Source of the DNA: Gammaproteobacteria bacterium
GTDB taxonomy: Bacteria; Pseudomonadota; Gammaproteobacteria; Enterobacterales; Aeromonadaceae
Direction of reading: 5' to 3'
Length of the DNA: 64,000 bases
Assembly (NCBI GenBank): GCA_018222825.1
Contig: JAAEZO010000001.1
Coordinates: 1-64,000, forward strand
How positions within the stretch are numbered: the stretch's first letter is position 1; every line of letters begins with the position of its first letter. Under the pieces are notes generated by a model, which was not told the DNA's origin, made no database searches, and was given only the letters and a program-made list of their open reading frames with translations. This document shows positions 1 to 64,000 of the stretch, piece by piece. A program made the translations under genes and the position numbers.

Positions 1-463
1 GTTGCGCCAATCTGGCGGTAACGGCGACGCCCAGTTCAAATATCTGGCCGACCTGGCCCTGCTCTGGGTGCCGCAGCGGAAAGCGGCTCAAGGTCAGACC
101 CGGGCGATAACGACCGGCACACTGTGGCTGTACATCACCATTGGGCCAGATATCGGCACGCAGCGTCAGGAGCAGCTGGCCCTGTGAACGCCGCTCATCA
201 AGGATGATGTAGTCCATCAATTCACCCTGGGCGGCAATATCCAGTTGTTGACCGGACAAGGCCCCGTTGGTGACCGACTGCACCGTGGTCAGCGAAGCGC
301 CGGCTTGCAACAGGGCATCGGTCAACGCTTGCTCCAGTGCCTGCTGACGGGCGCTTTCTGCACCCAGGCTGAGCGGCGCCGAGCCTTCGGCCTGATACCA
401 GTCAGCGTGAACACTCAGTGGCAGCAGCAGAAATAATGAGGGTAAAAAGGCTTTTATCGACAC
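1..463 (-). CDS. flgT: FlgT, flagellar H-ring/motor accessory protein (partial, N-terminal part)
   Basis: The minus strand reads open from a GTG at 463-461 to the window edge, giving the first ~154 residues. It starts with a signal peptide (MSIKAFLPSLFLLLPLSVHA, then DWYQAEG). Later it has the conserved FlgT core around CAGRYRPGLTLSRF and LRHPEQGQVG. AGGA lies about nine bases before the GTG, and no ATG start fits. In Vibrio, FlgT is a periplasmic protein that builds the H-ring around the basal body and helps place MotX/MotY. It is divergent from flgO-flgP, as in vibrios and aeromonads. The C-terminal part lies outside the window. A sigma-54 site sits just upstream (531-547). Confidence 0.85.
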   Translation of the reverse strand, partial: MSIKAFLPSLFLLLPLSVHADWYQAEGSAPLSLGAESARQQALEQALTDALLQAGASLTTVQSVTNGALSGQQLDIAAQGELMDYIILDERRSQGQLLLTLRADIWPNGDVQPQCAGRYRPGLTLSRFPLRHPEQGQVGQIFELGVAVTARLAQ

Positions 464-530
464 TGGGTATCCTGTGTAACAGCGGCAGCCAGATAAAATC
501 ACGGCGGCGGTCAATTATTGGCAAGAATTA

Positions 531-547
531 TGCAAAAACCTTGCCTG
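531..547 (-). promoter_or_regulatory. Sigma-54 promoter for flgT
   Basis: On the minus strand the sequence reads AGGCAAGG then TTTTTGCA, with GG and GC separated by exactly 10 bases. This matches the -24/-12 consensus TGGCAC-N5-TTGCA except for the first base. It lies about 70 bases before the GTG start of flgT. Confidence 0.6.
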
Positions 548-624
548 ACACGCTGGCAACACCGTTAAATGAGTAATAGAAGCGTTCATCATTTTCTCTG
601 GTGTGTCATTTACTGCTGGCCAGG

Positions 625-651
625 TAAAGTCTGCCGGTGTCTGGCCGATAA
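625..651 (+). promoter_or_regulatory. Sigma-28 (FliA) promoter for flgO-flgP
   Basis: TAAAGTCT (625-632) is followed by 11 bases and then a perfect GCCGATAA (644-651). It ends 40 bases before the flgO ATG. This is a near-consensus FliA promoter. Confidence 0.8.
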
Positions 652-691
652 CCTATCGAGTTTCATTTAATTAATTTAGCGGGAGTCTGGC

Positions 692-1438
692 ATGAGTAGA
701 CCTTTATTCCTTGTTGCCGTGCTGGGCCTGACGGCCTGTTCGGGAGCGGGGAAGTCGCAGTTTGATGACCAACATCATTACCTGCCCCACGATCATGCAT
801 CCCACTACATCAACCGCAAACCACTGGGCTCCCTGGCGCAACCGCAGGCATCTCCTCGGCATAGTCAGGATGGCATTCCCATGCGGATGAGTGCCGGCAC
901 TCGCAGTGCCTATCTACCTGCTGCCGGAGCCTCTCTGGTGGGCGGGCAAACTCAATTACAGCAGCATATGTCGGCACTGGCTTACCATCTGGTATCGAGC
1001 GCGCATCATCTGGATAGTCAATCGGGCATTGCCGTCAGTGGCTTTGTCGATCAGCAGGACTATCGCAGTCAGGACGATTTTTCCCGTTTGTTGTCGGAAA
1101 CCATGATGTTTCAGCTCAACCAATACGGGCTGCGTGTGGTCGACTTCAAGACTTTGCCTTTTATTCGTATCACTCCGGAAGGAGATGTCAGCACCAGCCG
1201 GGACTATCGTCAGCTCAGTTCTCGTATCGGCGCCCGTTACCTGTTGCATGGTACCGTCAGTGAAACCACGGGCGGACGTTTGATTAATGCGCGTTTAGTA
1301 TCGATGGGTGATAACAGCCTGGTGGCCAGTGCCCAGCAGTTTATCCCCGAATATCTGGTTGCCGGTATGCTCAAGGCACAGGGACCACAATCCCGGAGTG
1401 TGATGACCCCGGAGCAAAGGAGCCGTTATGCGAAATAA
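692..1438 (+). CDS. flgO: FlgO, flagellar outer-membrane lipoprotein
   Basis: A 248-residue protein with a lipoprotein signal peptide ending in the lipobox LTAC (Cys16). A FlgO-type domain fills the C-terminal two thirds (about residues 85-225: AYHLVSSAHHL, then RDYRQLSSRIGARYLLHGTV). In Vibrio cholerae FlgO is an outer-membrane protein that supports flagellar stability and motility together with FlgP and FlgT. Its stop overlaps the start of flgP by 11 bases, so the two are co-translated. Expression is probably late (class IV) from the sigma-28 promoter at 625-651. The distinctive gene neighbourhood strengthens the family call. Confidence 0.9.
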   Translation: MSRPLFLVAVLGLTACSGAGKSQFDDQHHYLPHDHASHYINRKPLGSLAQPQASPRHSQDGIPMRMSAGTRSAYLPAAGASLVGGQTQLQQHMSALAYHLVSSAHHLDSQSGIAVSGFVDQQDYRSQDDFSRLLSETMMFQLNQYGLRVVDFKTLPFIRITPEGDVSTSRDYRQLSSRIGARYLLHGTVSETTGGRLINARLVSMGDNSLVASAQQFIPEYLVAGMLKAQGPQSRSVMTPEQRSRYAK

Positions 1439-1826
1439 TCTGTGCTGCCTGCTGTTGTTGATGCTGGCTGGTTGTAGTGTGCAACAGGGTGATGTGAGGC
1501 CTGCCAAAAACCATCTTTATGCGGTGGGGTATGCTCCTATCAGCCTGCAGCAGCCAGCCAATCATCAGCAGAAATTGCTGCATGCGATGCGGGCGTCAAA
1601 GATGGATGCCTATCGCGAATTGACCGAGCAGCTGGGTGGCGTCATGACCAGTAGCTCCAGCCGAATGAGCAGTCATGTGCTGCAGGATGGTACCGTCAGT
1701 AACAGCAGTCGTGGGGTGGTAAGGGGCGCGCGGGTGGTGAACAGTTACCCTGATGGCGACATCTACATCACCGAGCTGGAACTGGATCTGAATACCTATA
1801 AAAAATTACGGCGTGGCGCTTTGTAA
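1428..1826 (+). CDS. flgP: FlgP, flagellar outer-membrane lipoprotein
   Basis: A 132-residue lipoprotein: the signal peptide ends in LAGC (Cys16) and the mature part is an LPP20-like domain (AMRASKMDAYRELTEQLGG, then ITELELDLNTYKKL). FlgP is needed for full motility and an intact outer-membrane ring around the polar flagellum in Vibrio and Campylobacter. The ATG lies inside the end of flgO, and the preceding GGAGCAAAGGAG provides a strong ribosome site. It is the last gene of the flgOP unit; a hairpin follows at 1934-1959, between it and the convergent flgN. Confidence 0.9.
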   Translation: MRNNLCCLLLLMLAGCSVQQGDVRPAKNHLYAVGYAPISLQQPANHQQKLLHAMRASKMDAYRELTEQLGGVMTSSSSRMSSHVLQDGTVSNSSRGVVRGARVVNSYPDGDIYITELELDLNTYKKLRRGAL

Positions 1827-1933
1827 AAGAGGAATAGTGCGCACCGCTGCTCTGCAGGCATAACCTTTGCTGAAGGCCGTGCTAGGTCAACTAGGCAGAG
1901 AACAGGGCTGTGCATTGCTAGTCGGAAGACCTG

Positions 1934-1959
1934 ACTAGCCTCGTTTTAACGAGGCTAGT
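1934..1959. terminator. Hairpin between convergent flgP and flgN
   Basis: A perfect 10-bp stem (ACTAGCCTCG / CGAGGCTAGT) closes a TTTTAA loop in the 150-base gap between two convergent genes. There is no long T tract on either strand, so bidirectional termination is likely from position but not certain. Confidence 0.5.
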
Positions 1960-1979
1960 ATAGAGGACTTGGGGAAAGA

Positions 1980-2393
1980 CTAAACCTTGAAACCAACGCC
2001 TTTGTTAATGCCTTTGGTATGACCTTTTTGATCATAGGTCATGCTTTGGCGTTCATGCAGCCGGCTCAGAATATTGGTTAGCTGGCGAATACCGTTGAGA
2101 GATTGTTCCAGTAGTTGCCCGGCCACCTGGTTCTGGTCCTGGCATTGTTGCAACAGCGCCCGTAGCTCCGCTACCTGCTCATGGTAATCGTCGTTCAGAC
2201 GCTCCCGCTCGGGATGACTGGCAAGCTGGCTATCGGTATTCTGAATCTCGAGCAGCAATGTCTGTTTGCGCTCGGTCAGAGGGGGAAGTTCAAGCGCCTT
2301 GCGTTTAACAATCAACTCGAGCTCTTGATGGGTAATCTCCAGCAATAGTTCGAGTTGTGATTTTTGATGGTTCAGCAGCACATCAAGGGGCAT
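1980..2393 (-). CDS. flgN: FlgN, export chaperone for hook-associated proteins
   Basis: A 137-residue, almost wholly helical protein of the FlgN family (MPLDVLLNHQKSQLELLLEI; LTERKQTLLLEIQNTDSQL). FlgN binds the C-termini of FlgK and FlgL in the cytoplasm and delivers them to the flagellar export ATPase. It lies one base downstream of flgM on the same strand, the usual flgMN pairing, so both are read from the sigma-28 promoter at 2750-2776. Length and helix content are typical; sequence conservation in this family is low, so position adds much of the certainty. Confidence 0.88.
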   Translation of the reverse strand: MPLDVLLNHQKSQLELLLEITHQELELIVKRKALELPPLTERKQTLLLEIQNTDSQLASHPERERLNDDYHEQVAELRALLQQCQDQNQVAGQLLEQSLNGIRQLTNILSRLHERQSMTYDQKGHTKGINKGVGFKV

Positions 2394-2394
2394 G

Positions 2395-2712
2395 TCAGAG
2401 GCCTTCTAAATCCTGTTCAAAGCGAGAAATATTAGCTGCCAGTCGATCACTGTCTACCTGGTAGCTGCCTTCGTTGATGGCTTTTTTCAGCGCATCCAGC
2501 CGGGCACTGTTATCGGGTGCGGGAGCCGTTGCCAACGATTGCTGCATCTGACTGAGGCGTCTGGCCTGAGGTGTCAGGGTGACCTCATCCTGCCTGATCG
2601 AGGCAGAGTTGCCATTAGGCTGTGAGCCTGCGGTGGTCGATGCCTTGTACTTTTGATTGTTCGCCAGAGGCGTAGTGCTGCCGAGGCCGGGAGGTAATTT
2701 GTCGATAGCCAT
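2395..2712 (-). CDS. flgM: FlgM, anti-sigma-28 factor
   Basis: A 105-residue protein. The disordered N-terminal half starts MAIDKLPPGLGSTTPLANNQ. The helical C-terminal half (VTLTPQARRLSQMQ; LDALKKAINEGSYQVDSDRLAANI) matches the FliA-binding part of the family. FlgM holds FliA inactive until it is exported through the finished hook. I choose the ATG at 2712 because AGGA lies ten bases upstream; a TTG at 2721 would sit on top of that ribosome site. A near-perfect FliA promoter precedes it, giving the known FliA-FlgM feedback. Confidence 0.92.
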   Translation of the reverse strand: MAIDKLPPGLGSTTPLANNQKYKASTTAGSQPNGNSASIRQDEVTLTPQARRLSQMQQSLATAPAPDNSARLDALKKAINEGSYQVDSDRLAANISRFEQDLEGL

Positions 2713-2749
2713 GATATTCAAGTCCTGATGTTACTGCTGCGTAAATGGA

Positions 2750-2776
2750 GTATCGGCTGCTGTAGCCGTAACTTTA
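2750..2776 (-). promoter_or_regulatory. Sigma-28 (FliA) promoter for flgM-flgN
   Basis: Read on the minus strand: TAAAGTTA, 11 bases, GCCGATAC. This is 14 of 16 matches to the FliA consensus at the ideal spacing, about 40 bases before the flgM ATG. Confidence 0.8.
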
Positions 2777-2783
2777 GCAGAAT

Positions 2784-3524
2784 TTACAGTTTGACCTGCA
2801 CCCGACCGGCGGCCATGACCCGGGCGGTAATTTCTCGGCCGGAGTTGATATTACGCACACGAATGCTGTCATTAAAGCCGCCGTCTTCCTGAGCCATACC
2901 GTCGGTTTTCAGCATCAAGCCCCCGGTTTGCGCGAAAATACCGACCTTGTCTCCCTTGCATACCACACACAGCTGGCTGCTGCGAATAGGCTGTCCGGGG
3001 CGTAAGTCCCGCTTGCTGCGCGAACCGACAAGCTCTTGTGGCGAGCTGAATACATCACCGCGCAGTAACACTTCATCCTGATAATCCACAGTCAAATGCT
3101 GCGCCTGCAACAATGTGTTGCGGGCAACGGGGTCTGCGGCGGTGACGACCGGCTTGAGTATTTTCACCCGCACTGGCACAAACAAGTCCCAGCCCGGCTG
3201 CTCATGGCATTGCAGATAAACGTGGGTATTGCGGCGTACCTCGCCCGCGCCGCGAATATCTGCGGTCAGCTTGCCCAGGCATTCGGTGAGCGATAATCGG
3301 GTATCGATGCTGGCGGCGTCGATTTGCAGCCTATCCCCCGGTTGCAACGGCACCAAATCTCGCACATAGTCTTCGGCATAATGGCGAATATCGTCATGCA
3401 CCGACGTTTGAGCCACGGCCGGCCATAGCGAAGCGGCAAGCAACAAGCAGAGCAGTTGGCCGACTTTTACCCGTGGCGATGTACGAACGAATACCTTAAA
3501 AAGCGGAAAATTTCTCTTAAGCAT
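2784..3524 (-). CDS. flgA: FlgA, P-ring assembly chaperone
   Basis: A 246-residue periplasmic protein with a long, basic N-terminus and a hydrophobic signal segment cleaved near AVA-QT (about residue 38). The C-terminal SAF/FlgA domain includes DLRPGQPIRSSQL, GDKVGIFAQTGGLMLKTDG and a terminal VRNINSGREITARV motif. FlgA helps FlgI subunits polymerise into the P-ring. GAGG lies five bases before the ATG. It is transcribed toward flgM with a 71-base gap that holds the separate flgM promoter. No clear sigma-54 or sigma-28 site was found for flgA itself. Confidence 0.93.
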   Translation of the reverse strand: MLKRNFPLFKVFVRTSPRVKVGQLLCLLLAASLWPAVAQTSVHDDIRHYAEDYVRDLVPLQPGDRLQIDAASIDTRLSLTECLGKLTADIRGAGEVRRNTHVYLQCHEQPGWDLFVPVRVKILKPVVTAADPVARNTLLQAQHLTVDYQDEVLLRGDVFSSPQELVGSRSKRDLRPGQPIRSSQLCVVCKGDKVGIFAQTGGLMLKTDGMAQEDGGFNDSIRVRNINSGREITARVMAAGRVQVKL

Positions 3525-3544
3525 TACTACCTCATGGCCGATAA
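3518..3544 (+). promoter_or_regulatory. Possible sigma-28 promoter for cheV-cheR
   Basis: A perfect -10 GCCGATAA lies at 3537-3544, with 11 bases before it and a weak -35 (TAAGCATT). It overlaps the start of the divergent flgA. The exact -10 makes it plausible, but the -35 is poor. Confidence 0.4.
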
Positions 3545-3658
3545 AACACGTTAGGCTGGCTTCAGTTGGTGTCTGCCTTGGGCGGGTGTTAAGCTGGCGT
3601 CGTATAACTCAAGAATCATAAGCATAAATTATGCCATGGTGCAGATGGAGACAAGGTA

Positions 3659-4573
3659 ATGGCGGGGATACTCGACTCGGTAAACCAAAGAACACAACTT
3701 GTCGGTCAGAACAGGCTGGAATTGCTGCTGTTCAAGCTGAACGGACGTCAAAGATTTGGCATTAACGTGTTCAAGGTGAAAGAAGTTTTGCAGTGTCCCA
3801 GGCTGACCGCCTTGCCACAGCGTAATACCATGATTAAAGGGGTGGCCAATATTCGTGGTAAAACCATTTCCATTATCGATTTGAGCAAGTCCATGGGCGG
3901 CAGACCCATAGAGCAGACTGAAAACAGCTTCGTGATTATCTCCGAATATAACCGTTCGGTGCAGGGCTTTCTGGTGAACTCGGTTGAGCGCATTATCAAC
4001 GTCAACTGGGAGTCGATATTGCCGCCACCGAAAGGCGCGGGTCGTCTCAACTATATGACCGCAGTGACCGAGATCGACGGTGAGCTGGTAGAAATTCTGG
4101 ATGTGGAAAAGATTCTCGACGAGATCTCGCCGGTCAACACCACGGTGAACGCCGATATTGTCGAGCAGGTTGCGCATTTAAGTACCGCGCAGCAAAAACC
4201 GATATTGATTGCAGATGACTCCTCTGTGGCTCGGCGTCAAATTCAGAAAACCATGGCAACACTGGGACTGGAGTGCATCGTTGCCGAAAATGGCAAGCTT
4301 GCGCTGAACAAGCTCAGAGAAATGGCCACTGCCGGCCCTATTACCGAGCAATTGTCGATGGTGATCTCCGATGTGGAAATGCCGGAAATGGATGGCTATA
4401 CCCTGACGGCAGAAATCCGTAATGATCCGGCACTGAAAGACCTGTATGTGATCCTGCATACTTCTCTGAGCGGTGTATTCAACAAAGCGCTGGTGGAAAA
4501 GGTGGGGGCGAATAACTTTATTGCCAAATTCCACCCGGATGAGCTGGCATCGGCGGTGAAACAAGCGCTGTGA
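3659..4573 (+). CDS. cheV: CheV, chemotaxis coupling/response-regulator protein
   Basis: A 304-residue fusion of an N-terminal CheW-like coupling domain (about residues 18-160; FKLNGRQRFGINVFKVKEVL) with a C-terminal receiver domain. The receiver has the acidic pair D186/D187 and the phospho-acceptor D238 in ISDVEMPEMDG. CheV links receptors to CheA and can be phosphorylated, probably to adjust array sensitivity. AAGG precedes the ATG. It is 20 bases upstream of cheR, and cheVR ahead of flgB is the standard Vibrio/Aeromonas arrangement. An imperfect palindrome (GCATAAATTATGC) lies just upstream. Confidence 0.95.
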   Translation: MAGILDSVNQRTQLVGQNRLELLLFKLNGRQRFGINVFKVKEVLQCPRLTALPQRNTMIKGVANIRGKTISIIDLSKSMGGRPIEQTENSFVIISEYNRSVQGFLVNSVERIINVNWESILPPPKGAGRLNYMTAVTEIDGELVEILDVEKILDEISPVNTTVNADIVEQVAHLSTAQQKPILIADDSSVARRQIQKTMATLGLECIVAENGKLALNKLREMATAGPITEQLSMVISDVEMPEMDGYTLTAEIRNDPALKDLYVILHTSLSGVFNKALVEKVGANNFIAKFHPDELASAVKQAL

Positions 4574-4593
4574 TAAAGGTGTAAACAAGACGG

Positions 4594-5415
4594 ATGAAGA
4601 ACTTTACCGACGAGCAGTACCGGGTATTTTGCCAGTTTCTTGAAGCGGGCACCGGCATAGTACTGGGCGATAACAAGCAGTACCTGGTAAAAAGTCGGCT
4701 GTCTCCGCTGCTGACTCGTTTTCAGATAAACTCACTCGACGAGTTGATAACCAAAGCCATGTCGGTACGCGAGCGGGAGCTGAAAACGGCAGTCATCGAC
4801 GCCATGACCACCAACGAAACCCTGTGGTTTCGAGACGGCTACCCCTTTACTCTGTTAACGGAGAAACTGTTTCCGGAACTGGCGAAACCAGGCAAGTCAT
4901 TGAAAGTATGGTCTGCTGCCAGCTCTTCCGGTCAGGAGCCTTATTCCATAGCCATGACGGCACTTGAATATCAGGCCCGGCGGCCGGGTGGTTTGCCGGG
5001 GCTGCAAATTGTTGCCACCGACATTTCCACCAGCATGCTGGAACAATGTAAAAGCGGTATTTACGACAGTCTGTCCTTGGCTCGCGGTCTGTCACCCGAG
5101 CGCCGCAAACAGTTTTTTACCCCGCTGACAGATGGCAAGATGCAATTGCAGGCCAAGGTAAGAAACATGGTCAGCTTTCGCCCCTTCAACCTGCTGGACA
5201 ACTACAATCTGCTCGGCAAGTTTGATCTTATCTTCTGCCGCAATGTGCTGATTTATTTCTCTCCCGAGAATAAGTCCAAGATCCTCAACCAGTTTGCCAA
5301 CAGCCTGAACCCAGGTGGTTACTTGCTGCTGGGGGCCTCTGAATCCCTGACCGGCCTGTCCGACAAGTTCGAGATGATCCGTTGCAGCCCCGGTATTATC
5401 TATCGTCTGAAGTAA
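4594..5415 (+). CDS. cheR: CheR, chemoreceptor glutamate methyltransferase
   Basis: A 273-residue protein with the helical CheR N-domain (residues 1-75) and an S-adenosylmethionine-dependent methyltransferase domain. It has the cofactor motif WSAASSSGQEPYS and the motif FDLIFCRNVLIYF near the C-terminus. It transfers methyl groups to receptor glutamates for adaptation, opposing CheB encoded at 47365. There is no C-terminal receptor-pentapeptide-binding extension. It follows cheV closely and is separated from flgB by a 92-base gap carrying a sigma-54 promoter. Confidence 0.95.
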   Translation: MKNFTDEQYRVFCQFLEAGTGIVLGDNKQYLVKSRLSPLLTRFQINSLDELITKAMSVRERELKTAVIDAMTTNETLWFRDGYPFTLLTEKLFPELAKPGKSLKVWSAASSSGQEPYSIAMTALEYQARRPGGLPGLQIVATDISTSMLEQCKSGIYDSLSLARGLSPERRKQFFTPLTDGKMQLQAKVRNMVSFRPFNLLDNYNLLGKFDLIFCRNVLIYFSPENKSKILNQFANSLNPGGYLLLGASESLTGLSDKFEMIRCSPGIIYRLK

Positions 5416-5418
5416 TAT

Positions 5419-5435
5419 TTGGCATAACTCTTGCT
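5419..5435 (+). promoter_or_regulatory. Sigma-54 promoter for the flgBCDE unit
   Basis: TTGGCA-TAACTC-TTGCT: GG at 5421-5422 and GC at 5433-5434 with exactly 10 bases between. It is a strong match to the -24/-12 consensus and begins just after the cheR stop codon. Confidence 0.75.
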
Positions 5436-5451
5436 TTGTTTTAGGCATAAA

Positions 5452-5477
5452 ATCGTGGCGTTCGTTTAAGCCACGAT
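5452..5477 (+). promoter_or_regulatory. Hairpin in the flgB leader
   Basis: Perfect 8-bp stem ATCGTGGC / GCCACGAT with a 10-base loop. It lies just downstream of the expected start site of the sigma-54 promoter, so it would be at the 5' end of the flgB mRNA. No T tract follows. Its role is unknown; it could stabilise the message or bind a regulator as DNA. Confidence 0.45.
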
Positions 5478-5507
5478 ATGGTGTCAACATAACGCAAGAG
5501 GTGCCAG

Positions 5508-5909
5508 GTGACGATTTCCTTCGACAAAGCCTTTGGTATTCATCAACACGCCCTGGTGGCCCGTTCCGATCGGGCCGAATTGCTGGCCGGTAACCTGGCC
5601 AATGCAGACACCCCCGGCTACAAAGCCAAAGACATGGACTTTCAGTCTGCCCTGAGTCAGGCGCAGAGCAATCAGGGCTTTTCGCTGAGCCGCACCAGTC
5701 AACAACACTTCGCCGTTGAGCTTGCTCCCCCCGGTACGGTGCAGTTTCGCGTACCCAATCAGCCGGATACCGGTGACGGCAATACCGTAGATATACAGAC
5801 CGAGCGTAACAACTACATGGAAAACGCCCTGCAGTATCAGGCCTCGCTGGAATTTCTCAACGGCAAGATCAACGGCCTGATGAAGGCAATCAAAGGAGAT
5901 TCAATGTGA
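5508..5909 (+). CDS. flgB: FlgB, proximal rod protein
   Basis: A 133-residue rod protein starting with GTG, with AAGAGG seven bases upstream. The N-terminal rod motif ([21 protein letters not shown]) and the C-terminal helix ([20 protein letters not shown]) are the two ends that pack into the axial coiled coil. FlgB is exported by the flagellar type III system and joins the rod above FliE. Its TGA overlaps the GTG of flgC by four bases. It heads the long flgB-L block. Confidence 0.95.
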
Positions 5910-6325
5910 GCCTATTTAAGGTGTTTGATATTTCCGGTAGCGCCATGAGCGCCCAGTCTGTGCGGCTCAATACCACCGCCAGTAACCTGGCCAACGCCGA
6001 CAGTGTCAGCTCCAGCATCAACGAAACCTACCGTGCCCGCAAACCGGTGTTTGCCGCCGATCTGGATCAGGCGTTGTCTGACCGTCAGGAAAGCGTCGGC
6101 GTCAAGGTCATGGGCATAGTGGAAACTGACAAGCCGCTGTTGAAGGAATTTCGACCCGATCATCCGATGGCAGATAAAGACGGCTTTATCTACAAGCCCA
6201 ATGTCAACGTTGTGGAAGAGATGACCGACATGCTCAGCGCCTCACGTAATTATCAGACCAACGTACAGGTTGCCGATGCCGCCAAGCAAATGCTGCAGCA
6301 GACTCTGCGTCTGGGTAAGGGGTAA
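5906..6325 (+). CDS. flgC: FlgC, proximal rod protein
   Basis: A 139-residue rod protein. It starts with GTG inside the end of flgB (GTGA overlap), pointing to translational coupling. It has the N-terminal axial motif ([19 protein letters not shown]) and a C-terminal helix ([20 protein letters not shown]) with the NVVEEM motif typical of FlgC. It polymerises with FlgB and FlgF in the proximal rod. Length is normal for the family, and flgD follows after six bases. Confidence 0.95.
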
Positions 6326-6331
6326 TAACGC

Positions 6332-7030
6332 ATGCAAGTAAATAACGATTATCTTAACGGCCTGCAATGGCCCGGTGAGCAAAGCCCGGCCGAAAAAGCT
6401 CAGGATCCCAGCCGGGCCCAGTTGGGGCAGGAAGACTTTTTCGCCCTCATGACCCAGCAACTGGCCTATCAGGATCCGTTCAAACCGGCAGATAACTCTC
6501 AGATGATTGCCCAGATGACGTCTTTCACTACCGCAGACGGCATTAATCAGATGAGTGAAAAGCTGTCGAGCCTGAGTGACGTCATGACCTCCAGCCAGGC
6601 GCTGCAGGCTTCCAGTCTGGTCGGGCAAAAAGTCTTGCTGCCCAGTAACCTGGCCTATTGGGATCAGTCTGAACCGGTAGACGGCATCGCCGTGACCGGC
6701 GAGGGGGCTGATAACGTATTGATCAGAATAGAAAATGAAAAGGGCGAGCTGGTGCGAACCATGTCACTGGACGGTCCGCAAAAAGGCAATGTGCCTTTTA
6801 CCTGGGACGGCCTGAATGATAATGGCGAGCCGGCACCCGAGGGGCGTTACAAAATCAAGGTCAGCGGTCTGATTGATAATCAACGGGAAGATCTAAATGC
6901 CCTGGCTTTTGGCCGGGTCGACAGTGTGACGTTAGGCAGTGCCACCAGTCCGACTCTGGTGAACCTTGCTGGTCTTGGGGGCATTCCCCTGAGTCAGGTA
7001 CTCGAAATAGCCGGCCGTAAAGCGGCGTAA
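6332..7030 (+). CDS. flgD: FlgD, hook-cap scaffold protein
   Basis: A 232-residue protein with the FlgD N-terminal motif (LGQEDFFALMTQQLAYQDPF, about residues 31-50). It also has a fibronectin/FlgD-Ig-like middle (VLIRIENEKGELVRTMSLDG, then FTWDGLNDNGEPAPEGRYKI) and a tudor-like C-terminal part (LAFGRVDSVTLG). FlgD caps the growing hook so that FlgE subunits fold in place, and is later replaced by FlgK. It sits between flgC and flgE with short gaps, in one transcription unit. Confidence 0.95.
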   Translation: MQVNNDYLNGLQWPGEQSPAEKAQDPSRAQLGQEDFFALMTQQLAYQDPFKPADNSQMIAQMTSFTTADGINQMSEKLSSLSDVMTSSQALQASSLVGQKVLLPSNLAYWDQSEPVDGIAVTGEGADNVLIRIENEKGELVRTMSLDGPQKGNVPFTWDGLNDNGEPAPEGRYKIKVSGLIDNQREDLNALAFGRVDSVTLGSATSPTLVNLAGLGGIPLSQVLEIAGRKAA

Positions 7031-7041
7031 GGAGAACATTA

Positions 7042-8328
7042 ATGTCTTTTAATATTGCCCTGAGCGGTGTGAACGCGGCCCAGAAAGATCTGGACGTAAC
7101 TGCCAACAATATCGCCAACGTGAATACCCTTGGTTTTAAAGAGTCACGTGCCGAGTTTGCCGACGTATACGCCAACTCCATTTTTTCCAACGCCAAGACC
7201 AATACCGGCAGCGGCGTACAGACAGCTTCCGTGTCCCAGCAATTCCATCAGGGCGCGTTGCAGTTCACCAATAACTCGCTGGACATGGCCATCAACGGCA
7301 GCGGCTTTTTCGTTATGTCCAACGAGCAAGGCTCTTTGGATCGCACCTTTACCCGGGCCGGTGCCTTTCGACTCAATGATCAAGGATTTATCACCAACTC
7401 CCAGGGCCACTATCTGCAGACTTATCAGGCCAATGCCGACGGTACTCCTGCCGGTCTGGGTCTGAACAGCACCCAGGCGCTAAAAATCCCCGACAAGGCC
7501 GGTGAGCCTAAAGCGACAGAAAATGTGGATATTGGTGTTAACTTACCTGCTAAAGCGGATGCTCTGACGGTAGCCGACTTCGATCCTACCAACTCTGCAA
7601 CGTACACATCGTCGACTTCGATGACCATTTATGATTCATTGGGTGGTACCCACACCATGACCCAGTATTTCGTGAAAGACGATACGGCTGTCGCCCCTGC
7701 TAATGAATGGAAAATGTTTGTGTTTGTAGACGGGCAGGACGCCTTTCAGCCGAGAGTCGTTCCTCCGGCTGTTCAAGGAGCTTGGGTTGGGCAAGATATT
7801 TCGTTTGATACTAGTGGCAATTTGACATCGGCGGTTACCGACTTTGATACCGAGGAGCTGGGCTTCACAAATGGTTCTGATGGTACTCAAAAAATTCAAG
7901 TCACTATCACCGATGCCAGCCTTAACTCGGGCCCCTTCGAGGTGACCTCCAATAGTCAGGACGGCACTACCGTTGGTCGACTGACCAAGGTGGACGTAGG
8001 CCCCGATGGTCTGATACAGGCCACTTACAGTAACGGCACCTCCGAGAATCTGGGTATTGTGGCCATGGCCCGCTTCCCCAACGATCAGGGCCTGACTCAG
8101 GTTGGCGACACCCAATGGCGAGAATCCTTGCTGTCGGGCGACGCGGTAACCGGTCAGCCCAATACCGGCGTATTTGGTAAGGTCAGCGTGGCGGCACTGG
8201 AGCAGTCCAACACCAACCTGACCAGCGAGTTGGTGGACTTGATCACCGCCCAGCGTAACTTCCAGGCCAACTCGCGGGCGCTGGAAGTGAACAGCACCCT
8301 GCAGCAGACCATTTTGCAGATCCGGTAA
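7042..8328 (+). CDS. flgE: FlgE, hook protein
   Basis: A 428-residue hook subunit. The N-terminal axial domain (MSFNIALSGVNAAQKDLDVT, then NNIANVNTLGFKESRAEF) and C-terminal helix (LVDLITAQRNFQANSRALEV) are strongly conserved. The central surface-exposed part (about residues 150-300) is more variable and, by eye, uses less GC-biased codons than the ends. FlgE forms the flexible universal joint between motor and filament. AAGGAG precedes the ATG. A 304-base spacer with a repeat element and a new sigma-54 promoter follows. Confidence 0.96.
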   Translation: MSFNIALSGVNAAQKDLDVTANNIANVNTLGFKESRAEFADVYANSIFSNAKTNTGSGVQTASVSQQFHQGALQFTNNSLDMAINGSGFFVMSNEQGSLDRTFTRAGAFRLNDQGFITNSQGHYLQTYQANADGTPAGLGLNSTQALKIPDKAGEPKATENVDIGVNLPAKADALTVADFDPTNSATYTSSTSMTIYDSLGGTHTMTQYFVKDDTAVAPANEWKMFVFVDGQDAFQPRVVPPAVQGAWVGQDISFDTSGNLTSAVTDFDTEELGFTNGSDGTQKIQVTITDASLNSGPFEVTSNSQDGTTVGRLTKVDVGPDGLIQATYSNGTSENLGIVAMARFPNDQGLTQVGDTQWRESLLSGDAVTGQPNTGVFGKVSVAALEQSNTNLTSELVDLITAQRNFQANSRALEVNSTLQQTILQIR

Positions 8329-8336
8329 CCTAAATC

Positions 8337-8523
8337 GTGAGGGGTAAGGCGTGAAGAGGGAGGCAGACAAAGAAAAGTCTGACTCCCCTATGTGGCCTGT
8401 GGCTTTTGGACCACAGATAGTCGGTAAATTCTGTTCTGATAAAAACAATCGGTGTTGGGTTGTTTAACACCGATTGTTGAGCTTTTGTCTCAATCCCCTC
8501 ACGCCTCTCGCTTTACCCCTCAC
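8337..8523. repeat. 187-bp MITE-like element with terminal inverted repeats (copy 1)
   Basis: The ends are GTGAGGGGTAA (8337-8347) and its exact reverse complement TTACCCCTCAC (8513-8523). Inside are three further hairpins: GGGAGGCAGAC with GTCTGACTCCC (one mismatch), CTGTGG with CCACAG, and a perfect 13-bp stem at 8444-8478. The right end shares CCCCTCACGCCTC plus a similar tail with the element at 12051-12141. No open reading frame or clear target duplication is visible. Confidence 0.55.
8444..8478. terminator. 13-bp perfect hairpin downstream of flgE
   Basis: AACAATCGGTGTT pairs fully with AACACCGATTGTT around a nine-base loop; GAGCTTTTG follows. It is stable enough to end flgE transcription, although the T run is short and offset. 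It lies within the repeat element at 8337-8523. Confidence 0.5.
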
Positions 8524-8532
8524 TATGTTTAA

Positions 8533-8548
8533 TGGCACTAATTTTGCA
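8533..8548 (+). promoter_or_regulatory. Sigma-54 promoter for the flgF-flgL unit
   Basis: TGGCAC-TAATT-TTGCA matches the consensus at every conserved base, with GG (8534-8535) and GC (8546-8547) 10 bases apart. It starts ten bases after the end of the repeat element and 85 bases before flgF. It splits the rod/hook genes into two transcription units. Confidence 0.8.
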
Positions 8549-8632
8549 TTTAAATTTGTAATGTAGTTGGTGCAATAGCTGACGTTCAGCATCAATCAGT
8601 ACTTATTCGGCAACATAGTCGACGGAGCTGAA

Positions 8633-9376
8633 ATGGATCATTTGCTTTATATCGCCATGTCTGGCGCCAAAGAAAACATGAACAGTGTGGCCTTGCGTGC
8701 CAACAACCTTGCCAACGCCAATACCACCGGCTTCAAGGCCGATATGGAGCAGGCCCGTGCCATGCAGGCGTTTGGCGAAGGCCTACCCAGCCGCGTGTTT
8801 GCCATGACCGAGCGCCCGGGGCAAAGTTTTGCCTCCGGTCCCATTCAGACCACAGGTCGGGATCTTGACGTTGCCGTAGCCGGCGACGGCTGGTTGGCGG
8901 TGGAGTCCAAAGACGGATCCGAGGCTTACACCCGCTTCGGCAGTTTGCAGGTGACTCCCGAGGGCATGTTGCAAACCAGCAATGGTCTTAACGTGCTGGA
9001 CGATAACGGCGGGCCTATTTTTCTGCCGCTGCCGCTGGAAAAAATGGAAATCAACAAAGACGGCACCATCTTTGCGCGGCTGGAAGGCGAACCGACCGAT
9101 GGCGGTGCCGAGCTGCAACGCATCAAGACGGTGTTGCCCGATAACGGCGACATCGAAAAAGGACTGGATGGTCTCTTCCGTCGTAAAGACGGTCAGGCCG
9201 AGGCACCTTCGGCTCAGGTGCAGCTGATTGCCGGTGCGCTGGAAGGCAGCAATGTCAATCCGGTGGCCGAAATGACCCACCTGATCGACCTGCAGCGGCG
9301 TTTCGAAACCCAGCTGAAGATGATGAGTCACGCCGAAGAAAATGATAAAGCCCACGCACAGTTGCTGCGCATCTAA
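8633..9376 (+). CDS. flgF: FlgF, proximal rod protein
   Basis: A 247-residue rod protein with the axial N-terminus (LLYIAMSGAKENMNSVALRA, then NNLANANTTGFKADMEQARA) and the C-terminal helix (VNPVAEMTHLIDLQRRFETQ). FlgF lies between FlgB/FlgC and the distal rod FlgG. It is the first gene after the sigma-54 promoter at 8533 and is followed by flgG after 11 bases. Length is typical of the family. Confidence 0.95.
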   Translation: MDHLLYIAMSGAKENMNSVALRANNLANANTTGFKADMEQARAMQAFGEGLPSRVFAMTERPGQSFASGPIQTTGRDLDVAVAGDGWLAVESKDGSEAYTRFGSLQVTPEGMLQTSNGLNVLDDNGGPIFLPLPLEKMEINKDGTIFARLEGEPTDGGAELQRIKTVLPDNGDIEKGLDGLFRRKDGQAEAPSAQVQLIAGALEGSNVNPVAEMTHLIDLQRRFETQLKMMSHAEENDKAHAQLLRI

Positions 9377-9387
9377 AGGAGATTGCG

Positions 9388-10176
9388 ATGAACCCCGCAT
9401 TATGGATTAGCAAAACCGGCCTCGATGCCCAGCAGACCAATATTTCGGTTACCTCCAACAACCTGGCCAACGCCAGCACCGTTGGTTTCAAGAAAGGCCG
9501 GGCCATTTTTGAAGACCTGCTGTATCAAAACGTGCACCAGCCGGGGGGGCGCGCCACCGCCGATACCAATTTGCCTTCGGGCCTGATGCTGGGGGCGGGC
9601 AGCAAGGTGGTGGCTACTCAGAAAACCTTTACCCAGGGCAGCGTACAAACTACCGATAACGCCCTTGATGTGATGATTGATGGCCGGGGTTTCTTCGAAG
9701 TCATGCTGCCCGACGGCACCACCGGCTATACCCGCAATGGTCAGTTTGCGCTTAACGATGAAGGCATTATCGTGACTCCCGGCAACGGCTATCCGTTGCA
9801 GCCGGAAATGCAGATTCCCGGCAATGCTCAGAGCATCAGCGTGGGTACCAACGGTGAGGTGTCGGTACAGCTGGCCGGCCAGGCCGACGCCCAGGTTATT
9901 GGCCAGCTGACGCTGACCGACTTCGCCAACCCAGCCGGACTGCAACCCAAGGGGGAAAACCTCTATCTGGCAACCCAGTCCAGCGGTGCGCCACTGCAGG
10001 GCATTGCCGGCGCCGATGGTTACGGCACCATCAAGCAGGGCATGCTGGAAACCTCCAACGTTAACGTGACCGAAGAGCTGGTCAACCTGATCCAGGCGCA
10101 GCGGGTGTACGAGATGAACTCCAAGGTGATCTCGTCGGTCGATGAAATGATGGCTTACGTTAACCAGCAGCTGTAA
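9388..10176 (+). CDS. flgG: FlgG, distal rod protein
   Basis: A 262-residue protein closely matching FlgG: MNPALWISKTGLDAQQTNIS, NNLANASTVGFKKGRAIFED, and the C-terminal VNVTEELVNLIQAQRVYEMN. FlgG polymerises into the distal rod, the drive shaft through the P- and L-rings. AAAGGAG lies before the ATG. It has the expected 262-residue length, which matters because FlgG determines rod length. It is followed directly by flgH. Confidence 0.96.
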   Translation: MNPALWISKTGLDAQQTNISVTSNNLANASTVGFKKGRAIFEDLLYQNVHQPGGRATADTNLPSGLMLGAGSKVVATQKTFTQGSVQTTDNALDVMIDGRGFFEVMLPDGTTGYTRNGQFALNDEGIIVTPGNGYPLQPEMQIPGNAQSISVGTNGEVSVQLAGQADAQVIGQLTLTDFANPAGLQPKGENLYLATQSSGAPLQGIAGADGYGTIKQGMLETSNVNVTEELVNLIQAQRVYEMNSKVISSVDEMMAYVNQQL

Positions 10177-10203
10177 ACGGGCATGTTAAACAGGAATAAC
10201 GTC

Positions 10204-10893
10204 ATGCGTAGCATAATGGCAAGGTTCGGCCTGCTGGCCTTGTGTATTGGAGGGCTGTCGGCCTGCACCAGCACTCCCTATACCCCCAAACCTGATGATC
10301 CCGCCTTTGCGCCGGTTATCCCCAGCCTCAGTGAGCAGCAGCTGGAGCCGAACGGCGGTATTTACCGAGATAACTACGCCAACAGCCTGTATTCCGACAT
10401 AAAGGCGCACCGGGTGGGCGATATTATTACCGTCGACCTGGCCGAGTCTACCCGTGCCCAGAAGCGTGCTACCACCCAGCAGGGCAAAGACTCCAGTGTG
10501 AACATCAATCCGCTCAGCCTCGGTGGTGCGCCGGTCAATATCGGCGGTTATCCGCTGCAGGCGTCCATGTCTAGCAGCAACGAATTCGACGGTCAGGCCA
10601 ATACCAACCAAAGCAACAGCCTGCAGGGCAGCATCACCGTAAGCGTGGCTCAGGTGCTGGATAACGGTAATCTGCTGGTGCAGGGCGAAAAGTGGATCAT
10701 GCTCAATACCGGTGAAGAATACGTACGCATCAGCGGCATGATACGGCCGCAGGACATTGGTGCCGACAACCGGGTGGAGTCGACCCGGGTGGGCAACGCC
10801 CGCATCTATTACGGCGGCACCGGCGACTTTGCCAATACCCAGAGTCGCGGCTGGCTGGCCAAATTCTTCAACAGCCCCTGGTTGCCGTTTTAA
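10204..10893 (+). CDS. flgH: FlgH, L-ring lipoprotein
   Basis: A 229-residue outer-membrane lipoprotein forming the L-ring bushing. The signal peptide ends at the lipobox LSAC and the mature part carries GIYRDNYANSLYSDIKAHRV, GDIITVDLAESTRAQKRATT and the C-terminal GSITVSVAQVLDNGNLLVQG. I prefer the ATG at 10204, which has AGGA nine bases upstream; an in-frame ATG at 10183 would add seven residues but sits ahead of that ribosome site. Neighbours are flgG and flgI, as expected. Confidence 0.95.
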   Translation: MRSIMARFGLLALCIGGLSACTSTPYTPKPDDPAFAPVIPSLSEQQLEPNGGIYRDNYANSLYSDIKAHRVGDIITVDLAESTRAQKRATTQQGKDSSVNINPLSLGGAPVNIGGYPLQASMSSSNEFDGQANTNQSNSLQGSITVSVAQVLDNGNLLVQGEKWIMLNTGEEYVRISGMIRPQDIGADNRVESTRVGNARIYYGGTGDFANTQSRGWLAKFFNSPWLPF

Positions 10894-10907
10894 TGTCGCT
10901 GTTTGCA

Positions 10908-10926
10908 GGGTCGAATCTATTCGGCC
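10908..10926. repeat. Short GGTCGAA palindrome, degenerate copy (flgH-flgI gap)
   Basis: GGTCGAA-TCTA-TTCGGCC forms a 7-bp stem with one G-T pair. It resembles the perfect palindrome at 16432-16453 and a decayed copy near 25330. It is followed directly by the flgI ribosome site. Confidence 0.4.
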
Positions 10927-10940
10927 AAAGGAGTTAATAA

Positions 10941-12044
10941 ATGAAACGGTTCACCTGCCTGTTATTGAGCATGGTTTTATTACCCGCTTTCACCATACCC
11001 GCCCAGGCGGCCCGCATCAAAGACATCAGCTCGGTGGCCGGCGTGCGCGCCAACCAGCTGGTGGGTTATGGTCTGGTGGTGGGCCTACCCGGTACCGGCG
11101 AACGGAACAACGCCTTTGCCGCCCAGACCTTTCGCACCATGCTTAACAACTTCGGCATTACCGTACCCGACAACCTTCGGCCCAAGATGAACGACGTGGC
11201 GCCGGTGGCGGTTCACGCCGAGTTGCCGGCGTTTGCCAAGCCGGGCCAGACCATCGATATTACCGTTTCTGCCATTGGCGAGGCCAAGAGCCTGCGTGGC
11301 GGCACCCTGCTGCAAACCTTTCTCAAAGGGGTGGATGGCCGGGTTTACGCCCTGGCACAGGGTAGCCTGGTGGTGGGTGGTCTGGGTGCCGAAGGCGCCG
11401 ATGGCTCTTCCATCATGATCAATATTCCCACCGTTGGCCGCATTCCCGGCGGTGCCATGGTGGAGCGCGAAGTGCAAAACTCGTTTGGTCGTGGCGACAC
11501 CATTACCTTTAACCTGCACCGCTCCGACTTTACTACCGCTAAACGGATGGCCGAGGTGATCAACGATCTGGTCGGCCCCAACAACGCCCAGGCGCTGGAT
11601 GCCACCTCGGTACAGGTGTATGCGCCGCGTGATCCGGGGCAGCGGGTCAGTTATCTGTCTACGCTGGAAAACCTGACCGTAGACGTGGCCGACGAAGCCG
11701 CCAAAATCATCGTCAATTCGCGCACCGGTACCGTGGTGATTGGCCAGTCGGTACAGCTGAAACCGGCGGCCATTACCCACGGCGGCCTGACCATTACCAT
11801 TTCTGAAAATCCTCAGGTATCTCAGCCCAATGCGCTGGCCGGTGGCGAAACCGTGGTGGTGCCCAACAGTAACATCAATGTAGAACAGCAAGACGGCCGT
11901 ATGTTCAAGCTGGACACCGGCACTACCCTGGATGACCTGGTGCGGGCGATTAATCAGGTCGGCGTGGCGCCCGGTGACCTGGTCGCCATCCTCGAAGCCC
12001 TGCGTCAGGCCGGCGCCATTCAGGGCGAGCTGGTGATTATTTAA
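10941..12044 (+). CDS. flgI: FlgI, P-ring protein
   Basis: A 367-residue periplasmic ring protein. Its Sec signal peptide is cleaved near AQA-AR (about residue 23). It carries the family core ([32 protein letters not shown], and a C-terminal [20 protein letters not shown]). FlgI assembles around the rod in the peptidoglycan layer with the help of FlgA (2784-3524). AAAGGAG lies nine bases before the ATG. It ends with [16 protein letters not shown], the usual FlgI ending. Confidence 0.96.
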
Positions 12045-12050
12045 TTGAAC

Positions 12051-12141
12051 GTGAAGAGTAAGGGGAGGGGGCGCCGGAGCGAATGCATGCGACCGTCTGG
12101 CTTGGTGTTTTCCCCTCACGCCTCATCTATTTACGCCTCAC
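12051..12141. repeat. 91-bp inverted-repeat element (copy 2), flgI-flgJ gap
   Basis: The left end GTGAAGAGTAA and right end TTACGCCTCAC match as inverted repeats at 9 of 11 positions. The last 30 bases begin CCCCTCACGCCTC and align with the right end of the element at 8337-8523. The centre differs and holds no gene. It fills most of the gap before flgJ. Confidence 0.5.
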
Positions 12142-12159
12142 GATGAAAGGAGTGACGGC

Positions 12160-13161
12160 ATGAAACCCACCGACTCATTCAACAACAGCCTGCTGGTCAA
12201 CGACATTCAGGGGCTGGACAAATTGCGCCAGCAGGGCTTTGAGCAAGATCGCGGCAAGGCGCTGGACGAAGCCGCGCGCCAGTTCGAGAGCCTGTTCACC
12301 CAGCAGCTGTTCAAGTCGATGCGTGCCGCCAACAAGGTGTTCGAGTCCAACAGCCCCATGAACAGCCGTTACACCCAGCATTATCAGGACATGCACGATC
12401 AGCAGATGTCCGCCGAGCTCAGCCGGCAGGGCAGCCTGGGGCTGGCAGACCTGGTCGCCCGCCAGCTGGGTGGTGAGCAAAACAAGGTGGAACCACCGGC
12501 CAAACACTTTGAACTGGCCGAGGTGCGTCGAGTGTCCGGCAAGGTGGTTCGGCCGCTTGAGCAGAGCTCGGGCGAGACACCCGAGGCAAAAGCGGATTCG
12601 AAACCGGGCGCAGAACCAGCTCGCCCCCCATTGCAGGCGGCGGCGACCTCCGGTAAAGAGTCGGTTACCTATAACGCCAGCGAGCCGTTTCGCTCACCCA
12701 AAGACTTTGTGCGTCGCCTGTTACCCGCGGCGACCGAAGCGGGCAAGCGGCTCGGTCTGCCGCCCGAGGCCATGCTGGCGCAGGCCGCGCTGGAAACCGG
12801 CTGGGGTAAAAAGATCATCGGCCAAAAAAATGGTGACTCCAGCCATAATCTTTTCGGCATCAAGGCCGATAACAGCTGGAAGCAAACAAAAACCTGGGTC
12901 AGCACTCTGGAATATGAGCAGGGAATCGCGGTAAAGGTACAGGCACCGTTTCGTGCTTATGGCTCTTTCAACGACAGCTTTAACGACTACGTGAATTTTT
13001 TGCACGACAATCCGCGTTACGGCGAGGCATTGCAGCAAACCGACTCGCCCCGGCAGTATTTCAATGCATTGCAAGAGGCCGGTTATGCCACCGACCCGAA
13101 GTATGCCGACAAACTGAGTTCCATTTTCAATACCGTAACCCGACTGGTATCACAAGCATAA
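12160..13161 (+). CDS. flgJ: FlgJ, rod-cap and peptidoglycan hydrolase
   Basis: A 333-residue two-domain protein. The N-terminal rod-scaffold domain (about 25-110; ARQFESLFTQQLFKSMRAAN) is followed by a variable linker rich in Ala, Glu and Pro. The C-terminal glucosaminidase-type domain (about 180-330) has the motif AQAALETGWGKK, whose Glu is the expected catalytic acid. FlgJ caps the rod and cuts peptidoglycan so that the rod can pass. AAAGGAG precedes the ATG. It follows a small repeat element and continues the flgF-L unit. Confidence 0.95.
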   Translation: MKPTDSFNNSLLVNDIQGLDKLRQQGFEQDRGKALDEAARQFESLFTQQLFKSMRAANKVFESNSPMNSRYTQHYQDMHDQQMSAELSRQGSLGLADLVARQLGGEQNKVEPPAKHFELAEVRRVSGKVVRPLEQSSGETPEAKADSKPGAEPARPPLQAAATSGKESVTYNASEPFRSPKDFVRRLLPAATEAGKRLGLPPEAMLAQAALETGWGKKIIGQKNGDSSHNLFGIKADNSWKQTKTWVSTLEYEQGIAVKVQAPFRAYGSFNDSFNDYVNFLHDNPRYGEALQQTDSPRQYFNALQEAGYATDPKYADKLSSIFNTVTRLVSQA

Positions 13162-13170
13162 GGACACATC

Positions 13171-15132
13171 ATGGCTGTTGATATGTATCAAACCGGTGTC
13201 AGTGGTTTGCTGGCGGCTCAGGCCCAGCTGGCTACTACCGGCCATAACATCGCCAACGTTAATACCGAAGGCTTCAGTCGCCAGCGGGTAGAGCAAATGA
13301 CCACGCTGCAGATGTATTCGGGGGGCCAGTTTTACGGCACCGGCACTCGGGTAACCGACGTGACCCGCATGTATCAGGAATACGCCTTTAAAGACGTGCT
13401 CATCAATAATACCGAGAAGGCGGGCGCAGAAGCCTTGTATAACCACTTGAGCTTTCTCGATAAAGGACTGACCAGCACCAATCAGGGCATCGCCGCCAGT
13501 CTGGATGACTTGTATGGCGCCATTAACGCCGTAGCAGATAACCCCGGCAACCTAGGTAACCGGGAGCTGATGCTGGCCAATGCCAACGACATCGCCAATC
13601 ATTTCAACGAGTATTACAGCGCGCTAGAGCAGGAAATGACCATCAAGAATCGGGATCTCGAATCCCGAGCCGAGCACGTCACTTCTATCACCGCCGGTAT
13701 TGCCGAGCTTAATCAGCAAATCTTTAATTCCGGCCTTAACGGCACGCCCAACGACTTGCTCGACCAGCGCGACCGACTGATCCAGGAACTGGGGCAGGAA
13801 GTACAAATTACCACCATCAAAGACAAAAACGGCATGATCTCGGTGATGCTGGGCGGGCGCGAACCCTTGGTCAGTGGTAACCAGGCCTACGGCATGGAAG
13901 TGAGACCCGGCTCGCCGGATCCGCAACAAACCGAGCTGTATTTGACCAGCCCCAATAATCCGGATCAGGCCACCCGCATCAAGGGCAGTCAGGCTCTGGG
14001 TGGAGAAATGGGCGCCCTGTTTCATTACCGCGATCAGGTATTAGGCCCCAACCTGAGCGACATGGGTAAAACCGCTATCGCCATTGCCGACGCCTTTAAC
14101 CAGGTGCAGGCGCAGGGGGTGGATCTGAATGGCATTGCGGGCGAAAACTTCTTTAACGACATCAACGATCCCGATGCCCAGGCCCGTCGTTTCATAGGTA
14201 ACAACCCGGCCATCAGCGGCGCGGTTGAAATTACCGATACCGGTAAACTCACCGGCGGCGAATACACGCTTACATATCAAACCAATGGTGATTACCTGTT
14301 AACCGATGTCACCACCGGTGAGTCGTTCGGCATTAATGCGGCAGATGTAGATAACTCATCGCCTCCTGCACAAACCATTAATATGCCGGATTTGGGCTTC
14401 AGCTTTACCTTGAGCGACGTGCCCAATACCGGTGATGAAATGCAGTTAAGGCCCACCCGTCAGGGCGGCAATGATCTGGAAGTGAATCTGAACACCGGTG
14501 ACCAGATTGCAGCATCCGGTTCGGTGATGGTCAGTGCCAACAAAGACAATACAGGCACTGCCAAGGTAGACATCAAGTTGAATGAAGTCGCGCCACCGGC
14601 CACGGCTGTTCCCGAAGCTGATTACCCTCTGAGCCTGAAGGTGGAGGATGACGGAGCAGGTGGGCTGGTTTATAACGTACTCGATAAAAATGGCACCAGC
14701 CTGTTCAGTGGTGTGCCCGATGCCAATGGCAATATCGTCTTCAATGATGTGGAGCTGACTGTCAAAGGCGATGCCAAAGAGTTTGATCAGTTTGAGATTA
14801 AACAGGCGGGCGGCTCGGGCAACAACACCAATGCGCTGGCATTTGCCGAGTTGCAAAACAAGAAGTGGCTTAATAACGGCAAGTCGACCGTGACTGACAG
14901 CCTCAATAAAACCGCGGTAGAAATGGGCGGGCTCACCAAAAACCAGATGGTGAAAGCGATGGCCGCCGAAGCGGCCTACAACCAGTCTTACGACCGCATG
15001 CTGTCTACCTCCGGGGTTAATCTGGATGAAGAAGCCGCCAATCTGCTGCGTTTTCAGCAGTCTTACATGGCTTCGGCCCGAGTGGTGACAGTGGCCTCCG
15101 AGACCATGAACACGCTTCTGCAGATACGCTAA
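13171..15132 (+). CDS. flgK: FlgK, hook-filament junction protein 1 (HAP1)
   Basis: A 653-residue protein with the axial N-terminus (MYQTGVSGLLAAQAQLATTG, then NIANVNTEGFSRQRVEQMTT) and C-terminal helix (EEAANLLRFQQSYMASARVV). It is longer than the roughly 550 residues of enterobacterial FlgK because of an extended middle (about 360-550) with repeated Asp/Gly-rich strands. It joins hook to filament and is a client of FlgN. AAGGA lies before the ATG, and flgL follows after nine bases. Confidence 0.95.
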   Translation: MAVDMYQTGVSGLLAAQAQLATTGHNIANVNTEGFSRQRVEQMTTLQMYSGGQFYGTGTRVTDVTRMYQEYAFKDVLINNTEKAGAEALYNHLSFLDKGLTSTNQGIAASLDDLYGAINAVADNPGNLGNRELMLANANDIANHFNEYYSALEQEMTIKNRDLESRAEHVTSITAGIAELNQQIFNSGLNGTPNDLLDQRDRLIQELGQEVQITTIKDKNGMISVMLGGREPLVSGNQAYGMEVRPGSPDPQQTELYLTSPNNPDQATRIKGSQALGGEMGALFHYRDQVLGPNLSDMGKTAIAIADAFNQVQAQGVDLNGIAGENFFNDINDPDAQARRFIGNNPAISGAVEITDTGKLTGGEYTLTYQTNGDYLLTDVTTGESFGINAADVDNSSPPAQTINMPDLGFSFTLSDVPNTGDEMQLRPTRQGGNDLEVNLNTGDQIAASGSVMVSANKDNTGTAKVDIKLNEVAPPATAVPEADYPLSLKVEDDGAGGLVYNVLDKNGTSLFSGVPDANGNIVFNDVELTVKGDAKEFDQFEIKQAGGSGNNTNALAFAELQNKKWLNNGKSTVTDSLNKTAVEMGGLTKNQMVKAMAAEAAYNQSYDRMLSTSGVNLDEEAANLLRFQQSYMASARVVTVASETMNTLLQIR

Positions 15133-15141
15133 GGAATCACG

Positions 15142-16404
15142 ATGCGCATAGCCAGTTTTCAATTTATTCAGCGTAACCTGGACAATATCAGTGCCCGTTC
15201 TTCCGAGGCCAACCGGCAGTTGGGTCAAATGTCGTCCGGCAAGCGGGTAGAATACGCCAGTGACGACCCGGTGGCAGCCAATGGCATTCTTAACTACAAG
15301 CAGGAACTGCGTAAGCTCGAACAATACCAGAACAACATCAACCTGGCCGAGAACCGGCTGCGCCGGGAAGAAACGGGGCTGACCAGCGGTGAAAATATTA
15401 CCCAGCAAATCAAAGAGATTATGCTGGGTGCTAACAACCCGGCGATAACTCAAAATGAACGCGATGCCTACAAATCCCAGTTACAGAGTCATATTGATGA
15501 AATGCTGGATATTGCCAACAGCAAAGACGAATTTGGTCAGGCTATTTTCGGCGGTTTTCAGACCGATAATGACCCCTTTACCCGCCAGCCAGACGGTAGC
15601 GTGAGCTACTCCGGCGATAGCGGCCAGCGGGAGATGATGGTGGGCGACAGCGTCAAAGTGGCTATTAACCACGATGGTGACCTGGTGTTTGGTGGTGTGC
15701 CCAACCCGCGCGGCGACTTTACTGCAAGTTATGACCTGGTTGCGGATCATCGGGAAGACCAGGTACGAGTAGAAAGCGCTAACATTGCAGACCGTGCTAA
15801 TTTTAGTGACCAAGAGCGCTATACCGTCGAGTTTGTTGGCGTGATACCTGCAGATCCAGAGTCGGAAGAAGTGTTTTATCAGATTAAAGATGAGAGCGGC
15901 AATGTCATGCTGCCTGCTGCTGCCGATCCGCAGTTGCCTTATAAACCCGGCGATAAGATAGAAGTAGACGGCCTGGAAATAGTAGTAAAAGGCGAAGCCA
16001 AAACAGGCGATAAAATCGAGCTTAACTCCACGGTTCAAGACGGTACCGGTCAGGATGATCGCGGCGTATTCGACATTTTAAACCGGGCCAAAGAGTGGCT
16101 CGAGAGCGATGGCCACACTCCCAGCGGCCAGAGTGAAATGATCGAAATTCTCGACGAACTCGATGCCATGGGGGGCCACTTTACTCAGGTTCGAGCCGAT
16201 ACCGGTAACCGTATGCGGCGACTGGACAACCAGAAAGAAACTCACGGCGACATGACGCTGACGCTGGAAAAACTGCGCAGCGGCATGGAAGACCTTGACT
16301 ACGCCAAGGCTACCGGCGAATTCAGTCAGACCATGGTTGCCCTGCAAGCCACCCAGACCATGTTTGGCAAGGTACAGAACATGAGTTTGTTTAATTACAT
16401 TTAA
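15142..16404 (+). CDS. flgL: FlgL, hook-filament junction protein 3 (HAP3)
   Basis: A 420-residue flagellin-like protein. Its N-terminal helix (RIASFQFIQRNLDNISARSS, LGQMSSGKRVEYASDDPVAA) and C-terminal helix (TGEFSQTMVALQATQTMFGK) form the axial core. A central insert, about residues 190-290, uses less GC-biased codons than the ends. It sits between FlgK and the filament and is exported with FlgN. It is the last gene of the flgF-L unit; a 314-base spacer with repeats and the flagellin promoter follows. Confidence 0.95.
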   Translation: MRIASFQFIQRNLDNISARSSEANRQLGQMSSGKRVEYASDDPVAANGILNYKQELRKLEQYQNNINLAENRLRREETGLTSGENITQQIKEIMLGANNPAITQNERDAYKSQLQSHIDEMLDIANSKDEFGQAIFGGFQTDNDPFTRQPDGSVSYSGDSGQREMMVGDSVKVAINHDGDLVFGGVPNPRGDFTASYDLVADHREDQVRVESANIADRANFSDQERYTVEFVGVIPADPESEEVFYQIKDESGNVMLPAAADPQLPYKPGDKIEVDGLEIVVKGEAKTGDKIELNSTVQDGTGQDDRGVFDILNRAKEWLESDGHTPSGQSEMIEILDELDAMGGHFTQVRADTGNRMRRLDNQKETHGDMTLTLEKLRSGMEDLDYAKATGEFSQTMVALQATQTMFGKVQNMSLFNYI

Positions 16405-16431
16405 TATGGTGAAAGGGAAGGCGTTAGCTGT

Positions 16432-16453
16432 AGGGTCGAATTTATTCGACCCT
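16432..16453. repeat. Perfect AGGGTCGAA palindrome
   Basis: AGGGTCGAA-TTTA-TTCGACCCT: a 9-bp perfect stem with a four-base loop, 28 bases after the flgL stop. It could act as a terminator hairpin. Related, weaker copies occur at 10908-10926 and near 25330. Confidence 0.5.
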
Positions 16454-16475
16454 GATGATGGGGTTCCATTATCGT

Positions 16476-16536
16476 TCACGCCTCACGCCTCACGCCTCAC
16501 GCCTCACGCCTCACGCCTCACGCCTCACGCCTCACG
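16476..16536. repeat. Tandem heptamer array, eight perfect TCACGCC copies
   Basis: Eight identical TCACGCC units run from 16476 to 16531, with a ninth partial TCACG after them. No mismatches are seen inside the array. It is non-coding, about 95 bases upstream of the flagellin -35 and 180 bases before its ATG. Confidence 0.9.
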
Positions 16537-16631
16537 GCCCATAATTTCTCCTAAAGCTTCCCTTCGCCATGCCGATACTCATATGTAACCAGGCAAGAAA
16601 ATATTCCGACAATTTAGCGCGTAAAAAACTT

Positions 16632-16658
16632 TAAAGTCGTTACTTTCCTTGCCGATAA
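16632..16658 (+). promoter_or_regulatory. Sigma-28 (FliA) promoter for the flagellin gene
   Basis: TAAAGTCG (16632-16639), 11 bases, then a perfect GCCGATAA (16651-16658). It lies 60 bases before the flagellin ATG. Confidence 0.85.
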
Positions 16659-16718
16659 CCTAATCAAGAACGCAACACCGGCATGGCGCCGGAAAGAACC
16701 TCAACGGAGAGTTTAATT

Positions 16719-18209
16719 ATGGCGATTACAGTCAACACCAACGTTACCGGCATGACCGCACAGCGTAACCTGAACCAGTCAAGCAGCGCTCTGGCCACCT
16801 CCATGGAGCGACTCGCCACCGGTAGCCGCATCAACTCCGCCAAAGACGATGCCGCCGGTCTGCAAATTTCCAACCGTCTGAACTCTCAGGTACGTGGTTT
16901 GGGTGTGGCGATGAAGAACGCCAGCGACGGTATCTCTATCGCACAAACCGCAGAAGGCGCGATGAACGAGTCCACCAACATACTGCAACGTATGCGTGAC
17001 CTGGCTCTGCAGTCATCTAACGGTACTAACTCATCTGATGACCGCAAGGCTATCCAGAAAGAAGTAAGCGCCCTGCAAAGCGAACTGACTCGTATTGCCG
17101 AGACTACCTCCTTCGGTGGCCAGAACCTGATCGACGGTAGCTTCGGCAGCCGCACCCTGCAGGTGGGCGCCAATGCGAATGAAACTATCGATTTGTCTTT
17201 GAAAAGTGTAGCCGCCAATGCTATTGGCTCGCATCGTACAACGCTTGCAGCGGGAACAGCAGCAACTGCAGGTCTTGGTGGAGGTACGGCCGCATCTGCA
17301 GCTTTGCCTGCCGATAATGGTATCACCGCGGATACGATTACTATCAATGGTAACAAAACGGCAGATGTTACAGTTAATGCCGGTGATAGCGCTAAAGATA
17401 TCGCTTCGGCTATTAACGCCGAAAGTGCAGATACCGGCGTCACTGCCGAAGCCAGAACTGAAGCCGTTTTATCCGGCTTGACTGCTAGTGGACAGATTAG
17501 CTTTGAGTTAAATGGCACCGCCGTGTCTGCAAATGTCGCGGATGCCAATGATCTGTCTACCCTGGCTGATGCGGTAAATGCTAAATCGTCAGAGACCGGT
17601 GTTAAGGCATCGGTAGATGGCGGTTCTCTCACCTTTGTGAACGATAAGGGTGAAGACATTGATATTGCGGAGTTTACTGGTGCTGGCGCCTCCTTGCAGG
17701 GCAAGGATATTGATGGAAATGATGCCGGCGCTGCGGTTGCTATCGTAGCCAGTGATGGTGCAGCGGGCACAACTACCGACTCAACGACTGTGGCGGGTTC
17801 AGTGCGTTTGAATTCCACGGAATCATTTGCTGCTACGGCTGGTACTGTGAATGCCACGATTGATCTTGGTACGACCGCTGAATTCTCTAAGCTTAAAGCG
17901 GTTTCTACACTGGATTTGTCTAGTCAGTCAGGTGCACAGTCTGCCATTGCAGTTCTCGATGGTGCCATCGGTATGATCGATGACCAGCGTTCCGATCTGG
18001 GTGCGATGCAGAATCGTCTGAACAGCACCATCAACAACCTGGCCAACACTCGTGAAAATGCCGCTGCCGGTATGTCTCGCATCAAGGATGTGGATTTTGC
18101 CCAGGAAACCGTAAACCTGACCAAGCAGCAGATTCTGCAGCAGGCTGGTACTTCCATCCTGGCGCAAGCCAAGCAAATTCCGCAGGCGGCACTGTCACTG
18201 CTCGGTTAA
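16719..18209 (+). CDS. fliC: Flagellin, filament subunit
   Basis: A 496-residue flagellin, and the only one in the window. The conserved D0/D1 ends are [40 protein letters not shown] and a C-terminal half ending [17 protein letters not shown]. The central variable region (about 175-395) has two flagellin_IN-like repeats (near residues 205-245 and 258-298) and is Ala/Asp/Thr-rich with less biased codons. It starts at the ATG with GGAGAG upstream; the open frame extends 12 codons further but lacks a ribosome site. It has its own FliA promoter and a strong terminator. Confidence 0.96.
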
Positions 18210-18224
18210 TTGCTTAAAGTTGTT

Positions 18225-18249
18225 ACCGGGGGCCTTGCCCCCGGTTTTT
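18225..18249 (+). terminator. Rho-independent terminator after flagellin
   Basis: A perfect 9-bp GC-rich stem (ACCGGGGGC / GCCCCCGGT) with a CTT loop, followed directly by TTTTT. It lies 16 bases after the flagellin stop. Confidence 0.95.
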
Positions 18250-18316
18250 CGCTGTTTAGCTTAGTTTTCTGATTATCAAGCCCTCCTCAAAACTCAGGCT
18301 GTTAAGCTAAACAGCG
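18250..18316. repeat. 14-bp perfect inverted repeat between flagellin and flaG
   Basis: CGCTGTTTAGCTTA (18250-18263) and TAAGCTAAACAGCG (18303-18316) are exact reverse complements, separated by 39 bases. An inner GTTTT/AAAAC pair can extend the stem. It begins right after the terminator T run and ends 50 bases before flaG. It may be a second RNA structure or a paired binding site. Confidence 0.6.
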
Positions 18317-18366
18317 GTTTCATCAAGGTAAATGTGTACTGGCCGCAAAGGCCCAAGGACATGACG

Positions 18367-18741
18367 ATGGATACTCTTCCCTTAACGCAAAAATCACCTG
18401 TGCTGACGTCGGATGCCGGTCAAAAGCTTCAAGCCGTTACTCAGCCAGCAGGCAGTGAAACCACGCAAACTACCCAGGCGGTGCAGGCAGCAGACAAGCC
18501 CGTTGCCTCAGAGCTTTCTACCGAGCAACTGGAAGAAATGGCCGGTCAGATGGAGTCATTTATCGGCAGTTTCAACCGGGGCCTCAAGTTCAGAGTAGAT
18601 GAAGACTCGGGGCGTAGTGTGGTGACGGTGGTAGATAATCACAGTGGTGATATCATTCGCCAGATCCCGTCCGAAGAACTGCTGGATGTGATCACCCGTC
18701 TGGCAGAAGCCTCCGGCGGTTTAATCGACACCAAGGCATAG
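18367..18741 (+). CDS. flaG: FlaG family protein
   Basis: A 124-residue protein with an unstructured Thr/Gln/Ala-rich N-terminal half and a conserved FlaG C-terminal domain (FNRGLKFRVDEDSGRSVVTV, then IIRQIPSEELLDVITRLAEA). FlaG influences filament length in several polar flagellates; its exact function is unclear. AAGGA is seven bases before the ATG at 18367, which I choose over an earlier in-frame GTG at 18334. It precedes fliD, as in Vibrio and Aeromonas. Confidence 0.9.
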   Translation: MDTLPLTQKSPVLTSDAGQKLQAVTQPAGSETTQTTQAVQAADKPVASELSTEQLEEMAGQMESFIGSFNRGLKFRVDEDSGRSVVTVVDNHSGDIIRQIPSEELLDVITRLAEASGGLIDTKA

Positions 18742-18751
18742 GAGTTACACA

Positions 18752-20152
18752 GTGGCCGGTATCAAATTACCCGGGGTAGGCTCGGGCTTTCCGATTCAGA
18801 GCTTTGTGGATGCGACCGTTGCCGCCGAGCGGGCACCCAAGGAAAATATGCTAGCCCGCCAGGCCAGTAAGATTAACGTGCAGCTGTCTTCTTATGGCTC
18901 ACTCAAAGGGGTGCTCAGCGAGTTTCAAGACTCACTTAAAAAGTTGGGCGAAGAAGAGGCCTTTCAAAAGCGCTCTACCAGTTTCAATAACAGTGGTTTC
19001 GTCAGCGCTACCGCCGACAAAACCGCGGTAGCCGGTAGTTATACCCTAGTGGTGAAAGAGTTGGCAGAGGCCCACAAACTGGGCACTGCAGCCATTCCCA
19101 AGGCGGACGCAGAAAAAAAACTGGGTTCAGGCAGCCTGACCCTGGGAGTCGGCGACGAGTCGTTTACGGTAGCGATCGATAAAGAGAAAAGTACTTTGGC
19201 CGAGGTGGCCGAGGCAGTCAACAATGCCGAAGATAACAAGGGCGTGCGAGCCACTGTGGTCACCGACGATACCGGCTCTCGGCTGGTGTTTTTTGCCGAT
19301 AAAACCGGTACTGAAAGCCAGATTACCGTGTCGGCGATCGGTAATGCAGACGGTGAGGGTGGAGCCGATCTCGGTACCTTAGACGACGCCTTGACCACGG
19401 TGCAGGCCGCCAAAGATGCGGTAGTGACCATAGATGGTGCCACCGTTACCAGTCAGACCAATGAAATAAAAAATGCCATTCAGGGCGTGACCCTTGATCT
19501 GAAAAAAATCAACGATGCGGCAGACGGCGAAAAACCGAATACCAAGTTGACTATCGGTTACGACAAGAAAACGGTCGAGACCAACCTCAAGGATTTTGTG
19601 ACGGCCTTCAACAAGGTCATGAGTACCATCAACCAACTGACATCTTATGATGCCGAAACCGAGCGTGCCGGCCCACTGAATGGCGATAGCAGTACTCGTA
19701 GTTTAACTTCGCAAATTCGTAACATGCTGAGCGAATCGGTAGAAGGAGCTGTCGCCCCGGTCAAAAACCTGACTGATCTGGGTATTACCAGTAAAAAAGA
19801 CGGCACCATAGAGCTGGATGAAGATATTCTGAAAAAGCAGGTAGAAGACAACTTCGAGCGCATTGGCCAGTTGTTTGCGTCTGAAAAAGGGGTGTCCAAC
19901 AAGCTGGACGAAATGCTGGAAAGCTTCGTCGGTAAAGAAGGTATTTTAACCGAGCGCGATAAGTCGCTAAACGAGAAAATGGCAAAGCTTGATAAAGAAG
20001 CCGTCGACTTCAAACTTTACATGGAAAAATTTGAAGAGCGGACCTACAAGCAATTTACCAGCATGGACATCATGGTCGCGCAGCTGAACCAGCAGTTGAC
20101 CTCGGTGGTTTCCGCCTTCGAAAGCATGCCCGACTTCAGCGGTGGTAAGTAA
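18752..20152 (+). CDS. fliD: FliD, filament cap (HAP2)
   Basis: A 466-residue cap protein starting with GTG (GGAG upstream). The FliD N-terminal domain (IKLPGVGSGFPIQSFVDATV) and C-terminal coiled coil (EKMAKLDKEAVDFKLYMEKF, then EERTYKQFTSMDIMVAQLNQ) are clear. The middle carries a flagellin_IN-like strand pair and the D2/D3 domains. Pentamers or similar rings of FliD sit at the filament tip and fold incoming flagellin. It is followed by its probable chaperone gene, whose start overlaps its stop. Confidence 0.95.
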   Translation: MAGIKLPGVGSGFPIQSFVDATVAAERAPKENMLARQASKINVQLSSYGSLKGVLSEFQDSLKKLGEEEAFQKRSTSFNNSGFVSATADKTAVAGSYTLVVKELAEAHKLGTAAIPKADAEKKLGSGSLTLGVGDESFTVAIDKEKSTLAEVAEAVNNAEDNKGVRATVVTDDTGSRLVFFADKTGTESQITVSAIGNADGEGGADLGTLDDALTTVQAAKDAVVTIDGATVTSQTNEIKNAIQGVTLDLKKINDAADGEKPNTKLTIGYDKKTVETNLKDFVTAFNKVMSTINQLTSYDAETERAGPLNGDSSTRSLTSQIRNMLSESVEGAVAPVKNLTDLGITSKKDGTIELDEDILKKQVEDNFERIGQLFASEKGVSNKLDEMLESFVGKEGILTERDKSLNEKMAKLDKEAVDFKLYMEKFEERTYKQFTSMDIMVAQLNQQLTSVVSAFESMPDFSGGK

Positions 20153-20448
20153 TGAGCTCACTGGTGCAGTTAACCGAGCTGGATACTAGTTTGTTTGCCG
20201 AGCTGGCCAAGAAAGCCGAGTTTGACCAGGATTATTTTGCGCGTCAGTTAGCGATAAGGGCAGACTTGCTGCAGCAAGTGATTAGCGAAGGTAGTATAAG
20301 CGCTACCGAGTCGAGCGAGTTGATTGCTCGTTCGCGTCAATTGAAAGAAGCCGCCGAGCAGCTACAGAAGCAACTCGGCGAGCAGCTTAAAAAAATGAAT
20401 AAAGCCCGTCGCTCTGTGCAGGCTTATCAAACCGTTAAACGTAATTAG
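20152..20448 (+). CDS. FlaI/FliT-like flagellar export chaperone
   Basis: A 98-residue helical protein (LAIRADLLQQVISEGSIS, then EAAEQLQKQLGEQLKKMN) whose ATG overlaps the fliD stop by one base. Position between fliD and fliS and its size match FlaI of Vibrio and FliT of enterics, the chaperone that holds FliD before export. Sequence identity in this family is low, so the call rests mainly on helix content, length and gene order. It is the least certain gene of this cluster. Confidence 0.7.
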   Translation: MSSLVQLTELDTSLFAELAKKAEFDQDYFARQLAIRADLLQQVISEGSISATESSELIARSRQLKEAAEQLQKQLGEQLKKMNKARRSVQAYQTVKRN

Positions 20449-20468
20449 GTGTAACTTAGGAGTAACTC

Positions 20469-20864
20469 ATGCGCGGCTCAATGAAAGCCTATAAATCGGT
20501 GGCTCTGGACAGCCAGAAAACCGTAGCCAGCCCCTATAAAGTGGTGAAAATGCTGCTGGCTGGTGCCCTGGAGCGACTGGCCAAGGCACGTGTAGCCATA
20601 GAGCAGGAAAAACCGGCTCAGCGTGGCGAACTGCTGGGCGGCACCATGATGATTGTTGCCGAGCTGCGTATGGCACTGGATCATGACACCGGTGGTGATA
20701 TAGCGGCCAATCTCGATAACCTCTATGAGTTCATCATGGCCGAGCTGGTACTGGCCAATACCGAAAACAGTATTGACAAGCTGGAAGCCATCAGTGGTTT
20801 GCTGCGTGATATCAAAGAAAGTTGGGATGCTATTCCTACCGACCAGCAGCAGGTTCCTGCGTAA
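20469..20864 (+). CDS. fliS: FliS, flagellin export chaperone
   Basis: A 131-residue four-helix chaperone: MKAYKSVALDSQKTVASPYK, KMLLAGALERLAKARVAIEQ, and LYEFIMAELVLANTENSIDK match the FliS family. It binds the C-terminal D0 helix of flagellin and prevents early polymerisation in the cytoplasm. GGAG lies eight bases before the ATG; an internal ATG four codons on is a less likely start. It is the last gene before the 452-base spacer upstream of flrA. Confidence 0.93.
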   Translation: MRGSMKAYKSVALDSQKTVASPYKVVKMLLAGALERLAKARVAIEQEKPAQRGELLGGTMMIVAELRMALDHDTGGDIAANLDNLYEFIMAELVLANTENSIDKLEAISGLLRDIKESWDAIPTDQQQVPA

Positions 20865-21129
20865 GCAAACACTGCATAAGCGGCGCCGGTGTTCGGTGCC
20901 GTTAGCTCTAAACTCTCTGTTACCAAAAGCTGCCTTTCGTCTTACCCTCTGTTCCCGCCAATAATATCTTCATTGACCACCTTCTTGTTATTGTGAGCAT
21001 TAATCCCAAGTCGTTTCTTTAGTTCGGTATGAATACGGTCGTTATTAAGCGGTCAGTGTCATAAATCTGCCAGTTCCTTCGATAATTAATGCAGAATTGG
21101 TTTAAAAATAATCAGTCCGTACTGCTTAA

Positions 21130-21143
21130 TTGATCCAGATCAA
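21130..21143. promoter_or_regulatory. FNR/ANR-type binding site upstream of flrA
   Basis: TTGAT-CCAG-ATCAA is a perfect match to the FNR consensus TTGAT-N4-ATCAA. It is 174 bases upstream of the flrA ATG and about 40 bases before the possible -35 at 21183. Confidence 0.55.
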
Positions 21144-21182
21144 CGATCAAGTCTCCTATGCGACCTTATCTGTCGAGTTATT

Positions 21183-21211
21183 TTGACGCATGTGTCAGAA
21201 TTACGACTAAT
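21183..21211 (+). promoter_or_regulatory. Possible sigma-70 promoter for flrA
   Basis: TTGACG (21183-21188), 17 bases, then ACTAAT (21206-21211). The -35 overlaps the palindrome TGACGCATGTGTCA (21184-21197), which could be an operator. The -10 is only moderate, and other -10-like sequences lie further downstream. Confidence 0.3.
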
Positions 21212-21316
21212 AGGTTCATATTGGCTCCATCATGGTGCTATGCTATGGCCGAATTCGGGATAATAATCGAGTAAATACTCAGAATAACCAATTGAAATAG
21301 AAAGGATATTTACCCC

Positions 21317-22792
21317 ATGGGCTTTAACGGCTTCGTCTTGATTATGGATCACAACCAGGAACGACGGTCAAGGCTTGAAGCCATCCTTTCCTTCATGCAG
21401 GTGAAGTGGCGCAGCGGCAGCCGGGCGGAAGATCACAGCTGGCTGCAGAGTCAGCCGCAGAATCTGACGGTACTGGTAGGTGAAACCGACGTTGCTCTGC
21501 CTCGGCTGCTGGACACTTTTCCTCATCATGCATTTATCAGCCTGCAAAATATCGACGGTCAGCTTAATCATCACCATCACGGCAACTTGTTGGGTGCGCT
21601 CAACGAGCTGACCTATGGTGAGCTGACGGCACTGCTGACTCAGGCTCAACAATGGCAGCCGGTGCGGCCGTCCAACGAGCAGGATGCCAGGCTGCAACAA
21701 TTGCTGATCGGCGACAGCGCCCCCATGCAAGAAGTGAAGAACCTGATCCGTCAGGTGGCGGGCAAGCCTGCCAATGTGCTGTTGCTGGGCGAGTCGGGCA
21801 CCGGCAAGGAAGTGATTGCGCGGGCCATTCATTTGTTGTCGTTGCAGGCAGAAGGGCCGTTCGTGCCCATCAACTGTGGTGCCATTCCGGCCGAGTTGCT
21901 CGAAAGCGAGCTGTTCGGGCACGAAAAAGGCGCCTTTACCGGTGCGGTGTCGGCGCGCAAGGGCCGCTTCGAGCTGGCCGAAGGTGGCACTCTGTTTCTG
22001 GATGAAATCGGCGACATGCCATTGCCGATGCAGGTGAAGCTGTTGCGGGTGTTACAGGAACGCACCTTTGAGCGGGTGGGGGGCACTCGCCCCATCAAAG
22101 CCAAAGTTCGGGTGATTGCCGCGACCCACCGCGACCTGGAGCAGATGATCCATGAACAGCGCTTTCGGGAAGATCTCTATTACCGCCTGAATGTGTTTCC
22201 GATAGAGGCGCCGGCCTTGCGCCAGCGGCGAGACGATATTCCCCTGTTGCTGAATGAACTTATTGGTCGTCACCGGCTTACTCATGGTGCCGAGCTGTCT
22301 TTTTCGCCGAATGCCATCGTCTCGCTGCAGTCCTGGCACTGGCCGGGCAATGTACGCGAGCTGTCCAACCTGGTAGAACGAATGTTTATTCTGTGCCCCA
22401 ACCAGCTGGTGCAGCCGGAAGATTTGCCGGCAAAGTACCGCTGCTTGAACGATGAGCAACTGGTTGCGCGGCCTTTTGACGAACTGGACGAACGAGATGC
22501 ACTGTCGTCGATATTTCAGTCCGGTAATGACCCTATCGAAGACGAAGCCGCCTTTTTCGATTTTCAGGCCACCGACGGTATAGAAGCGGAAGAGCCGGAA
22601 GTAATGCTTCCTTCACTGTCGCCTGAAGGCGTTAATCTTAAGGAAATGCTGGCCAATATCGAGATGGACATGATTGGCCAGGCACTGGAAGTCAACGAAG
22701 GCATAGTGGCACGAGCCGCCGAACATCTGGGTATGCGCCGCACTACTCTGGTCGAAAAAATGAAGAAATACGGTATTAATCGTGGGCTGTGA
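21317..22792 (+). CDS. flrA: FlrA (FleQ), master sigma-54-dependent flagellar activator
   Basis: A 491-residue activator in three parts: a FleQ-type N-domain (1-120) lacking a typical receiver phospho-site, a central AAA+ domain with Walker A GESGTGKE (158-165), the sigma-54-contact loop GAFTGA (205-210) and the Walker B DE at 229-230, and a C-terminal Fis-type helix-turn-helix (about 455-490). In Vibrio/Pseudomonas it starts the flagellar cascade and binds c-di-GMP and FlhG/FleN. A ribosome site AAAGGA precedes it. Regulation of its own promoter may include FNR. Confidence 0.96.
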   Translation: MGFNGFVLIMDHNQERRSRLEAILSFMQVKWRSGSRAEDHSWLQSQPQNLTVLVGETDVALPRLLDTFPHHAFISLQNIDGQLNHHHHGNLLGALNELTYGELTALLTQAQQWQPVRPSNEQDARLQQLLIGDSAPMQEVKNLIRQVAGKPANVLLLGESGTGKEVIARAIHLLSLQAEGPFVPINCGAIPAELLESELFGHEKGAFTGAVSARKGRFELAEGGTLFLDEIGDMPLPMQVKLLRVLQERTFERVGGTRPIKAKVRVIAATHRDLEQMIHEQRFREDLYYRLNVFPIEAPALRQRRDDIPLLLNELIGRHRLTHGAELSFSPNAIVSLQSWHWPGNVRELSNLVERMFILCPNQLVQPEDLPAKYRCLNDEQLVARPFDELDERDALSSIFQSGNDPIEDEAAFFDFQATDGIEAEEPEVMLPSLSPEGVNLKEMLANIEMDMIGQALEVNEGIVARAAEHLGMRRTTLVEKMKKYGINRGL

Positions 22793-22811
22793 AGGGTAAA
22801 AGCTTCACGCC
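22789..22811. repeat. Partial copy of the GTGAAGGGTAA repeat at the flrA stop
   Basis: GTGAAGGGTAA matches 10 of 11 bases of the copy 1 left end and includes the flrA TGA stop. CTTCACGCC follows at 22803, so GTGAAG/CTTCAC forms a small hairpin. It fits the dispersed repeat family as a shortened member. Confidence 0.4.
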
Positions 22812-22818
22812 TTCGCTC

Positions 22819-22834
22819 TGGCATGGTTATTGAA
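22819..22834 (+). promoter_or_regulatory. Probable sigma-54 promoter for flrB-flrC (imperfect -12)
   Basis: TGGCATGG is an excellent -24 half. Ten bases after the GG, the -12 reads TTGAA instead of TTGCA, so the usually invariant C is replaced by A. It lies 36-50 bases before the flrB start. Confidence 0.4.
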
Positions 22835-22869
22835 TAATCAGCTTAATACCTCCTCAACCTTTGTCTGTT

Positions 22870-23931
22870 ATGTTCCGCGATCTCGCCCTGGTGCAACAAG
22901 CGTCGTCTGATACGCCCTTGAGTATGGAGTCACTGCTGAGCGCCATGCCCAGCGGTGTGGTCTGGCTGGACGGCCGGGGGCGGGTGCGGCTTGCCAACCC
23001 GGCGGCCCGGACCATATTGGGTGAACCCTTGCAGGGAGTGGCCTGGCCCGAGGTCATTGAGCGGGTGTTTGCGCCCCAGCCGGACGATGGCCTGCAGATA
23101 TCGCTTAAGGATGGTCGGCGCATACAGCTGGCCATCGCACATATAGAAGGCCAGCCCGGGCAGTTGATTCAGCTGACCGACATGACGCCTACCCGCACCT
23201 GGGTGGAGCAGCAAAGCCACGCCCAGCGGCTGGCGGCACTGGGACAAATTGCGGCGACGCTGGCCCATCAGATTCGCACCCCCCTGTCTGCGGCCATGTT
23301 ATATGGCGCCAATTTATCTGCGGCCAGCTTGAACGACGAACAACGGACGCAGTTTCAGCAGCGGCTGATGGCGCGGCTGAATGACATAGAGCGTCAAATA
23401 AGCGACATTTTGTTGTTTGCCCGATCCGATCAGCATTCCATCGCCGAGCAGTTGGAGCTGAGCGCGCTGGTCAGCGAATGCGCCGAGGCGGTTATGCCCC
23501 TGCTGGCGGCCGGACGCGCGACTCTTGATGCCTCTTCGACACAGCCGGTTCGAGTGCTCGGTAATGCGCATGCCCTCAAAGGCATCATTTTGAATCTGTT
23601 GGAGAATGCCACAGAAGCCGGGGCGACCCGGATCGCTCTGACGGTGGAGCCGGCACCCAATAATGAAGCCGAAATACGGGTGCAGGATAACGGCAAGGGC
23701 ATGGACACCAGCCTGCTCAATCGGATTTTTACCCCGTTTTTTACCACTCGCAGCCAGGGCACCGGTCTGGGACTGGCGGCGGTTACGGCGGTGATACGCG
23801 CCCATCAGGGCCGGGTTACGGTGCAATCGATGCCGGAGCAGGGCAGCTGTTTCAGTCTGTGGCTGCCCTTGGCTGCGGATAATAGTGCCATCGACGACAA
23901 CAGTGATAAGGAGCCTCATCATGAGTCATGA
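22870..23931 (+). CDS. flrB: FlrB (FleS), flagellar sensor histidine kinase
   Basis: A ~353-residue soluble kinase with no transmembrane segments. A PAS-like N-domain (about 20-105; LLSAMPSGVVWLDGRGRVRL) is followed by the H-box AATLAHQIRTPLSA (His133 from this start). The ATPase domain has the N-box NLLENATEAG, the G1 box DNGKGMD and the G2 box GTGLGLAAV. FlrB phosphorylates FlrC. I choose the ATG at 22870; a TTG three codons earlier is also possible and neither has a clear ribosome site. Its end overlaps flrC by 11 bases. Confidence 0.93.
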   Translation: MFRDLALVQQASSDTPLSMESLLSAMPSGVVWLDGRGRVRLANPAARTILGEPLQGVAWPEVIERVFAPQPDDGLQISLKDGRRIQLAIAHIEGQPGQLIQLTDMTPTRTWVEQQSHAQRLAALGQIAATLAHQIRTPLSAAMLYGANLSAASLNDEQRTQFQQRLMARLNDIERQISDILLFARSDQHSIAEQLELSALVSECAEAVMPLLAAGRATLDASSTQPVRVLGNAHALKGIILNLLENATEAGATRIALTVEPAPNNEAEIRVQDNGKGMDTSLLNRIFTPFFTTRSQGTGLGLAAVTAVIRAHQGRVTVQSMPEQGSCFSLWLPLAADNSAIDDNSDKEPHHES

Positions 23932-25312
23932 CCTTCAGCCGAACCTGGTGGACATACTAATAGTGGAAGACGATGCGGGTTTGCAGCAGGCGCTGCAGGA
24001 TACCCTGCTGCTGGCGGGATTTTCTTGTGCCGTGGTCAACAGTGCCGAGGCCGCCATCGTCTGGCTGCAAGAGCGGGCGGCACGGCTGGTAATCACCGAT
24101 GTACAGATGGCCGGCATGGACGGCCTGGGGTTGCTGGACTGGATCAACCGCCGCATTCCCGGCCTGCCGGTGCTGGTGATCACCGCCTACGCTCAGGTGG
24201 CGGGGGCGGTAGCCGCCATGCGTGCGGGTGCTGTGGACTACCTGGCCAAGCCGTTTACGCCCGATGCCCTGCTGGTGGTGGTGTCGCGCCATGTGTCGCA
24301 AGCTACTGAAGAGAGCGGCGATCCTGTGGTGGGGGATGCCGGCAGCATACAGCTGCTGCAACTGGCCACCCGGGTGGCCGAGTCGGGCGCCAGCGTGATG
24401 ATCAGCGGCCCCAGCGGCACCGGCAAAGAGGTGCTGGCGCGTTTTATTCATCGTCGCTCCGAGCGGGCCGAGGGCGCCTTTGTGGCCATCAACTGTGCCG
24501 CCATTCCCGATAACATGCTGGAAGCCACTCTGTTCGGTTACGAAAAGGGTGCCTTTACCGGGGCGGTGCAGGCCAGTCCCGGCAAGTTTGAACAGGCCAA
24601 CGGCGGCACCCTGCTGCTGGATGAAATTACCGAAATGGATCTCAACCTGCAGGCCAAGTTGCTGCGGGTGTTGCAAGAGCGGGAAGTGGAGCGACTGGGC
24701 GGTCGAAAGACCATTCGGCTTGATGTGCGGGTGCTGGCCACCAGTAACCGGGATCTGCGCCAGGCGGTAGCAGAAGGCCGTTTTCGGGAAGATCTCTATT
24801 ACCGGCTTAACGTGTTTCCGTTGCACTGGCCGGCACTGATTGAGCGTCCCGGCGACATTGTTCCGCTGGCGGAATATCTGCTGCAGCGCCATGCGCGCGA
24901 GCTGGGGCGCGGCGGTCTGGTGTTGAGTGACGCGGCCAAAGCGCGACTGCAGGCCTGGCACTGGCCCGGCAATGTGCGCGAGCTGGGCAACGTGATACAG
25001 CGGGCGCTGATTCTGGCGCATGGCGAGGTCATTGAAGCGGCCGATATTCTGCTGGATGCCTCATCACCCGTATCACCCACTGTCACTCCAGCCACTATCA
25101 CGTCAGCCAGGGCTGCCTTCGGGCATGATGACGAGCCGGACAGAGATCTGGGCAAGGAGCTGGCTACCCAGGAACACCAGCTTATTCTGCAGGCCTTGCA
25201 AACCTGTGCCGGCAGCCGTCAGCAGGTGGCGGAAAAACTGGGCATCAGCCCCCGCACCCTGCGCTATAAACTGGCGCGCATGCGCGATGCCGGCATTTGC
25301 GTACCGGTGTGA
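23921..25312 (+). CDS. flrC: FlrC (FleR), sigma-54-dependent response regulator
   Basis: A 463-residue regulator: receiver domain (about 10-125) with the acidic residues E16/D17/D18 and phospho-acceptor D60 in VITDVQMAGMDG, an AAA+ domain with GPSGTGKE, GAFTGA and the Walker B TLLLDEI, and a C-terminal Fis-type helix-turn-helix (SRQQVAEKLGISPRTLRYKL). Phospho-FlrC activates sigma-54 promoters of hook and basal-body genes, probably including flgB and flgF here. AAGGAG lies before the ATG at 23921; the upstream extension of the frame lies inside flrB. Confidence 0.95.
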   Translation: MSHDLQPNLVDILIVEDDAGLQQALQDTLLLAGFSCAVVNSAEAAIVWLQERAARLVITDVQMAGMDGLGLLDWINRRIPGLPVLVITAYAQVAGAVAAMRAGAVDYLAKPFTPDALLVVVSRHVSQATEESGDPVVGDAGSIQLLQLATRVAESGASVMISGPSGTGKEVLARFIHRRSERAEGAFVAINCAAIPDNMLEATLFGYEKGAFTGAVQASPGKFEQANGGTLLLDEITEMDLNLQAKLLRVLQEREVERLGGRKTIRLDVRVLATSNRDLRQAVAEGRFREDLYYRLNVFPLHWPALIERPGDIVPLAEYLLQRHARELGRGGLVLSDAAKARLQAWHWPGNVRELGNVIQRALILAHGEVIEAADILLDASSPVSPTVTPATITSARAAFGHDDEPDRDLGKELATQEHQLILQALQTCAGSRQQVAEKLGISPRTLRYKLARMRDAGICVPV

Positions 25313-25325
25313 CGATGTTTTTTTG

Positions 25326-25351
25326 GTAGAGTTTAATTTATTCGATCAAAG
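25326..25351. repeat. Decayed GGTCGAA-type palindrome (flrC-fliE gap)
   Basis: AGAGTTTAATTTATTCGATC keeps the AATTTATTCGA core of the perfect copy at 16432-16453, but only part of the left arm still pairs. The call rests on similarity of the core and spacer position; it may be chance. Confidence 0.25.
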
Positions 25352-25431
25352 GGTTACGTCATTGCCCAGAAGATCCAATAAATCGGACTCTGAATGAGCA
25401 GATAGCAGCCGGCGAGCAGATAAAGATAGAC

Positions 25432-25447
25432 TGGCCCGTCGTTTGCA
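25432..25447 (+). promoter_or_regulatory. Sigma-54 promoter for the fliE-fliJ unit
   Basis: TGGCCC-GTCGT-TTGCA: GG (25433-25434) and GC (25445-25446) are 10 bases apart with a perfect -12. It lies 43 bases before the fliE ATG. Confidence 0.75.
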
Positions 25448-25489
25448 TTATGATCTTCACGCTATTTATTTTGACAGAGGATGACTGGG

Positions 25490-25804
25490 ATGGACATTGG
25501 CGCAGCCGCACTATTAACCGACATGCAGGCCATCAAGAGCGAACTGCAACCGCTGACGCCGCCCAATAGCGTAGCCCCGCAACAGGATTTTTCTGCCCTG
25601 CTGACCCAGGCGGTCAACAACGTCAATGGTCTGCAGCAAAGCACCGGCGATCTGCGTAATCGCTTCGAGCTCGGCGACGAATCGGTCAGCCTGGAGCAGG
25701 TGATGATTTCGGCGCAAAAGTCGAGTATCGCCTTTGAAGCCACCGTTCAGGTGCGCAACAAGGTGGTCGACGCCTACAAAACCATTATGAACATGCCGGT
25801 ATGA
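25490..25804 (+). CDS. fliE: FliE, MS-ring to rod junction protein
   Basis: A 104-residue protein matching FliE: QDFSALLTQAVNNVNGLQQS, then FELGDESVSLEQVMISAQKS and the C-terminal TVQVRNKVVDAYKTIMNMPV. FliE links the MS-ring to the rod and is the first type III export substrate. The ATG at 25490 has GAGG nine bases upstream; an ATG three codons earlier overlaps that ribosome site. It is followed by fliF after a short gap, starting the main basal-body operon. Confidence 0.94.
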   Translation: MDIGAAALLTDMQAIKSELQPLTPPNSVAPQQDFSALLTQAVNNVNGLQQSTGDLRNRFELGDESVSLEQVMISAQKSSIAFEATVQVRNKVVDAYKTIMNMPV

Positions 25805-25815
25805 GGACTTGATTG

Positions 25816-27522
25816 GTGGCTGATAATCCGTTGGTGAATACCGACAAATCTGCACTTGCCACCGGCGAGGATAACTCACTGGAAGCTCAAGAGCAGAAAA
25901 GCACGCCTTTCGCTCTGCTGGGCAATACCGACATTCTACGTCAGATCATTATTGTGCTGGCGTTGGCGATTTGTCTGGCGTTGGCGGTGTTTATTCTGTT
26001 GTGGGGCAAAGAGCCACAAATGCGTCCGTTGGGCGTTTACAGCAATCAGGAATTGATTGAAACCCTCGACTTTCTCGATGCTCAGAAAATCGAATACACC
26101 ATCGATGGCAGTACCGTACTGGTGCGGGCCGATCAATTTTCCGACATTCAGCTTAATCTGCGCCGTTCCGGTCTGGATCAGAGTCCGCCTCAGGGTGATT
26201 CGATTCTGCTGTCCGACCCCGGCTTCGGCATTAGTCAGCGTCTGGAACGTGAACGGCTCAACCTGAGTCGCGAACGACAGCTGGCGCGAGTCATAGAGCA
26301 ATATAACAGTGTGGCCCAGGCCCAGGTGCTGCTGGCCATTCCGCGCGAAAACGTGTTTGTACGCGACAAGCGTCAGCCCAGTGCCACCGTGGTGTTGAAC
26401 CTGCGCCGGGGCGGTACATTGCGGCAGGAAGAAGTGGATGCCATCGTGGACACGGTGGCTTCGGCGGTATCGGACATGACCCCGGATCGGGTCACGGTGA
26501 CCGATCAAAACGGTCGCTTGCTCAACTCCGGCTCGCAAGATCCGCTGTCGGCGCGAACCCGTCGCGAATTCGAACTGCAGCAAAAGCAGGAAGCGGAATA
26601 TCGCCAGAAAATTGACGCCATTCTGAGTCCGGTATTGGGGTTGGGCAATTACACCGCAGAAGTGGATGTACGGCTCGACTTCACCCGCAAAGAGCAGACC
26701 GTCAAGTCGTTCAACCCGGACCTGCCGGCGGTACGCTCGGAAATGGTGATGGAAGACAACACCTCCGGCATGGGAGCCATTGGCATTCCGGGCGCACTGA
26801 CCAATCAGCCACCGGCCGAGTCGGATATTCCCGAACAGGCCGGGACTGCCCAGGAAAAACAGAGCAACGAGCGCTCCCGTCGTGAAGCCACTCGCAATTT
26901 CGAGCTGGACACCACCATCAGTCACACCCAGAGTGCGACCGGTGATGTGCGCCGGTTAACGGTGTCGGTAGCGGTAGATCACAAGACCATCAGCAAGGAG
27001 GATGGCACTCAGGAGCGGGTCGCACTGACGCCGGAAGAACTGACCCGAATTGATCGGCTGCTGCGTGGTGGCCTGGGCTTCGATGTGAGCCGAGGCGACG
27101 CCATCGAAGTGGTGTCGGTGGCGTTCAACCGGCCCCAGCTGGACGATATTGTCGGCGTGCCTTTCTACGAAACAACCTGGTTCCTGCATCTGGCCCGTAT
27201 TCTCGGCGCCGTGATTGTGCTGATAGTGCTGTTGCTGACGCTGGTGCGGCCCATGGTCAGACGCCTGCTGGGCAGCGATGAGAAAATGCCGGAAGACATG
27301 GATCTGGACGGCCAGAATGCGCTGCTGGGCAATGATAGCCTGTCGTTGCTGGCGCAGCAGGCCGAACAGGATGAAGGCATGTTTGGTCTTCGCGAAGGCC
27401 GTTTGCAACTGCCCGACCTGAACAAGGATGAAGACGTGCTGTCGGCCATTCGGGCCCTGGTGGCCAACGAGCCGGATCTGGCGGCGCAGGTAGTGAGAAA
27501 TTGGGTGAAAGCCGATGACTGA
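25816..27522 (+). CDS. fliF: FliF, MS-ring protein
   Basis: A 568-residue inner-membrane ring protein. A first transmembrane helix lies near residues 43-63, followed by the periplasmic YscJ/FliF ring-building domains (LNLRRSGLDQSPPQG; RERQLARVIEQYNSVAQAQV; PSATVVLNLRRGG). A second helix (GAVIVLIVLLLTLVRPMV) is followed by a cytoplasmic tail (LSAIRALVANEPDLAAQVVR) that binds FliG. It starts with GTG at 25816 (GAGG nine bases upstream); a TTG one codon earlier is equally open. It overlaps fliG by eight bases. Confidence 0.95.
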   Translation: MADNPLVNTDKSALATGEDNSLEAQEQKSTPFALLGNTDILRQIIIVLALAICLALAVFILLWGKEPQMRPLGVYSNQELIETLDFLDAQKIEYTIDGSTVLVRADQFSDIQLNLRRSGLDQSPPQGDSILLSDPGFGISQRLERERLNLSRERQLARVIEQYNSVAQAQVLLAIPRENVFVRDKRQPSATVVLNLRRGGTLRQEEVDAIVDTVASAVSDMTPDRVTVTDQNGRLLNSGSQDPLSARTRREFELQQKQEAEYRQKIDAILSPVLGLGNYTAEVDVRLDFTRKEQTVKSFNPDLPAVRSEMVMEDNTSGMGAIGIPGALTNQPPAESDIPEQAGTAQEKQSNERSRREATRNFELDTTISHTQSATGDVRRLTVSVAVDHKTISKEDGTQERVALTPEELTRIDRLLRGGLGFDVSRGDAIEVVSVAFNRPQLDDIVGVPFYETTWFLHLARILGAVIVLIVLLLTLVRPMVRRLLGSDEKMPEDMDLDGQNALLGNDSLSLLAQQAEQDEGMFGLREGRLQLPDLNKDEDVLSAIRALVANEPDLAAQVVRNWVKADD

Positions 27523-28561
27523 TACGCAGCAACTGATGATTACCGATGAGCAGCGTCAGCTGCTCGACAATATGACCGGCACCGAAAAAGCCGCCCTGCT
27601 GATGCTGAGTTTGCGCGAAGAAGACGCGGCGCAGATATTTCGCCATCTCGATCCCAAGCAGGTACAGCGCCTGGGCATGAAAATGGCCTCGGTCGGTGAC
27701 TTCGGTCCCGAGCGGGTGGGGGCGGTGCATCGTCTCTTTATCGAGGATATTCAGCGCTTCACCAAAATCGGTGTGGGCAGTCAGGACTTTGTGCGCAACG
27801 CCCTGGTGTCTGCGCTGGGTGAAGACAAGGCCGGACGCCTGGTGGAGCAGATTTCGGTGGGTGCCGGCTCGCGCGGCCTGGACTCGCTTAAATGGATGGA
27901 TGCCCGCCAGGTGGCCAGCATCATTCATAACGAACACCCGCAAATTCAAACCATAGTGTTGTCCTATCTCGAACCGGAGCAGGCCGCCGAAATTCTGCAG
28001 CTGTTTGCCGAGCCGGTACGGCTGGATCTGGTGATGCGCATCGCCGAGCTGGAAGAGGTGCAACCGGCGGCGTTGCAAGAGCTGAACGATATCATGGAAA
28101 AACAGTTCGCCGGTCAGAGCGGCGCCAAGGCCGCCAAGATGGGTGGTCTCAAGGCGGCGGCCAACATCATGAACTATCTGGATACTTCTATCGAAGGCAC
28201 CCTGATGGACTCGATTCGCGATCAGGACGAAGAGATGAGCATGAAGATCCAGGATCTGATGTTCGTGTTCGAAAACCTGATCGATGTCGACGATCGCGGC
28301 ATACAGATGCTGCTGCGCGAGGTGAACGGCGAGCTGCTGCAGCGGGCATTGAAAGGGGCAGACGATCAGCTCAAGGACAAGTTCCTGGGCAACATGTCCA
28401 AGCGGGCCGCCGAAATGCTGCAGGACGATCTGGACGCCATGGGCCCGGTGCGGGTGAGCGATGTCGAGGTCGCCCAGAAGGAAATTCTGGCCATTGCCCG
28501 TCGTCTGGCCGACAGCGGGGAATTGATGCTGGCCAAGGGTGGCGGAGATGACTTCGTATGA
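27515..28561 (+). CDS. fliG: FliG, motor switch and torque protein
   Basis: A 348-residue C-ring protein with three FliG domains. The N-terminal FliF-binding domain (TGTEKAALLMLSLREEDAAQ), the middle domain (IIHNEHPQIQTIVLSYLEPE) and the C-terminal torque domain (MFVFENLIDVDDRGIQMLLR) are all intact. The charged C-terminal helix DDRGIQMLLREV faces the stator. Translation is coupled to fliF by an eight-base overlap, and to fliH by a four-base overlap. Length is a little above the enterobacterial 331 residues because of a longer N-terminus. Confidence 0.96.
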   Translation: MTDTQQLMITDEQRQLLDNMTGTEKAALLMLSLREEDAAQIFRHLDPKQVQRLGMKMASVGDFGPERVGAVHRLFIEDIQRFTKIGVGSQDFVRNALVSALGEDKAGRLVEQISVGAGSRGLDSLKWMDARQVASIIHNEHPQIQTIVLSYLEPEQAAEILQLFAEPVRLDLVMRIAELEEVQPAALQELNDIMEKQFAGQSGAKAAKMGGLKAAANIMNYLDTSIEGTLMDSIRDQDEEMSMKIQDLMFVFENLIDVDDRGIQMLLREVNGELLQRALKGADDQLKDKFLGNMSKRAAEMLQDDLDAMGPVRVSDVEVAQKEILAIARRLADSGELMLAKGGGDDFV

Positions 28562-29367
28562 GTCGTCATCCTTATGCCTCGGATCACGACCGGGTACCCC
28601 GGGATAAATTCGCGGATGCCGAGCACTGGCCCTGGCCAGACATGACATCGCCTCGGCCGGAGCCAAGAGAACAGCAGGCGCTGAATATCAAGCGCCGGGT
28701 CGAGGTGGCCGAACCCGAGCCGATGACGGAGCCGGAGCCCGAACCGCTGACCGCCGAGGCGCTGGAAGCCATTCGCCAGGCTGCCTACGAAGAAGGTTTT
28801 GAACAGGGCAAGCAGGAAGGCCTGGTCGCCGGGCAGGAAGAAGGTCGCCTTACCGGGCTGCAGCAGGGCCACGAGGCCGGTCTCAAGCAAGGACTGGAGC
28901 AGGGGCTGGCTGAAGGGCAACAGCAAATCGAGCAGCAGCATCAACAATGGCAGCAACTGCTGGAACAGTTGCAGGCACCGTTGGCGCAGATAGACCAGGT
29001 GGTAGAGCAAAGTCTGGTTACCCTGGCGCAGGAGCTGGCTCGTAATCTGCTTAAAACCGAAGCCACTACCTCGCCGCAGTTATTGCTGGCCACGGTGCGT
29101 GAAGCGGTGGCGGCCTTGCCGGGGCATGAGGGAGACGTTACCTTGTTTCTGCACCCGGATGACATGGCCATTATCGAACAGCATTTCGATGAAAAAAGCC
29201 GACGCCAGCGGCGTTGGGAGCTGGTGAGCGAGCCGGATCTGGCCCGGGGTGATCTGCGGGTAAAAACCGCCATGTCCGAACTGGATGTGAGCCTGGCACT
29301 GCGCATCGACGAATTGATGGCCAACTTCATCAAGGCCAACTGGAATCGTTTCCATGACACTCTCTGA
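28558..29367 (+). CDS. fliH: FliH, export ATPase regulator
   Basis: A 269-residue protein with an acidic, Pro/Glu-rich N-terminal part, a series of GxxxG-type helix repeats ([18 protein letters not shown], then [15 protein letters not shown]; about residues 80-125) and a C-terminal V-ATPase E-subunit-like domain. It forms a homodimer that binds and restrains FliI and ties it to the C-ring. The start overlaps fliG and the end overlaps fliI by 14 bases, so the three are translated in series. Confidence 0.93.
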
Positions 29368-30685
29368 ACGGCTGGCGGCTTATCAGGCCAGGGGCTTGAT
29401 GCCGGCCATGGCGGCCAGCGGCAAGCTGACCCGGGTGGTCGGCCTTACCCTGGAGGCGGTGGGCTGTACCGCCGCCGTCGGCAGCCAGTGCAAGATCCAG
29501 ACGATGTTTGGTGAAATGGACGCCGAAGTGGTCGGTTTTGCCGACGACCGGCTGTTTTTAATGCCCAGCGAATCGCTCAAGGGGGTGATTCCCGGTGCCC
29601 GGGTGACGCCGGTGGGGCAGGGCGCCGGGGTGCCGGTGGGCATGGAGCTGCTGGGACGGGTGATCGACGGCATCGGCCAGCCGCTGGACGGTCTGGGCCC
29701 CATCGTCACCAGCAATACCGCCGATTTTACCGCCCAACGGCTTAACCCGATGGCGCGAAAGCCCATCGAAGCGCCGATGGATGTGGGTGTGCGCGCCATC
29801 AATGCCCTGCTGACCGTGGGGCAGGGTCAGCGCATGGGGCTGTTTGCCGGCTCCGGGGTCGGCAAGAGTGTGCTGCTGGGCATGATGACCCGCGGCGCCA
29901 AGGCCGATGTGGTGATAGTGGGGCTGATTGGTGAACGGGGCCGGGAGGTCAAAGAGTTCATCGATGTGATTCTCGGCGAAGAAGGCCGCGCCCGATCCGT
30001 GGTGGTGGCGGCCCCGGCCGATGCCTCGCCGCTGATGCGACTCAAGGGCTGTGAAACCTCGCTGACGCTGGCGGAGTATTTTCGCGATCAGGGGCTCAAC
30101 GTGCTGCTGCTGATGGACTCGCTGACCCGCTATGCCCAGGCCCAGCGCGAAATCGCGCTGGCGGTCGGCGAGCCCCCGGCCAGCAAGGGCTATCCGCCCT
30201 CGGTGTTTGCCCGCCTGCCGGCGCTGGTGGAGCGAGCGGGTAACGGTGCCGAAGGCCAGGGCAGCATCACCGCCTTCTTCACCGTACTGACCGAAGGGGA
30301 TGACCTGCAGGATCCCATTGCCGATGCGGCCCGCGCCATTCTCGATGGTCACATCGTGCTGTCGCGTCAATTGGCCGACAGCGGCCATTATCCGGCCATC
30401 GATATCGAAAAATCGATCAGCCGGGTGATGACGGCGGTGACCACCGATGCCCATCAGCAGCAGGCGCGTGCGGTCAAGCAGGCCTATGCCCTCTATCAGC
30501 AGAATCACGACTTGATCAACCTCGGCGCCTATCAGTCCGGCGCCGATCCCCGTCTCGACATGGCCATTCATATTCGGCCCCGGCTGGATCACTTTTTGAC
30601 CCAGAGCATGAAAGACGTGGTGGAGTTTCCCATGTGCCTGACCGATCTTGAAACCATCAGCAAACCGCTGTTGAGAGCCGGCTGA
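29354..30685 (+). CDS. fliI: FliI, flagellar export ATPase
   Basis: A 443-residue ATPase of the F1-beta family: Walker [16 protein letters not shown], Walker B region [18 protein letters not shown], and the P-loop-proximal [14 protein letters not shown]. It forms a hexamer under the export gate and releases chaperones from cargo such as FlgK, FlgL, FliD and flagellin. It starts 14 bases before the fliH stop and ends one base into fliJ. All catalytic motifs look intact. Confidence 0.97.
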
Positions 30686-31122
30686 TGAGTCGGGCCCTGC
30701 GGTTGCTGCTGGATCAGCTCGACGGTCAGGAACGCAAGGCGGCGGCGGAACTGGGCTCGGCCCAGTTGCAGTTGCAACAGCTGGAACAGCAGCAGCAGAC
30801 CCTGAGCCAGTATCAGCGGCATTACAGTCAGGAATTTCAAAACCGTGGCCAGCAAGGTCTCAGTGCCCACCAGTTCGGCCACTTTCAGGGTTTTATCGAC
30901 AAGCTGGAATTGTCTCAGCAGCAGCAGCAGCAGGGTTTGCAGCAGGCTCGACAGCAATTGGAGCAAAGCCGTAGTGCCTGGATGGCGATACGCACCCGCA
31001 AGCAGGCGATTGACAAGCTGATGGAGCGGGATGCCGAGCGACAGCGGCTAGAAGGCGCTCGTCAGGAGCAAAAAATGCTCGATAACCTGGCTATCTACCG
31101 GTTCCACAAAAAGAGTCTGTAG
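30685..31122 (+). CDS. fliJ: FliJ, export apparatus coiled-coil protein
   Basis: A 145-residue, very Gln-rich coiled-coil protein (LQLQQLEQQQQTLSQYQRHY). FliJ sits in the centre of the FliI hexamer like the gamma stalk of F1 and recycles chaperones. The call rests on coiled-coil composition, length and its place directly after fliI (one-base overlap). A small hairpin with a T-rich tail follows, before the separate sigma-54 promoter of fliK. Confidence 0.9.
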   Translation: MSRALRLLLDQLDGQERKAAAELGSAQLQLQQLEQQQQTLSQYQRHYSQEFQNRGQQGLSAHQFGHFQGFIDKLELSQQQQQQGLQQARQQLEQSRSAWMAIRTRKQAIDKLMERDAERQRLEGARQEQKMLDNLAIYRFHKKSL

Positions 31123-31130
31123 GCTTGACT

Positions 31131-31158
31131 CGGGTACTCAAACCCGGCCATTTATTTT
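31131..31158 (+). terminator. Weak terminator-like hairpin after fliJ
   Basis: CGGGT/ACCCG stem with a six-base loop, followed by GCCATTTATTTTATT. The stem is short (5 bp), but the T-rich tail and the position between two units support partial termination. Confidence 0.35.
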
Positions 31159-31180
31159 ATTAGTGTGAACTTTGTCTCGA

Positions 31181-31196
31181 TGGTGCAATTTTTGCA
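31181..31196 (+). promoter_or_regulatory. Sigma-54 promoter for the fliK-flhB unit
   Basis: TGGTGCAATTT-TTGCA: GG (31182-31183) and GC (31194-31195) are 10 bases apart. The -12 half is perfect and the -24 half differs at one or two bases. It lies 75 bases before the fliK ATG. Confidence 0.65.
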
Positions 31197-31270
31197 TAAG
31201 TCACCACAAGCTATGAAGCCGGTTTAATGACAGACGGCGCTGTCGCAGGATTTACGGGGATCACTTCATC

Positions 31271-33196
31271 ATGACCATGAACATCATGTCTATGCGGGTT
31301 CAGACCGGCACAGAAACGGGCGGCAGAATCGGCGAGGGCGATAGCGCCGGAGAGCACGGCCGCTTTGCCGACGTGCTGACGCAACAGACCGGCTCCGGAA
31401 AAAGTGCCTCGCAGACGAAGGCCGACCACAGCCGGCAGACCGCGGCGGTCAAGCCCGATGATGCTGATATCGCGGCTTCCGGAACTGCTGTTCAGGATGA
31501 AAAAACGGCGACGAGCACAACGTCACCATTGGACGAGACGGCGGATAATCGCGACGCGGAACCGGCGAATACCACCGGGCCTGAACCCTCGCTTTCCTCT
31601 TTATCGACGACAACACCGAACTCCACGCCGACCACTGTGGCAGCCGAGTCAGTTCAGGCCGGAGAGAGCTCTGCTGACGACACAGCCAGTGATGTCTCGG
31701 CACCTGCGGCATCGGCTACGAAAGCCGATACAGAAGACGAAGCCGCAGGCAGTGACTCGATAAAGGGTGCGGCGACTGACGCCGCCGACGATGCCTGGCG
31801 CGGTTCTGGCACCGAATCGTTAACCCTCGCGGGTCGCTCGGCAATAACGGCAGAGCCTGGCCTGTCTTCCCGGCAGGAAGGCGGCAGTCAATTGCCACCA
31901 ACCATGGCGACCAAAGCCGAGCAGCAAGTAGCGGAACAGCAAGCATCCGGCAAACAACCTGCCGACTCGCCTTCGGCAGAGCAGATCCGCAAGGCAGACT
32001 CTGCCATCTTCGAAGGGGCATCAGGCCAGGCAACCGCACCGGCTAAAGGCGCTCGGGAGCCGGCAGTGCCTGCTCCTCAAGCTGCCGCTAATCCCGACTT
32101 TGCTGGGTTTGATGAAGCCGAAGGCCGTGCGGAACAGAAACAGGCCGAGCGGATACCACAGGAGATGACGGCAATGCCGCTGGCCGTCTCGCAGGCTGGT
32201 GCAGGCCAGCAGAGCAAAACGACGTCAGCGGAAGGTCGACCAAAGGTCACGGCGGAGGCTGCCCCGCTTGATACGCGCAGAGACACGGCAGACTCCCAGA
32301 CAGCCGACTCGCTGGCGAATAAAGATACCATCGTGGTGCGACAGCAAGAGGCGATATCGGTTCGTACCCCCGAATGGCTGGCGCAAATAGAGCATGGTCG
32401 CCGTTGGTCACAACCCGACTTGCGGGCCGGTTCACCAGTGAATAACGACGAAAACGGCAAAGCCTTGCCGTCGGTTACCCTGGCCGAGGGGGAAGGTGAG
32501 CAGCAAAACCAGGCGGAGCCGGTTAGCACCTCCTCGGGCGCGTTTGAACCGACATCGGCCTCCTTGCTGCCGGGCCAGTCCGGTGGCGAAGGTGCAGCGG
32601 CGATGAATCAAGCTCCCGTTGTTCAGGATGCCGGCATGATGGTGATGAACCGGGATGGTATTCAGACCGGATCTACCTCGGAGCGGCCAGCGCTACTGGA
32701 GCGGGTGGTAACACTGCAGCAGGGCGCACCGGAACAAAGCGCAAAACAGCTGTCGCAACAGGTGCAGGTGATGGTGAACCAGAATCTGCAGGAGGCGGAA
32801 ATCCGTCTTGATCCGTCGAACCTGGGCGGCCTTCGAATTCAGGTGAAAATGGAGCAGGGGGAAGTACAGGTTCAGTTTCTGGCCAGTCATCCTCAGGCCC
32901 GGGAATTGCTCGACCAGGCCTTGCCGCGGCTGAGAGACATGCTGAGTCAGCAGGGGCTGAACCTGAGTCAGAACCCGGGCCAGTCAGGCAGTCAGCAGGG
33001 TGGTTTTAACCAGGCCGCGCAACAGGATGCCCAGCAGCAGTCGCAACAAGATGCACAACAACGGGGCGATGGGCGCAGCAATGGCCCTCGCGGCTATGGC
33101 TCTCTGGCCGGCAATGAGGCTCAGGCGTCTTCGGTTGACGAGGCGCGATTGTCGAGTCGCACCGATGACGCCGGTAGAATTGATTTTTTTGCATGA
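31271..33196 (+). CDS. fliK: FliK, hook-length control protein
   Basis: A 641-residue protein. A very long, low-complexity N-terminal region (about 1-470), rich in Ala, Ser, Thr, Glu and Gln, acts as the ruler in known FliKs. The C-terminal Flg_hook domain (about 490-590) has LSQQVQVMVNQNLQEAEIRL, DPSNLGGLRIQVKMEQGEVQ and LPRLRDMLSQQGLNLSQ. FliK switches FlhB specificity from hook to filament substrates. It is longer than the 405 residues of Salmonella FliK. GGGGA lies upstream, and it heads the fliK-flhB unit. Confidence 0.92.
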   Translation: MTMNIMSMRVQTGTETGGRIGEGDSAGEHGRFADVLTQQTGSGKSASQTKADHSRQTAAVKPDDADIAASGTAVQDEKTATSTTSPLDETADNRDAEPANTTGPEPSLSSLSTTTPNSTPTTVAAESVQAGESSADDTASDVSAPAASATKADTEDEAAGSDSIKGAATDAADDAWRGSGTESLTLAGRSAITAEPGLSSRQEGGSQLPPTMATKAEQQVAEQQASGKQPADSPSAEQIRKADSAIFEGASGQATAPAKGAREPAVPAPQAAANPDFAGFDEAEGRAEQKQAERIPQEMTAMPLAVSQAGAGQQSKTTSAEGRPKVTAEAAPLDTRRDTADSQTADSLANKDTIVVRQQEAISVRTPEWLAQIEHGRRWSQPDLRAGSPVNNDENGKALPSVTLAEGEGEQQNQAEPVSTSSGAFEPTSASLLPGQSGGEGAAAMNQAPVVQDAGMMVMNRDGIQTGSTSERPALLERVVTLQQGAPEQSAKQLSQQVQVMVNQNLQEAEIRLDPSNLGGLRIQVKMEQGEVQVQFLASHPQARELLDQALPRLRDMLSQQGLNLSQNPGQSGSQQGGFNQAAQQDAQQQSQQDAQQRGDGRSNGPRGYGSLAGNEAQASSVDEARLSSRTDDAGRIDFFA

Positions 33197-33242
33197 TTCA
33201 AATGGGTAAACTACGCGTTTGCCGCAAGGATAAGGGTACAGC

Positions 33243-33713
33243 ATGGCCGATGATCTGATCATGCCCAAAGTGGCATGGTACAAACGTAAACTTGTCTGGG
33301 TAATGGTATTACTGCTGCTGAGCGCCGGCGGCGGTGCAGCCTGGTGGCTGATGCCCGCTTCACAGAGTGTCGAGGCGGAACCGGTGGTAGACAATCAGGC
33401 GCTGTATGTTGGCCTGGATCGTCCCTTTATCTTCTCGGTACCGGCCGGCCGGCGGGAGCGACTGGTGCAGGTCGAACTGCAATTGATGGTACGAGGAGCG
33501 GCCGGGGAAACCAAGGCCAAGCAGCATCTGCCGTTGCTGGAAAGTGTGCTGCTGACGGTGCTGAGCCGCCAGAGTGCCGATAATTACCTGTCTGCCGACG
33601 GCAAGCGGGGAGTGCGTCAGGAAGCGCTGAGCGAGTTAAACAGGGTGTTGACGGAAGAGCTGGGAGCACCGCTGATAGAAAAAGTGCTCTTTACCGGTAT
33701 CGTAATGCAATAG
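33243..33713 (+). CDS. fliL: FliL, stator-associated basal-body protein
   Basis: A 156-residue single-pass inner-membrane protein. Its transmembrane helix (LVWVMVLLLLSAGGGAAWWL, about residues 18-37) is followed by a periplasmic FliL domain (YVGLDRPFIFSV, RLVQVELQLMVRG, and the C-terminal LIEKVLFTGIVMQ). FliL forms a stomatin-like ring around the stator and raises torque. It is placed between fliK and fliM, as expected, with a 7-base gap before fliM. Confidence 0.94.
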   Translation: MADDLIMPKVAWYKRKLVWVMVLLLLSAGGGAAWWLMPASQSVEAEPVVDNQALYVGLDRPFIFSVPAGRRERLVQVELQLMVRGAAGETKAKQHLPLLESVLLTVLSRQSADNYLSADGKRGVRQEALSELNRVLTEELGAPLIEKVLFTGIVMQ

Positions 33714-33720
33714 GTGAATC

Positions 33721-34779
33721 GTGAGCGATCTGTTATCTCAGGATGAAATTGATGCCCTGCTACACGGGGTGGACGATGTAAAGGAAGAGACGGGCAATGA
33801 GGGTAACGGCGTTGCCATGTTCGACTTTTCTTCCCAGGATCGCATCGTTCGTGGACGCATGCCGACACTGGAAATGGTTAACGAGCGCTTTGCCCGGCAT
33901 ATGCGTATCAGCCTGTTCAACATGATGCGTCGCACCGCTGAAGTGTCGGTCAACGGTGTTCAAATGCTCAAGTTCGGCGAATACGTGCATTCGCTGTTTT
34001 TGCCTACCAGCCTCAACATGGTGCGTTTTCGTCCGCTCAAGGGCATAGGGCTGGTTACCATGGAAGCACGACTGGTGTTTATTCTGGTAGACAATTTCTT
34101 TGGTGGTGACGGTCGTCATGCCAAGATTGAAGGTCGTGAATTTACCCCGACCGAGCGCCGGGTAATACAACTGCTGCTGAAGCTGGTGTTTGAAGATTAC
34201 AAGGAGTCCTGGGCGCCGGTGATGGACGTGGAATTCGAGTATCTGGACTCGGAGGTCAACCCCACCATGGCCAATATCGTCAGCCCGACCGAGGTGGTGG
34301 TGGTCAGCTCCTTTCATATCGAACTGGATGGCGGAGGCGGGGATTTTCACGTCACCCTGCCTTACGGCATGCTGGAGCCGATTCGCGAGCTGCTGGATGC
34401 CGGTGTGCAAAGCGACAAGGGCGAAAATGATTTGCGTTGGGGCAAGGCGCTGCGCGATGAAATCCTCGATGTGGGGGTGGATATGTCGGTAAGGCTGCTG
34501 GAAAAAGAGCTGAGCCTGCGCGCCATCATGGAATTGCAGGCCGGTGATATTATTCCGGTGGACATGCCCGAGCATTTGCTGGTGTCGGTAGAAGAGTTAC
34601 CCAGTTTCCGTGCCCAGCTGGGGCGTGCCGGAGAAAAAATGGCCGTGCGAATCAGCGAAAAAATCAAGAAGCCGGAAACGGTCAAGACCGAACTGAGTCA
34701 CGTCACCCGCCGTGGCGTCCGTATCGACGGCGAGGCCGAGCTGGAAGAACTGGAAAGAACCATTGAGGATGCATCATGA
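33721..34779 (+). CDS. fliM: FliM, motor switch protein
   Basis: A 352-residue C-ring protein starting with GTG. The N-terminal CheY-P-binding motif LLSQDEIDALLHGV (residues 4-17) is complete. It is followed by the CheC-like middle domain (LVFILVDNFFGGDGRHAKIE) and the C-terminal SpoA domain that pairs with FliN. Binding of phosphorylated CheY (44097-44480) changes the direction of rotation. It overlaps fliN by four bases (ATGA). Confidence 0.96.
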   Translation: MSDLLSQDEIDALLHGVDDVKEETGNEGNGVAMFDFSSQDRIVRGRMPTLEMVNERFARHMRISLFNMMRRTAEVSVNGVQMLKFGEYVHSLFLPTSLNMVRFRPLKGIGLVTMEARLVFILVDNFFGGDGRHAKIEGREFTPTERRVIQLLLKLVFEDYKESWAPVMDVEFEYLDSEVNPTMANIVSPTEVVVVSSFHIELDGGGGDFHVTLPYGMLEPIRELLDAGVQSDKGENDLRWGKALRDEILDVGVDMSVRLLEKELSLRAIMELQAGDIIPVDMPEHLLVSVEELPSFRAQLGRAGEKMAVRISEKIKKPETVKTELSHVTRRGVRIDGEAELEELERTIEDAS

Positions 34780-35189
34780 GTGATGAACAGAATGAGCTGG
34801 ATGATGTCTGGGGCGAGGCGCTGGCCGAGCAGACATCGCAGAGTGAAGAAAAAGAGCAGGACTCGGTCAAGCGGGTCGAGCTGAATGACTTCAATGACAC
34901 CACCGGAGATCCCCTGTCCGGTGACGAGCGTCGAAAACTTGACGCCATTCTGGATATTCCGGTCACCATTTCGATGGAAGTGGGCCGCACCCGCATCAGC
35001 ATCCGCAATCTGCTGCAGCTGAATCAGGGCTCGGTGGTCGAGTTGGACCGGCTGGCCGGTGAACCGCTGGATGTAATGGTAAACGGCACCCTGATCGCCC
35101 ATGGCGAAGTGGTGGTGGTAAATGACAAGTTCGGTATTCGGCTGACCGATGTGATCAGCCAGACCGAACGCATCAAAAAGCTCAAATAA
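34776..35189 (+). CDS. fliN: FliN, motor switch protein
   Basis: A 137-residue protein with an acidic N-terminal tail (EEKEQDSVKRVELNDFND) and a C-terminal SpoA domain (ILDIPVTISMEVGRTRISIR, LLQLNQGSVVELDRLAGEPL). FliN rings form the base of the C-ring and hold FliH. Its ATG overlaps the fliM stop and its TAA overlaps the fliO ATG, marking tight co-translation in the fliLMNOPQR run. Confidence 0.96.
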   Translation: MSDEQNELDDVWGEALAEQTSQSEEKEQDSVKRVELNDFNDTTGDPLSGDERRKLDAILDIPVTISMEVGRTRISIRNLLQLNQGSVVELDRLAGEPLDVMVNGTLIAHGEVVVVNDKFGIRLTDVISQTERIKKLK

Positions 35190-35560
35190 TGCGCCTGTTA
35201 TCGATATTACTGCTGCTGCCGGCCACGGCGCTGGCTCAGGGGCCGGAAGTCCGCTGGGATTCATGGGCGCTGTCGTCGGTGCTGGTGATTGGGGTGATCC
35301 TGGTCTTGGGCTGGTTGCTGCGCCGCCTGCGCGGCGCCTCTCTGCTGGGCGGCAGTCGTCAGCTCAACATCGTGGCCTCGCTGGCGCTGGGCCAACGCGA
35401 ACGCTTGCTGGTGGTACAGGTAGGTAAAGAGCAGTGGCTGCTCGGCGTCACCGCCCAGCAGATTTCGGGTCTTGGCAAGCTGGAACAACCGCTGGCGCCG
35501 GAGCAGGCGACTTCTTTACTGGCGAGGCGGACTGACAGGAGCGGCCATGAGCCGTCTTAG
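35189..35560 (+). CDS. fliO: FliO, export gate assembly protein
   Basis: A 123-residue membrane protein. The N-terminus resembles a signal peptide ([18 protein letters not shown]), and a transmembrane helix ([19 protein letters not shown]) is followed by a cytoplasmic domain ([20 protein letters not shown]). FliO helps assemble the FliP ring of the flagellar export gate. The end overlaps the start of fliP by 14 bases. The family is poorly conserved, but size and gene order leave little doubt. Confidence 0.9.
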
Positions 35561-36293
35561 TCTCTATCTGCCCCTGTTGTTGCTGCTGGCCGGGCCGGCG
35601 ATGGCGCAGCAGGGCATGTCGGCGGTAACGGTCACCACCAATGCGGACGGTACTCAGGAATACAGCCTGACGCTGCAGGTGCTGGCGCTGATGACGGCGC
35701 TGTCTTTCTTGCCGGCCATGGTCATCATGATGACCTCGTTCACCCGCATCATCATAGTGCTGTCGATTCTGCGCCAGGCCTTGGGCCTGCAGCAAAGCCC
35801 CAATAATCAGGTGCTGATCGGCATCAGCCTGTTCTTGTCCTTCTTCATCATGTCGCCGGTGCTGGATCGGGTTAATGCGGATGCGCTGCAGCCCTATCTG
35901 GCGGAAGAAATCGGCTCCCGGGAAGCGCTGGCCCGGGCCGAGCTGCCGATTCGTGACTTCATGCTGGCCCAGACCCGGGTCAAGGATCTGGATACCTTTC
36001 TCGACATCGCCGACATCAAGGTCGACAGCGAAGCCGAGGTGCCGCTGCGGGTGCTGATACCGGCCTTCGTCACCAGTGAGCTGAAAACCGCCTTTCAGAT
36101 TGGCTTCATGCTGTTTCTGCCCTTTCTGGTGATTGATTTGGTGGTGGCCAGCATTCTGATGGCGATGGGTATGATGATGCTGTCACCGATGCTGATTTCG
36201 CTGCCGTTCAAGCTGATGCTGTTCGTGCTGGTGGACGGCTGGAATCTGATCATGGGTACCTTGGCCAACAGCTTTGGCCTGGGAGCGGGATAG
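35547..36293 (+). CDS. fliP: FliP, export gate protein
   Basis: A 248-residue protein with a cleavable signal peptide (cut near AMA-QQ, residue 20) and four membrane helices. Conserved FliP segments include [40 protein letters not shown] and [20 protein letters not shown]. It forms a ring with FliQ and FliR at the core of the export gate. I start at the ATG with AGGAG upstream; the frame runs 25 codons further back inside fliO, but those residues do not belong to the family. Confidence 0.96.
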
Positions 36294-36562
36294 TGAGCCC
36301 GGAAACCTTCGTCGACATCTTTCGCAGTGCGCTCTGGCTGGTCACGGTGCTGGTATCGGCGGTGATTTTGCCGAGTCTGGCCATCGGTCTGGTGGTGGCG
36401 GTATTTCAGGCGGCCACCTCCATCAACGAGCAGACGCTGAGCTTCCTGCCCCGTTTGCTGGTGACCCTGGGCGCCCTGGCGGTGGGCGCCCACTGGGGCT
36501 TCGATATGCTGATGGATTTCTTTTACGAGATGATTTACCAGATCCCGCAGGTCGTTGGCTGA
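36293..36562 (+). CDS. fliQ: FliQ, export gate protein
   Basis: An 89-residue membrane protein with two helices and the FliQ core (MSPETFVDIFRSALWLVTVL; VGLVVAVFQAATSINEQTLS). It begins with GTG in the sequence TAGTGAG, overlapping the fliP stop by one base. It is part of the FliP5Q4R1 export gate. Its length is exactly that of typical FliQ. Confidence 0.96.
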   Translation: MSPETFVDIFRSALWLVTVLVSAVILPSLAIGLVVAVFQAATSINEQTLSFLPRLLVTLGALAVGAHWGFDMLMDFFYEMIYQIPQVVG

Positions 36563-36604
36563 CACCAGGTTATACGGCCCTGGTCTTGTTTTCGGAGACG
36601 ATGT

Positions 36605-37393
36605 TTGAACTACAGCACCGAACAGATCCTGATGTGGCTGGCCGGTTACCTCTGGCCCCTGTGCCGCATTGCCGGAATGATGATGACCATGGTGATGTTT
36701 GGTGCCCAGCTGACGCCGGTTTATAACCGCGTGCTGCTGGCGCTCGCCACCACCCTGGCGGTGGCGCCGGTGCTGCCTCCTATGCCCGATGTGGCGCTGT
36801 TTTCGGTCGGCGGCTTTCTGATCACCGGCCAGCAGGTATTGATTGGCGCCGTGATCGGCCTGCTGTCCCAGTTTCTGCTGCAAACCTTCGTCACCGCCGG
36901 TCAGATCATCGCCATGCAGACCAGTCTGGGCTTTGCCTCCATGGTCGATCCGCTCAACGGTCAGTCGACTCCGGTGGTGGGGCAGCTATATCTGATGCTG
37001 GGTACCCTGCTGTTTCTGGCATTGAACGGTCACCTAGTGATGATTGAAGCCATAGTACTGAGCTTTGACACCCTGCCGGTGGCGATGAATGGTCTGTCGG
37101 TGACCAGTTGGGGAAATCTGGCCGGGTTGTTGAGCCTGCTGTTTCAGGCAGCGGTGGCGATGTCGTTGTCGGCCATCGTCGCCATGTTGTTGATTAACCT
37201 GACCTTCGGGGTGCTGACCCGGGCCGCTCCCCAGCTGAACATTTTCAGCGTCGGTTTTGCGGTGAGCATGGTGTGCGGCCTGTTTATTCTGTGGCTGACC
37301 CTGGGCGGATTTCTGGGGCATTTCCAGAATCAGTGGTTACGGTTGCAGACGGTGATGTGTGACACCCTGCTACTGACCTGCGAGGGAGGCTGA
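36605..37393 (+). CDS. fliR: FliR, export gate protein
   Basis: A 262-residue protein with six or so hydrophobic helices and FliR motifs (PLCRIAGMMMTMVMFGAQLT; LQTFVTAGQIIAMQTSLGFA; RAAPQLNIFSVGFAVSM). It completes the export gate with FliP and FliQ. It appears to start with TTG at 36605 (GGAG a few bases upstream), because the nearby ATG at 36601 is in a different frame. It ends immediately before the flhB ATG. A 42-base gap separates it from fliQ. Confidence 0.93.
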   Translation: MNYSTEQILMWLAGYLWPLCRIAGMMMTMVMFGAQLTPVYNRVLLALATTLAVAPVLPPMPDVALFSVGGFLITGQQVLIGAVIGLLSQFLLQTFVTAGQIIAMQTSLGFASMVDPLNGQSTPVVGQLYLMLGTLLFLALNGHLVMIEAIVLSFDTLPVAMNGLSVTSWGNLAGLLSLLFQAAVAMSLSAIVAMLLINLTFGVLTRAAPQLNIFSVGFAVSMVCGLFILWLTLGGFLGHFQNQWLRLQTVMCDTLLLTCEGG

Positions 37394-38527
37394 ATGGCGG
37401 AGTCGGACGGTCAGGAAAAAACAGAACAGCCTACGGAACAACGCCTTCGCCAGGCACGAGAAAAAGGCCAAATCCCCCGTTCCAAAGAGTTGGGCACCGC
37501 CGCCGTACTGTTGAGTGCCGCGCTGGGACTGATGATGGTTGGCGACTCGTTGGGCCTAGCCATGGCACAGCTGTTTGAACGTAATTTTCAGGTCGACCGG
37601 GCCGCGTTGTTCGATCCCGAAGCCATGATGCCGGCGCTGCGTGACTCGCTGATGGGGCTGTTGTGGCCCCTGCTTGGTTTCTTTGCCATCGTGCTGGTGG
37701 CAGCGCTGGTGGGCAACAGTCTGCTCGGCGGCGTTAACTTCAGCAGCCAGGCGATGCTGCCCAAGCTGGATCGCATGAGCCCTATGAAGGGATTCAAGCG
37801 TATGTTTGGCATGCAGGCGCTGGTGGAGCTGCTCAAGTCCATCGCCAAGGTGGTGTTTATCGCCACCCTGGCCATCTGGCTGCTGTGGGGCCAGTTTGAC
37901 AATATTCTGCGCCTGAGCGACGAAACCCTGCCCGCCGCCATGGTCGGTTCGGTAGAACTGTTGCTGCACATGGGCCTGCTGCTGTGCATGGCCTTGCTGC
38001 CCATCGTGGCCATCGATGTGCCGTTTCAGATCTGGAATCACACCCGCCAGCTGAAGATGACGCTGCAGGAGATCAAGGACGAATACAAGAACACCGAGGG
38101 CAAGCCGGAGGTGAAAGGTCGTATTCGTCGTTTGCAGCAGGAAATGGCCAACCGCCGCATGATGGGCGAAGTGCCCACCGCCGACGTGGTGGTGGTCAAC
38201 CCGACCCATTACTCGGTGGCCTTGCGTTATGACAAGGACAAGCCCGGTGCCGCCCCCATGGTGGTGGCCAAGGGACTGGACGAAATTGCACTCAAGATTC
38301 GGGAAATTGCTCGGGAATACGAGGTGCCGGTGATTTCGTCTCCGGCGCTGGCGCGGGCCGTATATCACTCCACCAAGCTTGACCGTGAAATTCCCGATGG
38401 CCTCTTCGTGGCCGTGGCCCAGGTACTGGCGTATGTATTCCAGCTGAACGCCTGGCGCAAGGGGCAGGGCAACCGGCCGGTGCCGCTGAAAGACGAGCTA
38501 CCGATACCGGATGAATATCGGGCTTGA
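37394..38527 (+). CDS. flhB: FlhB, export specificity switch protein
   Basis: A 377-residue protein: an N-terminal FlhB motif (EKTEQPTEQRLRQAREKGQI), four membrane helices (within residues 35-210) and a cytoplasmic domain with the self-cleaving motif N269-P270-T271-H272. Cleavage at NPTH, together with FliK, changes export from rod/hook to filament proteins. It follows fliR without a gap and ends the fliK-flhB unit, where a GC-rich hairpin lies. Confidence 0.97.
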   Translation: MAESDGQEKTEQPTEQRLRQAREKGQIPRSKELGTAAVLLSAALGLMMVGDSLGLAMAQLFERNFQVDRAALFDPEAMMPALRDSLMGLLWPLLGFFAIVLVAALVGNSLLGGVNFSSQAMLPKLDRMSPMKGFKRMFGMQALVELLKSIAKVVFIATLAIWLLWGQFDNILRLSDETLPAAMVGSVELLLHMGLLLCMALLPIVAIDVPFQIWNHTRQLKMTLQEIKDEYKNTEGKPEVKGRIRRLQQEMANRRMMGEVPTADVVVVNPTHYSVALRYDKDKPGAAPMVVAKGLDEIALKIREIAREYEVPVISSPALARAVYHSTKLDREIPDGLFVAVAQVLAYVFQLNAWRKGQGNRPVPLKDELPIPDEYRA

Positions 38528-38541
38528 TCGAGCAGCCTTAT

Positions 38542-38564
38542 AGCCGCCGCGACCGCCGGCGGCT
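38542..38564 (+). terminator. GC-rich hairpin after flhB
   Basis: A 7-bp stem AGCCGCC/GGCGGCT with a nine-base loop begins 14 bases after the flhB stop. There is no T tract, so it may slow or end transcription weakly. Confidence 0.35.
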
Positions 38565-38659
38565 CAGACCACACCAAATAATCAGGTGTAATTTGTTCCT
38601 GTAGACGATAAATGGTCTGCGGGGTTGCGCCGCATAAATGGGCTCTTATGGTTTTTCAT

Positions 38660-38675
38660 TGGCCTGTTTATTGCA
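38660..38675 (+). promoter_or_regulatory. Sigma-54 promoter for the flhA-flhF-flhG-fliA unit
   Basis: TTGGCC-TGTTTA-TTGCA: GG (38661-38662) and GC (38673-38674) are 10 bases apart with a perfect -12. It lies 40 bases before the flhA ATG. Confidence 0.75.
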
Positions 38676-38714
38676 TATTAAGCCGCATCAATTCTCGTCT
38701 ACACAGCAGTGGCA

Positions 38715-40811
38715 ATGGCATTCAAGGATACGCTTTCACAGATAGGGCCCTGGTCCACGTGGTTCAATAAAGGGCTGGGGACGCCCTTGCTGGTACTGGC
38801 GGCACTGGGCATGGTGGTGTTGCCCGTTCCCGCCCTGCTGCTCGATATTCTGTTCTCGTTCAATATTTCCCTGGCGCTGGTGATCCTGCTGGTGGCGGTA
38901 TACAGCCAGCGGCCGCTGGACTTTGCCGCCTTTCCCACCGTGCTGCTGGTGGCGACCCTGTTGCGGCTGGCGCTGAACGTGGCCTCGACCCGGGTGGTGC
39001 TGCTGGAAGGGCACGAGGGCGGTAACGCGGCCGGTAACGTGATCGAGGCCTTCGGCTCCGTGGTCATCGGCGGCAACTATGCGGTCGGCCTTATCGTGTT
39101 TCTGATCCTGATGATCATCAACTTTGCGGTGGTCACCAAGGGGGCCGGGCGTATTTCGGAAGTGAGTGCCCGTTTTACCCTGGACGCCATGCCCGGCAAG
39201 CAGATGGCCATCGATGCGGATTTGAATGCGGGCCTGATCAATCAGGACGAGGCACGGCTGCGCCGGGACGAAGTGACCCGGGAAGCCGACTTTTACGGCT
39301 CCATGGACGGTGCGTCCAAGTTCGTCAAGGGCGATGCCATCGCCGGCATCATGATCCTGTTTATCAATATCATCGGTGGTTTCATCATCGGCATGGCCCA
39401 GCATGGGCTGCCGTTTGGTGAGGCGGCCGAGATCTACACCCTGCTGACCATAGGTGACGGCCTGGTGGCGCAGATTCCCTCGCTGCTGCTGTCGATTGCC
39501 GCCGCCATTATCGTGACGCGTCAGAACACCCGGGAAGACATGGGGCAGGCGATGCTGGGGCAGCTGTTCGACAATCCCAAGTCGCTGGCCATTGCCGCCG
39601 GTATCCTAATCACCATGGGTCTGGTGCCGGGCATGCCCCATTTTGCCTTTCTGCTGTTGGGCGGGCTGGCGGCCTTTGCGGCCTGGTGGACCATTAAACG
39701 CAATGCGCGTAATACGCAGCAAGCGGAGGAGCAAGAGTTGTCACCGGCGGTGCAGAGTACCGAGGTGAAGGAATTGAGCTGGGACGATGTGGCGCAGGTC
39801 GACACTATCGGTCTGGAAGTGGGGTACCGGCTGATAAGCCTGGTCGATCAGGCCCAGGGTGGTGAGTTGTTGAGCCGCATCAAGGGGGTGCGTAAAAAGC
39901 TCTCTCAGGAACTGGGCTTTCTGATCCCCGCCGTACATATTCGCGACAACCTGGAGCTGGGCCCCAATCAGTATCAGATCACCCTGATGGGGGTGAGCTC
40001 GGGGGCGGCAGACATTTATCCGGATCGGGAGCTGGCCATCAACCCGGGTCAGGTATTCGGGCCGGTGCAGGGCATCGACACCCGCGATCCCGCCTTCGAC
40101 CTGGAGGCCACCTGGATTGCCAAAGACCAGATTGAACAGGCCCAGAGCCTGGGTTACACGGTGGTGGATGCCTCTACCGTGGTGGCGACGCATCTCAGTC
40201 AGCTGCTGACCAACCATGCCGCCGTGTTGCTGGGCCATGAAGAAGTGCAGAACCTGGTTGATCAAATCGGCCGCAGTCAGCCCAAGCTGGTGGAAGGGCT
40301 GGTACCCAACACCATGAGCCTGGCGCTGGTGACCAAGGTGCTGCAGAGCCTGCTGCATGAAGGCGTGACCATCCGTGACATGCGCACCATTCTGCAGACC
40401 CTGACCGAGTACTCCACCAAGAGCCAGGATCCGGAAGTACTCACCGCCGCCTGTCGTATCGCCCTGCGCCGTTTCATGGTGCAGGAGATAGCGGGCACCG
40501 AGCGCGAGCTGCCGGTCATCACCTTGGCACCAGAACTGGAACAGATATTGCAGAACTCTTTGCAGGCCGGCGGCGCTCAGGGCAGCGGCATCGAGCCCGG
40601 CCTGGCCGAGCGCATGCAGCAATCGCTGGCGCAGGCGGCGGCCAATCAGGAAATGGAAGGGCAGGCGGCTATTTTGCTGACCTCCGGCATGTTGCGCACC
40701 ACCTTGGCGCGCTTTGTAAAACACACGATTCCCAGTCTGCGGGTCTTGTCCTATCAGGAAGTACCTGATGACCGTCAAATCCGCATTGTGGCGTCTGTTG
40801 GCCAGCAGTAG
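38715..40811 (+). CDS. flhA: FlhA, export gate protein
   Basis: A 698-residue protein: about eight membrane helices in the first 310 residues, then a large cytoplasmic domain. The conserved FHIPEP-family segment LLRLALNVASTRVVLLEGHE and the charged loop DAMPGKQMAIDADLNAGLIN are clear. The cytoplasmic nonamer docks chaperone-substrate complexes. I start at the ATG; a GTG two codons upstream is possible and neither has a strong ribosome site. It is read from its own sigma-54 promoter, with flhF 16 bases downstream. Confidence 0.96.
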   Translation: MAFKDTLSQIGPWSTWFNKGLGTPLLVLAALGMVVLPVPALLLDILFSFNISLALVILLVAVYSQRPLDFAAFPTVLLVATLLRLALNVASTRVVLLEGHEGGNAAGNVIEAFGSVVIGGNYAVGLIVFLILMIINFAVVTKGAGRISEVSARFTLDAMPGKQMAIDADLNAGLINQDEARLRRDEVTREADFYGSMDGASKFVKGDAIAGIMILFINIIGGFIIGMAQHGLPFGEAAEIYTLLTIGDGLVAQIPSLLLSIAAAIIVTRQNTREDMGQAMLGQLFDNPKSLAIAAGILITMGLVPGMPHFAFLLLGGLAAFAAWWTIKRNARNTQQAEEQELSPAVQSTEVKELSWDDVAQVDTIGLEVGYRLISLVDQAQGGELLSRIKGVRKKLSQELGFLIPAVHIRDNLELGPNQYQITLMGVSSGAADIYPDRELAINPGQVFGPVQGIDTRDPAFDLEATWIAKDQIEQAQSLGYTVVDASTVVATHLSQLLTNHAAVLLGHEEVQNLVDQIGRSQPKLVEGLVPNTMSLALVTKVLQSLLHEGVTIRDMRTILQTLTEYSTKSQDPEVLTAACRIALRRFMVQEIAGTERELPVITLAPELEQILQNSLQAGGAQGSGIEPGLAERMQQSLAQAAANQEMEGQAAILLTSGMLRTTLARFVKHTIPSLRVLSYQEVPDDRQIRIVASVGQQ

Positions 40812-40827
40812 CAGGGTGGTAGTTTAG

Positions 40828-42204
40828 ATGAAGATAAAACGATTTTTTGCCAAGGACATGAGAGCCGCCCTGGCCGAGGTGAAGGAAGTGCTCGGTGCGG
40901 ACGCGGTGATCATGTCCAATAAAAAAGTGTCGGGCGGCATCGAAATAGTGGCGGCGGTGGACGACGACGAAACGCCGGTCACGCCGGTGCAACGGCCGCT
41001 GCGAGATGATAATGTCAGAATTTCGTCGCAGGCCCGTCAATTTATTACTCCGCTGGATGAAAAACAGCAGTCCGAAACCCTGCAGTCGCTGTTGATGCGC
41101 GGCCGCAGCGAAGCCTCTCCCCACACCTTGGCCGAACAGTCCAACTGGAAGGAACCAGCGCTGGACCGGGATGCGCGCCAAGAGCCCAGTATGGGAACGA
41201 GAGAGCCGCTGGCTCCGCCCCAGTTGCACGACAGCCGCGAGCACAAGCGTAAGGAAGGGGCCAAGGACAAGGAGCTGAATGCCATGCGCCAGGAAATTGC
41301 CAGTATTCGGCGCCTGCTCGAGCATCAGGTATCGGGATTGATGTGGCAAGAAGTGGAACGTCGCGAGCCGGTACGGGCCATGCTCATCAAGCACCTTAAC
41401 GGGCTGGGCTTCAGCGACGGTTTTGCCGACCAGCTGGCGATGATGGTGCATGACACCGCGGCACCACATGAAGCCTGGAACCAGATTGAAACAGCGCTGT
41501 GCCAGCAGTTGATGACCGGTGAAGATGACATTCTGCGCCAGGGCGGCGCCGTCGCCCTGCTGGGCCCCACCGGGGTCGGAAAAACCACCACCATCGCCAA
41601 GCTGGCTGCACGCTTTGCGTCCCGCTACGGCGCCGACCAAATCGCGCTGATCACCACCGACCACTATCGGATTGGCGCTCATGAACAACTGCAGACCTAC
41701 GGCCGCATCATGGGCGTGGTGGTCAAGCAGGCGCGTACCTATCAGGAACTGGCTCAGGCCCTCTACCAGCTGCGTCATCGACGACTGGTGTTGATTGACA
41801 CCGCCGGCATGGGCCAGCGGGATCTGCGACTGAACGAGCAGCTCGATACCCTGGTGGGTGATAAACAAATAAAGATTCGTAATTATCTGGTACTGCCGGC
41901 CACGGCCCAGCGCCGGGTATTGCAGGAAGCGGTGGATCATTTTCGTCGCATTCCGCTGGCCGGCTGCATTCTCACCAAGCTGGACGAAAGCCTGTCGCTG
42001 GGGGATGTGCTGGACATCAGTATTCAGAACAGCCTGCCCATCAGCTATATCACCGACGGGCAGCGGGTGCCGGAAGACCTGCGGCTGGCGGATGCCCTCG
42101 AGCTGGTCAAGCAGGCGTTGGGAACCATAGAGCAGCGTCGGGAAGAGCCTCACTACTGGGAGTCCTCCGAGTTTGACGATGAGGATACGCGTTCTTATGA
42201 ATAA
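40828..42204 (+). CDS. flhF: FlhF, SRP-type GTPase for polar flagellum placement
   Basis: A 458-residue GTPase: a basic N-terminal B-domain (1-150; KIKRFFAKDMRAALAEVKEV), an N-domain (about 150-235) and a G-domain with the P-loop GPTGVGKTT (246-254), the DTAG motif (LIDTAGMGQRD) and TKLDE. FlhF gathers at the cell pole and recruits the first flagellar parts there. It is followed by its antagonist flhG with an eight-base overlap. All nucleotide-binding motifs are intact. Confidence 0.96.
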   Translation: MKIKRFFAKDMRAALAEVKEVLGADAVIMSNKKVSGGIEIVAAVDDDETPVTPVQRPLRDDNVRISSQARQFITPLDEKQQSETLQSLLMRGRSEASPHTLAEQSNWKEPALDRDARQEPSMGTREPLAPPQLHDSREHKRKEGAKDKELNAMRQEIASIRRLLEHQVSGLMWQEVERREPVRAMLIKHLNGLGFSDGFADQLAMMVHDTAAPHEAWNQIETALCQQLMTGEDDILRQGGAVALLGPTGVGKTTTIAKLAARFASRYGADQIALITTDHYRIGAHEQLQTYGRIMGVVVKQARTYQELAQALYQLRHRRLVLIDTAGMGQRDLRLNEQLDTLVGDKQIKIRNYLVLPATAQRRVLQEAVDHFRRIPLAGCILTKLDESLSLGDVLDISIQNSLPISYITDGQRVPEDLRLADALELVKQALGTIEQRREEPHYWESSEFDDEDTRSYE

Positions 42205-43081
42205 TTTGTTTCAGGACCAGGCTAGTGGGCTGCGGCTTATGCAAAAAACAAGCAGAGTACAGGTTATTTCGGTTACCGGCGGCAAGGGAGGAGTAGGCAA
42301 AACCAACATTTCCCTCAACATGGCGTCGGCCATGGCGGCACAGGGCAAGAGAGTGATGGTGCTGGATGCGGATCTGGGCCTGGCCAATGTCGATGTCTTG
42401 CTGGGCATTCGGGTCACGCGCAATCTGTCCCATGTATTGCGCGGAGAGTGCACCCTGGATGAAGTGCTGGTGGACGGGCCGCAGGGGGTCAAGATCATAC
42501 CGGCCACTTCCGGCAACCAGTCGATGACCGAATTGTCGCCGCTGGAGCACGTGAGTCTGATCCGCGCCTTCAGCGAAATGCAGACCCCGATTGATATTCT
42601 GCTGGTGGATACCGCCGCCGGCATCTCCGACATGGTGCTTAGTTTCTCCCGCGCCGCGCAAGAGGTGATAGTGGTGGTGTGCGACGAACCCACCTCGATC
42701 ACCGATGCCTATGCGCTGATCAAGATTTTGTCCCGGGATTACGGCGTGTTCCGCTTTAAAATCGTGGCCAACATGGTGCGCAGTCAGCGCGAAGGCGAGG
42801 AGCTGTTCACCAAGCTGACCCGGGTGACCGATCGCTTTCTCGATGCGGCGCTGGAGCTGGTGGCCTGTGTGCCATTTGACGGTAACCTGCGGCTGGCGGT
42901 ACGTCGCCAGACCCTGGTGGTCAATCAATATCCCAACTCACCTTCGGCCATGGCGATCAAGCAACTGGCCGGCAAGGCCCTGAGCTGGCCGGCCCCGCAA
43001 CGGGCCGGTGGTCACCTGCAGTTCTTTATCGAAAAACTGTTGAACCGGCCGGTGGAAGAGTCTGATGTCCGGGGCGAGTAA
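42197..43081 (+). CDS. flhG: FlhG (FleN), MinD-like ATPase limiting flagellar number
   Basis: A 294-residue ParA/MinD-family ATPase. The N-terminal motif DQASGLRLM (about residues 7-15) matches the short helix that activates FlhF. The deviant Walker A KGGVGKT lies at 30-36, the switch regions follow (VLDADLGLANVDVLLG; LLVDTAAGI), and a C-terminal amphipathic stretch contacts the membrane. In Vibrio/Pseudomonas it restrains FlrA/FleQ and FlhF to keep one flagellum. The ATG at 42197 overlaps the flhF stop; the upstream frame extension lies inside flhF. Confidence 0.95.
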   Translation: MNNLFQDQASGLRLMQKTSRVQVISVTGGKGGVGKTNISLNMASAMAAQGKRVMVLDADLGLANVDVLLGIRVTRNLSHVLRGECTLDEVLVDGPQGVKIIPATSGNQSMTELSPLEHVSLIRAFSEMQTPIDILLVDTAAGISDMVLSFSRAAQEVIVVVCDEPTSITDAYALIKILSRDYGVFRFKIVANMVRSQREGEELFTKLTRVTDRFLDAALELVACVPFDGNLRLAVRRQTLVVNQYPNSPSAMAIKQLAGKALSWPAPQRAGGHLQFFIEKLLNRPVEESDVRGE

Positions 43082-43787
43082 GGCACTGGTGTATGCCAGG
43101 CAGCAGGGCAACCAGCTGATAGAGCGTCATGCCGGGCTGGTGCGTCGCATCGCCCATCACCTGCTGGCGCGATTGCCGGACAGCGTGCTGCTGGACGATC
43201 TTGTTCAGTCGGGCATGGTGGGGTTGCTGGAAGCTTCGCGTAACTTCGATGCCAGCAAGGGCGCCAGTTTCGAGACCTTTGCCGGTATTCGCATCCGCGG
43301 CGCCATGCTGGATGAAATTCGCCGTGGTGACTGGGTGCCGCGCTCGGTACACAAACACAGCCGTCAGATAGCCGACGCCGTCGCCTCGATACAGCGTCGT
43401 GAAGGACGCAATGCCAACGATCGGGAAGTGGCCGAAGAGCTGGGCGTGAGCCTGGACAGCTATTACGCCATGCTGCGCGATACCAGTAACGGCAAGATCC
43501 TCGAAATGGACGAATTTGAAACCGGTGTCGACCATCATGCGGAGGAAGGCACCCATGTGGCGAGCCCGTTTGAAGACATGGCCAAACAACGTTTTCTGGG
43601 CGCCCTGTCGAGCCACATCAAGACATTGCCCGAGCGTGAGGCCCTGGTGCTGTCTTTGTATTACGACGAGGAGCTGAACCTGAAAGAAATCGGTCAGATA
43701 CTCGAGGTGAGCGAATCACGGATCAGTCAAATTCACAGCCAGGCCATGCATCGCTTGCGCGCCAGGCTGAAAGAATGGAAAGAGTGA
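43065..43787 (+). CDS. fliA: FliA, sigma-28 factor
   Basis: A 240-residue sigma factor with regions 2 (LLDDLVQSGMVGLLEASRNF), 3 (EGRNANDREVAEELGVSLDS) and 4 (LPEREALVLSLYYDEELNLK, EIGQILEVSESRISQIHSQA). It directs RNA polymerase to the late flagellar promoters, several of which are visible here (flgO, flgM, flagellin, probably cheV and cheY). FlgM (2395-2712) is its antagonist. It starts 17 bases before the flhG stop, so it is part of the flhA-F-G unit. Confidence 0.97.
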   Translation: MSGASKALVYARQQGNQLIERHAGLVRRIAHHLLARLPDSVLLDDLVQSGMVGLLEASRNFDASKGASFETFAGIRIRGAMLDEIRRGDWVPRSVHKHSRQIADAVASIQRREGRNANDREVAEELGVSLDSYYAMLRDTSNGKILEMDEFETGVDHHAEEGTHVASPFEDMAKQRFLGALSSHIKTLPEREALVLSLYYDEELNLKEIGQILEVSESRISQIHSQAMHRLRARLKEWKE

Positions 43788-44096
43788 AATAAAGCAGCAA
43801 AGCATCCGTTTTAAGCGATAGCTGAAATAGCTGTGATTATACAATTCCAGTGGCGGCTGACGAGTAATGAGCAGGCAGAACAGGGTAAACCAAATCAACG
43901 CGCAGCCCGGATTATTGCTAAACGCTTATCAATGACAGTGTGGCTGTGTTTATTAAACAATCGAAATCAAGGCTTCGGCATATTTTTATTGCGCCAATAG
44001 CGCAATATACGATTTAAGTTAAGGTATGCCGGGTCGATATAGTTAAGATACTTGTCGTATTCAGCGGCCGCAGGCTCGGCTGATAGGAGGAAATGC
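43788..44096. other. 309-base spacer between fliA and cheY
   Basis: No gene is visible. It is AT-rich compared with its neighbours and contains a tandem pair of ATAGCTG, an 8-bp perfect hairpin (TATTGCGC/GCGCAATA, 43987-44007), a probable sigma-28 promoter (44014-44040) and the strong cheY ribosome site AGGAGG (44085-44090). It marks the boundary between two transcription units. Confidence 0.6.
44014..44040 (+). promoter_or_regulatory. Probable sigma-28 promoter for the cheY operon
   Basis: TTAAGTTA (44014-44021), 11 bases, then GTCGATAT (44033-44040): 6 of 8 matches in each half at the ideal spacing. An 8-bp inverted repeat lies directly upstream. Confidence 0.5.
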
Positions 44097-44480
44097 TTGG
44101 ACAAGAACATGAAAATCCTCATCGTGGATGATTTTTCCACCATGCGCAGAATTATTAAAAACCTGCTTCGGGATCTCGGATTTAATAATACCCACGAAGC
44201 TGACGACGGCAATACCGCCTTACCCATGCTCAAGGGAGGAGACTTCGAGTTTGTAGTCACCGACTGGAACATGCCCGGTATGCAGGGAATCGATTTGTTA
44301 CGCGCCATTCGTGCCGACGACAAACTCAAGCACCTGCCGGTATTGATGGTCACGGCGGAAGCCAAGCGCGAGCAGATTATCACCGCCGCCCAGGCAGGCG
44401 TGAATGGCTACGTGGTCAAACCTTTTACCGCCGGCACCCTCAAGGAAAAACTCGAGAAGGTTTTCGAGCGAATCGGATAA
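44097..44480 (+). CDS. cheY: CheY, chemotaxis response regulator
   Basis: A 127-residue single-domain receiver: acidic pair D11/D12, phospho-acceptor D56 in [12 protein letters not shown] and the conserved Lys in VVKPF. Phospho-CheY binds the FliM N-terminus to switch rotation. The start is probably TTG at 44097, exactly six bases after a perfect AGGAGG. The next in-frame ATG (44109) is 18 bases from that site and gives the shorter [10 protein letters not shown] start. Vibrio CheY has a similar extension before MKILIVDDF. It heads the che-mot-par operon. Confidence 0.95.
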
Positions 44481-44492
44481 AAAGGCATCGCA

Positions 44493-45242
44493 ATGGCATT
44501 ACAGAAAGGAACGATCAATCTGGAACAGGCTCGCATACTGGTGGCCATGCTGGAGCGTGGTGATCAGGACGGCGCCGACCGTTATCTTACCGACGTATGC
44601 ATGCCGCAGGCGAAAGATCTGGTCGAGCAGGTCGGGCAGCTGACCCGCCAGCTGCATGATTCGCTGCAGGAGTTTCGCAACGACCCCCGTTTGCCGGAGC
44701 TGGCCGAGAATGAAATTCCCGATGCCAAAGAGCGCCTGAGTTACGTCATCGACATGACCGACAAGGCGGCCAACCGCACCATGGATGCGGTGGAAGCCAG
44801 CCTGCCCATTGCCGACCGACTCAGCGATCGTATCCAGCAGATGCTGCCGGGTTGGCGTGAGTTGATGCAACGCCAACTGGAATTGAATAAATTCAAGGAT
44901 CTGTGTTATCAGCTCGACGATTTTCTGTTGAGCTCCGAGCAGGATTCCAATCAGTTAAGGCAGTTGCTGACCGAAATACTGATGGCGCAGGATTATCAGG
45001 ATTTAACCGGGCAGATGATTCGCCGGGTGATCAACCTGGTACAGGAAGTGGAAGCCAAACTGGTGGCTATTCTGTCGGTCTTTGGTCGTTTACCGGGTAT
45101 GGAAGATGCCAAGCCCAAGCCGGCAAGCGTGCCGGTCTCGGGCATTGAAGCCGAAGGCCCGATCATCAATAAAGAACATCGTAATGATGTGGTCTCGGAT
45201 CAGGATGGCGTCGACGATTTGCTGTCCAGTCTGGGATTCTAA
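44493..45242 (+). CDS. cheZ: CheZ, CheY-P phosphatase
   Basis: A 249-residue helical protein. The catalytic helix YQDLTGQMIRRVINLV contains the Asp and Gln that line up with E. coli CheZ D143 and Q147. The acidic tail DQDGVDDLLSSLGF is the CheY-binding peptide. It forms a long four-helix dimer and removes the phosphate from CheY. It lies 12 bases after cheY and nine bases before cheA. Confidence 0.95.
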   Translation: MALQKGTINLEQARILVAMLERGDQDGADRYLTDVCMPQAKDLVEQVGQLTRQLHDSLQEFRNDPRLPELAENEIPDAKERLSYVIDMTDKAANRTMDAVEASLPIADRLSDRIQQMLPGWRELMQRQLELNKFKDLCYQLDDFLLSSEQDSNQLRQLLTEILMAQDYQDLTGQMIRRVINLVQEVEAKLVAILSVFGRLPGMEDAKPKPASVPVSGIEAEGPIINKEHRNDVVSDQDGVDDLLSSLGF

Positions 45243-45251
45243 GGAGAGAGC

Positions 45252-47336
45252 ATGGGCTTTGAGGTAGATGAGGATATTCTGCAGGACTTTCTGGTCGAAG
45301 CATCGGAAATCCTGGAGCAATTGTCAGAGCAGTTGGTGACACTGGAGCGCCAACCCGATGATAAAGACTTGCTGAATGCGATTTTTCGCGGTTTTCATAC
45401 CGTCAAGGGTGGTGCCGGTTTTCTATCGTTGACTGCACTGGTAGACACCTGCCACAAAGCCGAAAACGTGTTCGATATTTTGCGTACCGGTCAGCGCAAA
45501 GTCACCTCCGAACTGATGGATGTGATACTGCGGGCGCTGGATACGGTAAATAACATGTTTGCCGAAATCCAGAACCGGGAGGATCCGACCCCGGCCGAGC
45601 CGCAATTGCTTGAGGAACTCAAGCGCTATTGCCGGCCTGCCAGTGAAGACGAGGCGGTGGCCGCTCCGGTTGCACCGGTGGCGGACACCACCATTTCGGA
45701 CCTCGGTGAAACCGAGTATCAGCAGATGCTGGATGAGCTGGCGCCCGATGCGCCGGTCGACCGCATGCCTGAATCGGCGTCAGCGGGTACTGCCGAACAG
45801 ACGGCCAGTGACGGCGACGACATCAGCGACGATGAATTCGAAGCGTTGCTGGATCAGTTGCATGGCGCCGGCAAGCATAGCGGCATTCCCGCATCCGCGG
45901 CCTCTGAGCCATCGGCCAGCCTGAGCACGGATGACAGCGGTGACGAGATAGGCGACCTCGAATTCGAGGCGCTGCTGGATCAGCTGCACGGATCGGGCAA
46001 GGGCCCGTCGATTACGGCTGACGCTACCGTGAGTGCCCCGACGCAGGCTTCACCGGCTCAGGCTGCTCCGGTTCGGCAAACACCGGCTGCCGTGACCGCA
46101 GCGGCACCCGCGACACCGACCGCCGACAAGGCGGCTGCCAAGGCGCCGGCCCATCATAATGCGCCACCGGATACCACGGTGCGGGTTGATACCAAGATTC
46201 TCGATAAGATCATGAACATGGTGGGCGAGCTGGTCTTGGTGCGTAACCGCCTGATCAGCCTCGATGCCAATCACGACAATGAAGACATTTCCAAGACGGT
46301 CGCCAATCTGGATGCGGTGACCGGTGATCTGCAAGGCGCGGTGATGAAAACCCGAATGCAGCCGATCAAGAAAGTCTTCGGCCGCTTCCCGCGGGTGGTG
46401 CGTGACATGGCGCGCAACATGAACAAGGAAATCAACCTGGAAATGGTCGGTGAAGAAACCGATCTCGATAAAAACCTGGTTGAGGCGCTGGCCGATCCCC
46501 TTGTTCACTTGGTGCGCAACTCCTGTGACCACGGCATAGAAATGCCGGCAGAGCGGGAAGCAGCCGGTAAACCGAGAGCCGGTGTTATTCGGCTGACGGC
46601 CTCGCAGGAAGGGGATCATATTCTGCTCGGCATCGAAGATGACGGTGCCGGCATGGATCCGGAAAAGCTCAAGAGTATCGCCATCAAGCGGGGTATTCTC
46701 GATGCGGATGGCGCCGCCCGCATGACCGACAACGAAGCCTATAACCTGATCTTTGCCCCCGGTTTTTCCACCAAACAGGAAATTACCGATGTGTCCGGTC
46801 GTGGCGTGGGCATGGATGTGGTCAAGACCGGTATCAACTCGGTCAATGGCTCCATCGTGATCGACTCCGAAAAAGGCAAGGGCACCCGGCTGCAGATCAA
46901 GGTGCCGCTGACGCTGGCGATACTGCCGACCCTGATGGTACTGGTGGGCAAGCAGACCTTTGCGTTGCCGCTGACCAACGTCAACGAAATTTTCCACCTC
47001 GATCTGACCCGCACCAGCACGGTGGATGGCCAGCTGACCATAGTGGTGCGCAATCACGCTATTCCGCTGTTCTACCTGCAGGACTGGTTGCTCAAAGGCG
47101 AACGCCAGGCCCGTAAAGCGCAGGGGCACGTGGTAATAGTGGTGGTGGGTAACCAGCAGGTCGGCTTTGTGGTCGATGGCCTTATCGGCCAGGAAGAAGT
47201 GGTGATCAAGCCGCTCGATCAGCTGTTGCACGGCACGCCCGGCATGGCCGGCGCCACCATTACCAGTGATGGCGGCATTGCATTGATCCTGGATCTGGCT
47301 GGTTTGATCAAGGCCTATGCCCGGCGTTACGCCTAA
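45252..47336 (+). CDS. cheA: CheA, chemotaxis histidine kinase
   Basis: A 694-residue kinase: HPt domain with phosphorylated His49 (FRGFHTVKGGAGFLSL), a long acidic/Pro-Ala linker (130-300), dimerisation domain (TKILDKIMNMVGELVLVRNR), ATPase (HLVRNSCDHGIEMPAER; GRGVGMDVVKTGINSVNG) and a CheW-like regulatory domain. No well-formed CheY-binding P2 domain is evident. Instead the linker has three similar motifs: EYQQMLDEL (155-163), EFEALLDQLHG (195-205) and EFEALLDQLHG (237-247). In Vibrio this linker area binds ParP/ParC, whose genes lie downstream. Confidence 0.96.
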   Translation: MGFEVDEDILQDFLVEASEILEQLSEQLVTLERQPDDKDLLNAIFRGFHTVKGGAGFLSLTALVDTCHKAENVFDILRTGQRKVTSELMDVILRALDTVNNMFAEIQNREDPTPAEPQLLEELKRYCRPASEDEAVAAPVAPVADTTISDLGETEYQQMLDELAPDAPVDRMPESASAGTAEQTASDGDDISDDEFEALLDQLHGAGKHSGIPASAASEPSASLSTDDSGDEIGDLEFEALLDQLHGSGKGPSITADATVSAPTQASPAQAAPVRQTPAAVTAAAPATPTADKAAAKAPAHHNAPPDTTVRVDTKILDKIMNMVGELVLVRNRLISLDANHDNEDISKTVANLDAVTGDLQGAVMKTRMQPIKKVFGRFPRVVRDMARNMNKEINLEMVGEETDLDKNLVEALADPLVHLVRNSCDHGIEMPAEREAAGKPRAGVIRLTASQEGDHILLGIEDDGAGMDPEKLKSIAIKRGILDADGAARMTDNEAYNLIFAPGFSTKQEITDVSGRGVGMDVVKTGINSVNGSIVIDSEKGKGTRLQIKVPLTLAILPTLMVLVGKQTFALPLTNVNEIFHLDLTRTSTVDGQLTIVVRNHAIPLFYLQDWLLKGERQARKAQGHVVIVVVGNQQVGFVVDGLIGQEEVVIKPLDQLLHGTPGMAGATITSDGGIALILDLAGLIKAYARRYA

Positions 47337-47364
47337 CAAATAAGAAGGGAAGTCGAGGATAATT

Positions 47365-48507
47365 ATGGCTATTCGGGTGTTAGTGGTTGATGATTCTAGT
47401 TTTTTTCGGCGTCGCGTCAGCGAAATCCTGGATCAGGATCCGCTGTTGACCGTGGTGGATACCGCCGCCAATGGTCAGGAAGCGGTTGAAAAAGCCCGCT
47501 TGCTGCGGCCTGATGTGATCACCATGGACATCGAAATGCCGGTGATGGATGGTATTTCCGCGGTGCGCGCCATCATGAAGGCGACGCCCACGCCGGTGCT
47601 GATGTTTTCTTCACTGACCCACGATGGTGCCCGGGCCACACTGGATGCGCTGGACGCCGGCGCCATGGACTTTCTGCCCAAGCGTTTCGAAGACATCGCC
47701 CGCAGCAAAGAAGAAGCGATTCTGCTGCTGCAGCAGAGGGTCAAGGCCATCTCCCGTCGTCGCGCCGTTGCTGCGCCTGTGTCTCGGCCCTCGACGATCG
47801 GGGCTGCCGGTGCGGCGGCGCGGGTTCGACCTACGCTTGCCAGCACCCCTGCCGGCCGCGGTTTTGCCGCCGCCACTCCGGTGGTGGCCGAGCCGGTTGT
47901 CGAGCGCCGCAGCCTGCCTCGGCGCAGTGGCAAGCATTATCAACTGCTGGCCATCGGTACCTCCACCGGTGGCCCGGTTGCCCTGCAGAAGGTGTTGACC
48001 AAGCTTCCGGCCAACTTTCCTCACCCCATTGTGTTGATCCAGCATATGCCGGGTACCTTTACCAGCGCCTTTGCTGCCCGGCTCGATGGCCTGTGCCAGA
48101 TTCGGGTCAAGGAGGCGGCGGACGGCGATCAGCTGCGTCCGGGTCATGCCTATCTGGCTCCCGGCGGCAAGCAGATGCTGTTTGAAGGGCGAGCCGGCAA
48201 TGCCCGGCTTCGCGTTATCGACGGCAATGACAAGGTCAACTACAAACCCTGTGTCGACATCACCTTCGCCTCGGCCGCCAAAACCTATGGCGGCAATGTG
48301 CTGGCGGTGGTGCTGACCGGCATGGGAGCAGACGGTCGCGAAGGCGCCCGGCTGCTGAAAGAGCAGGGAGCCAACATCTGGGCTCAGGACGAAGAAAGTT
48401 GCGTGGTCTATGGCATGCCGCAGGCGGTGGCCAAGGCCGGTATTGCCACCGAATCCTTGCCCTTGCCACTGATCGGCGATGCCATCAATAACGAGATGAG
48501 CAGCTAA
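47365..48507 (+). CDS. cheB: CheB, receptor methylesterase/response regulator
   Basis: A 380-residue protein: receiver domain (1-125) with phospho-acceptor D55 in [12 protein letters not shown], an Ala/Pro/Arg-rich linker (130-190) and a CheB methylesterase domain with [12 protein letters not shown] (Ser), QHMPGTFT (His) and [11 protein letters not shown] (Asp) forming the catalytic triad. It removes methyl groups added by CheR and deamidates receptors. It follows cheA after 28 bases, and motC starts two bases after its stop. Confidence 0.96.
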
Positions 48508-48508
48508 T

Positions 48509-49252
48509 ATGGCGCTGGCCGGGCTATTACTGGCACTGGTTTGTATTACCCTGGCCCAGTGGTGGCATGGGGGAAGTCTGTGGGGGCTGCTGGACGGCCC
48601 GGCCTTGCTGATCGTCTGCGGCGGCACCCTGGGGGCGGTGATGCTGCAAACGCCCTGGCCTCAATGTCTGTCGGCACTCAAGGCGCTGAAGGCATTGTTC
48701 GGTCGCCAGTCCTGGCCTTTTCATGAGCAGGCCTCGCGGTTGCTGCACTGGTCGCACGAAGCCCGGCACGGCGGCTTTCTGGCCCTTGAGTCCAAAACCG
48801 AGTCGCATGAACTGGACCGCTTTACCCGCCAGGGATTGCAGTGGCTGGTGGATGGCACCGAGCCGGCGGCGCTGGAACGGCTGCTGGATAACGAGTTGGA
48901 CCGGCTGGAAGAACAGAAAGAACTGGAAGCCCGGGTGTTTGAAGCCATGGGCGGCTACAGCCCGACCATCGGCATTATTGGTGCCGTGCTGGGGCTGATC
49001 CAGGCGATGTCGAACCTGGATGACCCGGGTGAGCTGGGTCAAGGCATCGCGGTGGCCTTCGTGGCCACCCTCTATGGTGTGGGGCTGGCCAACCTGCTGC
49101 TGTTGCCGCTGGCCAATCGCTTGAGGGCCATCTACCGGCTGGAATTACGCTACCGGGAGCTGACCGCCATCGGCCTGCTGGCCATCGCCCGTGGCGACGG
49201 CAGTCTGTCGGTCAGCCGACAACTGGCCCAGTATCAGGGACAGCGTCAATGA
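48509..49252 (+). CDS. motC: MotC, MotA/PomA-type stator subunit
   Basis: A 247-residue inner-membrane protein with four predicted helices: two near the N-terminus (MALAGLLLALVCITLA; LLIVCGGTLGAVMLQ) and two after a cytoplasmic loop (YSPTIGIIGAVLGLIQAMSN; GIAVAFVATLYGVGLANLLL). It belongs to the MotA/TolQ/ExbB family. The charged loop contacts FliG. With MotD it forms an ion-driven stator; the order cheB-motC-motD-parA-cheW is that of Pseudomonas and Aeromonas. Its end overlaps motD by four bases. Confidence 0.92.
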   Translation: MALAGLLLALVCITLAQWWHGGSLWGLLDGPALLIVCGGTLGAVMLQTPWPQCLSALKALKALFGRQSWPFHEQASRLLHWSHEARHGGFLALESKTESHELDRFTRQGLQWLVDGTEPAALERLLDNELDRLEEQKELEARVFEAMGGYSPTIGIIGAVLGLIQAMSNLDDPGELGQGIAVAFVATLYGVGLANLLLLPLANRLRAIYRLELRYRELTAIGLLAIARGDGSLSVSRQLAQYQGQRQ

Positions 49253-50106
49253 GGCGCCGTTCTCTGGTATCGGGACCCGACAGCGCCGGACTGGATCGCT
49301 GGCTGGTGTCCTATGCGGATTACATGACGCTGGTGTTTGCGTTGTTTGTGGTGCTGTATGCCATTCATGCCAGCAAGACCGAGCTGCAGCAACCCATGCT
49401 GGATGGCATGCAGCAGGCGCTGGTGCGCCTGAACGGCGAGGCTCTACCCGCTCAGGCGGCGGTCACTCATATAGCGGTTGCTGCCGAGTCTGCCGCCGTC
49501 GGAACCGGCGTCCAGCCTCCGTCGCAGGCGACCAGCCTGGCCCGGCTGCAAGCCGAACTGGAGCTGCAGCTGGCGCCGTTGCTGGAACAACAGCTGGTCG
49601 AACTGGAAAACGACGGCGACTGGCTGACCCTGAGTTTTGACGGCAAGCTGCTGTTCGCCAGCGGCAGTGCCTTGCTGGGAGGCAATGGCGAGCCGGTACT
49701 GAGCACCCTGATCCCGGTGCTGGCCCCGGTTGATCATTTTATTCGGGTTCGTGGCTATGCCGACAACCTGCCGGTCAGCAACGAATTATATGCCTCCAAC
49801 TGGCAGCTCTCTGCCGAACGGGCGCGGGTGGTACTGGAATGGTTGCTGCATCGTGGCATCGAGGCCCCACGACTGGCACTGGAAGCATTCGGCGAATTCC
49901 ATCCTCGGGAGCAGCAACTGGGCGAGCGGGGGCGGGCACCTAACCGGCGGGTCGAAATTGCCATTTCGGCACAGCGCTGGCAACCCAGACCGGCCTTGCC
50001 GTCACGGCCGCTGAACACGGAGCAGAGCCAGGCGTTGCGGGTCTATGAGCTGCCCGGTGGTGGCATACGAATCGGCACATCAACACAAGACGGGGCGAAC
50101 CAGTGA
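49249..50106 (+). CDS. motD: MotD, MotB-type stator subunit with OmpA domain
   Basis: A 285-residue protein: a single membrane helix (YADYMTLVFALFVVLYAIHA, about 22-41) with D24 in the position of the ion-binding Asp of MotB, a plug/linker region (60-115) and a C-terminal OmpA-like peptidoglycan-binding domain (about 130-245; IRVRGYADNLPVSNELYASN, then LSAERARVVLEWLLHRG). It anchors the stator to the cell wall. A basic, Arg-rich N-terminus faces the cytoplasm. It overlaps both motC and the parC gene. Confidence 0.92.
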   Translation: MRRRSLVSGPDSAGLDRWLVSYADYMTLVFALFVVLYAIHASKTELQQPMLDGMQQALVRLNGEALPAQAAVTHIAVAAESAAVGTGVQPPSQATSLARLQAELELQLAPLLEQQLVELENDGDWLTLSFDGKLLFASGSALLGGNGEPVLSTLIPVLAPVDHFIRVRGYADNLPVSNELYASNWQLSAERARVVLEWLLHRGIEAPRLALEAFGEFHPREQQLGERGRAPNRRVEIAISAQRWQPRPALPSRPLNTEQSQALRVYELPGGGIRIGTSTQDGANQ

Positions 50107-50888
50107 TTGTCTGGACAGTAGCAAATCAGAAAGGCGGGGTCGGTAAAACCACCACAGTCGTGGCGCTCGCCGGTTTGCTGGCCCAGCGCAACAAGCGGGT
50201 GCTGCTGATCGACACCGATCCTCATGGCTCCCTGACCTCCTATTTCAATTATGATATGGACACCTTGCCGCACACCTTGTTCGATCTGTTTCAGGCCGAA
50301 CGACCGACCCGAGCACTGTTCGAGCAGGTGGCACTGAAAACCGGCTTCGATGGCCTGACGCTGCTGCCGGCGTCAATCTCGCTGGCGACGCTGGAACGTA
50401 CCTCCAGCAGTCGCGAAGGCATGGGGCTGGTGCTGAAGCGTCTGCTGGCCGAGTTGCAGCATGACTTTGACGTGGTGATTATCGACTGCCCACCGGTGCT
50501 GGGGGTGATGATGGTCAATGCGCTGGCCGCCTGTGATCGCATTCTGGTCCCGGTGCAGACCGAGTTTCTGGCCATCAAGGGGCTGGAGCGGATGGTCAGC
50601 ACCTTTAAACTGATGCACAGGGCCAGAAAAGACGGCTTCAACTATACGGTGGTGCCCACCATGTACGATCAGCGCACCCGGGCCTCGGTACAGAGCCTGG
50701 ACAGCCTGAAACAACAGTACGGCGAGCGGCTCTGGCCGGCGGTGATTCCGGTAGACACCAAGTTTCGCGATGCCAGCCTGCGGCACGAACCGCCCTCTTA
50801 TTTCGCCAAGGGCAGCCGGGGCGTCTTTGCCTACCAGACGCTGTTGCGTTACCTGTGGCAGCTTGATGGCGTGGAGACGGCATTATGA
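50103..50888 (+). CDS. parC: ParC, ParA-like ATPase positioning chemotaxis arrays
   Basis: A 261-residue ParA/MinD-family ATPase (not topoisomerase ParC). It starts with GTG, overlapping the motD stop, and has the Walker A KGGVGKTTT (10-18), LLIDTDPHGSLTSYF and VVIIDCPPVLGVMMVNAL. In Vibrio the ParC protein places chemotaxis clusters at the cell pole with ParP and HubP. It sits between motD and parP with four-base overlaps on both sides. The Pseudomonas counterpart has been annotated simply as a ParA-family or Soj-like protein. Confidence 0.9.
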   Translation: MIVWTVANQKGGVGKTTTVVALAGLLAQRNKRVLLIDTDPHGSLTSYFNYDMDTLPHTLFDLFQAERPTRALFEQVALKTGFDGLTLLPASISLATLERTSSSREGMGLVLKRLLAELQHDFDVVIIDCPPVLGVMMVNALAACDRILVPVQTEFLAIKGLERMVSTFKLMHRARKDGFNYTVVPTMYDQRTRASVQSLDSLKQQYGERLWPAVIPVDTKFRDASLRHEPPSYFAKGSRGVFAYQTLLRYLWQLDGVETAL

Positions 50889-51733
50889 ATCAACGACACA
50901 CAGACGCGCTCGACGATTATTTCGGTGCCCTGCTGGAAGAACCTTCTTCGGCATCCTTGCCAACGCCGGTTGCCCCGACGGCGATCTTTGTCGATCCGGC
51001 CGAAGAGGAGCGACGCCAGGGGCTGGAAACCTTGCTGGCTCGGGTTGCCGAGCTGAAGGAAGAAGAAAGTCTGCCGCCGGTCGAACTTATGGCGCCCGAA
51101 CCAGCGCTGAAAGTGACACCCAAGCCGGCACCGGCGATTGAAACCAGAATAGAGCCGACCCCGGTGGCCATTCCCGAACCGGTCATTCCTGAACCGAGCA
51201 TGGTTGAACCGACTCCGGTGGCAACCGTTGAACCCGAGCCGACGCCCGTGGCTGCCGAGACACCGGCCGCCGTTGAATGGCGCAACATGGACACCGAAAA
51301 CAGCTTTCAGGCGTTGTTTTTCGAGGTGGCGGGTATGACCTTTGCGGTACCGCTGACTCACCTGGGGGGCATTTATCAGATGACCAAACTGACCAGTCTG
51401 TTCGGCAAGCCAGACTGGTTTTCCGGTGTGCTGACAGAGCGTGAACGCCAGCTGTATGTGGTGGATACCGCGCGCTGGGCCATGCCCGGCCACCAGGCAC
51501 AAGAACAATACCAGTACCTGGTAACCCTGGGTGAAAGCAACTGGGGGCTGGGTTGCCATCAGTTGAAAGGCACGGCCCTGCTGACGCGGGATCAGGTGAA
51601 ATGGCGTGCCACGCCGGGCGCGCGGCCCTGGCTGGCGGGCATGGTAAAAGAAAAAATGTGCGCTCTGCTCCATGTGGATGCCTTGATTGGGCTGCTGGAG
51701 CAGGGTAAGAATATCGACGGACAACAAGTCTGA
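50885..51733 (+). CDS. parP: ParP, CheW-like array-anchoring protein
   Basis: A 282-residue protein: an N-terminal segment (RHTDALDDYFGALLEEPSS) with an acidic helical stretch, a Pro/Glu/Thr-rich linker (about 70-130, repeated EPTPVA and PEP units) and a C-terminal CheW-like domain (about 135-275; FQALFFEVAGMTFAVPLTHL, GKPDWFSGVLTERERQLYVV). In Vibrio ParP couples ParC to CheA and prevents array loss. It overlaps parC by four bases and precedes the true cheW. The call combines the domain layout and context. Confidence 0.88.
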   Translation: MNQRHTDALDDYFGALLEEPSSASLPTPVAPTAIFVDPAEEERRQGLETLLARVAELKEEESLPPVELMAPEPALKVTPKPAPAIETRIEPTPVAIPEPVIPEPSMVEPTPVATVEPEPTPVAAETPAAVEWRNMDTENSFQALFFEVAGMTFAVPLTHLGGIYQMTKLTSLFGKPDWFSGVLTERERQLYVVDTARWAMPGHQAQEQYQYLVTLGESNWGLGCHQLKGTALLTRDQVKWRATPGARPWLAGMVKEKMCALLHVDALIGLLEQGKNIDGQQV

Positions 51734-51752
51734 GCAGGCATAAGGGTAATCT

Positions 51753-52241
51753 ATGAACAGTCATCGCAATGTAGTTGAAAATCTGGCCGAAGGTGAGGTG
51801 TTGCAGTGGGTCACTTTCCGCCTTGATAACGAGACCTACGGCATCAATGTCATGCAGGTGCAGGAAGTGCTGCGCTATAGCGACATTGCGCCGGTACCGG
51901 GTGCGCCGAATTATGTACTGGGCATCGTGAACCTGCGCGGTAATGTGGTGACGGTACTCGATACCCGCCTGCGATTTGGTCTGCCCTCGGCGGAGCTTAC
52001 CGACAACAGCCGTATCGTGATCATCGAGGCGGAAAAGCAGGTTATCGGCATTCTGGTCGACAGCGTGGCCGAGGTGGTGTATCTCAAGTCGTCCGAGATC
52101 GAAACCGCCCCCAATGTCGGCACCAGCGAAAGCGCCAAGTTTATTCAGGGTGTGTGCAACCGGGAGGAAGAGCTGTTGATTCTGGTGGATCTGGACAAGC
52201 TGCTGTCCGAAGACGAATGGGACGAGTTGGGCCAGCTGTAA
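51753..52241 (+). CDS. cheW: CheW, receptor-kinase coupling protein
   Basis: A 162-residue CheW with the family motifs LQWVTFRLDNETYGINVMQV, VPGAPNYVLGIVNLRGNVVT and VLDTRLRFGL. It joins chemoreceptors to CheA in the signalling array. Its stop overlaps the ATG of the DUF2802 gene by one base. It is one of three CheW-fold proteins here, along with CheV and ParP. Confidence 0.96.
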   Translation: MNSHRNVVENLAEGEVLQWVTFRLDNETYGINVMQVQEVLRYSDIAPVPGAPNYVLGIVNLRGNVVTVLDTRLRFGLPSAELTDNSRIVIIEAEKQVIGILVDSVAEVVYLKSSEIETAPNVGTSESAKFIQGVCNREEELLILVDLDKLLSEDEWDELGQL

Positions 52242-52645
52242 TGTGGTTACAGCCCGCCTTTATTCTGGCGCTGCTGGCGCTGATGCTGGCCATGATCGCC
52301 CTGCTGGTGTCCTGGTCGATGTGGCGTCAGAGTCAGCGCAAGCTGGAGGCCATGAGCCGCTTGATGCGTGAACTGACTCGTACCCGCGACAGCTATCGCA
52401 AGCAGATAGACGAGCTGCAGGCGGCCAATATCGGTCTCGGCAACAAGGTGACCGAGTTGCACCGTCAGCTGGGGCAGCTAAGCGAACAACAGCAGGAGCT
52501 GGCGCTGAAGGATCCGCAGGGCAAGCTATACAGCCGGGCCACCCGCATGGTGCAACTGGGCGCGGATATCGACGAGATCATGGCCGAGTGCGACATGCCG
52601 AGGGCCGAAGCCGAGCTGCTGCTTTCCCTGCACCGCAAACAGTAA
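52241..52645 (+). CDS. DUF2802 family membrane-anchored coiled-coil protein
   Basis: A 134-residue protein: an N-terminal membrane helix (AFILALLALMLAMIALLVSW, about 5-24), a long coiled coil (about 30-95; KQIDELQAANIGLGNKVTEL) and a conserved C-terminal motif (YSRATRMVQLGADIDEIMAE, then CDMPRAEAELLLSLHRK). The C-terminal part looks like a small helix-turn-helix-type fold. The function is unknown, but the gene is regularly found after cheW in polar flagellates. It starts one base inside cheW and ends the chemotaxis operon. Confidence 0.8.
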   Translation: MWLQPAFILALLALMLAMIALLVSWSMWRQSQRKLEAMSRLMRELTRTRDSYRKQIDELQAANIGLGNKVTELHRQLGQLSEQQQELALKDPQGKLYSRATRMVQLGADIDEIMAECDMPRAEAELLLSLHRKQ

Positions 52646-52745
52646 CGCTGCTCGCCGTTTCGTCTGTAGCCACCTTGCTTCAGCGCAATAAATCATGAGA
52701 TTTTGCCCTTCACCGGGTGAAACTGAGGCCATTATGGGTGCCATG

Positions 52746-52754
52746 TGCTAGACT
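52746..52754 (+). promoter_or_regulatory. Possible promoter (-10 region) for ccmA
   Basis: TG-C-TAGACT forms an extended -10 about 36 bases before the ccmA ATG. No good -35 was found. A short palindrome (TTCACC-G-GGTGAA, near 52709-52721) lies upstream. Confidence 0.35.
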
Positions 52755-52789
52755 GGCGCCCATTTTAATGGTCTGAATTGTCAACTATT

Positions 52790-53422
52790 ATGCTTGAAGC
52801 CAGAGCCTTGACCTGTGTCCGTGAAGAACGAACCTTGTTCAGTGAGTTATCGCTGAAGGTGGCGCCCGGCGAGCTGGTGCAGGTGGCCGGCCCCAACGGG
52901 GTCGGTAAAACCAGTCTGCTGCGCTTGCTGGCCGGCCTGTCGCGGCCTTACGGCGGCGAGGTGCACTGGCAGGGCGAGAACATAGAGCAGCACAGAGACG
53001 ATTATCATCAGGATCTGCTCTATCTCGGCCATCAGGCCGGTATCAAACACGAACTGACCGCCTTCGAGAATCTGGCTTTCTTCCGCCGTATGCACCATGC
53101 CGACAGTAACGCCAATCTGTGGGACGTACTGGCGATGGTGGGACTGGCGGGGCTTGAAGATCAAACGGCCGGTCAACTCTCTGCCGGCCAGAAACGGCGG
53201 GTGGCACTGGCCCGGCTGTGGCTAGGGGGGCCTCGGCTGTGGATCCTCGATGAGCCTTTCACCGCCATCGACAAGCACGGCGTCAAAGTGCTGGAACAGC
53301 TGCTGCTGGATCATACCGATGCCGGCGGCATGGCATTGATCACCACCCATCAGGATTTATCCCTCTGTGCCGACCGGGCACGCATTCTGCAGCTAACCCC
53401 TTATCAGGAGGAGCTGACATGA
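52790..53422 (+). CDS. ccmA: CcmA, heme exporter ATPase
   Basis: A 210-residue ABC ATPase: Walker A GPNGVGKTSL, signature LSAGQKRRVALARL and Walker B LWILDEPFTAID. With CcmB and CcmC it releases heme-loaded CcmE for cytochrome c maturation. The ATG at 52790 gives MLEARALTCVREERTLF, matching the family start; a TTG four codons earlier is open but unlikely. It is the first gene of the ccm operon and overlaps ccmB by four bases. Confidence 0.95.
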   Translation: MLEARALTCVREERTLFSELSLKVAPGELVQVAGPNGVGKTSLLRLLAGLSRPYGGEVHWQGENIEQHRDDYHQDLLYLGHQAGIKHELTAFENLAFFRRMHHADSNANLWDVLAMVGLAGLEDQTAGQLSAGQKRRVALARLWLGGPRLWILDEPFTAIDKHGVKVLEQLLLDHTDAGGMALITTHQDLSLCADRARILQLTPYQEELT

Positions 53423-54087
53423 TCTCCATGTTTACCGGAGTACTGCGCCGCGAGCTGGTGTCGGCCCTGCGTCGGCGCGCCGATATTCTCAACCCGCTGT
53501 GGTTTTTCGTTATCGTCATTACCCTGTTTCCGTTGGGCATAGGCCCTGAACCGACCCTGCTGGCGCGTATCGCCCCCGGTATCGTGTGGGTGGCGGCGCT
53601 GTTGTCGTCATTGCTGGCACTGGAGCGATTGTTCAGAGACGATTTTATCGACGGCACCCTGGAACAATTAATGCTGATGCCCTGTCCTTTAGGGGTACTG
53701 GTATTGGCCAAGGTGTTGGCGCACTGGTTGCTGACCGGCCTGCCGCTGCTGCTGTTGTCACCGCTGGTGGCGGTATTGCTCAGCCTGGACATGGTGGGCT
53801 TTCAGGCCGTGTTCCTGACCCTGTTGCTGGGCACGCCGATCCTGAGTCTGCTCGGCGCCATCGGCGTGGCACTCACCGTGGGCATCGGCAAGGGGGGCGT
53901 GCTGTTGAGTCTGCTGACGCTGCCGCTGTATATTCCGGTGCTGATTTTTGCCACCTCGGCCATCGAGGCGGCGAGTCTGGGAGTCGCCTATGATGGTCAG
54001 CTGGCGATTCTGGCGGCCATGCTGGTGGGCAGCATTACCCTGGCACCTTTTGCCATCGCTTCTGCGCTGAGAGTGAGTGTTAACTGA
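53419..54087 (+). CDS. ccmB: CcmB, heme exporter membrane subunit
   Basis: A 222-residue protein with six membrane helices and the CcmB signature (ELVSALRRRADILNPLWFFV; ERLFRDDFIDGTLEQLMLMP). It pairs with CcmA as the ABC permease of the cytochrome c maturation complex. Its ATG overlaps the ccmA stop. A 137-base gap with a possible promoter follows before ccmC. Confidence 0.95.
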   Translation: MISMFTGVLRRELVSALRRRADILNPLWFFVIVITLFPLGIGPEPTLLARIAPGIVWVAALLSSLLALERLFRDDFIDGTLEQLMLMPCPLGVLVLAKVLAHWLLTGLPLLLLSPLVAVLLSLDMVGFQAVFLTLLLGTPILSLLGAIGVALTVGIGKGGVLLSLLTLPLYIPVLIFATSAIEAASLGVAYDGQLAILAAMLVGSITLAPFAIASALRVSVN

Positions 54088-54161
54088 TGGACGTCAAGTT
54101 GTTTTGAATGACGAATTTGGGATATCTTATGCCCCTGTACATCCGTTTTTTTGTGAACAAT

Positions 54162-54191
54162 TTGTGACGTTTTTACAACGTTTCCTATAAC
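54162..54191 (+). promoter_or_regulatory. Possible sigma-70 promoter upstream of ccmC
   Basis: TTGTGA (54162-54167), 18 bases, then TATAAC (54186-54191). The surrounding sequence is AT-rich, and TTGTGA-like units repeat at 54151 and 54162. It would allow ccmC-I to be read apart from ccmAB. Confidence 0.35.
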
Positions 54192-54224
54192 AACGCGTAA
54201 TACAAAAAAAGGTCTGTGAGCAAC

Positions 54225-54971
54225 ATGTGGAAATGGTTACATCCCTATGCCAAGCCAGAGCAAGCCTATCGGCTCGCCGGTCTCTGGCTCCCCTGGTTTG
54301 CCGTGTTCAGCGTGGTGTCCTTTGTCATCGGTCTGGTCTGGGGACTGGCCTTTGCACCGGCGGATTATCAGCAAGGCGACTCCTTCCGTATCATCTACAT
54401 TCATGTGCCCGCCGCCATTCTCTCCATGGGCGCCTATTCCTCGATGGCGATTGCCGCCTTCATCGGCCTGGTGTGGCAGATCAAGACCGCCGACATGGCG
54501 GTGGCTGCCATCGCACCGGTGGGCGCCGTATTCACCGCCATCGCACTCTTTACCGGCGCCGCCTGGGGCAAGCCGATGTGGGGCGCCTGGTGGGTATGGG
54601 ATGCTCGCCTGACCTCCGAACTGATTCTGCTGTTCCTCTATCTGGGCGTGATCGCGCTCTATAACGCCATTTCCGACAAGGTGCTGGCCGGCCGTGCCGC
54701 CGGTATTCTGGCGCTGGTGGGGGTGATCAACCTGCCCATCATTCATTATTCGGTAGAGTGGTGGAATACCCTGCATCAGGGGGCCAGCATCACCAAATTC
54801 GACCGGCCGTCCATTTCCAACGACATGCTCTGGCCGCTGTTGATCATGATACTGGCCTTCAGCTGTTTTCTGGGCGCGCTGACCCTGATGCGGCTGCGCA
54901 ACGAATTGATCCGGCGCGAGTCCCATCGTCCCTGGGTACTGAAGCTGGCGGAGGAACAGGATGAAATTTGA
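54225..54971 (+). CDS. ccmC: CcmC, heme-handling protein
   Basis: A 248-residue six-helix membrane protein with the heme-handling tryptophan-rich motif WGKPMWGAWWVWDARLTSE and flanking periplasmic histidines (IHVPAAILSMGAYSSM; IIHYSVEWWNTLHQGASI). It hands heme to CcmE. The ATG gives MWKWLHPYAKPEQ, the usual family start; an in-frame GTG three codons earlier also exists. It overlaps ccmD by 11 bases. Confidence 0.95.
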   Translation: MWKWLHPYAKPEQAYRLAGLWLPWFAVFSVVSFVIGLVWGLAFAPADYQQGDSFRIIYIHVPAAILSMGAYSSMAIAAFIGLVWQIKTADMAVAAIAPVGAVFTAIALFTGAAWGKPMWGAWWVWDARLTSELILLFLYLGVIALYNAISDKVLAGRAAGILALVGVINLPIIHYSVEWWNTLHQGASITKFDRPSISNDMLWPLLIMILAFSCFLGALTLMRLRNELIRRESHRPWVLKLAEEQDEI

Positions 54972-55167
54972 TAGCTGGTCCGCATTCTGGGCCATGGGCG
55001 GTTACGGCTTTTATGTGTGGCTGTCTTTTGGTCTGACCATTTTTGTATTGGTGGCGCTGCTGGTCTCGACCATCAGCGCCAAAAAAAGCCTGCTGCGTGC
55101 AGTCAAACAGAAACAGGCCCGGGCGGCCCGTCGTAAAGCCGCCCAGAAGTTGGAGAATACCTTATGA
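54961..55167 (+). CDS. ccmD: CcmD, small heme-exporter membrane protein
   Basis: A 68-residue protein with one membrane helix ([20 protein letters not shown]) and a very basic C-terminal tail ([18 protein letters not shown]). CcmD helps release holo-CcmE from the CcmABC complex. It overlaps ccmC upstream and ccmE downstream, which supports its identity despite its small size. Confidence 0.93.
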
Positions 55168-55658
55168 ACCCTAGGCGTAAAAAGCGCATGGCCCTGCTGC
55201 TGGTGGTGGTGGTCGGGCTGTCGGTAATGACCGGGCTGGTACTCTATGCCCTTCAGCAGAACATCGATCTTTTCTATACCCCTACCGAGCTGGTGCAGGG
55301 TAAGGGTGAAGATAAAATCAAGCCGGAAGTGGGCCAGCGCCTGCGTATCGGCGGCATGGTGGTGCCGGGTTCGGTGAGCCGTGACCAACAAAGCCTCAAG
55401 GTCAGCTTCGATCTGGTGGATGCGGGCGGTGAAGTCATCACCGTTGTTTTCGACGGCATACTGCCGGATCTGTTCCGGGAAGGGCAGGGTATCGTTGCCC
55501 AGGGCCACCTGGACGATGCCCGCACCATCACCGCCTTCGAGGTACTGGCCAAACACGATGAAGAATACATGCCACCGGAAGTGGCTGAAGCGCTCAAGGG
55601 AATCGAGCACGTCAAACCCGAATATTCCCAGGAGCAGCTGAAAGGAAGCCGGTCATGA
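55164..55658 (+). CDS. ccmE: CcmE, periplasmic heme chaperone
   Basis: A 164-residue protein with an N-terminal membrane anchor ([20 protein letters not shown]) and an OB-fold periplasmic domain. His131 in [13 protein letters not shown] is the residue that bonds covalently to heme, with Tyr135 close by. It carries heme from CcmC to CcmF. The four-base overlaps with ccmD and ccmF show co-translation. Confidence 0.96.
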
Positions 55659-57610
55659 TCCCTGAAATAGGGCAGTTTGCCCTGATCCTCGCCCTGGCGG
55701 CGAGTTTGATACTCAGTATTTATCCCTTGCTCGGGGCCGTTCGCGGCAACGTCAATATGATGTTGCTGGCGCGGCCACTTTCCTACGCCATGTTGGGTTT
55801 TCTGCTGGTGTCGTTCGGCTGCCTGACCTGGGCCTTTATCGACCACGACTTTACCGTGCGCTATGTGGCCTCCAACTCCAACAGCCTGTTGCCGCTGGAA
55901 TATCGCATCTCCGCGGTGTGGGGCGCCCATGAAGGGTCGCTTTTGCTGTGGGTGCTGACCCTGGCAGGCTGGACTGCGGCCGTGGCCCGTTTCAGCCGGG
56001 CCTTGCCGCTGGATGCGGTGGCGCGGGTACTGAGCGTGATGGGCATGATTGGCGTCGGTTTTCTGCTGTTCGTCATCGTGACCTCCAACCCCTTTGAGCG
56101 TACGCTGCCGTTCTTTCCGGTCGATGGCCGGGATCTGAACCCGCTGCTGCAGGATCCGGGGCTGATTTTCCACCCGCCCATGCTCTACATGGGCTACGTG
56201 GGCTTTTCGGTCGCCTTTGCCTTTGCCATCGCCTCGCTGATGACCGGCAAGCTGGATGCGGCCTGGGCGCGCTGGTCGCGCCCCTGGACCATGGCGGCCT
56301 GGATTTTTCTGACCCTGGGTATCGCATTGGGCTCCTGGTGGGCTTATTACGAACTGGGCTGGGGCGGCTGGTGGTTCTGGGATCCGGTGGAAAATGCCTC
56401 CTTCATGCCCTGGTTGGCCGGTACCGCGCTTATTCACTCGTTGGCGGTGACCGAAAAGCGGGCCACCTTCAAGGCCTGGACGGTACTGCTGGCGATCATG
56501 GCATTTTCCCTGAGCCTGCTGGGTACCTTTCTGGTGCGCTCCGGGGTGCTGGTGTCGGTGCATGCCTTCGCCTCTGATCCGACCCGCGGGCTCTTTATTC
56601 TGGTGTTCCTGATGCTGGTGGTCGGCTGCTCGCTGCTGCTCTATGCCATCAAGGGAGCCGAGGTAAAAAGCCACGGCAAGCACGAACTCGCCAGCCGCGA
56701 AAGCATGTTGCTCGGCAATAACATCATTCTGATGGCCGGACTGATCGTGGTGCTGATTGGTACCTTGCTGCCGCTGGTTCACAAAGAACTGGGTCTGGGT
56801 AGCATTTCGATCGGTGCGCCCTTCTTCAATAGCCTCTATGCCTGGTTGATCATTCCCTTTGCCCTGCTGCTGGGCGCGGGTCCGCTGTTCCGCTGGCGTC
56901 GCCAGAGCATGAAGGAAATCAACGGCAAGCTGCTGTTTGCGGTGGTGGCCAGCGTGGCTATCGGCGCCTTCCTGCCCTGGTATTTTGCCGACAACTTTGA
57001 AGTCTGGGCGGCGGTTGGTCTGGGTCTGGGTGCCTTTATCGTGATCACCAGCCTGCAGGAAACCTGGGTTCGTGCCACCCATCGTCACTCATTCGGGACA
57101 GGGGTACGCAAGCTGGGTAACAGCCACTGGGCCATGTTCCTCGGTCATATCGGCCTGGCGGTGACCATCATCGGCATCAGCTGCACCCAGCTCTACAGCA
57201 TAGAGCGGGATGTGCGTATGGCCGCCGGCGACAGCGTGACCTTTTCCGGTTACACCTTTACCTTCGAGGGCACACAGCAGGCCGACGGCCCCAACTACGA
57301 AGGCTTCAAGGGGGTGATTGGCGTGAGCAAGGACGGCCGCGTGCTGCCGAGTCTCAAGGCGGAAAAGCGGCTCTATCTGGTACAGCGCATGCCGATGACC
57401 GAAGCGGCCATCAGTGCCGGCTTTACCCGGGATCTGTATGCCGCTCTGGGCGAAGAGCTGGATGACGGCGCCTGGGCGGTACGACTCTATTACAAACCCT
57501 TTATTCGCTGGGTCTGGTTCGGAGCCGTGCTGATGGCGATTGCCGGTGTTGTTTCCATGGTCGACAAACGCTACCGCTTCGGTGGTAAAGCCACGCAGGA
57601 GGCCGCATGA
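55655..57610 (+). CDS. ccmF: CcmF, cytochrome c heme lyase subunit
   Basis: A 651-residue protein with many membrane helices and the WWD motif ([17 protein letters not shown]). Further motifs are [20 protein letters not shown], and [20 protein letters not shown] carrying a heme-ligand His. It joins heme to apocytochrome cysteines together with CcmG, CcmH and CcmI. It overlaps ccmE and ccmG by four bases each. Length is normal for the family. Confidence 0.96.
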
Positions 57611-58140
57611 ATCGCCGCGTCCTGATCCTGTCCATCCCCCTGCTGATTTTTCTGGGGGGCTGCATTTTCCTGTACAAGGGGCTGTTTTCCGACCCGCGCA
57701 AGCTGGAATCGGTGCTGCTGGATCAGCCGGTGCCGGAATTTGCCCTGACCTCGTTGCAGAATCCGGAGCAGCAGTTCAACCGGGATATCTTTACCGGCCA
57801 GCCCATGCTGCTCAATGTCTGGGCTACCTGGTGCCCGACCTGTTATGCCGAACATGAATACCTCAACGAGCTGAAGGCCAAAGAGGGTATCTACATCGTC
57901 GGCATGAACTACAAGGACGAACGGGAAAAGGCGCTGCGCTGGTTGAAGAACCTGGGCAACCCCTATGCCATCGACCTGTATGACCCTCGTGGCATGCTGG
58001 GACTGGATCTGGGCGTTTACGGTGCACCCGAAACCTTTCTCATCGACAGCCAGGGGGTGATTCGTTACCGCCATGTGGGCGATGTGAACGAGCAGGTATG
58101 GCAGCAAACCCTGAAACCGATTTTTGAGCGAATGGAGTAA
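57607..58140 (+). CDS. ccmG: CcmG/DsbE, thiol-disulfide oxidoreductase
   Basis: A 177-residue periplasmic thioredoxin-fold protein anchored by an N-terminal helix (LILSIPLLIFLGGCIFLYKG). The active site is WATWCPTCYAEH (CxxC), and the family motif YGAPETFLIDSQGVIRYRH is present. It keeps apocytochrome heme-binding cysteines reduced. It overlaps ccmF by four bases and is followed by ccmH after four bases. Confidence 0.95.
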   Translation: MNRRVLILSIPLLIFLGGCIFLYKGLFSDPRKLESVLLDQPVPEFALTSLQNPEQQFNRDIFTGQPMLLNVWATWCPTCYAEHEYLNELKAKEGIYIVGMNYKDEREKALRWLKNLGNPYAIDLYDPRGMLGLDLGVYGAPETFLIDSQGVIRYRHVGDVNEQVWQQTLKPIFERME

Positions 58141-58144
58141 AGCG

Positions 58145-58621
58145 ATGCGTTTATGCTCTGTGCTGATATTGCTGGCGGGGCTTTGGCTGCCGCCGGCCAT
58201 GGCCGCCATTGATGTTTACGAGTTCGACTCTCCCCAGCAGGAAGAGACCTTCCGCGAGCTGACCCGGGAGTTGCGCTGCCCCAAATGCCAGAACCAGGAT
58301 ATTGCCGACTCCAACGCCGAGCTGGCCAAGGATCTGCGCGAAAAGACCTACACCATGTTGCGCGAGGGCAGCAGCAAGAAAGAAATCATCGATTTCATGG
58401 TGGCTCGCTACGGCAACTTTATTCTCTACAAGCCGCCGGTAATGGCATCGACCCTGATCCTGTGGCTCGGCCCCGTGCTGGTGATGCTGCTGGGACTGGT
58501 GATCGTGCTGGTACGAACGCGAAAAAAATCGCGAAATAGCCCGAATGGTGCCGATAGCGCCTTGAGTGAGCAAGAACAACGGCGCCTGGCCGAACTGCTG
58601 AACAAAGACAAAGAGAGCTGA
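58145..58621 (+). CDS. ccmH: CcmH, apocytochrome c reductase subunit
   Basis: A 158-residue protein: signal peptide (cut near AMA-AI), redox motif LRCPKCQNQ with the CxxC pair, then a membrane helix (ASTLILWLGPVLVMLLGLVI) and a charged cytoplasmic tail. It reduces apocytochrome disulfides together with CcmG. I start at the ATG at 58145; the frame extends seven codons back into ccmG. As in vibrios, CcmH and CcmI are separate proteins, not fused as in E. coli. Confidence 0.94.
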   Translation: MRLCSVLILLAGLWLPPAMAAIDVYEFDSPQQEETFRELTRELRCPKCQNQDIADSNAELAKDLREKTYTMLREGSSKKEIIDFMVARYGNFILYKPPVMASTLILWLGPVLVMLLGLVIVLVRTRKKSRNSPNGADSALSEQEQRRLAELLNKDKES

Positions 58622-58622
58622 T

Positions 58623-59834
58623 ATGACCTTATTCTGGATCGCCAGCGGCCTGCTGACGCTGCTGCTGGCACTGGTAATAATATTGCCCCTGACCCGAGGC
58701 CGGGCCGAGTCCAGCCATAGCCGTAATCAACTCAACACCCAGCTGTATCGGCAACGGCTGCAGGAGCTGGAGCAGGACCGGGATCAGGGCCTGCTGGACG
58801 AGGGCGAGTCGGCGGCACAGGAACTGCAGAAAAGCCTGCTGGACGATGTGATCACCGAAACGCCGCAACAGTATCGTCATGGTATCTGGTTATGGCTGCC
58901 GGCGGTATTGATCGTGGTGGCCGTGGCTTATGCCGGCTACTGGCAGCTTGGGGCGTATCGTCATGTGGTGCAGTGGCAGGATAACGCCGACCGTCTGGGT
59001 GAGTTGTCGCGCCAGGTCTTGATTGAGCCGGACGGCGAGGTGACCGAGCAGGACATGAAGGATCTGATTCAGTCTCTGCGTACCAAGCTGCACCAGAACG
59101 GCGATGATTTTCGTGGCTGGTTGTTGCTGGGGCGTCTGACCCTGGAAATGGGCGACGGCGAAACGGCCCGCGATGCACTGGAAAAGGCGCTCAAGCTGAC
59201 CGATACCCCGGATGCGGTAATGGTTCCTTACGCCGAAGCCCTGGCCATGACCGGTGAAGCGCTGCGTGCCGAAAACATGATCAAGCAGGTGCTGGCAAAG
59301 GATCCGGACAACCTGGAGGCCTGGTCGGTGTTTGCCTTCATGGCCGTGCAGCAGGATAACCTGACCGCCGCCATCGCCCGTTGGCAGCAGATTCTGCAAC
59401 GAATGTCGCCGGATAACCCTCGTTATGCCATGATTGAGCGCTCGGTGGCCTTTGCCGAACGACGCCTGGCAGAAACCGATAATGCACCGGTGACCGGTCC
59501 GCGCTTCGAGGTGGAAGTGAATGCGGCCAGCGCCGTGCCGTATCATCCGGGTGCCGTGCTCTTCGTGTACGCGGTCGATGGCCAGGGCGGCGAAATGCCG
59601 CTGGTAGCCCGTCGTATCGAGCGACCGTCGTTTCCGCTGACCATTACCCTGTCCAATGCGGATGCGATGGTGGCCAGCAACAACCTGAGTGGACGGGATT
59701 CGGTCGTGATCAAGGCGCGAATAGCCCCCAGCGGCAACGTGACCGACACCACCGAGGCCTGGGAAGGTCGTAGTGGCGTGCTGAGCACCGGTGAAGACAG
59801 CCAGTTGTCCATCTTCATCGATACGCCGTTGTAA
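58623..59834 (+). CDS. ccmI: CcmI, cytochrome c biogenesis TPR protein
   Basis: A 403-residue protein: two N-terminal membrane helices (WIASGLLTLLLALVIILPL; IWLWLPAVLIVVAVAYAGYW), a coiled loop between them, TPR repeats (about 150-280; WLLLGRLTLEMGDGETARDA, then DNLEAWSVFAFMAVQQDNLT) and a C-terminal beta domain. CcmI holds the apocytochrome C-terminus for the heme lyase. It starts one base after the ccmH stop and ends the ccm operon. Confidence 0.93.
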   Translation: MTLFWIASGLLTLLLALVIILPLTRGRAESSHSRNQLNTQLYRQRLQELEQDRDQGLLDEGESAAQELQKSLLDDVITETPQQYRHGIWLWLPAVLIVVAVAYAGYWQLGAYRHVVQWQDNADRLGELSRQVLIEPDGEVTEQDMKDLIQSLRTKLHQNGDDFRGWLLLGRLTLEMGDGETARDALEKALKLTDTPDAVMVPYAEALAMTGEALRAENMIKQVLAKDPDNLEAWSVFAFMAVQQDNLTAAIARWQQILQRMSPDNPRYAMIERSVAFAERRLAETDNAPVTGPRFEVEVNAASAVPYHPGAVLFVYAVDGQGGEMPLVARRIERPSFPLTITLSNADAMVASNNLSGRDSVVIKARIAPSGNVTDTTEAWEGRSGVLSTGEDSQLSIFIDTPL

Positions 59835-59905
59835 ATGGGATAAAAGCGGCCGAGCCGGCCGTTACTGAGCGATAATAAAATAACAAAAACGATAAGGCCT
59901 AGACT

Positions 59906-60694
59906 ATGTGGCGAATATTGACTGTGACGGCGAGCATGACCCTGGCAGGTTGTGCCGCCCACGAGGGCGTGGATGTGCCACGCACCCATGATCCTTTTTC
60001 ACCGGCTATTCCGGCGGATTATGCCAAGGCAACGGCCAATGATGCCCGTGACCCTTTCGAGCCGGTCAACCGGGGCGCCTGGGTCATCAACTACGATGTG
60101 CTGGATCCTTACGTGGTCCGTCCGGCGGCCCATGCCTATGCGGATTATGTCGCCAAACCGGTCAGAGACGGGCTGCAGAACGTGGTGCTCAACCTGGAAG
60201 AACCGGCCAGCTTCGTCAACCATCTGGTGACCGGCGACTTTCCCGGCGCCGGTACCAACCTGGTTCGTTTCGGGGTGAACAGTACCGTGGGGGTGCTGGG
60301 TTACTTCGATGTGGCGGAAAAAATGACGCTGTCGCGTCGTTCCAAGGATTTCAGTCAGGTACTGAGCCAGATGGGCGTGGGCGATGGTCCTTTTCTGATG
60401 TTACCGGTACTGGGGCCGACCACGCTGCGTCAGCTTTCCGGCGACATGGTCGACAGCCTTTATTTTCCTTACGACGTGATGAGCTTTGCACTGCGTACCG
60501 GTAAATGGGCGCTTGACGGCCTCTATCAGCGCAGCGAGCTGATCGAGCGTGAACCCATTATCGACAATTCCCTCGATCCTTATGGCCTGACCAAGGATCT
60601 CTATCTGCAGTATCAGGACACCAAGGCAGGCAAGGAATTCGAGCCCGCTTCGGACGAAGAACTGGAAGCCTTCATGGAAGAAATAGACGGCTGA
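59906..60694 (+). CDS. mlaA: MlaA (VacJ), phospholipid transport lipoprotein
   Basis: A 262-residue outer-membrane lipoprotein: lipobox LAGC (Cys16) and the MlaA core (DARDPFEPVNRGAWVINYDV, then NLVRFGVNSTVGVLGYFDVA). It removes misplaced phospholipids from the outer leaflet with the Mla system. The acidic C-terminal tail is typical. It is transcribed alone, with a 71-base AT-rich gap from ccmI. A 10-bp hairpin lies after it, before the convergent DUF502 gene. Confidence 0.95.
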   Translation: MWRILTVTASMTLAGCAAHEGVDVPRTHDPFSPAIPADYAKATANDARDPFEPVNRGAWVINYDVLDPYVVRPAAHAYADYVAKPVRDGLQNVVLNLEEPASFVNHLVTGDFPGAGTNLVRFGVNSTVGVLGYFDVAEKMTLSRRSKDFSQVLSQMGVGDGPFLMLPVLGPTTLRQLSGDMVDSLYFPYDVMSFALRTGKWALDGLYQRSELIEREPIIDNSLDPYGLTKDLYLQYQDTKAGKEFEPASDEELEAFMEEIDG

Positions 60695-60706
60695 TGTCTG
60701 TGCAAA

Positions 60707-60750
60707 GTGAGGTGACAAGCGTCAGGCGTAACGTCATGCGGTCACCTCAC
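60707..60750. terminator. 10-bp inverted repeat between mlaA and the DUF502 gene
   Basis: GTGAGGTGAC (60707-60716) and GTCACCTCAC (60741-60750) are perfect inverted repeats with a 24-base spacer. They lie between convergent genes and may end both transcripts. The GTGAGG and CCTCACGCC ends resemble the dispersed repeat family in the flagellar spacers. Confidence 0.45.
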
Positions 60751-60757
60751 GCCTTGT

Positions 60758-61354
60758 TCAGGGCTTTCCGGTAATGCCGCCGCTGACGATAAAGGTGCTT
60801 ACCTTGCTGGCCGCCACCTCCAACAGCTGAATATTGTCCTTGTCCACCAGGATGAGATTACCGGCAAAATTATAGGACTGGGGCAGGTAGACGGCGACCT
60901 TGCCCTGTAGCCCAAACTCCGTCATGTCTTCCCGGGTGATAAAGCCCAGCAGCTGTATCTCTCCCCCCATCAGGCTGACCGCCACCGGTTTGTTGAACTT
61001 TTTATTATCCCCGATCAGCGCATTGAACAAGTCGCTTAGCGAGTTGTAGAGCAGTTTAACCAGCGGGATCCGGGACAGCACACTGTGGAACAGAGACAGA
61101 AAAAAACGCCCGAGATAAAAAGAGGCAAACATGCCGGTCAGAATGATCACCGCCAGGGTCAGCAGGCCACCGGCCAAATCGGCAACCCAGCCTGCTTCCA
61201 ATGCCGGTACCACCAATTGCAGCACCGAGCCCAGCACCGAAAACAGGGTTTCGTTCAGCAGATTGAAAATCAGATAAACCAGATACACCGTCAATACGAA
61301 CGGCAGCAGGATCAACAGACCCTGAAAGAAAAAACGAAGCAGTCGTTGCATCAC
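60758..61354 (-). CDS. DUF502 family inner-membrane protein
   Basis: A 198-residue protein with two strong N-terminal membrane helices (FFFQGLLILLPFVLTVYLVY; GGLLTLAVIILTGMFASFYL) followed by the conserved DUF502 segment (LSRIPLVKLLYNSLSDLFNA, ALIGDNKKFNKPVAVSL) and a soluble beta-rich C-terminus. The family is widespread in bacteria and its biochemical role is unknown. It is monocistronic or pairs with the small gene upstream on the same strand. Confidence 0.88.
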   Translation of the reverse strand: MMQRLLRFFFQGLLILLPFVLTVYLVYLIFNLLNETLFSVLGSVLQLVVPALEAGWVADLAGGLLTLAVIILTGMFASFYLGRFFLSLFHSVLSRIPLVKLLYNSLSDLFNALIGDNKKFNKPVAVSLMGGEIQLLGFITREDMTEFGLQGKVAVYLPQSYNFAGNLILVDKDNIQLLEVAASKVSTFIVSGGITGKP

Positions 61355-61453
61355 CAGGCTCCGATAAAAGGGACCGCATCATGGCAGATACCAAGCGCAA
61401 TAACAGCTGAAATCAATGGTGCTGTGTCAGGTAAAGTCGTGCGGTTTCAAGGG

Positions 61454-61747
61454 TTAGCGACCGGCATTGAAGCGCTGAAAGAAGCACAGCCACTTTCGAT
61501 ACCAGGGCGGGCGAAACCGGCGGCTTTGTTCGGCGGCAAACAGCGCCTTGTGCAGCAGCATGGCACTGGGCCGGTAGCCATAATGTCGCTCCCAGCTCTG
61601 GCCGACTTCATCGATAATCAGCCGGCACTGGTGATCGTAGAGGGTGTCGTGGTTATAGGAGGGCGGACTCTGCCGATAATCCACCGCGTAGTGATCCAGA
61701 ATGCGGCGAAAGCTGACCACCAATTGCTGATATTGATGTTTATCCAT
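61454..61747 (-). CDS. Small unrecognised protein
   Basis: A 97-residue protein starting MDKHQYQQLVVSFRRILDHY at an ATG with GGAG upstream on the minus strand. It is rich in Tyr, Arg, His and Trp, has no signal peptide or membrane helix, and ends in a strongly basic part (RRFRPPWYRKWLCFFQRF). I do not recognise the family. The frame is open 28 codons further upstream, but the ribosome site favours this start. It lies between the DUF502 gene and the divergent aroF. Confidence 0.6.
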   Translation of the reverse strand: MDKHQYQQLVVSFRRILDHYAVDYRQSPPSYNHDTLYDHQCRLIIDEVGQSWERHYGYRPSAMLLHKALFAAEQSRRFRPPWYRKWLCFFQRFNAGR

Positions 61748-61957
61748 GAAATGTCTCCATTTGCCTGAGTATAGCCACCCCGGCGGCTGCGGCTTTCTGG
61801 CTTTTTTATAGCCACTTGCCGCTGACAGCATAAAATAACCGATTTTTGCGCACTATCAGGCTTTGCAAGGCGGCCCGGCCTTGGTAAGGTGAAAGTGGTT
61901 GCGTAAGAAAGAAATAACATGATGTCAAATATGGCGCTGTTTTTCTTTTTATTTGGT

Positions 61958-61975
61958 TGTAATGAATTGTTTACA
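61958..61975 (+). promoter_or_regulatory. TyrR box upstream of aroF
   Basis: TGTAAT-N6-TTTACA matches the TyrR consensus TGTAAA-N6-TTTACA at 11 of 12 positions. It ends 15 bases before the aroF ATG, so bound TyrR would sit over the promoter or leader. Confidence 0.6.
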
Positions 61976-61990
61976 AGTGAGGATGTCATC

Positions 61991-63061
61991 ATGCAGAAAG
62001 ACACACTGAATAATATCCATATTCGATCCGAGAAGGTCATGATTACCCCGGCAGAGCTGAAAGCCAAGTTGCCTATCTCCGAGCAGGCGCTGTCGTACAT
62101 CGGCCAGGCCCGGCACACCATTTCCGATATTATTCAGCGCAAGGATCACCGCCTGCTGGTGATCTGCGGTCCCTGTTCCATTCACGATATCGACGCAGCC
62201 AAAGAGTACGCAACCCGCCTCAAAAAACTGCATGATGAATACAGTGACAGCCTTTATATCGTGATGCGCGTCTATTTCGAGAAGCCGCGCACCACCGTCG
62301 GTTGGAAAGGCTTTATCAACGATCCTCACCTGGACGGCACTTTCGATATAGAGCAGGGACTGCACAAGGCCCGCGAGCTGCTGTGCTGGCTGGCCGAGCT
62401 GGAACTGCCGCTGGCCACCGAAGCGCTGGATCCGATCAGCCCCCAGTATCTGGCCGAGCTGTTTTCCTGGTCGGCCATCGGTGCCCGTACCACCGAATCC
62501 CAGACACACAGAGAGATGGCTTCCGGCCTGTCGATGCCGGTCGGCTTCAAGAACGGTACCGACGGTAACCTGGGCACCGCCATCAATGCGCTGAAGGCGG
62601 CGGCAGAGTCCCATGCCTTCATGGGCATCAATCAGGAAGGGCAGGTCGCTCTGCTGGTCACTCAGGGTAACCCGGACGGCCATGTGATACTGCGTGGCGG
62701 CAAGCACCCGAACTATGACTCGGTCAATGTCTCGCTGGCCGAAAAGGCGATGGTGACGGCCGGCCTGTCGCCCAGCCTGGTGGTGGACTGTAGTCATGGC
62801 AACTCCAACAAGGATTACAGCCTGCAGCCATTGGTGACCGAGAACGTGGTACATCAGATTCAGGAAGGCAACCAGTCCATTCTCGGTATCATGCTGGAGT
62901 CGCATCTGCATGAAGGTAACCAGTCCAGTGAACAGCCGCGCAGCGAGATGCGCTACGGGGTATCGATTACCGATGCCTGTATCGACTGGGACACCACCGC
63001 CGAGCTGCTCAAACGTTGTCACCAGCAGTTGGCCGCGCCCTTGAAGGCCCGACTGGGCTGA
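61991..63061 (+). CDS. aroF: AroF, DAHP synthase (probably tyrosine-sensitive)
   Basis: A 356-residue class I DAHP synthase, the first enzyme of the shikimate pathway, condensing phosphoenolpyruvate and erythrose 4-phosphate. Motifs include CGPCSIHD, MRVYFEKPRTTVGWKG, GARTTESQTHREMASGLSMP and a metal-binding DCSHGNSNKD. The N-terminus MQKDTLNN keeps Asn8, associated with tyrosine inhibition in E. coli AroF, and the length is identical. I start at the ATG with GAGG upstream; the frame runs 24 codons further back but through the TyrR box. Confidence 0.94.
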   Translation: MQKDTLNNIHIRSEKVMITPAELKAKLPISEQALSYIGQARHTISDIIQRKDHRLLVICGPCSIHDIDAAKEYATRLKKLHDEYSDSLYIVMRVYFEKPRTTVGWKGFINDPHLDGTFDIEQGLHKARELLCWLAELELPLATEALDPISPQYLAELFSWSAIGARTTESQTHREMASGLSMPVGFKNGTDGNLGTAINALKAAAESHAFMGINQEGQVALLVTQGNPDGHVILRGGKHPNYDSVNVSLAEKAMVTAGLSPSLVVDCSHGNSNKDYSLQPLVTENVVHQIQEGNQSILGIMLESHLHEGNQSSEQPRSEMRYGVSITDACIDWDTTAELLKRCHQQLAAPLKARLG

Positions 63062-63153
63062 GGGTAGGACCTTTGCGGCTACTCTCTATATTGAATAGAG
63101 CCGCCTGACGCTGCGGGGCGACTGTCCCCGCCGGCGGTTCACAGGCATAATAG

Positions 63154-63184
63154 AGCACCGAGTCCGGGAAGGGCCGGTGCTTTT
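63154..63184 (+). terminator. Terminator/attenuator-like hairpin between aroF and tyrA
   Basis: AGCACCG pairs with CGGTGCT, with an inner GTCC/GGGC-type pairing, and the stem is followed by TTTTG. It ends 19 bases before the tyrA ATG. Two further hairpins lie upstream (63074-63137), which could make it a read-through control point. Confidence 0.65.
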
Positions 63185-63202
63185 GTAATTGGGATGGGAC
63201 CA

Positions 63203-64000
63203 ATGGTAGATGAATTAGCTGTCCTGCGGGATCAGATAGACGAAGTTGACCAGCAACTGGTTGAACTGTTTGCCCGCCGCCTGAAACTGGTGGCGGGTGT
63301 AGGGGAAGTCAAGAGCCGCCAGGGGGTGCCGATTTATGCCCCCGACCGTGAAGCAGCCATGTTGGCCCGCCGCCGGGCCGAAGCCGAGGCGCGGGGCGTG
63401 CCGCCAGACTTGATTGAAGACGTGTTGCGCCGCGCCATGCGCGAGTCGTATGCCAGCGAAAAAGACACCGGCTTCAAGTGCATGAACCCCAGCCTGGGCA
63501 AGGCGGTGGTGATCGGCGGTGCCGGTCAGCTGGGTGGCCTGTTTGCACATCTGCTGACCCTGTCCGGTTACCCGGTCGAGATCCTGGAAAAAGACGACTG
63601 GAATAGGGCCGACCAGCTGCTGGCCGGCGCGGGCCTGGTGGTGGTGGCGGTACCCATCGATCAGACAGTCGCGGTGATCGAGCAACTGCCTCGCCTGGCC
63701 GACGACTGCCTGCTGGTCGACTTGACCAGTATCAAGGCCGAGCCGCTGGCCGCCATGTTGCAGGTGCACACCGGTCCCGTACTGGGGCTGCACCCCATGT
63801 TCGGGCCCGATGTCTCCAGCCTGGCCAAGCAGGTGATTATTTACAGCGAAGGCCGTGGCGCCGAGCAGTATGAATGGCTGCTGGCCCAGATGCGTATCTG
63901 GGGCGCACGTCTGCAGGCGGTGAGTGCCGACGAGCACGACAAGGCCATGAGCTTGGTCCAGGCCCTGCGCCACTTCACCAGCTTTGCCTACGGTGCTCAC
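63203..64000 (+). CDS. tyrA: TyrA, chorismate mutase/prephenate dehydrogenase (partial)
   Basis: The first 266 residues are present; the gene runs off the window. The N-terminal chorismate mutase domain (1-90; [40 protein letters not shown]) is followed by the NAD-binding dehydrogenase domain ([36 protein letters not shown]). It converts chorismate to 4-hydroxyphenylpyruvate for tyrosine synthesis. It lies downstream of aroF, as in the E. coli aroF-tyrA operon, so both probably respond to TyrR and tyrosine. Confidence 0.95.

Follow-up and report, generated by a model that had tools for sequence, protein, structure and literature searches.

Downstream of flhA-flhF-fleN-fliA, the window, i.e. 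the whole stretch of 64,000 nucleotides that was analysed, carries the genes cheY-cheZ-cheA-cheB-motC-motD-parC-parP-cheW (Table 1). This gene order and the lack of a P2 domain in the encoded CheA place the protein in a class, which we take to be the one named F6. The first-pass annotation had located parC and parP downstream of cheA, and this arrangement was confirmed: a ParA-family ATPase and a ParP protein with a CheW domain are encoded there. The tryptophan of the WLAG sequence in this ParP seems to be the counterpart of W305 of V. cholerae.

Table 1. Genes and motif copies discussed in the text; positions are those of the window.
Feature	Position	Strand	Residues	Characteristics
cheA	45252..47336	+	694 aa	P1 (Hpt), motif-bearing linker (residues ~115-303), P3, P4, P5
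copy 1, EYQQMLDEL	45714..45740	+	155-163	diverged
copy 2, DDISDDEFEALLDQLHG	45816..45866	+	189-205	
copy 3, DEIGDLEFEALLDQLHG	45942..45992	+	231-247	
fliM	33721..34779	+		N-terminus MSDLLSQDEIDALLHG; scores highest with the CheA-motif matrix among the 481 window ORFs, CheA aside
cheY	44109..44480	+	123 aa	proposed ligand; nearest solved structures are V. cholerae CheY3
cheZ	44493..45242	+		C-terminal tail SDQDGVDDLLSSLGF, CheY-binding peptide by homology
parC-type ParA ATPase	50103..50888	+		
parP-type gene	50885..51733	+		N-terminal ALDDYFGALLEE segment, Pro-rich linker, CheW-like AIF domain, conserved WLAG

Pfam models for P1 (Hpt), P3 (dimerisation), P4 (ATPase) and P5 (CheW) match the window CheA, and no Pfam match was obtained for P2. 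Ahead of P3, which starts at residue 308, the linker contains three copies of a short motif between residues 155 and 247. The copies are spaced 40 and 42 residues apart, and the sequence EFEALLDQLHG is found at residues 195-205 (45834-45866) and 237-247 (45960-45992). The initial description, with EYQQMLDEL at 155 and EFEALLDQLHG twice in identical form at 195 and 237, thus held in positions, spacing and identity. That the linker is disordered outside the motif is supported by the low pLDDT of this region when related CheAs are modelled with AlphaFold2. A repeated 6-mer, even a single one, arises in just 0.8% of composition-preserving shuffles of the window linker. Between the two stretches encoding EFEALLDQLHG, five of 33 nucleotides differ, each of them synonymously and without an amino-acid change, which argues for maintained selection and not for a fresh duplication. 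Scored with a matrix derived from relatives, copy 1 reaches 10.4 bits and the other two copies 54.9 and 45.3 bits. Copy 1 is worn, a distinctive trait of this CheA; it is diverged in several relatives as well, and the Oceanimonas CheA (L139) has the counterpart EYQQMLGEL.

To follow the distribution of the motif, 370 genomes of the class were searched with the window CheA, and 60 stretches around CheA and 80 named loci were retrieved. Nearly every close relative carries the motif, including Vibrio, Photobacterium, Shewanella, Alteromonas, Pseudomonas, Marinobacter and Oceanimonas. From 250 distinct copies, the consensus [SD]-[DE]-I-[TS]-[DE]-D-E-F-E-[AS]-L-L-D-[QE]-L-H-G-K-G was derived, or D-x-I-[TS]-[DE]-[DE]-E-F-E-x-L-L-D-x-L-H-G in its short form. 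The frequencies of the conserved residues, in the order I(0.89)-[TS]-[DE]-[DE]-E(0.97)-F(0.96)-[ED]-A/S-L(0.90)-L(0.99)-D(0.96)-x-L(0.88)-H-G, have to be read with the harvesting pattern in mind, which itself required acidic residues, hydrophobic residues and L/M at some of the conserved places. Among the 66 loci that encode both ParC and ParP, one has a single copy, 11 have two, 39 have three and 15 have four, and neighbouring copies lie a median of 42 residues apart; three copies about 40 residues apart are therefore the usual state in these loci. Other linkers near or outside this group differ: the Campylobacterota-type CheAs (L133, L144, L149, L150) have another motif, D-Y-x-x-[ML]-S-x-[EA]-E-V-E-A-E-I-[EQ]-R-L-[LI], in one or two copies by pattern, and two betaproteobacterial CheAs close to the class (L131, L138) have a D-W-[DE]-A-L segment in the linker where the motif of this group would be.

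The motif occupies the place of the P2 domain. Neither PF07194 (P2) nor PF09078 (CheY-binding) matched anywhere in the 59 genomes whose CheA of the class was retrieved; the controls from B. subtilis, T. maritima and E. coli did match. Among 33 CheAs, P2 was detected in three, which is the number of clostridial controls included. Pfam is known to detect P2 with low sensitivity, more than half of all CheAs are reported to lack P2 and to have an unstructured region in its place, and loss of P2 slows phosphotransfer in E. coli (PMC10542144). Seven clusters (L031, L039, L040, L049, L050, L127, L135) encode a second CheA with a conserved P2-like region of about 85 residues; compared over its length with the clostridial P2 profile, it gave E = 0.003 and an HHalign probability of 10%, and this identity is therefore suggestive only, as it rests on a single comparison with so low a probability. 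The motif is absent from these second CheAs (best score 3.8 bits), and the motif linkers align at the profile level neither with clostridial P2 (E = 0.92) nor with the P2-like region (E = 0.4). Motif and P2 thus do not co-occur in the sampled CheAs. Both share the position between P1 and P3 and the proposed job; however, P2 folds into a domain of some 80-100 residues, whereas the motif forms putative short helices in a disordered linker and has no profile match to it. P2-less CheAs without any such motif also exist.

FliM and CheZ bind the same face of CheY, α4-β5-α5, with similar interaction modes (PMC3774744), and the CheA motif resembles the peptides of both proteins. It combines acidic residues, I/V/F, a further acidic residue, any residue and L-L in a short predicted helix, as is typical for FliM/CheZ-type peptides. 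The consensus aligns without gaps over 13 residues with the N-terminus of the window FliM (SDLLSQDEIDALL vs GDDISDDEFEALL; column-permutation p = 0.0007 in a profile-profile comparison), the two sharing the acidic cap, the hydrophobic residue, the acidic residue, x-LL and a predicted helix. The FliM peptide is single, N-terminal and has I/V, whereas the CheA motif is internal, repeated in the kinase linker and has F, followed by D-x-L-H-G. When the 481 ORFs of the window were scanned with the CheA-motif matrix, the FliM N-terminus ranked first after CheA, in a near tie with an unrelated lipoprotein ORF; a column-permuted matrix placed FliM first in 2.7% of 300 trials. This lipoprotein-like ORF (59903-60691) ends with EPASDEELEAFMEEIDG, probably a chance resemblance. 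When the window was scanned in the opposite direction, with a matrix made from FliM, CheA came second behind FliM itself, with its match at copy 2. For CheA, the FliM matrix gave an AUC of 0.987, a value not outside what matrices with permuted columns yield (mean 0.955, maximum 0.992), so acidic/leucine composition accounts for part of the likeness; being no better than the best permuted matrices, the AUC was set aside as support.

The match to the CheZ C-terminal tail is weaker, and weak once composition is allowed for (column-permutation p = 0.048 for the two profiles). Both have an acidic stretch and hydrophobic-acidic-x-LL followed by x-x-L-G; the CheZ tail, however, is present in a single copy at the protein terminus. 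Among 103 CheZ tails, 74% score above the 99th percentile set by a background of 7,889 C-termini from other proteins, a figure obtained without a permutation control, and some tails, for example INQDDVDALLAELGI from Acidithiobacillus, are intermediate between CheZ tail and CheA motif. A search of PDB sequences with the motif peptide gave no matches.

The AlphaFold2 models were made from in-frame read-through chains, artificial CheY-CheA fusions that are possible where cheY and cheA share a frame; an alignment with separate CheY and CheA rows had placed P1 on CheY and was discarded. In the single-motif protein of locus L048 (G152, no ParP/ParC detected), the motif helix spans positions 380-391 with a block pLDDT of 84, and in the three-motif protein of L045 the helix blocks reach 88 (first motif), about 70-75 and 64-79; the flanking linker in both models is mostly at about 36-59. 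The motif is thus predicted to form a helix, as judged from pLDDT values. In a fold search with the model, the 50 matches listed were all CheY structures, with nothing on the motif.

Taken together, these observations suggest that the repeats, in tandem, dock CheY in the manner of the FliM and CheZ peptides and substitute for P2 in this class of CheA, a reading to which we assign a probability of roughly 0.6. Tandem helix-forming peptides in a disordered linker would stand in for P2 and bind CheY via its α4-β5-α5 face; the docked peptides would hold CheY near the phospho-histidine of P1, which would speed up phosphotransfer, and several copies may raise the local concentration of CheY. Binding of CheY, use of this face and the gain in local concentration are inferred. 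Where ParP exists, at least one copy may also serve ParP. If tandem motifs dock CheY, this would explain how a large class of CheAs, to which the Vibrio, Shewanella and Pseudomonas kinases belong, grips its response regulator, and the question would become approachable with short peptides. Neither an earlier account of such CheY-docking repeats nor the literal motif strings were found in the literature searched, outside of which lie most subscription papers, including the one that defines the localization segment discussed below.

The first-pass annotation had regarded the repeats as docking sites for ParP, tied to the presence of ParC and ParP. This assignment leans on the localization and inheritance domain (LID) of Vibrio CheA, a segment that was reportedly defined in 2014 by Ringgaard et al. 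Alignments of ParP and ParC were built and then searched against whole genomes. Positive controls scored 181-241 bits for ParP in five genomes (169 and 215 bits in two genomes of another search) and 361-427 bits for ParC. In 15 motif-bearing genomes, ParP matches were absent or covered the CheW-like core with no more than about 35 bits, and ParC matches did not exceed 214 bits, which is the level of chromosomal ParA. All of these 15 genomes keep one to three copies of the motif. They comprise G023, G323, G020, G152, G261, G333, G172, G322, G008, G024 and G137, which are given as 95-100% complete, as well as Acidithiobacillus (L136), two Dyella (L127, L129) and Hydrocarboniphaga (L141), for which no completeness figure is available; as several are draft assemblies, absence of ParP and ParC here means that they were not detected. 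Doubtful cases were left out of the set, namely G134 (ParP-like match of 85.9 bits), G010/G147/G243 (ParC-like ATPase and/or ParP-like CheW protein), G348 (ParA-family gene with 148.6 bits on the contig of its CheA), and G052 and G189 (ParC present). In G052 (L042), cheW directly follows the ParC gene, and the genome search yielded no ParP. ParC and ParP are encoded near cheA in the Pseudomonas/Stutzerimonas loci L100-L107, L110, L134 and L155; P. aeruginosa is said to have no related genes (PMC12410967).

The comparison of linkers with and without parC/parP thus recovered the motif in both groups, which largely speaks against a dock dedicated to ParP. What remains of the original proposal are short motifs of a docking type that recur in a disordered linker in the place of P2, with ParC/ParP encoded downstream, and an association with copy number: at least three copies are found in 54 of 66 loci with ParP and in 5 of 15 without ParP/ParC (Fisher p = 0.0004, uncorrected for shared ancestry). 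The HG tail of the motif had been considered as a ParP-related feature; it was dropped because it occurs in most genomes without ParP.

Persistence of the motif without ParP, and yet more copies with it, would also fit a dual use of the repeats, with a CheY dock in all such CheAs and later recognition of at least one copy by ParP in lineages with ParC/ParP, so that anchoring and docking compete or are split among the copies. The published binding of ParP to the LID maps to the same broad linker, and the divergence of copy 1 in the window and its relatives is consistent with separate roles of the copies. However, by eye, no feature separates the copies of ParP-bearing genomes from the rest, and the lack of correction for relatedness weakens the copy-number test; as a separate account, we consider this dual use unlikely.

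A role purely in docking ParP, by which several weak contacts per CheA would anchor the array at the pole, is improbable. The LID is described as a segment between P2 and P3 that is bound by ParP and occurs solely together with ParC/ParP (PMC5706961, PMC7534058). The motif region lies in the linker before P3 as well, and the loci of the window, Vibrio, Photobacterium and Shewanella all have ParC/ParP. The P1-P3 linkers of these loci hold only the motifs and low-complexity sequence, so the LID and one or more of the copies probably overlap. The broad linker region and the gene neighbourhood are shared with the LID, and the higher copy number with ParP also speaks for a ParP dock. The reported restriction to genomes with ParC/ParP, however, does not hold for the motif, which 15 genomes carry without either being detected; nor would a dock for ParP be expected to resemble FliM, or its HG tail to persist without ParP. 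The data favour a P2-replacing CheY dock with a possible additional use by ParP: the repeats probably do not serve only as the polar anchor of the kinase, but replace the absent CheY-docking domain of CheA. If so, the LID experiments with Vibrio CheA may have disturbed CheY docking alongside ParP binding.

It is far less probable that the repeats are structural or self-association elements, i.e. capped amphipathic helices of the SHOCT type that dock no ligand. PF09851 matches weakly in 17 of 33 CheAs (E <= 0.1; best E = 5.8e-8); the window CheA, however, stays short of E = 0.1, short helices with a cap are widespread as a shape, and both the missing P2 and the likeness to FliM would be left unexplained. 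Functionless chance resemblance from the acidic, alanine-rich composition of the linker is very unlikely: although the AUC control attributes part of the FliM likeness to composition, E, F, L and D are near-invariant among the 250 distinct copies from many families with fast-changing linkers, and copies 2 and 3 differ only synonymously within their 11 identical residues.

The docking reading invites a broader and rather doubtful generalization, in which the P2-less CheAs of this class dock CheY by FliM/CheZ-like tandem motifs, so that motor, phosphatase and kinase would compete through one peptide code, and ParP, where present, would bind the same motif. Binding of the motif by ParP would then link the anchoring of the array at the pole with the loading of CheY.

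Two further peptides were noticed in the window. The N-terminus of ParP is loosely motif-like, and a similar ORF of Salinivibrio (L097) scores 19.5 bits. The C-terminal tail of CheW, DKLLSEDEWDELGQL (52190-52238), is the third-best match to the FliM matrix in the window. Most CheWs of ParP clusters have such an LL[ST]DEEWxEL-like tail, and those of L034, L042, L048 and L082, which are without ParP, lack it; the tail is possibly a further docking peptide, perhaps linked to ParP.
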